Below are positions 1-23,626 of a stretch of DNA of 23,626 nucleotides, piece after piece; within the stretch, counting starts at the first letter, position 1; each line of letters starts with the position of its first letter. Origin of the DNA: a virus. A model generated the notes under the pieces. That model made no database searches and was not told the DNA's origin. It was given only the letters and a program-made list of their open reading frames with translations. A program made the position numbers and the translations under genes. The stretch is taken from positions 1-23,626 of IMG/VR virus record IMGVR_UViG_3300025684_000071; one strand, written 5' to 3'.

Positions 1-95
1 CTTTTATTTTCAAAAAATAAACCTAATTTAGGCGTATGCCAAGTTTCTTTTTTGCATTCTTTACAATATTGATTACCTTGCTCGTCTGCTTTCAT
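1..95 (-). CDS. Hypothetical small protein with a CxxC motif, cut by the window edge
   Basis: A minus-strand reading frame starts at ATG 95-93 and stays open to the left edge, so only about the first 31 residues are visible. They include YCKEC followed by a Trp-His pair, which looks like one half of a zinc ribbon, but no second CxxC can be seen. The start overlaps the stop of the preceding gene as ATGA (stop 92-94), the usual sign of translational coupling. A purine-rich AGAGAG lies just upstream of the ATG. It is the last visible gene of the operon that begins at 1798. Function is unknown, and the family cannot be named from this fragment. Confidence 0.55.
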   Translation of the reverse strand, partial: MKADEQGNQYCKECKKETWHTPKLGLFFENK

Positions 96-346
96 CTCTC
101 TGTATAATTGTTCGTTAGTAACGTCAATAAAATACTTACCTCTGTAGGATCAGTAAATCTAATCTCCGGAGATTCAAATACATCAACAAACCACTCATCA
201 TTCTCAACCTCATCACTTGCTGCTGAGATTAAGCTGAAGCTGCCTATATCGTAGGTGTAGTAGTGCCAATCGTTTGATGCTCCACTACTCTCAGCTGTCT
301 CGTCATTGCGAGTGAAGTCTAATTCTATTAGTTGCTTTTCTGTCAT
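92..346 (-). CDS. Hypothetical acidic 84-aa protein
   Basis: I do not recognise this 84-residue acidic protein. The central part is rich in Asp and Glu (a run around DEVENDEWFVDVFESPEIRF), and the C-terminal end reads like a short helix (EVSILLTLLTNNY). There is no signal peptide or membrane segment. The ATG at 346-344 is preceded by AAGAGAG, one of the few purine-rich ribosome-binding-like stretches in the window. The gene lies 12 bases after the preceding ORF and overlaps the next one by the ATGA arrangement, so it is probably cotranscribed with the glycosylase operon. Early accessory function is only inferred from that position. Confidence 0.6.
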   Translation of the reverse strand: MTEKQLIELDFTRNDETAESSGASNDWHYYTYDIGSFSLISAASDEVENDEWFVDVFESPEIRFTDPTEVSILLTLLTNNYTER

Positions 347-358
347 CTCTCTTTGGTG

Positions 359-604
359 TTAAACATACATTGGAAAATCTACACCATGTCGGTGTACAAA
401 TGAGTTGTGTACCTCTTCATCTAATTCAATTCTTACATCAACATCACTATCCTTAAACATTCCAGTTAAAGCAGTAATATCAAAGTCTGTATATTCTTGA
501 TCTTCAGTTTTATCTTCTAGCGTTCTTAATGCAGTTTGATAAACTTGTAATGCTTTTACAATAATATCCTTTTGTGGCTGTGGTAATTTAACTGTATTTC
601 TCAT
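359..604 (-). CDS. Hypothetical 81-aa protein
   Basis: This is a small protein with a basic N-terminal stretch (MRNTVKLPQPQKDIIVKALQ), a likely amphipathic helix to about residue 30, and an acidic remainder. I prefer the ATG at 604. An upstream TTG at 610 would add only two residues and lies in the spacer after the glycosylase stop (616). No catalytic motif or membrane segment is visible. The gene follows the glycosylase gene by 11 bases and is probably in the same operon. No family is recognised. A small nucleic-acid-related accessory protein would fit the setting, but nothing in the sequence shows it. Confidence 0.6.
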   Translation of the reverse strand: MRNTVKLPQPQKDIIVKALQVYQTALRTLEDKTEDQEYTDFDITALTGMFKDSDVDVRIELDEEVHNSFVHRHGVDFPMYV

Positions 605-615
605 TATCAATTTAT

Positions 616-1470
616 TTATGATTTATATGCTAAAGGACTTGGTAAGCCGCTATAATAATCCCAATCTTTTAAATCGTCTCTATGCATTGGTGCATTCCAT
701 TTAGGATCATACCAAAATCTACGACCTTTAGAGTCTATACGATTATCCATGGTTTTGTTTCCATAGCAGAGCATAAATTTTTCTTGAATAGCATCAGATC
801 CAAATGGATTATCCCAATCTCTAATACTTCCACCTCCTTTGGCGTATGCCAACATTGGAATATCTGTACATAATTTTAGAATCTTAGGGTATTTTGCAAT
901 TTGCTGTGCTGCTGGAAGAAATGGATCCACATCTTCGGCTCGATAGACGATCTCTGCTCGCAAATAATTACCAATCCCATTAAACCATTTCTGATTCATT
1001 AATACCTCATAGAGTGGCTTCTTAAATGCCTTATTTGTAAGGTTTGTCATTATATTTAAGAAGAACTCACGTGGCTCGGTTGTTGGATCTGGCCCACGGT
1101 TGGCTTTCCAAGTAATTCCTTGTTTCCAATTACCAAATCGCCTTACATCTACAAAACTTAATGTAGTTCCATCCTTTCTAAAGAATTTAAGGTGTGTGTG
1201 TTTTGGTTCTTGACCGGTATTTGTGACTTGAAAATGGCCACTCATACCCATTGTCATTTGTAGAGTCATGAATTTATCCGAGTTAAAGTCTTTAAACCAT
1301 AACCGGAGCTCCTTACCTCGACTCTCAGCAACTATCGTGAACTTATTGAATGGTATGTCAACTTCAGTTCCCTTGTGGACTGGGCTCTTCTCAACACCAA
1401 CGTACTTGATACCATTACTATTAAAATTAATATAGTCTGCTGTTAATTTAAGTTCTGCTAATTCAGGCAT
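616..1470 (-). CDS. Fpg/Nei-family DNA glycosylase with a zincless finger
   Basis: This is a base-excision-repair glycosylase/AP lyase of the formamidopyrimidine-DNA glycosylase superfamily. The protein starts MPEL, so processing exposes the catalytic Pro2, followed by Glu3. Other family marks are the RGKELRL segment with a candidate catalytic Lys53, GMSG at 75-78, VDVRRFG at 107-113, and the helix-two-turn-helix signature GIGNYLRAEI at 165-174. The C-terminal DNA-binding hairpin lies at about 232-257 (YGNK...SKGRRFWYDP). It lacks the four zinc-ligand cysteines of classical Fpg, with a single Cys at 235, so it resembles the zincless finger of NEIL1-type enzymes. Length (284 aa) is normal. The start overlaps the end of the 111-aa gene by 8 bases, so the two are translationally coupled. 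It could act on host or phage DNA damaged by oxidation; substrate preference cannot be read from the sequence. Confidence 0.88.
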   Translation of the reverse strand: MPELAELKLTADYINFNSNGIKYVGVEKSPVHKGTEVDIPFNKFTIVAESRGKELRLWFKDFNSDKFMTLQMTMGMSGHFQVTNTGQEPKHTHLKFFRKDGTTLSFVDVRRFGNWKQGITWKANRGPDPTTEPREFFLNIMTNLTNKAFKKPLYEVLMNQKWFNGIGNYLRAEIVYRAEDVDPFLPAAQQIAKYPKILKLCTDIPMLAYAKGGGSIRDWDNPFGSDAIQEKFMLCYGNKTMDNRIDSKGRRFWYDPKWNAPMHRDDLKDWDYYSGLPSPLAYKS

Positions 1471-1798
1471 GTGTTTTCTTTTTTACGAGTTGTTCAATTA
1501 AATCTTCAAAGTCACCAGAGTAAACTTTACCACCAACATGCCATCTATCATACTCCTCTAAAGTATATCTTTCATCATATGTTTTCCAATCATAGATTGT
1601 AAATATATCACCTTTGTATTCTATAACCCATTCATATTGGATTTTGCCATCACCAGAATCTTCTGGCTTAAATGTTGGCTCGCCTAGGGTTTGATAAAGG
1701 TCTGTAAATCGAATTCCTGTCTTAAGGTAGCCCTTAAGTGAAGTGCCTGTTGTTGAGTATCTAGCATCTTCTTTTGTAAGTTTTTTAAATCTTGCCAT
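1463..1798 (-). CDS. Hypothetical 111-aa protein, first gene of the glycosylase operon
   Basis: The protein has a basic start (MARFKKLTKEDARYST) and then a mixed, aromatic-rich domain with two notable stretches, EWVIEYKGDIFTIYDWK at about 55-71 and WHVGGKVYSGDFEDLIEQL near 87-105. It looks like a compact alpha/beta domain with several Trp and Tyr residues. No known active site is recognised. It is the first gene after the 55-bp repeat, 19 bases downstream of it, and it overlaps the glycosylase start. It is therefore probably made early and coupled with the glycosylase. The ATG at 1798 has no clear Shine-Dalgarno, only an A-rich leader. Confidence 0.7.
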   Translation of the reverse strand: MARFKKLTKEDARYSTTGTSLKGYLKTGIRFTDLYQTLGEPTFKPEDSGDGKIQYEWVIEYKGDIFTIYDWKTYDERYTLEEYDRWHVGGKVYSGDFEDLIEQLVKKKTHA

Positions 1799-1817
1799 AT
1801 GTTTGTTTTTTAATTAT

Positions 1818-1872
1818 AGTACTAATATAAACAAAATATTTGACATAAAAAAATCTAGAGGCAATTATTTTG
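1818..1872 (-). promoter_or_regulatory. 55-bp regulatory repeat, copy 1 (upstream of the glycosylase operon)
   Basis: This element matches 19680-19734 at 54 of 55 positions. Inside it are two arms, CAAAATATTTG (1832-1842) and CAATTATTTTG (1862-1872), which are an 11-bp inverted repeat with one mismatch and a 19-base spacer. It ends 19 bases before the start of the 111-aa gene, and it overlaps the last codons and stop of the upstream 44-aa ORF. Position upstream of a minus-strand transcription unit suggests a promoter plus operator acting leftward. Read on plus it also contains TTTGACA, so direction is not certain from sequence alone. Confidence 0.6.
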
Positions 1873-1999
1873 AATATTTTTTGCAATTACAAACGCCAAA
1901 TTCATCCCAATCTCCACAACATCCATCCTCTTTACATTTGGATTTATCAGAATCACTTTGATTCCACATATCATCCCAAAAAATCATATCATTGCCCAT
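1865..1999 (-). CDS. Cys-rich 44-aa miniprotein
   Basis: This is a 44-codon ORF starting at ATG 1999. Its stop (1865-1867) lies inside the 55-bp repeat. It has five cysteines (residues 22, 27, 28, 37 and 39) in the patterns CKEDGCC and CNC, set in an acidic, Trp-containing chain. This suggests a tiny metal-binding fold, but the ligand set is not a standard zinc ribbon. The start overlaps the end of the preceding 70-aa gene by 11 bases (ATGGGCAATGA), as expected for coupled phage genes. Coding status rests on the tight overlap and biased composition. Function is unknown. Confidence 0.5.
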   Translation of the reverse strand: MGNDMIFWDDMWNQSDSDKSKCKEDGCCGDWDEFGVCNCKKYSK

Positions 2000-2201
2000 T
2001 TTCTACTATATATGTTGGTTCTACTTCTGGGTCTACAATCTTGTCGATAATAATAGGCTTGGAAGCTCCATGTTTTTTTAAAATTTTACAAACTCTTTTA
2101 AATGCACTTTCTCTAACACACCCATTTATACCTGAGCTTAAATCTCCAGGGATATCTAATATAGACTCAATGTGTTTATGTATAAAATCAGCTTCACTCA
2201 T
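1989..2201 (-). CDS. Hypothetical 70-aa protein
   Basis: A small, probably helical protein starting MSEADFIHKHIESILD and followed by a basic helix (SAFKRVCKILKKHGASKP) and an acidic tail. I chose ATG 2201. It has GAAGAAG about 6 bases upstream and gives a natural 8-base overlap with the end of the preceding 55-aa ORF. A TTG at 2216 would extend it by five residues but is a weaker start. Two cysteines are present without a metal-binding pattern. No family is recognised. It sits in a chain of overlapping small genes (2361 down to 1865) that appear to be translated together. Confidence 0.55.
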   Translation of the reverse strand: MSEADFIHKHIESILDIPGDLSSGINGCVRESAFKRVCKILKKHGASKPIIIDKIVDPEVEPTYIVENGQ

Positions 2202-2361
2202 AGTTATCTTCTTCAAAATCTTCCCAATCCCTTAGATCTGTAAGTCTTTTAGGATTAAACTCACGATCTAGAGAACGTTGTTTTTTTATTTTAAAATTCA
2301 AATTGCGTTTTCTATCCTCAGGATTGAAATCTTGGCCACGCGATGATCTGCGCTTCTTCAT
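2194..2361 (-). CDS. Very basic 55-aa protein
   Basis: A 55-codon ORF starting at ATG 2361. The first 40 residues are rich in Arg and Lys (MKKRRSSRGQDFNPEDRKRN, then KIKKQRSLDR), and the last ten are acidic (DWEDFEEDNYE). Such a charge-split miniprotein could bind nucleic acid or an acidic partner, but no domain is recognised. It begins 7 bases after the end of the 80-aa gene and overlaps the next gene by 8 bases. The consistent overlaps and the lack of any other gene in this stretch are the main support for coding. Confidence 0.5.
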   Translation of the reverse strand: MKKRRSSRGQDFNPEDRKRNLNFKIKKQRSLDREFNPKRLTDLRDWEDFEEDNYE

Positions 2362-2368
2362 TAGTATA

Positions 2369-2611
2369 TTAATTTTTATTTGGGTCTGTATATTTAGTAT
2401 CTGAATATTCCCAATCTTCTTTAGTATTGGAAGTATTATCCGAACACCATACTGGGGGTGGTGTTGTATTCGGAGTATCGTAATACGGGTTCGGAGTATA
2501 CATTGGATAAGAAGGTGGGTTATATGTCTCTTCTTTAAGTAAAACCACTGCTTCTTCAGCTGTGATTTGCTTTTTATCTAAAAGTCTTTGTACGATTATT
2601 GCCTTTGTCAT
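2369..2611 (-). CDS. Hypothetical 80-aa protein with a Pro/Tyr-rich middle
   Basis: The N-terminal 28 residues look like a short two-helix unit (IIVQRLLDKKQITAEEAVVLLKEE), similar in pattern to short SHOCT-like or helical oligomerisation segments. Residues 30-55 are rich in Pro, Tyr, Asn and Thr and probably disordered, and the tail is acidic. There is no membrane segment. The start ATG at 2611 is followed upstream by an A/T-rich leader without a Shine-Dalgarno sequence. Function is unknown. The likeness to SHOCT is a pattern impression only. Confidence 0.55.
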   Translation of the reverse strand: MTKAIIVQRLLDKKQITAEEAVVLLKEETYNPPSYPMYTPNPYYDTPNTTPPPVWCSDNTSNTKEDWEYSDTKYTDPNKN

Positions 2612-2658
2612 AATTATTTAATATTTATAAAAAATAGCCCCTTAGCCTAAAGGTTAAC

Positions 2659-2973
2659 TTATTTTTTTAAATTTACTTCTATTTTCTCAAATCTAGAATC
2701 ACATCTTGATTCCATCTTATCAGTTCTTGAATCTACATATTTGTATAGATCTTCCGATGTTTTGTTTAGGCGATCAATTTCACCATCAATTCTACGATCT
2801 AATAAATCACTTTCTTGATTTAATTGTCGTTCTATTTCATTAATGATTCTATGAATATCTTCAATTTCTTCATATAAATCTTTAACTTGTCCTCGAGTCT
2901 TAAACATATTGTAAACGCCAGCTATCACCAGCACTGCTAATACACCTAAAACAAATGCAATTGTTTGTTCCAT
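2659..2973 (-). CDS. Small membrane-anchored coiled-coil protein
   Basis: Residues about 4-22 (TIAFVLGVLAVLVIAGVYN) form one strong transmembrane helix. It is followed by a basic patch (KTRGQ) and then about 70 residues of heptad-like, charged helix (DLYEEIEDIHRIINEIERQL, later DRRIDGEIDRLNK and DSRTDKMESRCDSRFEKIE). The positive-inside pattern puts the coiled coil in the cytoplasm. Single-span proteins with a long coiled coil occur among phage spanins and superinfection or lysis regulators. An i-spanin normally faces the periplasm, so that identity is doubtful. The neighbours give no further hint. Confidence 0.65.
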   Translation of the reverse strand: MEQTIAFVLGVLAVLVIAGVYNMFKTRGQVKDLYEEIEDIHRIINEIERQLNQESDLLDRRIDGEIDRLNKTSEDLYKYVDSRTDKMESRCDSRFEKIEVNLKK

Positions 2974-3021
2974 AATTTATCTGTTTTTATTTTTATTCTT
3001 AGGCTAAAGAACTATTTTTAT

Positions 3022-3300
3022 TTAATTTCCCATTTGATAATCTGCAGGAGGTAATTCATCTAGTAAACTACCTGGAGTTTTTTCTTCATATTTAGCATAT
3101 TCAAATTCACCTTTAATATAATCATTAAGTGCTTTACCTTGAGATTCTGCTGAATTAAAGTTAACCCATGTTGCCACATCAACTGCTTCATAAACATAAG
3201 TTGCCCATTTAAAAACCACAGTCAGGGTCTTGTCTGCAAAGTTATATGTTGCTGAATTAATAGTTGAGCTTTTGTAATGTGATGTTGTACTTGTAATCAT
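3022..3300 (-). CDS. KTSC-domain protein
   Basis: This 92-aa protein matches the small KTSC domain, named for a Lys-Thr-Ser-Cys pattern in family members. It shows a hydrophilic start with SSTINSATYNFADKTLTVVF, then a strand with aromatic residues (WATYVYEAVD), then a region with a Ser after an Ala (NFNSAESQGKALNDYIKGEFEY). Alternating strands plus the conserved Ser-x-Gly-x-x-x-N...I-K segment drive the call. KTSC domains are found alone in phages and bacteria and fused to RNA or lysyl-tRNA-synthetase-type proteins; their function is not established. It lies between the tail genes and the small accessory genes, and a TATATAA-like box is found at 3317-3327. Confidence 0.7.
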   Translation of the reverse strand: MITSTTSHYKSSTINSATYNFADKTLTVVFKWATYVYEAVDVATWVNFNSAESQGKALNDYIKGEFEYAKYEEKTPGSLLDELPPADYQMGN

Positions 3301-3316
3301 TTGTCTATATTTAGGA

Positions 3317-3327
3317 TTTATATAGAC
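3317..3327 (-). promoter_or_regulatory. Weak late-promoter-like box (CTATATAA)
   Basis: On the minus strand this reads GTCTATATAAA, sharing TATATAA with the GATATATAA motif found upstream of the structural genes. It is 17 bases before the KTSC gene start. The first two bases differ from the exact motif, so it is only a candidate. Confidence 0.3.
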
Positions 3328-3347
3328 CAGAAGTGTATTGTTTCAGA

Positions 3348-4094
3348 TTAAAACTTAAACTTTGGGATATTAGGTTTTGGAATATTAGCCATTGCCCCCA
3401 TTGGTTTTTTTGTAAAACTAGTAGGATTCATTGCTGGATTCTTTCTAGCAGGTGGGGTTTTAATCTCAGTAGGAGGCTTTGCCTTTTGTAGCTTAGGCCT
3501 ATCATTATTTGCTGGATTTGAATCTTTTTGTGGCTTTATACCTGGCATTTCACTATCTCTAGTTACTGCATCTGGTGCTTTTCCATTAGGAGTATCAGGA
3601 TCTGAGCCCGTTGCACTTTCTAACATTTGCTCCATTAACCAGCCCATTGCTTCAGATTTATTAGGATCTTCTACTGGCGCTTCTTTATTTTTTTTATAAG
3701 AAAATTGTTTTCCTGGATCTTCTGGGTGTACAGTCTCAACAGTGTCTGCTACCGGGTTTTTTTGTTGCCCTACTTTTTTAAAGTCTTTATTCTTATCTGT
3801 TATTGCTGACTTAAGATCCAAGCTATCTGCTTGATCTTTAGGGTCGCCAACTTCATTTATCTGATTATTATTTTTAGCAGACTGTTTATTCATATCGCCA
3901 AAATTACTATTTGAATCTTCTAAAGGTTTTTGTGTACCCTTTGATGGTAAATTATCAAATTGTGTAATATTGATCTCAGATTTAGTATTCTTATTAGTCT
4001 GTGCATCTGCTTTAGTACTTAAATTACCTGAATTTTTAGTTGCAGCATTAGTAGAACTATTTATATTACCATATACATTTCCTAAAGTACCCAT
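3348..4094 (-). CDS. Disordered Lys/Asn/Pro-rich protein coupled to the tape measure gene
   Basis: This 248-aa protein has low complexity throughout and is rich in Asn, Lys, Pro, Ser, Thr and Asp. The first 60 residues are almost all polar (NSSTNAATKNSGNLSTKADA). One hydrophobic helix appears near residues 148-162 (SEAMGWLMEQMLESATG), and the C-terminal end is basic and proline-rich (ANIPKPNIPKFKF). It begins on the last base of the tape measure gene stop (TAATG), so the two are translationally coupled and probably made in a fixed ratio. It may be a tail-tip, baseplate-hub or tape-measure-associated protein; the sequence does not say which. The tail PK...PK pattern is shared with the end of the chaperone extension at 7558. 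Confidence 0.7.
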   Translation of the reverse strand: MGTLGNVYGNINSSTNAATKNSGNLSTKADAQTNKNTKSEINITQFDNLPSKGTQKPLEDSNSNFGDMNKQSAKNNNQINEVGDPKDQADSLDLKSAITDKNKDFKKVGQQKNPVADTVETVHPEDPGKQFSYKKNKEAPVEDPNKSEAMGWLMEQMLESATGSDPDTPNGKAPDAVTRDSEMPGIKPQKDSNPANNDRPKLQKAKPPTEIKTPPARKNPAMNPTSFTKKPMGAMANIPKPNIPKFKF

Positions 4095-7000
4095 TATATC
4101 TTCTTAATTTTTATACCATCATCTGATAGTTTAGATTCTAGGTCTCGAATTGCATTAACCACAGGGCCTAGATTTATTGGAGGTGCACTTCTTGGTGCAC
4201 TTGCTGGTGCGCTTGAGCCAAGACCAATGGCATCTAACCCTTTTTCAATAATGTTTTTATTATCTCCCATTCCATCAGAAACTGCATTTCCAAATTCAGC
4301 CATAATATTACCAAGCTCTCCAATTGCATCTACTAAAGCATTCCCTAAGTCTGCAACTGCATTATCCTTTCCAGTAGCACTTAAATAAGCCAGTGCTCTA
4401 AACATTTTAGTACTTGAATCAATTGCTTCAACATTCATATTATTACTACCATCAGAAATCCTTTCAACTGAAGTTGCAATAGATTTTAAAGCCCTAGCTT
4501 GTTTATCAAAGCTAGAATCAGATAATGTTTTAAACATGTGAGTAGCCGCATGTACTTTCTTAATAGGTTGGGTTGCTATTTGAGCAAATGAAGCTGCCAC
4601 CGAAACCAAAGGCTGTGCTAATAAAACTATTTTATCTGCACATTGGTGCATTGCATACATGATTTTAACAAATGGATGCTGCTCTTCTTTCTTCTTAAAT
4701 AATTTATCAAAGAAGCCTTGATTATCACCACCACCTAAAATTGAAGTTATCGCCGGAGCCATAAGTTTAAATGCCATGGCTTGTGGCATATAGGTATCTG
4801 CTGTTAATTGTTTCATGAAATCCAGAACAGGTTTTATTCTAGTTTCATCTACATTTGTCATTCTTACAAACGCATCAGATATTAACTTTAGACCTCTACC
4901 TGCAATATACGCCTGTGTGGCAAATGATGCAAATGATATAGCTAAATGTGCCATGTGCTTAGCAGTAATACCAATCATTTTTCTCATCTTAAATAACGTT
5001 GTTAAAACATGTAGCGGTTTTGTAGTAAATCCAATCATTGCGCTTCTTACACCCATAAAAGCATGTCCAACATTCCTTAGCCCGTTTGCTGCAACTTCAA
5101 TAAGGCTACTTCCGCCATAGCTTGACGACATTGTTATTAATGATTGCAAAAACTTATTAATAGTCTTAACTGCATTTCCGGCTAAAATAATACCTTCTAA
5201 TGCTGATGCTACAGTTCCTAATGGTTTAGCAAGTTGTGCTATTTTATTTCTTTTCTTAATTAAATCATCTAATATATCAAGTGGTCCTTTAGATTTTTCA
5301 CCACCAAAGAAACTTGCAATACCATCAACTAAACCTTTTACCGCACTACCAATTGCTGCAACAACACCACCAGCTGCAATACCTGCAGTTGCTCCTGCTA
5401 ATAAAAGTAATGATAAAGATATTGCTGCAATACCACCGGCCATTGGTAATAAATTACTAACACCCACTTCTTTCTTTAATCTAGCCAAGATATCTACAAT
5501 ACCATTAATTGGTGCTAAGATTAAGTTTGTAATATTCTGTCCAATAGCTCCAAGATCTGGTAGCGCAGAAAATATCCATGCTACTGCAAGAATACCTGCT
5601 GCAATTATAATCATACCAACAACACCTAATACAATACCTACGGCACCAACACCTGATGTTGCAATTAATCCAATTGCTGCAACTGGAATTGCAAAGAAGA
5701 ATATAGCTCCAGCAGCTCCTAAAATCCATGCAAATGAGAATGGAGATTCTTCTGGAATATCATCCGGTAAATAAGCAAATATATGTGCAGTCACCATAAT
5801 ACCAAGTGCTACTGCAATTAATCCAAGTGTTCCCATTCCTATTTCTTTAATACCAACGCTCATAGATTTAAAGAGTATTGTTATTAGTGTAAATGGAAGT
5901 GCAAACATTAATAGAGCTAAACCTGTTTGTAAACTCCATTTCCAATCTGGAGCCTTAGTCTCTTCTGGAAATAGTGTAAATACAAATGCTGCACCTAATA
6001 TTGCAACTGCAACTAATACTGTAGCTATTGTTCCAAACGCGATTTCTTTTAAGGATGCTCCTTTAACTGCTTTCATAACAGTACTAAAACTCCACGCAAA
6101 TGCTACCATAGAAAGACCCACTATAATAGACCATAATAAAGGTGGTGCAGTATACGTATCTGGTAATAATTGGAATATGTAAGATATCCCAACAATAGCT
6201 CCGGCCATTGCTAACATTGCTAATCCGGCGATCATTACTAAACCAACACCTTTCATTCCTGTTACTTTAGCCTCACCTAATGCTTTAATTATCATTCCAA
6301 ATGAAAATGCAAGAGGGATTAATCCAATACCAATTGCAAGCATTCCTATAAATTGCTGCATGGTTATTGGTTGTAATAACTGAAGTGCAATAGATGCTGC
6401 GACTAGGGCTACAACTCCAGTGACCATCGCTAATCCGGCCATCGCTATCATTTTTACACCTTTCATATTTGGTTTTACTTTAGCTTCTTTTAATGCTGCC
6501 ATAATCTTACCCATTGAAAGTGCAAGACCTACCATTGTAAGTGATATAAGTATTGCTGTTAATGCTTGTGGCATACTTAAAGGCATTATAAGTGAAAATA
6601 CCCAAGAAGACACTGTTATAACAAATGACATTCCTAATAAGCTTAATAATCCTGCGCCAGCAAGAGGTGCCAATCCACTTGTATCAGTCCCAGATACTTC
6701 CATGCCTTCAAAGCCTGCGCTTTTTGTGCCAATTGCTTTTGCTAATTGTTTTGTAATTAAGCTAAAAGCATAAGCCATTGGAATAAGAAGTGCTGCGATA
6801 ACTAATGCGGAAATTGCATTTGCAGGTGTAAGTGGCACAATCATGCTAAATATAAATGAGGTAAGTAAAATAGTTACTGCCATACCAACTAGAGCCAATG
6901 TAGCCACACCAACTCCTGCTAATCCAGGGCCGGATGTAGAACTGGCTTTAAATGAACCATCACTTTCCATAGCCAGGGCATCTTCACTACCACTTAATTT

Positions 7001-7435
7001 AGTTGCAATATCTAAGAATGCTGGCACCACTAATGCCAATGCACCCGCTACTGCGATCACTGTTAATAATTGTCCTATAGAAATAATTGGTGTATATTGT
7101 ATTAAGGCCGCGGCCACCGTAATGGCTACCATACTACCAATTGCAATCATAGCCATTTGACCAGCCTTATCCGGAGAAAGACCTTTAAATTTACTTGCAT
7201 CGCCAAATTCTGTAGATGAGCCTCCTGATTTACTAGAATCAATTTGCTCTTTAATAAGAGTTTTAATGTCGGTTAAAAGAACAGTCTGTTTTGCTAACTC
7301 TTCATTAGATAATTTAACTTCATCCCTTAGATCTATAGTAATAACGTTTAAAGCTTTTGCTTCTTCTAATTGCTCCTCTGCAAATTCGGCTAGCTTATTA
7401 GTTGGACCTATTAACTTTGAAAAAATATTCATCAT
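4094..7435 (-). CDS. Probable tail tape measure protein with tandem hydrophobic hairpins
   Basis: At 1113 aa this is the longest protein in the window. Residues 1-70 are a charged, probable coiled coil. Residues about 95-645 are strongly hydrophobic and built of about eight similar units. Each unit is two long hydrophobic helices around a short turn, marked by a repeated turn motif: IFSMIVPL (195), VFSLIMPL (279), ALQLLQP (350), IFQLLPD (420), VFTLFPE (485), IFAYLPD (552), IFSALPD (621). Further hydrophobic and Gly/Ala-rich stretches follow to about 710, and the rest is amphipathic helix. Position straight after a tail-assembly-type gene, and length far above a normal membrane transporter of this style, support tape measure, which sets tail length and is ejected ahead of the DNA. 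T4 gp29 is 590 aa; with the known rule of about 0.15 nm per residue this one predicts a tail near 165 nm. A membrane protein unrelated to the tail is the main alternative. Confidence 0.72.
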   Translation of the reverse strand: MMNIFSKLIGPTNKLAEFAEEQLEEAKALNVITIDLRDEVKLSNEELAKQTVLLTDIKTLIKEQIDSSKSGGSSTEFGDASKFKGLSPDKAGQMAMIAIGSMVAITVAAALIQYTPIISIGQLLTVIAVAGALALVVPAFLDIATKLSGSEDALAMESDGSFKASSTSGPGLAGVGVATLALVGMAVTILLTSFIFSMIVPLTPANAISALVIAALLIPMAYAFSLITKQLAKAIGTKSAGFEGMEVSGTDTSGLAPLAGAGLLSLLGMSFVITVSSWVFSLIMPLSMPQALTAILISLTMVGLALSMGKIMAALKEAKVKPNMKGVKMIAMAGLAMVTGVVALVAASIALQLLQPITMQQFIGMLAIGIGLIPLAFSFGMIIKALGEAKVTGMKGVGLVMIAGLAMLAMAGAIVGISYIFQLLPDTYTAPPLLWSIIVGLSMVAFAWSFSTVMKAVKGASLKEIAFGTIATVLVAVAILGAAFVFTLFPEETKAPDWKWSLQTGLALLMFALPFTLITILFKSMSVGIKEIGMGTLGLIAVALGIMVTAHIFAYLPDDIPEESPFSFAWILGAAGAIFFFAIPVAAIGLIATSGVGAVGIVLGVVGMIIIAAGILAVAWIFSALPDLGAIGQNITNLILAPINGIVDILARLKKEVGVSNLLPMAGGIAAISLSLLLLAGATAGIAAGGVVAAIGSAVKGLVDGIASFFGGEKSKGPLDILDDLIKKRNKIAQLAKPLGTVASALEGIILAGNAVKTINKFLQSLITMSSSYGGSSLIEVAANGLRNVGHAFMGVRSAMIGFTTKPLHVLTTLFKMRKMIGITAKHMAHLAISFASFATQAYIAGRGLKLISDAFVRMTNVDETRIKPVLDFMKQLTADTYMPQAMAFKLMAPAITSILGGGDNQGFFDKLFKKKEEQHPFVKIMYAMHQCADKIVLLAQPLVSVAASFAQIATQPIKKVHAATHMFKTLSDSSFDKQARALKSIATSVERISDGSNNMNVEAIDSSTKMFRALAYLSATGKDNAVADLGNALVDAIGELGNIMAEFGNAVSDGMGDNKNIIEKGLDAIGLGSSAPASAPRSAPPINLGPVVNAIRDLESKLSDDGIKIKKI

Positions 7436-7484
7436 AAGATGTTCTAGTATGCCTTATTTTTATTGCAATGTAAATTGCATGTGG

Positions 7485-7494
7485 TATATATATC
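7485..7494 (-). promoter_or_regulatory. Late-promoter variant upstream of the tape measure gene
   Basis: On minus this reads GATATATATA, one base off GATATATAA, 49 bases upstream of the tape measure ATG. It starts on the base of the hairpin at 7494-7523, so a terminator-like stem and a promoter box abut here. Confidence 0.45.
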
Positions 7495-7523
7495 AAGAGT
7501 CCCACAACAATGCAGGACTCTTG
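7494..7523 (-). terminator. Hairpin before the tape measure gene
   Basis: Perfect 9-bp arms CAAGAGTCC (7494-7502) and GGACTCTTG (7515-7523) with a 12-base loop. It lies between the stop of the chaperone extension (7558) and the tape measure start (7435). No T tract follows on either strand, only TATATA, so termination may be partial or the stem may serve mRNA processing or stability. Confidence 0.4.
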
Positions 7524-7557
7524 TATATATTAATCTTAATAGGCTATCGCTATCGCG

Positions 7558-7779
7558 TTACCCCATTTTCGGTATTGACATTTTCGGCATTTGCATATTC
7601 GGCATTTTCATTTTGCCCATCATATCGCCAGCCATGTCTTTTTCACCTCGGTTCGCTTTTTGTTCGTTCTCTAAGTGTTGTATTAAATCTTTAATGATAT
7701 AATGGTACTCGTAGTATTCCATATTATCAAGTTCACTCGGTTGGATATGTAAGTGTAGATAAATATAAAACTTTGTCTT
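7558..7779 (-). CDS. Frameshifted C-terminal extension of the gp26-like tail assembly protein
   Basis: A 73-residue open stretch lies in the +1 frame at the end of the 328-aa gene and stops at 7558. It reads KTKFYIYLHLHIQPSELDNM, then EYYEYHYIIKDLIQHLENE, then a Met/Pro/Lys-rich tail (MKMPNMQMPKMSIPKMG). The part up to LHLHIQPSELDN looks like genuine protein but has no start codon. The only ATG (7722) comes after it and lacks a good ribosome-binding site, giving 54 aa if used alone. In the lambda-type G/GT system an extension just before the tape measure gene is made by ribosomal frameshifting, and its size and place fit that here. The predicted fusion is 401 aa. Whether a fusion or only the 54-aa form is made needs mass spectrometry. 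Confidence 0.6.
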   Translation of the reverse strand, partial: KTKFYIYLHLHIQPSELDNMEYYEYHYIIKDLIQHLENEQKANRGEKDMAGDMMGKMKMPNMQMPKMSIPKMG

Positions 7780-7792
7780 AAAGAAGTTCTCC
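7777..7792 (-). other. Candidate +1 programmed frameshift site
   Basis: The minus strand reads GGAGAACTTCTTTAAG. A CTT codon sits directly before the TAA stop of the 328-aa gene, the same arrangement as the CTT TGA C site of bacterial release factor 2 (prfB). Slippage of the peptidyl-tRNA from CTT to TTT places AAG next and enters the open 7558 frame. A GGAG about 5 bases upstream of the shift codon could act as the stimulating Shine-Dalgarno-like element; in prfB the spacing is shorter. Confidence 0.5.
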
Positions 7793-8764
7793 AGAGAGAT
7801 CTTGAACAATGAAAAGAGATTTGACGCCGCCACGAAAGTTAATGGGGATCGTCTCCTCCACATCCCCTAGCATAACCTTCATTTCAGGTTGTAAACCAAC
7901 TTTAAGTTGCTCTGCAATTCTGTAGATTAGCATGTATTTTTTAGGATCCCATCCGTTCATTTCTATCTCTAAATCGAATAGTCTCTTTTGGTTAAACGTT
8001 CTCCAGTCAACTGCAATATAAGGTGCAATCTGGACTAGTGACTGATCTATATTTAGACCCTTTTCTCTTCTTTCTTTAATATACTTAGTAATTTCTTGCA
8101 TAGTACCAACTGTTGGTGGCTTCATCATAAACTCACCATGGTTTCTAGTTTTAATTAAAAAACCTTTACGCTCATTATCATAGTACTTATCGATTTCTGA
8201 AGGAATTGAAAAATACTGGAAGTATTCTCTTTTAATTTCTACTTCATGTTTTTTACCATCTGGTGTTTGGTGTTCAACTTTTAAAGTTGCTTCTGGTTCT
8301 GGAAATGTTAAGTCTCTAATTGATAAAATAAGTACAAATCTATCTTCTTCTAAAATATCCTTTACAGACATTCTAGCTGTTTTAGAATTTACAGTTGTAC
8401 AAGATTCTACAATAGCATTTAATTTATCATCAATATCTAATAAATTATTTTCATCCATTGTTGAAAAGTGTCTAATTTCAGCAACTTTTGCCGGTCTAAT
8501 TTTAACAACGATATCATCTGGGTAAAATCTACCTTTAGATGGCAATGTTTCTATATCTAGTTCGTGCCAACCTAGATATACATCTGATTTTTCAGCCTTT
8601 GTAGGGCCAAAATCTCTCATGTTAACTTTACCTAATCCTTGTTCGTCAATTACAGCCTCAACTGATTCAACATCAACGGTGGGTTTACTTGTCTGGTTAA
8701 CGCCTTCGCGAGCATCTAACATTCTTGACAATTCTTCTTCTGAAGGTTTGTTTTGTTCTGACAT
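7778..8764 (-). CDS. gp26-like T4 baseplate/tail-assembly protein
   Basis: This 328-aa protein carries LPSKGRFYP at residues 74-82 and KIRPAKVAEIRHFSTMDE just after it, the pattern I associate with the T4 baseplate hub family around gp26 (Pfam T4_baseplate). The N-terminal 60 residues are acidic and variable, and the remainder is a mixed alpha/beta domain. T4 gp26 is about 208 aa; the greater length comes from the leader and extra C-terminal part. Direct position between the tube and tape measure genes also fits a tail assembly chaperone, the role of G/GT proteins in other phages. It starts one base after the stop of the small RHH-like gene and ends at TAA 7778-7780, where the frameshift site lies. 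Confidence 0.65.
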   Translation of the reverse strand: MSEQNKPSEEELSRMLDAREGVNQTSKPTVDVESVEAVIDEQGLGKVNMRDFGPTKAEKSDVYLGWHELDIETLPSKGRFYPDDIVVKIRPAKVAEIRHFSTMDENNLLDIDDKLNAIVESCTTVNSKTARMSVKDILEEDRFVLILSIRDLTFPEPEATLKVEHQTPDGKKHEVEIKREYFQYFSIPSEIDKYYDNERKGFLIKTRNHGEFMMKPPTVGTMQEITKYIKERREKGLNIDQSLVQIAPYIAVDWRTFNQKRLFDLEIEMNGWDPKKYMLIYRIAEQLKVGLQPEMKVMLGDVEETIPINFRGGVKSLFIVQDLSGELL

Positions 8765-8765
8765 A

Positions 8766-8987
8766 TTATTTTGATTTTAAGTTTTTTAAATTTTGTTTAA
8801 GATACGATTTTTGTTCTAGTGTTCTTTTAGATAACTCGTCTTGTATTAGACCTCTAATAAAAGCACTTACTGAAACAGGCCTTGCTTCATTTTCTAAAGC
8901 ATCGTTTAAAATAACTCTATTAATTTGGCTGACTTCTGTTTCTGTTAGTAACACTTGTAGCTTTTTTGTAAGCTTTGTATTTTCCAT
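8766..8987 (-). CDS. Ribbon-helix-helix-like small protein
   Basis: A 73-aa protein with KLQVLLTETEVSQINRVI near the start and ARPVSVSAFIRGLIQDEL near the middle. A short strand, then a helix, then a second helix after a small turn is the pattern of Arc/MetJ-type (RHH) DNA-binding dimers. The C-terminal tail is very basic (KRTLEQKSYLKQNLKNLKSK). RHH proteins usually regulate transcription, so a place in the tail operon is unusual, and autogenous control of late genes is possible. It follows the tube terminator, with an AT-rich leader and no Shine-Dalgarno, and is separated from the gp26-like gene by one base. It could alternatively be a structural helper. Confidence 0.55.
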   Translation of the reverse strand: MENTKLTKKLQVLLTETEVSQINRVILNDALENEARPVSVSAFIRGLIQDELSKRTLEQKSYLKQNLKNLKSK

Positions 8988-9036
8988 AGTATTTTATTAT
9001 GTATTCTGTTAATATTATAATATATTTTCTTTGGTT

Positions 9037-9065
9037 AAAAAAAGAGGAGTTCCTAGGAACTCCTC
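9037..9065 (-). terminator. Intrinsic terminator after the tail tube gene
   Basis: A perfect inverted repeat, arms GAGGAGTTCCT and AGGAACTCCTC (9044-9065), is followed on the minus strand by seven T (9037-9043). It lies 21 bases past the tube stop, so it ends the tube transcript before the RHH/gp26-like genes. Confidence 0.85.
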
Positions 9066-9085
9066 CTCTATTATAGAATTTATAA

Positions 9086-9643
9086 TTAGTTTAATTCTTC
9101 AGACCATACATCTGATCTCCAACCAATTTCTAATGAAGCAGCATCTCCACTTTCGTAACTTAGTTCCGAAGTGAATCCGATACCCGATGTAATGAAACAA
9201 TCATCAAGTGTTACCTTTCTGTAAATGTCTCCCTCTCTGTTAAATTGTACGATTACAATTGTACCAACATAATTCTTTTTAAGACCCATTTCGCCAGTCT
9301 CAGGATTGTACTGAGCTCTGTACCATTGTCTTAAAGACTTATATAAGTAAGCTTGGTTTGCATCGTTTAAGTTTAATGAAAAGTTAACAGTTACATCAAC
9401 TGTAGTTTCACCAATCATACCTGCGTATGATCTAGACGCAAATTTGTATTTCTGAGTTATTGCGTCAACTCCTTTGTGTAGACCATCAAGACCACTGATA
9501 GAATTTATGTGTTGTAAAAACAACTCCTGCCCACCTACTCCTGCTGGAGGTAAAATAGTTACCTCAAACAGGTTAGCCTGAACTGGCTCAAAATTTCTGC
9601 CTTTTTTGCTTGTTTGATCCTCTGAATAATGTGGTAAAGCCAT
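9086..9643 (-). CDS. 19: Tail tube protein (gp19-like)
   Basis: The 185-aa protein matches the T4 gp19 family, whose members are near 160-190 aa and stack as hexameric rings to form the tail tube. Features are a polar N-terminus (MALPHYSEDQ), ANLFEVTILPP in the first strand, FLQHINSISGLDG, a central beta block with VDVTVNFSLNLND and WYRAQYNPETG, and an end with ASLEIGWRSDVW. The gene directly follows the sheath, as in T4, 37 bases after its stop, and a GATATATAA box (9665) lies 21 bases before the ATG. It has its own terminator, so the tube can be made in excess of the genes that follow. Confidence 0.88.
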   Translation of the reverse strand: MALPHYSEDQTSKKGRNFEPVQANLFEVTILPPAGVGGQELFLQHINSISGLDGLHKGVDAITQKYKFASRSYAGMIGETTVDVTVNFSLNLNDANQAYLYKSLRQWYRAQYNPETGEMGLKKNYVGTIVIVQFNREGDIYRKVTLDDCFITSGIGFTSELSYESGDAASLEIGWRSDVWSEELN

Positions 9644-9664
9644 ATCTTTATATTTGTATTTATT

Positions 9665-9673
9665 TTATATATC
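9665..9673 (-). promoter_or_regulatory. Late promoter motif GATATATAA (tube)
   Basis: Exact GATATATAA on minus, 21 bases between the motif and the tube ATG, in the 37-base gap after the sheath stop. It gives the tube a separate transcript start. Confidence 0.6.
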
Positions 9674-9680
9674 TAATTTC

Positions 9681-12551
9681 TTATGCGAAGTTACCGGTAG
9701 CAATTTCACCTGTATTCAAGATTGTTACTCTCGATACTAAGATTTCAAGACCTTTAACTGGCTCAACGTACGTATCTAAAATACCCATGTTGTTGTCAAT
9801 AACTTCGTTAGTGTTGTTAGTACCATCCATAATGTTTCTGTAATCATAAACACCACCATCTTTCTTAACAGATTCCATAAAGTTATCCGCTAAAGTTTTG
9901 ATCTCTAATCTTGTTTGTGCATTATTAAATTCAAATAGGTAGTTCTTTAAGATTTCAGCAAGTCCATCTTCAATATAAATCATTGCCTCTCTTACGTGAG
10001 CAGAAGAAAGCGCTGATTGAATTGATTGTTGTGCAGTCTTATTACCTTTAATTGTTAAACCAACTCCTCTTTCGAATACGATTGGGTTAATACCAAATGG
10101 TTCTAGAATATCTCTATCGTTTTTATCAAATGCAAATTCAAGTGATTGTACGTTAGTACCTCCTACAACACCTCTTCTAGGTCCTGCAATAATTGACCAA
10201 GGTAATGCGTCAGTATACTTATCAATATAGTTGTTAGATACGTAAGCCGCTGGTGGAACTACTTTAACTCTTCCGTTCTCTAGGATATTAAGACCTGGAG
10301 AGTAGTAGAATCCAAAGTTTGCTCCTTCATTAAGGCTTGGTAACGTATATAATAACGTTGGGTTTAAATCTAAATTACCACCATTTGCAATATGTCTTAC
10401 TTCAAAAGCTCCAGTATCAGCATTTAAGAATGATGGATTAGTAGAAGCTTTAAGCTCATGTACCATTGGTCCGTTTAAGATTGCTGATGCGTTTTGTCTT
10501 TCTTTACAAAGTTGTGTAATTGCTTCTTTGTTAAGAATTGTTGGCCCTTCTAATGAACCAAACGTATCAATTACATATCTAAATGTAATAGCATCTTTAT
10601 CAACTAAAGTATTTGATAAACCGTTACCCGGTGTTAATTGTGCTAATAATTCAGATTTTGATCTGTCATTTATAACTGCAGCATTAAGTGGGAACATTGT
10701 ATAAGTTGAAGTTGCATCTTCATATCTCTTAAGAGCGTAAGTTGGCTCAGTAGTTAAGTTTCTATGTGTAATAAATCTATAAGTATATGTTTTAGTACCA
10801 GCGGAAACGTCTTCAGCTACTGCTAATTTTTGAATCTGTAGGATTCTAGATAATTTACCATCCGCAGATCCAGGAACATACATACCCACTTTAATATTTG
10901 AATTAAATGCAGGTTCTGTTGCTGCAATAGCAACTGTTTTAGAGAATAAAGATCTACCAGTTCCTTCAGGTGTAAATGTCCATCCAGCAGTAACTAATTC
11001 TACTCTATCATTCTCGTTAATTGTATATACTGGGAATACAGCAGTAGCTGCTCTTTGGTATACTAAGAATGTTGTTACGCCAGCTTCTGCATATTCGCTA
11101 GAAACAGGACCACTACAGTTTAATAATGTTTGTCCTGCAACTTCAACTGCGTTGACGAATTTTACTTTTTCACCAGTTGATGCACTCTTTAAGAAAGCAC
11201 CAGCTGTTAAGTCGTTAAATGTAACATCTGCTATAGCAGCATCAATAACTAATTTACCATCAGGATTAACTGTAACATTTGCTGCTGCAAATGAAGGCCC
11301 AGTTCCAACTGTAGTAAATGTTTCATATGTTCCATCAATTGCATTGATTCCAAACGCACCACTAACTGTAATCTTAGTGTCTACTCCGTCATCTGCAATA
11401 GCTGTAATTTGAGAATATTCATTATTTGCTCCAGCGATTGTTGATAATAAGAAAGCATCTTCTTCAATACCTGCTGGTATACTACCAGTAAGACCTCTAA
11501 TATATAAATCGTTTCCATCAATTTCTACAATATTACCAAGTGCAACATCATCTACAGAAACACCTTGTTCGATATTATGTGATAATAATTGGTAATCTTG
11601 GTAGATATCAAAACCTTCACCGATAAGATCAATATTAGCTAATGCATCTTCATTAACTGCACAGAATAAACCTGTTCTTCTTGCTTCTAAGTTAATTAAA
11701 GTTTCAATATAAAGTTGTCTTCCTTCATTATCCGCGAATTCTGGGATTAAAGAACCTGTATATTGTGCAATTAAACTTACTTCTCTTAAGTTAGTAAATG
11801 CTCCTAGCTGTGATTTAATTAAACCAGTTGCATCAAAGTACTGTCCGTAAACTGGGTCGTTATTTAATGCAGTTGCATCGAAATTACCTTTATAGACTAA
11901 AACATCTACCATGTAATCAGAAACATATTCTAGTGGTTCAATTCCTTCTGGAATATTTCCTTCACCATACCACTCTCTTGCTGTAACTTCAAAGCCTGCA
12001 ACATTTGCAGCTTGTTTTACAATAATCGTAATAGGATCTTGTTTAATGTTTGTAAATGTAATAGCTTTACTTGAATTTGATTCAGTATTACTAGCTGCTG
12101 ATAACACTTTCGCGTCAGACGGAGTCCAGAACTTATCTGTATCAAATACATCTGCATATTTTGTTGTTAAAAACGTTGCGTCGATTCCTTGCTCTCCACC
12201 ATCAGTGATTAACGATACCATACTTACTTGGTCAGCGTCTACTAGAAGTGTCTCTGGTAAATCTGCTGTAGTTAAGTTAAGTGCTAAGATAGGACCTCTT
12301 GATAGAGTTTCTAATGCTGATCTGTGGAAAAACATTCCATCTTTTTCTAAAGACTTGTCAATACCACCGAAAACTTGTACGAATTGCTCAGTATCTTCAA
12401 TGAATACTGGAGTGTTGTAAGGACCTTTTTTAGATCTACCTACAACTAATCTAATAGTTTCAGCAGGGATATTAACCGTCTGTGATTTGTCAAACTCTAA
12501 GCGATATACGCCTGAGCTCTTGAACTGTTGTAATTGAGGACTTAATGCCAT
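9681..12551 (-). CDS. 18: Tail sheath protein (gp18-like), enlarged
   Basis: At 956 aa this is about 300 residues longer than T4 gp18 (659 aa). The N-terminus (MALSPQLQQFKSSGVYRLEF, then VFIEDTEQFVQVFGG) and the long C-terminal part are the conserved sheath pieces: RRGVVGGTNVQSLEFAFDK, HVREAMIYIEDGLAEIL, and near the end GILDTYVEPVKGLEILVSR. Sheath subunits form the contractile outer cylinder; their C-terminal strands interlock neighbours. The extra length lies in the middle (about residues 340-640), in Thr/Ala/Ile/Val-rich, beta-type sequence, as expected for surface domains that decorate a sheath. A late motif sits 30 bases before the ATG. The large terminase gene ends 56 bases upstream. 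Confidence 0.88.
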   Translation of the reverse strand: MALSPQLQQFKSSGVYRLEFDKSQTVNIPAETIRLVVGRSKKGPYNTPVFIEDTEQFVQVFGGIDKSLEKDGMFFHRSALETLSRGPILALNLTTADLPETLLVDADQVSMVSLITDGGEQGIDATFLTTKYADVFDTDKFWTPSDAKVLSAASNTESNSSKAITFTNIKQDPITIIVKQAANVAGFEVTAREWYGEGNIPEGIEPLEYVSDYMVDVLVYKGNFDATALNNDPVYGQYFDATGLIKSQLGAFTNLREVSLIAQYTGSLIPEFADNEGRQLYIETLINLEARRTGLFCAVNEDALANIDLIGEGFDIYQDYQLLSHNIEQGVSVDDVALGNIVEIDGNDLYIRGLTGSIPAGIEEDAFLLSTIAGANNEYSQITAIADDGVDTKITVSGAFGINAIDGTYETFTTVGTGPSFAAANVTVNPDGKLVIDAAIADVTFNDLTAGAFLKSASTGEKVKFVNAVEVAGQTLLNCSGPVSSEYAEAGVTTFLVYQRAATAVFPVYTINENDRVELVTAGWTFTPEGTGRSLFSKTVAIAATEPAFNSNIKVGMYVPGSADGKLSRILQIQKLAVAEDVSAGTKTYTYRFITHRNLTTEPTYALKRYEDATSTYTMFPLNAAVINDRSKSELLAQLTPGNGLSNTLVDKDAITFRYVIDTFGSLEGPTILNKEAITQLCKERQNASAILNGPMVHELKASTNPSFLNADTGAFEVRHIANGGNLDLNPTLLYTLPSLNEGANFGFYYSPGLNILENGRVKVVPPAAYVSNNYIDKYTDALPWSIIAGPRRGVVGGTNVQSLEFAFDKNDRDILEPFGINPIVFERGVGLTIKGNKTAQQSIQSALSSAHVREAMIYIEDGLAEILKNYLFEFNNAQTRLEIKTLADNFMESVKKDGGVYDYRNIMDGTNNTNEVIDNNMGILDTYVEPVKGLEILVSRVTILNTGEIATGNFA

Positions 12552-12581
12552 AGTTGTTCTAATTTATTTTTTTTACTTTTA

Positions 12582-12590
12582 TTATATATC
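12582..12590 (-). promoter_or_regulatory. Late promoter motif GATATATAA (sheath)
   Basis: Exact match on minus, 30 bases between the motif and the sheath ATG, inside the 56-base gap after the large terminase stop. Confidence 0.6.
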
Positions 12591-12607
12591 CGGTTTAATC
12601 TTGTAAT

Positions 12608-14437
12608 TTATTTAAGTAGATCATAAATATCATATTGTAGATCTCCTTCGCTATCATTATCTTTAAATAATATACTTTCCATTTTATTATGTATCTCTAA
12701 ATCTATAAAATCTAGAGCCTCTTCCACAAAATCTGCATAGTCAGTAGTATTAAAAAATTCAGTTGCAGTAATAGCTGTCATGATGACATCATCATGTCCC
12801 ATTTGAGCTCCATAGCTTCCATTAGACAATGTACCAAATAGACTTGCTTCAATTACTGTTTCTTCATCTGTTATATCTATCCTATTATCTCCATACAATT
12901 TAGAGAAATTCTGACAAAATATTGCTTTATTATCAGATTTAAGTTTAATACCTGGCTTTAGAGTCCTTGCATCATGTCTATGTTTAAATCTTACAATCAT
13001 CTCATCATCAAAATCATTCTTCTGTGGAAACACTGTTTTTAAATATTGAAAAAGAACCGTACCATATGTATTATACTCCACAATCATCTTGACATTCTCA
13101 TTATAGAATATATCTACAGACAATGTATAGAGTACTTTTGCAAAATCTTCAATAACATGTTCGTTACTTCTAAATCTAGCAACTTGCTTAAATTTAAAGA
13201 AGTCATACATTGCACCAGCGTTATTAACAGCCTCTAGCTCCTTAATATTCATTGGCTGTAATTCAAATACATTAATAACTGATGCATCACCACCATTACC
13301 TTCTGCAATATCTACTGAGAACAACCAAAATTTTTCAGGGTTTCTACATTCGTCAATATCGAATGAAGAATCCCATTCTAAAAAGCCCTTTACATCAATT
13401 GAAATATAATCAAATTCATCAAAATCATGATGGACATATTTTTTAGCACGCTTCCTCATTTTTTTAATAGCAATAGGATCTAATAAAAGATTAGAAGAGC
13501 TAACAAATTCATTTCCGTATTGTTTATTAAATGCTTCGATCGAACCTAAGTTTCCTAACTCTCGCTCATACCATGCGTCATCTCTATCTGGGTGTTCCCA
13601 CCAATCAATACGCTGTGCATTATAAACATTATCGCCTTTTTCTGCTGCTGCATATATTTGATAAAATTTATTAAATCCATTAGGAGTAGAAGTAATTGTA
13701 ATTCTAGAAACATTAGATGCTGAAAGTGTTGGATAAACATTTTCATAAAAACTATCTGCAATCGAGGGGTGGATATGCGCAAACTCATCCAAGTATAAAT
13801 TATGAATTGTAAATCCAATACCTGATTTTGCTGTGGTAGATTGTCCTATTAATCGACAACCATTATCACACCTTACATTCATGACATCATATTTAATAAT
13901 ACCCGGCTTCATGAAGAATGGTAAGTTTTCAATTACAGTTTTTGCCTTATCAATAATTTCTTTTGTAGAATCTGATTTATTGGCAAGTAATAGAGTATTC
14001 TTATCAGTATTAAATGTTAAGTACCATGCATTAAAGATGGAAGCTGTGACTGTTTTACCCATTTGCCTAGATGCAAGAACAATATTAAATCTTTCATGTT
14101 GAAAGTTTCTAAGCATTTTCTTTTGATAATCCCTAAGCTTTACTTGTTGAATACCATTATCTGTCATTACAACAGCATATTTTTCTGCAAAATAAACAAT
14201 ATCGGTGGCACATCTAGCCAGCTCACTTATTTCCTCATCAGTATATTCAAATACAATATTACCTTTACGTAGATATTGTCTACCCTCATAGAAAGGAAGT
14301 TTAATCTTAGGTCTATATCCTTGGTCTAGTGCTAATATAAGATCAGATACTTGCTTGCTTGACCAAACAATTCGTTCTGATGTTGTATCAGACTCTCCTT
14401 TCGGAATCCACCTATTATCTCCTACGTAATCGCTCAT
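12608..14437 (-). CDS. 17: Large terminase subunit (gp17-like)
   Basis: This is the ATP-driven packaging motor and nuclease, and its length (609 aa) equals that of T4-type gp17. The ATPase domain shows Walker A SRQMGKT at 123-129, Walker B LYLDEF at 214-219, and the coupling motif TSTPNG at 249-254. The RNase-H-like nuclease begins with SVDIAEGNGGD around D376 and ends with the acidic MGHDDVIMTA near residues 550-560. No intron or inserted nuclease is visible. It starts directly after the small terminase stop (TAAATG), so the two subunits are coupled. It acts at the portal on the prohead and cuts packaged DNA. Confidence 0.95.
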   Translation of the reverse strand: MSDYVGDNRWIPKGESDTTSERIVWSSKQVSDLILALDQGYRPKIKLPFYEGRQYLRKGNIVFEYTDEEISELARCATDIVYFAEKYAVVMTDNGIQQVKLRDYQKKMLRNFQHERFNIVLASRQMGKTVTASIFNAWYLTFNTDKNTLLLANKSDSTKEIIDKAKTVIENLPFFMKPGIIKYDVMNVRCDNGCRLIGQSTTAKSGIGFTIHNLYLDEFAHIHPSIADSFYENVYPTLSASNVSRITITSTPNGFNKFYQIYAAAEKGDNVYNAQRIDWWEHPDRDDAWYERELGNLGSIEAFNKQYGNEFVSSSNLLLDPIAIKKMRKRAKKYVHHDFDEFDYISIDVKGFLEWDSSFDIDECRNPEKFWLFSVDIAEGNGGDASVINVFELQPMNIKELEAVNNAGAMYDFFKFKQVARFRSNEHVIEDFAKVLYTLSVDIFYNENVKMIVEYNTYGTVLFQYLKTVFPQKNDFDDEMIVRFKHRHDARTLKPGIKLKSDNKAIFCQNFSKLYGDNRIDITDEETVIEASLFGTLSNGSYGAQMGHDDVIMTAITATEFFNTTDYADFVEEALDFIDLEIHNKMESILFKDNDSEGDLQYDIYDLLK

Positions 14438-15091
14438 TTATTCTTCTATAGTTTCATCTATATCTTCTATATCGGAAGATTTAATTCCGGCTTGTATTGC
14501 AGCCATGAGATCTTTTGTACCTCTTTGTACATTTTTATCGTTAGTATTCCCGCCCGCGGCTTCTATTTCTCGAGTATCATCTCTCTTCTTGTAGATCTCA
14601 ATATCTCTAGCAATACGCTTTGTAGATTCCTCAGCTGCCATCAGATACATTGTTTGTGATTTAATAATATCTAACATGGATTTCTGTAAGGTTGCTAATA
14701 CCTCAAACATTCTTGGGGCTAGCTCTCCACCATCAATTGTTTCTAATAGAGTTGTTAATGCTCTTTCACCTGCCTGTAATTGATAGATTAGCGATGACAT
14801 CGTCATTTCATCCATTTTCTTTTTCGCGGCAATATATTCATCCTTTTCAATAATATCTGCGTCGAGATAAAATTTCATCAAGGAAGTAATAGTCTTAGTT
14901 GCTTTTCTAGTCGCACTAGACTTTAATTCTGTATAGTTAACTTGCGGTACTAAGTCTTTAGAAGGTTCTGATATCGGCAAATCATTTGGGTCACTTTCAA
15001 CATCCAGACTCTCTTCATCTCCTATTAAAAAGTCTAGCTCTTCTCTAATTTTATCTGCCTGTTCTGAAATACTCGGTTTCTTTTCGCTCAT
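14438..15091 (-). CDS. 16: Small terminase subunit (gp16 position)
   Basis: This is a 217-aa protein of acidic flanks and a helical core (residues 55-165, including KATKTITSLMKFYLDADII and RMFEVLATLQKSMLDIIKSQ). It sits directly before the large terminase, with the stop and the next ATG abutting. T4 gp16 is 164 aa and also helical, and forms rings that select DNA and stimulate the ATPase. I assign it mainly on gene order and helical makeup, as small terminases diverge quickly. The late motif (15108) is 16 bases before the ATG, so its mRNA leader would be very short. Confidence 0.7.
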   Translation of the reverse strand: MSEKKPSISEQADKIREELDFLIGDEESLDVESDPNDLPISEPSKDLVPQVNYTELKSSATRKATKTITSLMKFYLDADIIEKDEYIAAKKKMDEMTMSSLIYQLQAGERALTTLLETIDGGELAPRMFEVLATLQKSMLDIIKSQTMYLMAAEESTKRIARDIEIYKKRDDTREIEAAGGNTNDKNVQRGTKDLMAAIQAGIKSSDIEDIDETIEE

Positions 15092-15107
15092 ATTATTATA
15101 TTATAAT

Positions 15108-15116
15108 TTATATATC
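15108..15116 (-). promoter_or_regulatory. Late promoter motif GATATATAA (small terminase)
   Basis: Exact match on minus, 16 bases before the ATG, the closest of the set. It probably serves both terminase genes. Confidence 0.6.
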
Positions 15117-15159
15117 TAGAAAATACTTGTAACAAATCTAGATTAAATTTGTTAGAAAA

Positions 15160-17094
15160 TTACCTGCTTTGGTCGTATCTTCTTAAATTAATTGAAGGGA
15201 TTGCATTATCAATAATATGTGCAAGTTGACTATCTCTGACAACATATTGTTGTAAAACATTTAGATGTTGGTCTTGGCCTATAGTCTTTTTAAAGAGTCT
15301 AATATTAGTAATATCTAAATTTGCAGGCATTAATTGGTATTTTTTATTTAATACCCAACCATATGCTGAGCCGTATACTTTAGATTTATGATTTATTTTT
15401 TCAATAGTCTTATTCATAGAATTAGTATTCTGCCAGTTACTCATAGGATCTAATCTATATGTAGAAACTGAGAAAGTCTTAAACCCATTATTTAAATTAA
15501 AAACAAATCCATACCATGTTCCATTTTCTAATGCAATATCGTGGTCTATTGTATGTAAATCGCCATTAAGTTTAACAATAGTGGAATTTGCAGAAATACT
15601 AAGCTCTAATCCTTTATTATTATCCCAACCATCAAATATAATCTGGTGTGTATTATCTACAAAACCAGGTCTTATCCATGTAGTAAATGCTAAATTATCT
15701 TTAACACTATGTTGTGATTTTTTATTATAGACTAAAAGCTCTATGTTTGCATTTAAAGATCTAAGATCATAGTAATTTTTAGATACTATAGTCCATTTAT
15801 TTCTAATCTCACCATCTGTTATAATTAAGCCAGTATTAATTCTAAACCTAGTTCCATCTCCAACTTCTGTGAATGTCGTTTGATATTGAGCTGGTTTAGT
15901 AGTCTGTACATATTCGTCTTGGATTTCTTCACCAAAGATCTCTTCAACACCAACTGTTAATGCGTCTAGCTCTTGTTCGATTGTAGTATCTGTAATAATA
16001 TTTGACGTGCGCTCTTCGAACTTTTTCAAATAGAGCTTCCAATATGTCATGTGTTCATTAAACTCATCTGCATACTGAACTGCATTTACTTCGTACATTC
16101 TATTAACTAGAGGGAAATATAAATAGTCTCTCATTCTAGGACTAGGGCCCACACCGAATGCGTTTTTAAACTGCCCTTTAGTTAAATGAACTTCAAAATC
16201 TTCAAATCCCATTCCAAAGATATCATAACTAAATTGTGCAGTTGGCATTTCATTATCTGGAACCATTATCTTAAGTTCTCCTTGTTCAACAACATTATAG
16301 AGAGAATACTCCATAAGAATAACATCCTTGCTTCTCTTATCTGGCTCTACTCTAAAGTATTTTACAGTGTGTCCCCAAATATCTGTTGACAATTCTGTAA
16401 GCTGTTCGTATGTTTTAGTTGGTTGATTTAAATTATAAGGGTCATAAAGATTATCGTCACATTCTACTATAATATTTGCACAACCATTCATTGCAATTGA
16501 ATCTGTACAATCTCCACAGAAATCAGGACAAACAACTATTGTGCCGGCTTCAGTTTCAAGTGTAAATGAATTTGAAATCAAACTTATTTCATTTGCATCA
16601 CCTAATGCAGTGACGCTTAATTTTAATCTAATCCAAAGTGGTTTACTGGGATCAAATTCAAGTGCTAATAAACTTGGGCCTAATGGTAAAAATTCACTCA
16701 TCTGTCCACCAGAACTAGACTCTGGTTCTTGAGACCAACTATATTCATAGCTAAATTGATTATTACTATCTGGCAATAAATAAAATGTAAGCCCGGTTGC
16801 TGTAAAAATAGGAGCCTCAGTTAATGTAAATGTATTAGCATCTAGTATTTCATCTACTTGATATTTAATATTACCTACAATAAACTCTTGTCCAGCAATT
16901 AATGGCAATGGTGTACTTCCAGTATAGGTTACTTCTGTTATTGCATCAATAAAATTAAGTTTACCATGGGTAAGTGGTGTGGTTACACCAACTATAATAT
17001 CCCATCCAAGTATTTTTTTAACACCAGAATATGGCTCTATCATTGTACTGTAGAATATATCTCCTATTTGATCTGCTGTGTAATTAGTTACCAT
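15160..17094 (-). CDS. Virion protein with a Cys cluster and a LamG/concanavalin-like C-terminal domain
   Basis: This 644-aa protein lies upstream of the terminase genes, where T4 has neck and tail-completion genes. The N-terminal half is beta-rich. Around residues 190-215 there is a Cys cluster (CPDFCGDCTDSIAMNGC, then another Cys), which suggests disulphide bridges or a metal site. The middle (residues about 280-370) contains PSPRMRDYLYFPLVNRMYEV, typical of a structural beta domain. The last part (about 460-615) has WIRPGF, NNKGLELSIS, NGTWYGFVFNLNN and DITNIRLFKK, the strand pattern of a LamG/concanavalin-type jelly roll that often binds glycans. It may be a neck fibre, whisker-type or tail-completion protein. 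The preceding gene ends inside its promoter. Confidence 0.6.
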   Translation of the reverse strand: MVTNYTADQIGDIFYSTMIEPYSGVKKILGWDIIVGVTTPLTHGKLNFIDAITEVTYTGSTPLPLIAGQEFIVGNIKYQVDEILDANTFTLTEAPIFTATGLTFYLLPDSNNQFSYEYSWSQEPESSSGGQMSEFLPLGPSLLALEFDPSKPLWIRLKLSVTALGDANEISLISNSFTLETEAGTIVVCPDFCGDCTDSIAMNGCANIIVECDDNLYDPYNLNQPTKTYEQLTELSTDIWGHTVKYFRVEPDKRSKDVILMEYSLYNVVEQGELKIMVPDNEMPTAQFSYDIFGMGFEDFEVHLTKGQFKNAFGVGPSPRMRDYLYFPLVNRMYEVNAVQYADEFNEHMTYWKLYLKKFEERTSNIITDTTIEQELDALTVGVEEIFGEEIQDEYVQTTKPAQYQTTFTEVGDGTRFRINTGLIITDGEIRNKWTIVSKNYYDLRSLNANIELLVYNKKSQHSVKDNLAFTTWIRPGFVDNTHQIIFDGWDNNKGLELSISANSTIVKLNGDLHTIDHDIALENGTWYGFVFNLNNGFKTFSVSTYRLDPMSNWQNTNSMNKTIEKINHKSKVYGSAYGWVLNKKYQLMPANLDITNIRLFKKTIGQDQHLNVLQQYVVRDSQLAHIIDNAIPSINLRRYDQSR

Positions 17095-17125
17095 TTAATA
17101 TGCCGGCATGCTGCCTATGTTTTGT

Positions 17126-17134
17126 TTATATATC
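17126..17134 (-). promoter_or_regulatory. Late promoter motif GATATATAA (644-aa virion protein)
   Basis: Exact match on minus, 31 bases before the ATG. Its last three bases, TAA, are the stop codon of the 216-aa gene, so the coding frame and promoter share bases. The palindrome ATGCCGGCAT (17100-17109) lies in the leader just before the ATG. Confidence 0.6.
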
Positions 17135-17776
17135 CGAGTTAATATCAGTGATTAAAAGCACCTCAGGATTATCCTGTTCAAACGCTTCTAATTTTAGAAT
17201 AATCGGATTTAATAATGACATAACGTCTGATGAATTATGCTCAGATATGTATAAATCTAATGATTGTAATAGATTTTGTAATTTAAAAACTTTAAAATAT
17301 TCACCATCACTTAAAATACCAGCATGTATAAGAAGTCTATTAACGCTATCTAGCTCACTAACTCTAAATAAGTTAAAAAGTTTTAAAGTACCTCTTATTG
17401 TTTTAATACTAAACTTAATTGTTTTAATTTCATCAATTTCAGTTAGTCTATTATAGTTTGAGTTTTTATTAAGAGTTATCTTAACCCAACTTAAATTTTG
17501 TATTGTTTTAAAAACATGATTTAGAAAGTAGATAGAAGTTGCTTCTTTGTGCAATGTATCTCCGCTGAGAGATTCTATTTTATTTAAAGTATAACTAAAT
17601 CTTGAATTTATAATAGACTTAAGTATATCAGCTCTAATAAGAATAGAATTATCTGATAGGCTTTTATGTCCATTATTTCTTTTTACTAAACCCCATATTT
17701 TTAAATCTATAGAATTGTACTTATAAAGAGTAATATCTATAATTTCAGTAAAGTTATCAGTTTCTTGAGTATACAT
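17126..17776 (-). CDS. Hypothetical 216-aa protein at the neck-gene position
   Basis: I do not recognise this 216-aa protein. It is Ile, Leu, Asn and Lys-rich with helices through residues 65-130 and 140-205, and a strand-like start (EIIDITLYKYNSIDLKIWGL). There are no cysteines and no catalytic motif. It overlaps the start of the clamp-loader-like gene's end by 20 bases and ends inside the promoter of the next gene. Its place, just before virion genes, would suit a neck or tail-terminator role (gp13 to gp15 in T4), but it is co-arranged with replication genes, so either is possible. Confidence 0.6.
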   Translation of the reverse strand: MYTQETDNFTEIIDITLYKYNSIDLKIWGLVKRNNGHKSLSDNSILIRADILKSIINSRFSYTLNKIESLSGDTLHKEATSIYFLNHVFKTIQNLSWVKITLNKNSNYNRLTEIDEIKTIKFSIKTIRGTLKLFNLFRVSELDSVNRLLIHAGILSDGEYFKVFKLQNLLQSLDLYISEHNSSDVMSLLNPIILKLEAFEQDNPEVLLITDINSDI

Positions 17777-18191
17777 CTATTTGAGTCTCGATTTTTTGCA
17801 AATCAGCATATAAATCTTCTTTTGCAAATGTTTTTAATTCATTAAATTCTCGCATGCCTATTTCATTCTTTTTTAGAAATAGATCTACCGCCCTTTCGCT
17901 TGGAATATATTTATCAGCTTTTTTTGCGGGAGCAGACTTTTTAGTCTTAGTATACCACCAACCTGGAACTGATTTAAAACGTTGAGCAACCAGACCCCAG
18001 CTCTCAACAACATTTGCACCACTAATTCCATTTAGATTAAATAGATTTGAATTAGTAGGATATTTAATAGCAAAGAAGCGATTAATCATAAAGTGATGTC
18101 GCTTCTTTGTATGGTTTTTTATATTCTCAAATTGAGAACGCTTTGTAAACATTATCTTTACAAAGTCAAATAACTTAGTTTCGTCTAGCAT
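17757..18191 (-). CDS. 144-aa protein, possible clamp loader small subunit (gp62-like)
   Basis: The protein has an N-terminal region with KNHTKKRHHFMINRFFAIKY, then NSNLFNLNG and VVESWGLVAQRF, and then GWWYTKTKK; the rest is basic or helical. In T4-type phages gp62 carries a similar order: Thr-Lys-Lys, then F-[IV]-x-N-R, then an Asn-containing helix and a Lys/Trp-rich end. T4 gp62 is 187 aa and is encoded next to gp44. No other gp62 candidate occurs in the window, although gp44 cannot load clamps without it. This is an inference from a short pattern. Alternatively it is an unrelated conserved phage protein. It overlaps the next gene by 20 bases. Confidence 0.35.
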   Translation of the reverse strand: MLDETKLFDFVKIMFTKRSQFENIKNHTKKRHHFMINRFFAIKYPTNSNLFNLNGISGANVVESWGLVAQRFKSVPGWWYTKTKKSAPAKKADKYIPSERAVDLFLKKNEIGMREFNELKTFAKEDLYADLQKIETQIDVYSRN

Positions 18192-18220
18192 ATTGATTAT
18201 ATGTTAATAAATTGGAAAGT

Positions 18221-18382
18221 TTATCCAATTAGCGTGTTAAATGCATGTTGATGTGCATCCACTTTTGAAAAATTATGAAGTGCCTCTATTTTAGAAGCAA
18301 GATCTATAACCTCTGGTTTTAAACCATGTGCATTTGCTTCTGCTAAGATTTCTTCTATTTGAATATAATCAGTTAGTGTCAT
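18221..18382 (-). CDS. Hypothetical 53-aa helical protein
   Basis: A 53-codon ORF whose ATG shares one base with the stop of the 5' nuclease gene (TAATG), a clear coupling signal. It is almost wholly helical (YIQIEEILAEANAHGLKPEV, then VIDLASKIEAL), with two His residues near the end (VDAHQHAFNTLIG). No family is recognised. The remaining 29 bases to the next start hold no other signal. Confidence 0.6.
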   Translation of the reverse strand: MTLTDYIQIEEILAEANAHGLKPEVIDLASKIEALHNFSKVDAHQHAFNTLIG

Positions 18383-19641
18383 TAAAATAACTTTTTAGTT
18401 GGCTCTTCGTTTGATTTCTTCGTTGTCTTTTTACCAACAAGTTTCATGGGTTTAACCTTTTCTTCTTTTGGAATGTCCATACCCGCGAATGGGTCTGGTG
18501 CATAACTTGATTTACCCTCTAGCCAATCAGTACCTTCTAGTATTTTTTCCATGTCCTGGACCACTTCAATGTTATCTAAGGCACCTTCCCAATCTTTTTC
18601 TATAGCACTATAGATAGCACGTTGGATTGAGTCTGGTATAGTTCTATTATGCAATAACATTAGTGCAATATTATTAGTAAGATTATTCTTGATAAGGTTT
18701 GTAGAAGTACGTCCAACAACTCTATAGATTATATCAACCAATCTATCTTTTTGTTCTTCTGAAAATAAATAGTCAATCTTAAAGTCTTCACCTTCTTTAA
18801 TAAACTGCTCATATATTTTGGTTGCAAGTTTATCTGTAATTGAGTAACTACGCAACTTTCCAGCTTTCATTTCTTTTTGCCATGTAACAACAGAAGGAAT
18901 ATTATCGGATTTATCACCAATAAGAATCTTAGTAAAGATAAACTGCTCACAATCAACTTCTGTAGTTTCTATCTTATTAGCAATAGTCCAGTCTAGGATT
19001 TGTTTTTGATAACGATCTCGCATCATATGTTGACCGCCCATATTAAATAGCATATCATCCTCTGACATATCTGCAGCTGCAGATTCTATCATGTCTTGCA
19101 TAAAACCTTCGTATGCATATAATGACTTTTTAGTATTGTAATACCAAATTGTATGTGCGTCATTAGCTTTTGAATAGTTTACTAATTGAATAAGATCTCT
19201 ATCACCCGACCATACGATACATGATTTACCTCGGTTATTGAGAGCTGTTGACCAACCAAAAATAACATCATCTGCTTCTGCACCTTGTATTTGGTGTACA
19301 ACTACACCTTTAGTTGCAAGTATTTCTTGCCATGCTTCATAGACCTCATATACTGCCGGCCATTCTACATTACTATTTGGCTTACGAGTACCTTTATAGC
19401 CTGCATCTGGATATAAGTCCTTACGCCAAGACTTTGAGTCTACGGTAAGAACTACATCATCTACAAAACCTTTAAGTTTACGCATCTCTGATGCAAAGTC
19501 AATTGATAGCTTGCGCATAAATTGCTTCTTTTGATTATCATCACCTAACAGCTTGCCTGTTTTAGGTTTTGGTAAAACAAATAGTCTGCTGAAAACAAAA
19601 TAGTTTCCGTCGATTAATAATGTGTGTTTTCCCACTTTCAT
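18382..19641 (-). CDS. rnh: FEN-family 5'-3' exonuclease (T4 RNase H type)
   Basis: A flap/5' nuclease that removes RNA primers and flaps during lagging-strand synthesis. Metal-binding motifs are in the usual order: LLIDGNYFVFSRL (8-20, D11), a candidate Asp at 68, YKGTRK (82-87), GAEADD (120-125), SGDRD (145-149) and IGDKSDNIPSV (241-251). The helical arch and DNA-binding H3TH region follow. T4 RNase H is 305 aa; the 419 residues here include about 90 extra between SGDRD and IGDKSDN and a basic C-terminal tail (KLVGKKTTKKSNEEPTKKLF). It follows the 55-bp repeat and a short hairpin and is likely the first gene of a transcription unit that includes the 53-aa and 144-aa genes. The Shine-Dalgarno is weak. 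Confidence 0.88.
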   Translation of the reverse strand: MKVGKHTLLIDGNYFVFSRLFVLPKPKTGKLLGDDNQKKQFMRKLSIDFASEMRKLKGFVDDVVLTVDSKSWRKDLYPDAGYKGTRKPNSNVEWPAVYEVYEAWQEILATKGVVVHQIQGAEADDVIFGWSTALNNRGKSCIVWSGDRDLIQLVNYSKANDAHTIWYYNTKKSLYAYEGFMQDMIESAAADMSEDDMLFNMGGQHMMRDRYQKQILDWTIANKIETTEVDCEQFIFTKILIGDKSDNIPSVVTWQKEMKAGKLRSYSITDKLATKIYEQFIKEGEDFKIDYLFSEEQKDRLVDIIYRVVGRTSTNLIKNNLTNNIALMLLHNRTIPDSIQRAIYSAIEKDWEGALDNIEVVQDMEKILEGTDWLEGKSSYAPDPFAGMDIPKEEKVKPMKLVGKKTTKKSNEEPTKKLF

Positions 19642-19657
19642 TTTTATTCTTATTAAG

Positions 19658-19672
19658 AAAGGCTTTGCCTTT
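19658..19672 (-). promoter_or_regulatory. Short leader hairpin before the 5' nuclease gene
   Basis: Arms AAAGGC and GCCTTT with a 3-base loop lie between the 55-bp repeat and the nuclease ATG. It would be part of the mRNA leader if the repeat is a leftward promoter. In T4-type phages early promoters followed by such stem-loops are known, so an mRNA-stability role is possible. Confidence 0.4.
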
Positions 19673-19679
19673 ATGTTAC

Positions 19680-19734
19680 AGTACTAATATAAACAAAATA
19701 ATTGACATAAAAAAATCTAGAGGCAATTATTTTG
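19680..19734 (-). promoter_or_regulatory. 55-bp regulatory repeat, copy 2 (upstream of the 5' nuclease)
   Basis: Matches 1818-1872 except for one base. The arms CAAAATAATTG (19694-19704) and CAATTATTTTG (19724-19734) form a perfect 11-bp inverted repeat with a 19-base spacer. It lies 8 bases after the clamp loader stop and 38 bases before the nuclease start. It is the best preserved copy of the pair. Confidence 0.6.
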
Positions 19735-19742
19735 CAAAAACT

Positions 19743-20699
19743 TTAGGAGTTAATAATACTTTGTATCTCATATACACAACTTAACATTGTTATTACCGGA
19801 TCGATTACATGTACTCTCTGAGCTTGATGTTTTGCTACAGTAACAATAATCTGTGGTATAAATTTGATATAAGCAGATTTCTCCTGTTGTATATATTCTA
19901 CAAACTCTGCTCCTAGTGTTTGTAAAATATCATCTACTTTATTCGCATAATTACTTACTAGTAATTGATAATTTTTTGCTGGGTCAGTCTCATTAAATAC
20001 TAATTCAAATACGTCTTTATAGACAGAATTAAATTTCTTAACATCTTCTACTGTGATGTTAGTATTGCCCTGAGTTTTATAGCCCTGTAATTTATTAAGA
20101 GTAGATCTTAAATCTGGAAAGTTTCTACGTACAAATTCTACCAGAGCTGGTTTTTCAATTGTCATGCCCTCTTTACCACAGATCTCATAAACTCTTTTAA
20201 TATATTTCTTAGTCAATTCAGTCTCTTCGTCTTTATCAAAGTCAAAATTAATAACTTCAAATCTACTAAGTATTGGATCCGGCAATTTATTAATGTAATT
20301 ACAAGTTGCAATAAATCTAGAATTAGAAGCGAATTGCTCCATAGTAGCACGAAGTGCTTTAAAGAATTGATCTGATACACCATCTACCTCATCAAGAATA
20401 ACCACCTTAAACATACCTGCTTTATCAATGATTGAAACTGTAGAACAGAAGTCTATAATCTTAGTTCTAATTACATCGACTGACGTATCTGTGGACGCGT
20501 TGATATAAAGATAAGGTAATTCAAATTGATTTACAATTGCCTTTGCACATGATGTTTTACCAGTTCCTGGCGAACCTGCAAATAACATATTCTGTACTAG
20601 TCCGTCATTGAACTTATTCATAACACGACCTGGGAGAATTAGTTCTTCTAAATTCTTTGGACGATATTTCTCTGTAAAGAGTTGGTTTATTGATTGCAT
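19743..20699 (-). CDS. 44: Clamp loader large subunit, AAA+ ATPase (gp44-like)
   Basis: This AAA+ protein loads the sliding clamp on DNA. It has 318 residues, one fewer than T4 gp44. Walker A is GSPGTGKT (42-49), Walker B ILDEVD (101-106), sensor 1 is ATCNY (131-135), and SRF at 145-147 is the clamp-loader form of the SRC motif with the arginine finger. The C-terminal third is helical and would form the collar. The gene starts at a divergent promoter region and has no Shine-Dalgarno. The usual partner gp62 is not adjacent; the 144-aa gene at 17757 is the nearest candidate. Confidence 0.93.
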   Translation of the reverse strand: MQSINQLFTEKYRPKNLEELILPGRVMNKFNDGLVQNMLFAGSPGTGKTSCAKAIVNQFELPYLYINASTDTSVDVIRTKIIDFCSTVSIIDKAGMFKVVILDEVDGVSDQFFKALRATMEQFASNSRFIATCNYINKLPDPILSRFEVINFDFDKDEETELTKKYIKRVYEICGKEGMTIEKPALVEFVRRNFPDLRSTLNKLQGYKTQGNTNITVEDVKKFNSVYKDVFELVFNETDPAKNYQLLVSNYANKVDDILQTLGAEFVEYIQQEKSAYIKFIPQIIVTVAKHQAQRVHVIDPVITMLSCVYEIQSIINS

Positions 20700-20718
20700 A
20701 TACTACTTATTTTGTAGA

Positions 20719-20739
20719 TTATATGGAATAGCCATATAA
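20719..20739. promoter_or_regulatory. Divergent palindrome CCATATAA, back-to-back promoter/operator
   Basis: The 21-base inverted repeat has arms TTATATGG and CCATATAA (8 bp) around AATAG. Each arm reads CCATATAA outward, about 20 bases before the gp44 ATG on one side and 21 bases before the 169-aa gene ATG on the other. The layout is nearly symmetrical, as for paired promoters of the same type, or an operator that controls both. Confidence 0.5.
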
Positions 20740-20760
20740 AGTTTCACGAATAAATACTAT

Positions 20761-21270
20761 ATGGCGAAATCATATTTTAACATAGAAATTCAACGTACTA
20801 ATGGACCCTATCCAAAAAACCGATATGGGATCGTTTTAAAGCCACTCATGAAGCTATATAGAAAATTCCTAGTAGAACATCGCCATATAAAGGAATGGTC
20901 TCAGAATGATCAATTTATACACTGTGTGCTACGTATGCAAAGACCTGCTGTTAAAAACAGCAGTATGTTAAAAACTTACTTTGATTGGGAAAGTCTTACT
21001 CCAGTATCTAAGGTACAATTACATCAAAATTATAACGAAGTAGATTGGGTTTGTGCAATTAGTCTAAAACCAATAAGGGCCAAGTTTATGAACTTTGACC
21101 CTAAGAACTTTCTACATCCAGAATACTATGATGTTTTAGATGCTCCAATGATTGACAGTAGAATACTTAAATCTTCTGTTGAGTTTCGCCATAAATGTAA
21201 AAAACTCCTGCTCGCAGAACGAGAGGAGTTTCTTAAACTTGCTAAAAAGAACGCTAAGCGCTCTCTTTAA
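20761..21270 (+). CDS. Hypothetical 169-aa protein, the only plus-strand gene
   Basis: A basic protein with many aromatic residues. It has a strand-like start (SYFNIEIQRTNGPYPKNRYG), a helical stretch (LKPLMKLYRKFLVEHRHIKEW), a central part with VDWVCAISLKPIRAKF, and a Lys-rich helical end (KKLLLAEREEFLKLAKKNAKR). There is no signal peptide. I do not recognise the family. ATG 20761 is the natural start, opposite the clamp loader gene across a 61-base divergent region. It is convergent with the 729-aa gene, with a 2-base gap, and its 3' end holds the terminator for that gene. Orientation opposite to all others suggests separate timing or a recent acquisition. Confidence 0.65.
   Translation: MAKSYFNIEIQRTNGPYPKNRYGIVLKPLMKLYRKFLVEHRHIKEWSQNDQFIHCVLRMQRPAVKNSSMLKTYFDWESLTPVSKVQLHQNYNEVDWVCAISLKPIRAKFMNFDPKNFLHPEYYDVLDAPMIDSRILKSSVEFRHKCKKLLLAEREEFLKLAKKNAKRSL
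21199..21231 (-). terminator. Terminator of the 729-aa gene, inside a convergent gene
   Basis: Arms AAACTCCTGCTCG (21202-21214) and CGAGAGGAGTTT (21220-21231) pair over 12 bp with one bulged base and loop CAGAA. On the minus strand the stem is followed by six T (21199-21204 on plus). It lies about 42 bases past the 729-aa gene stop, within the last codons of the plus-strand gene. Confidence 0.75.
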
Positions 21271-21272
21271 TC

Positions 21273-23462
21273 TTACATTAATCTTGCGAATTTTTGTGCA
21301 ATTGTTAAACCTTCATCTAATTTAATAGTTTTAGGTAATTCCTTTGCTTCTTCTACAAATTCTTCAGCGTTTTCTTCGTCTTCTTTAGAAACATCTTCTA
21401 CAGGATATTCTTCATCACCTACTTTAAATGTTTTTTCGCCTTTTGCAATTGCTTCTGCTCTTGCAGCACCGAATTGATTTCCTTCTTCAACTTCTTCAAC
21501 TTCTTCAGCTTCTTTAATACCTAAGAACTCAGCAGCAGCTGCTTTTAATTCATCGTAAGTGTATTTGCCTGTTAGTGCGTCATCTAATATAGTTCCACCG
21601 TTTTTGCCGCCAGTAGCATATAACGATACGTGATCAAATCCTAACCAATCACCACCACCAAATTTATCTTTAGGGTTTAAACCTAACTCTAATGATAGTG
21701 TTGCTGCAAGAGATTGTCTTCCTAAGAATTGATCGTTGTAACCTAACTTACCAGCTTTAATATAACCCGATGCGTTTACTGCTTCACTAACATCTGTACC
21801 ACTTACTGTTGCAGCAGATGAGCTATCATCTAATTTAGCCCAGTATGTATCTTCACCAGTATCATTACCTGCTGCATCCTTAGCTTTAAAAGGTCCTTGC
21901 TTGTCTTTATACTTAGCTTTTTCTGTATCACTACCATCTTCACCAGTGACTGGCACCATCTCATTTACTTCTTCTTTTGTAAGAGGGCCTGTGAAAGTAC
22001 CAAAAGTCTCTCCAATAGCTTCTTCAGCTACTTCTTCAACAGTTTTAGATTCATCAGTATCGGTACTGTAATCAATTTCTTTACCAACAGTTACTACATC
22101 GTCATCAGAACCATCTTCTTTTTTACCTGTGAAATCTTGTTCGCCTTCATATCTAGGCTTTTGTTCTTCTTCTCCAGTGTCTGGATTAGTAACTGGTACT
22201 GTAGCACCTTTGTCTGTAATAACTTTAAAACCTTCATTATCTGCGATAAAATCGTCAGCTAATTGCTGTGATGTTTTTTCATCTTCTTCATCTTCACTAC
22301 CACCAACCATAGTTTTAATTTCTTTATACTTATCTTGTAATTCAGATTCTCTTTCAGTAAAATCCGATAATGCTGAATCTGCATCTTGGTCATCTTCATA
22401 GCCAAATGCATCTTTCATAGTTTTCTTACTTAATTTATCCTGTGCATCTCCTAGATTTTTAGAAGCATTTTGTGCAGCTTTCTTTTCTTCAGGTGTTGAT
22501 TCTTCAGTTAAATTTAAGGCTGAACTTAATTCGCTATATGCTTTATTCCAAGTATTAAGTTTTTCTAATGCTGCTTTTTCATCGCCAGTTGCGTTGGCAA
22601 TATCAGCATCTAATTTTTCCTGCTCTCTTCTTGCTCTTTCTATTGATTTTTTTAATTGCTCATCCTTTTCAGCTGCCTCTTTTTTAGCACGTTCTTTTGT
22701 TGAATCCTCTAATTTTTTAATTCTTTCAGGATCTTCAATAAAGTCATCCCATGCTTTTCTATCAATGGCAATATACTTATCTTCTATTTTTCTATCTATT
22801 TGTAGTCTCATGCCGTCCCATTTAGCTGATAAAATAGGAGATTCTATTTTATTATCACCTGTTAATTTAGTAAGAGCAGAACCTGCATCTGTAATATCTC
22901 TATCGAATTTCTTATCTGCATCTTCTTTACTTCTATCAATCTTAGCTACAACTTGTGTTTTGAGAGCCTCTAATTTTGTATCTCTCATTTCTCTTTGTTG
23001 TTTCTTTTGCGCTGGATCCTCAAGAGCATCAATTTTAGCATTCATTGCTTCTTTAGCTTTATCCATTTGCTTAGCAACTAGTTCTTCCTTTTTCTCTGCA
23101 AATTTTAAACCAAAAGTTTTCTTATCCGTTTCTAATTTAGCTTTATTATCTGCCATTTTTGGATATGTTGATGCTAATTTAGCCAAAGAACCCATAGACT
23201 TAAACATTTTCATTAAACTTTCAGCTGCACTCTCATTAATTAATATAGTTTCATTATATTCATTAATAAAGTTTTCAGTAATCTGAGCCGAAAGAGTTTC
23301 TAGATTAGTTAGGATAGCATCAACATCAGCAATAACTTCAGTTCTAATAGCCTCTCCAGTTTTAGTTTCTGTTTTAACCTCGGCCTTGACCTCAGTATTT
23401 ACTTTAGCGTTAGATTGAGCGTCGAATTCCTCAAGTAACATTAATTTTTTACGTAGTTTCAT
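21273..23462 (-). CDS. Large acidic coiled-coil protein, probable virion or head component
   Basis: At 729 aa it is highly charged and acidic. Residues 1-30 are basic and hydrophobic, then comes EVKAEVKTETKTGEAIRTEV. Residues about 100-330 are long Lys/Glu helix with few gaps (coiled coil), and 360-560 are disordered, rich in Asp, Glu, Ser and Thr. A small Gly-containing domain lies at about 580-640 (KFGGGDWLGFDHVSLYATGG) and the end is KLDEGLTIAQKFARLM. The N-terminus MKLRKKLMLLEEFDAQ resembles, weakly, the targeting peptides of T4 internal head proteins (ending EEF or QEF). A late motif precedes it and a terminator follows, so it is a single late unit. Function is not established; a prohead core or internal protein is the first guess. 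Confidence 0.6.
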   Translation of the reverse strand: MKLRKKLMLLEEFDAQSNAKVNTEVKAEVKTETKTGEAIRTEVIADVDAILTNLETLSAQITENFINEYNETILINESAAESLMKMFKSMGSLAKLASTYPKMADNKAKLETDKKTFGLKFAEKKEELVAKQMDKAKEAMNAKIDALEDPAQKKQQREMRDTKLEALKTQVVAKIDRSKEDADKKFDRDITDAGSALTKLTGDNKIESPILSAKWDGMRLQIDRKIEDKYIAIDRKAWDDFIEDPERIKKLEDSTKERAKKEAAEKDEQLKKSIERARREQEKLDADIANATGDEKAALEKLNTWNKAYSELSSALNLTEESTPEEKKAAQNASKNLGDAQDKLSKKTMKDAFGYEDDQDADSALSDFTERESELQDKYKEIKTMVGGSEDEEDEKTSQQLADDFIADNEGFKVITDKGATVPVTNPDTGEEEQKPRYEGEQDFTGKKEDGSDDDVVTVGKEIDYSTDTDESKTVEEVAEEAIGETFGTFTGPLTKEEVNEMVPVTGEDGSDTEKAKYKDKQGPFKAKDAAGNDTGEDTYWAKLDDSSSAATVSGTDVSEAVNASGYIKAGKLGYNDQFLGRQSLAATLSLELGLNPKDKFGGGDWLGFDHVSLYATGGKNGGTILDDALTGKYTYDELKAAAAEFLGIKEAEEVEEVEEGNQFGAARAEAIAKGEKTFKVGDEEYPVEDVSKEDEENAEEFVEEAKELPKTIKLDEGLTIAQKFARLM

Positions 23463-23499
23463 ATTGTTTACTTTTTTGTTTAATGTAAGTATTATTAGA

Positions 23500-23508
23500 T
23501 TATATATC
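23500..23508 (-). promoter_or_regulatory. Late promoter motif GATATATAA (729-aa protein)
   Basis: Exact match on minus, 37 bases between the motif and the ATG and about 30 bases after the terminator at 23536-23565. It begins a new transcription unit. Confidence 0.6.
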
Positions 23509-23535
23509 CCCTTTATTTTTTGTTTTCTACAAAAT

Positions 23536-23565
23536 AAAAAAAGGCCTCCCGATTGGGAGGCCTTT
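23536..23565 (-). terminator. Strong intrinsic terminator of an upstream gene beyond the edge
   Basis: Perfect 11-bp arms AAAGGCCTCCC and GGGAGGCCTTT with loop GATT, followed on minus by seven T (23536-23542). It ends a minus-strand transcript from the right. The last 60 bases of the window show no reading frame that can be assigned with confidence; possible stops lie at 23615-23617 or near 23604. Confidence 0.88.
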
Positions 23566-23626
23566 CTATAAAATATATTCTAATTGTTAGAGTATAACTT
23601 CATCTAATTAAAGATTAAAGTGCTAC

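What the first reader, a model, noticed from the sequence alone, without database searches (positions are those of the whole stretch)
7558..7863. RF2-like +1 frameshift linking a gp26-like protein to a 73-aa extension before the tape measure gene
Seen: the 328-aa gene ends CTT CTT TAA G. The +1 frame is open from upstream of the stop to 7558 and encodes a sensible protein (FYIYLHLHIQPSELDN...) with no start codon in its first part. A GGAG precedes the shift codon. Known: CTT before a stop codon with an upstream Shine-Dalgarno drives +1 frameshifting in prfB, and lambda-type phages use a (usually -1) frameshift in the same gene position to make tail assembly chaperones. Inference: this phage makes 328-aa and 401-aa forms by a +1 shift. 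An earlier shift at ATC CCC A is also possible.
Basis: partly seen in the sequence, partly recalled or inferred. Interest (0 to 1): 0.8.

Follow-up and report, generated by a model that had tools for sequence, protein, structure and literature searches.

The report
Tail-chaperone +1 ribosomal frameshift in phages

Summary
The 328-aa gene (8764-7778, minus strand) and the overlapping +1 frame are real. They are the T4-type tail assembly chaperone (TAC) pair: the gp26-like short form, with a gp51-like C-terminal part in the +1 frame. All 126 non-redundant relatives examined keep this layout. A +1 shift making 328- and 401-aa products is well supported by comparison; no protein was measured. The site is UUU_C at 7837-7834 (AAC_UUU_CGU): 99 of 126 relatives keep TTT_C. 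TTT followed by CCC/CGC/CGT occurs in 90/126 here but in 0 of 39,314 codon pairs elsewhere in these genes. UUU_Y is a documented +1-prone tetranucleotide, the core of influenza PA-X UCC_UUU_CGU. A GGAGG lies exactly 17 nt upstream in 85/126, although none of 21 gene starts in the window has a Shine-Dalgarno motif. The extension is 91 aa, not 73. TAC frameshifting is a known kind; +1 at UUU_C with GGAGG in a gp26/gp51 pair is a new variant. One 25-member clade and two isolates lack both elements but keep the overlap.

The parts
7778..8764 (-). gp26-like short tail assembly chaperone (TAC-N), 328 aa, zero frame; stop TAA at 7780-7778
   Evidence: phrog_36717 E 1e-26; 6 of 18 aligned relatives hit PF12322 T4_baseplate, best 3.4e-8; AlphaFold model matches baseplate hub / T4-like hub assembly proteins in BFVD
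7855..7859 (-). GGAGG Shine-Dalgarno-like element, 17 nt upstream of the UUU codon
   Evidence: 85/126 nr relatives have GGAGG at exactly 17 nt; third base G of the preceding codon 112/119 vs 23 expected although the amino acid varies
7834..7837 (-). shift site UUU_C (Phe310 codon TTT 7837-7835 plus C 7834; context AAC_UUU_CGU); P-site UUU re-pairs to UUC in +1
   Evidence: UUU_Ynn and UCC_UUU_CGU as +1 sites from PMC5009743
7558..7833 (-). +1-frame gp51-like extension, 91 codons from GTG 7833 to stop 7560-7558; joins residues 1-310 to give 401 aa
   Evidence: phrog_634 E 2e-4; after-stop +1 pN/pS 0.08; aligned across relatives
7778..7833 (-). dual-coding overlap (zero frame RGGVKSLFIVQDLSGELL*, +1 frame VAASNLFSLFKISLENFFK)
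   Evidence: zero-frame pS falls 0.474 -> 0.246 -> 0.088 -> 0.047 towards the stop; +1 pN/pS 0.27 in the last part
4094..7435 (-). putative tape measure protein, 1113 aa, directly downstream
   Evidence: position, hydrophobic composition, weak phrog_23574 tape measure hit E 0.047; inference
9086..9643 (-). tail tube (context)
   Evidence: phrog_45 tail tube E 1.6e-7
9681..12551 (-). tail sheath (context)
   Evidence: PF17482 E 4e-9, phrog_34521 E 1.8e-119

Best explanation
This is the tail assembly chaperone locus of a T4-related contractile-tailed phage, probably of Bacteroidota. Most ribosomes read the gp26-like gene to the TAA and make the 328-aa short form. A minority, with tRNA-Phe on UUU (Phe310) in the P site and a rarely used codon (CGU here; CGC or CCC in most relatives) waiting in the A site, slip forward one base so that tRNA-Phe re-pairs on UUC. 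They continue in the +1 frame for 91 codons and make a 401-aa long form carrying the gp51-like tail. Both forms then act like the lambda G and GT proteins on the tape measure protein and tail tube. Shown by comparison: both frames are under protein-level selection, the frame switch lies at or next to UUU_C, and UUU_C and the upstream GGAGG are conserved beyond what the proteins require. Inferred: that the shift happens in cells, its direction (+1 rather than -2), that GGAGG stimulates it by pairing with the 16S anti-Shine-Dalgarno, and the assembly role.
For: (1) +1 frame kept open and gp51-like in 126 nr relatives (extension 36-119 codons, the one short case being a Lak phage that reads TAG as sense). 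(2) Position: nearest upstream +1 stop is 5 nt before UUU in 6 relatives, and synonymous constraint becomes strong and continuous from the UUU codon on (z -4.4 at F, -4.7 at the next codon). (3) TTT_C in 99/126 nr and 30/38 clusters at 80% protein identity. The next residue is Pro, Arg or Gln but the codon always starts with C: Arg is 100% CGN at the site versus 74-92% AGA elsewhere, and Pro is CCC in 59/59 of two clades versus 1% elsewhere. TTT+CCC/CGC/CGT: 90/126 at the site, 0/39,314 pairs elsewhere. (4) GGAGG at a fixed distance, absent together with TTT_C (27 clusters have both, 8 neither, 3 TTT_C only, 0 GGAGG only). (5) UUU_Ynn is +1-prone in bacteria and UCC_UUU_CGU is the influenza PA-X site (PMC5009743). 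(6) -2 is disfavoured: tRNA-Phe could re-pair at -2 only if the two bases before UUU were UU, which they are not in the listed relatives.
Against: No protein or ribosome-profiling data. One clade (25 nr; UUC_CCA, GGAGA) and two isolates (MA9V-1 CTG_GAA; PTm1) keep the +1 overlap without either element, so the signal is not universal. A spacing of 17 nt fits neither prfB (3 nt) nor the usual range for -1 stimulators. No conserved RNA structure just downstream was found. In CCC lineages the slip could be on CCC instead of UUU; the peptide would be identical.
Confidence: 0.85

Rival explanations
1. RF2-like shift at CTT_TAA: the ribosome pauses at TAA with tRNA-Leu on CTT and slips to UUU.
For: CTT_TAA is present in the window and in all 80 nearest relatives, with GGAG in most of them.
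Against: CTT_TAA only in 65/126 nr; the +1 frame is selected upstream of the stop, and zero-frame amino-acid changes there are silent in +1; phase of variability and synonymous constraint switch about 40-57 nt earlier; local GGAG varies to CAAG/GAAG; the codon before the TAA is GAA or TTA in whole clades.
Confidence: 0.04
2. No shift: the gp51-like protein is translated separately from a start codon inside the gp26-like gene (ATG 7863, GTG 7833, or ATG 7722).
For: The window has an ATG at 7863 and a GTG at 7833 in the +1 frame; T4 has 26 and 51 as separate genes.
Against: 14/126 relatives, in several lineages, have no ATG/GTG/TTG in the allowed interval and 100/126 have no ATG; L015, L081 and L245 have a +1 stop just upstream of UUU; Met at 7722 is Leu or Trp in many; it does not explain selection for TTT_CCC/TTT_CGY.
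Confidence: 0.06
3. Frameshift at nearly the same place but by another route: -2 slip, slip on CCC, or slip at the downstream CTT_TTC (7816-7811).
For: CCC_N is also +1-prone, e.g. Listeria phages (PMC5009743); -2 is known in phage Mu; TTC is nearly invariant at that position.
Against: -2 has no re-pairing at this site; CGY/CAA lineages have no CCC; CTT before TTC varies to TTA, CTA, CTG, ATT, CTC_TTT.
Confidence: 0.06
4. About the upstream element only: GGAGG is not a ribosome contact but a binding site for a protein, part of an upstream RNA structure, or a reflection of zero-frame protein constraint.
For: 17-nt spacing is unusual; the freshwater clade shows some upstream folding (mean z -2.1 for -45..0).
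Against: Exact anti-Shine-Dalgarno complement; third-base G across eight different amino acids; the other clades show no upstream fold.
Confidence: 0.35

Closest known systems
Lambda G/GT-type tail assembly chaperone frameshift (lambda, P2, HK97, many tailed phages)
   Same: Short and long chaperone from one gene by low-level frameshift near its 3' end, just upstream of the tape measure gene; long form carries an extra C-terminal domain (PMC5009743).
   Different: Lambda type is -1 on a slippery heptamer; Mu is -2; HSTV-2 very likely +1. Here +1 at UUU_C, with a GGAGG element, in the T4 gp26/gp51 protein family.
T4 genes 26 and 51 (hub assembly chaperones; Vladimirov, Gautam & Davidson 2022, known here only by title and citations)
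   Same: gp26-like short form; T4 gp51 is PF12322 (residues 1-201) plus a C-terminal part matching phrog_634, i.e. the same kind of long form.
   Different: T4 encodes the two forms as separate, divergently oriented genes; the 2022 paper's title argues for a mechanism other than frameshifting in T4-like phages. Cyanophage S-CAM4 has the gp51 part in the -1 frame at U UUU UUC.
Influenza A PA-X +1 site UCC_UUU_CGU / bacterial UUU_Ynn sites (YopN-TyeA)
   Same: P-site UUU, A-site C-starting codon, +1; the window has AAC_UUU_CGU, some relatives UCC_UUU_CCC.
   Different: PA-X is eukaryotic and no stimulator is evident there; here an upstream GGAGG co-occurs.
prfB (RF2) +1 frameshift, including Flavobacterium johnsoniae AGGAGGUAUCUU_UGA_C
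   Same: +1, pyrimidine-rich P-site codon, GGAGG-type internal element, also present in hosts that rarely use Shine-Dalgarno for initiation (PMC8710568).
   Different: No stop codon in the A site, spacing 17 nt instead of 3, P-site UUU not CUU.

Membership tests
T4-type tail assembly chaperone pair (gp26/gp51) | Zero-frame protein belongs to PF12322 / baseplate hub family | tested here: met
   Window protein itself has no Pfam hit, but 6/18 aligned homologues hit PF12322 (best 3.4e-8); profile-profile with T4/S-CAM4 E 3.8e-5, prob 71; Foldseek BFVD matches to 'baseplate hub subunit' and 'T4-like hub assembly'
T4-type tail assembly chaperone pair (gp26/gp51) | Extension homologous to gp51 C-terminus | tested here: met
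   phrog_634 matched by the +1 extension (8e-6 to 5.5e-3), by S-CAM4 -1 segment (3.8e-28) and T4 gp51 residues 147-246 (1.2e-23); direct hhalign to T4 gp51 alone gave nothing
T4-type tail assembly chaperone pair (gp26/gp51) | Required for tail assembly, absent from virion | not testable with these tools
   needs genetics and virion proteomics
Lambda G/GT-type programmed frameshift | Conserved overlapping frame with a shared shift site upstream of the tape measure gene | tested here: met
   126 nr relatives; dual coding; UUU_C in 99/126; tape measure identity of the downstream gene is itself only weakly supported
Lambda G/GT-type programmed frameshift | Two protein products in a fixed ratio | not testable with these tools
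   needs mass spectrometry or reporters
prfB-type +1 frameshift | CTT followed by an in-frame stop with SD-like element 3 nt upstream | tested here: not met
   CTT_TAA not conserved; frame switch 57 nt upstream; GGAGG is 17 nt from UUU
UUU_Y +1 sites | In-frame UUU followed by pyrimidine at the frame switch | tested here: met
   TTT_C in 99/126 nr; 0/39,314 TTT+CCC/CGC/CGT elsewhere
UUU_Y +1 sites | Measured +1 efficiency above background | not testable with these tools
   reporter needed

The most novel reading that the evidence does not exclude
In phages of Bacteroidota, whose ribosomes largely ignore Shine-Dalgarno sequences for initiation, a GGAGG at a fixed 17-nt distance pairs with the anti-Shine-Dalgarno solely to drive a +1 shift at UUU_C, a geometry that none of the papers read here describes. 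Consistent with this, the only Weeksellaceae (Chryseobacterium) phage lineage examined, whose host family is reported to have an altered anti-Shine-Dalgarno (UCUCA), lacks GGAGG and has CGAGA in its place (n = 1).
Probability: 0.4. Interest if true: 0.75.

Novelty: new variant of a known kind. Interest (0 to 1): 0.6.

Why it matters
[quoted passage not shown] That supports filing gp26/gp51 with the lambda G/GT system. It also supplies about a hundred natural variants of a bacterial UUU_C +1 site with an upstream GGAGG, which makes the role of rare A-site codons and of the anti-Shine-Dalgarno in elongation testable in Bacteroidota. Practically, gp51-like extensions are mis-started in deposited genomes such as PAU and PTm1.

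Tried and rejected
CTT_TAA and CTT_TTC as shift sites (not conserved). ATC_CCC_A at 7850 (CCC there is CCT/CCA/CCG/GAT in relatives). -2 slip (no re-pairing). Downstream stem-loop or pseudoknot: no consistent folding within 90 nt downstream (clade mean z -1.0 to 1.1); one clade (L188-L242) has a low-energy region at +60..+140 (mean z about -3), not general, not pursued. Separate initiation (no conserved start). Direct hhalign of the extension against T4 gp51: no match, family link rests on phrog_634. PDB Foldseek of the short form: nothing significant. Pseudomonas PA5oct tblastn hits to the extension lie on the strand opposite the annotated genes with no long open frame: chance. An alignment of all 18 distant gp26 proteins was too diverse to scan with. 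Scans with MA9V-1 and PTm1 proteins found no further relatives. Window tRNAs: none. The 2022 Virology paper on T4-like TACs could not be read.

Full report
WHAT IS THERE. On the minus strand a 328-aa gene runs 8764-7778 and ends GAA CTT CTT TAA G; the +1 frame is open from 7863 to a stop at 7558. Neighbours on the same strand are a tail tube (9643-9086, phrog_45), a large tail sheath (12551-9681, PF17482) and a 1113-aa hydrophobic protein (7435-4094) in tape-measure position. The window is a virus record of 23,626 bases. Relatives infect mainly Bacteroidota: Prevotella Lak, Tenacibaculum, Chryseobacterium and Flavobacterium phages, plus PAU recorded on Sphingomonas, and one relative lies in a Flavobacteriaceae bin. 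None of 21 gene starts in the window has a Shine-Dalgarno motif in the 18 nt upstream, as expected for such hosts.

WHAT THE PROTEINS ARE. The short form belongs to the T4 gp26 family: six of 18 aligned homologues hit PF12322 T4_baseplate (best 3.4e-8), profile comparison with T4 and S-CAM4 proteins gives E 3.8e-5 at probability 71, and an AlphaFold model (pLDDT 78) matches predicted baseplate hub and T4-like hub assembly proteins. The +1 product hits phrog_634 'baseplate hub assembly catalyst', which T4 gp51 residues 147-246 and an unannotated -1-frame segment of cyanophage S-CAM4 also hit. T4 gp51 is itself PF12322 plus such a tail. So the pair is short form plus long form of the tail assembly chaperone of T4-type phages.

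IS THE +1 FRAME REAL. Scans of viral contigs plus phage records gave 253 usable loci, 126 after removing near-duplicates. Every one keeps a +1 frame open across the end of the gp26-like gene. After the zero-frame stop pN/pS is 0.08 in +1 and at least 1.8 in the other frames. No fused single ORF was seen, so sequencing error is excluded. No start codon is conserved: 100/126 have no ATG and 14/126 no ATG, GTG or TTG between the last +1 stop and the FSL motif.

WHERE THE FRAME CHANGES. In 35 near relatives the position of highest variability moves from zero-frame third bases to +1-frame third bases about 40-48 nt before the TAA. Upstream of the TAA, zero-frame changes such as Asp-Leu/Phe/Ile and Ser/Thr/Ala are silent in the +1 frame (Ile-Ser-Leu), so the +1 frame is read before the stop. 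CTT_TAA is therefore not the site; it occurs in only 65/126 relatives. Zero-frame synonymous divergence falls from 0.474 upstream to 0.246, 0.088 and 0.047 towards the stop. Tested on 59 independent pairs, strong and continuous synonymous constraint begins at one Phe codon (z -4.4) and its follower (-4.7). The closest upstream +1 stop codon starts 5 nt before that codon.

THE SITE. That codon is TTT at 7837-7835, Phe310, followed by C. Among 126 relatives: TTT_CCC 65, TTT_CGC 20, TTT_CGT 5, TTT_CAA 3, TTT_CCT 3, TTT_CCA 2, TTT_CGA 1, TTC_CCA 25 (one clade), others 2. Wherever TTT or TTC is present the next residue changes between Pro, Arg and Gln but its codon always begins with C. Elsewhere in the genes Arg is 74-92% AGA and Pro 1-2% CCC. 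TTT followed by CCC, CGC or CGT never occurs in the other 39,314 codon pairs. This is what a +1 slip of tRNA-Phe from UUU to UUC with a slow A-site codon needs. A review lists UUU_Ynn as especially +1-prone in bacteria and UCC_UUU_CGU as the influenza A PA-X site (PMC5009743); the window reads AAC_UUU_CGU. The product is 310 + 91 = 401 aa.

THE GGAGG. A GGAGG lies exactly 17 nt upstream of TTT in 85/126 relatives (window 7859-7855) and 14 nt upstream in six; elsewhere in these genes GGAGG occurs at 0.19 per kb. The codon before GAG ends in G in 112/119 cases where 23 are expected, across Glu, Ala, Gly, Ser, Thr, Gln, Val and Arg, so the base and not the residue is kept. At 80% protein clustering, 27 clusters have both elements, 8 neither, 3 only TTT_C and none only GGAGG; the losses represent few independent events. 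The pattern GGAGG-N17-TTTC occurs once in the window, 0.09 expected. Flavobacterium johnsoniae keeps a perfect AGGAGG in prfB although it rarely uses such sequences to start translation, and Weeksellaceae with an altered anti-Shine-Dalgarno lack the prfB shift (PMC8710568). The Chryseobacterium phage here has CGAGA instead of GGAGG, one lineage only. How a 17-nt spacing would act is unknown.

WHAT IS NOT SETTLED. The shift is inferred from selection, not observed. The TTC_CCA clade, MA9V-1 and PTm1 keep the overlap but neither element. In CCC lineages the slip may be on CCC, with the same peptide. No general downstream RNA structure was found.

KNOWN OR NEW. Chaperone frameshifting is known as -1, -2 and probably +1 (PMC5009743). 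T4-like chaperone genes were identified in 2022 (Vladimirov et al., cited in PMC10885494 and PMC12846349; the paper itself was not available), with short and long forms as separate genes in some T4-like phages and poly-T -1 signals mentioned for others. None of the searches of the held papers turned up a +1 UUU_C site with an upstream GGAGG in this gene; papers outside that library were not seen. New variant of a known kind.

Noticed in passing
L093 (KU686202.1 3145-8312), about 2465-2677: Cyanophage S-CAM4 gp26 gene ends AAT TTT TTC GGA TAG and the gp51-like segment (phrog_634 E 3.8e-28) is unannotated in the -1 frame: a probable -1 site at U UUU UUC.
   Followed up: partly
L086 (PAU gp93/gp94), L091 (PTm1 ORF-022/023), L090 (pT24): Deposited annotations treat the gp51-like ORF as a separate gene, in PAU and PTm1 with a start too far downstream; the conserved coding region begins inside the gp26-like gene.
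   Followed up: partly
L032-L080, L255-L259: A marine clade keeps the +1 overlap but has UUC_CCA and GGAGA instead of UUU_C and GGAGG, with extreme synonymous conservation of GCC CCT CTT GAN TTC CCA GGT GGC ATC AAA AGT CTT TTC: its shift site is unclear.
   Followed up: no
L084, L085 (Prevotella Lak phages): The +1 frame continues past the gp26-like gene (in L084 only if TAG is read as sense, consistent with the alternative code of Lak phages); the gp51-like motif lies farther downstream.
   Followed up: no
window 7490-7520: Inverted repeat AAGAGTCC...GGACTCTT just after the +1 stop, terminator-like hairpin between the chaperone and tape measure genes.
   Followed up: no
window 15160-17094: 644-aa head-closure/neck-like protein (PF11649, phrog_679) with a weak lectin-like Laminin_G_3 match (E 0.0036) in its C-terminal half.
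   Followed up: no
L188-L242, +60..+140 from the shift codon: Region predicted to fold more stably than shuffled sequence (mean z about -3) in this clade only.
   Followed up: no
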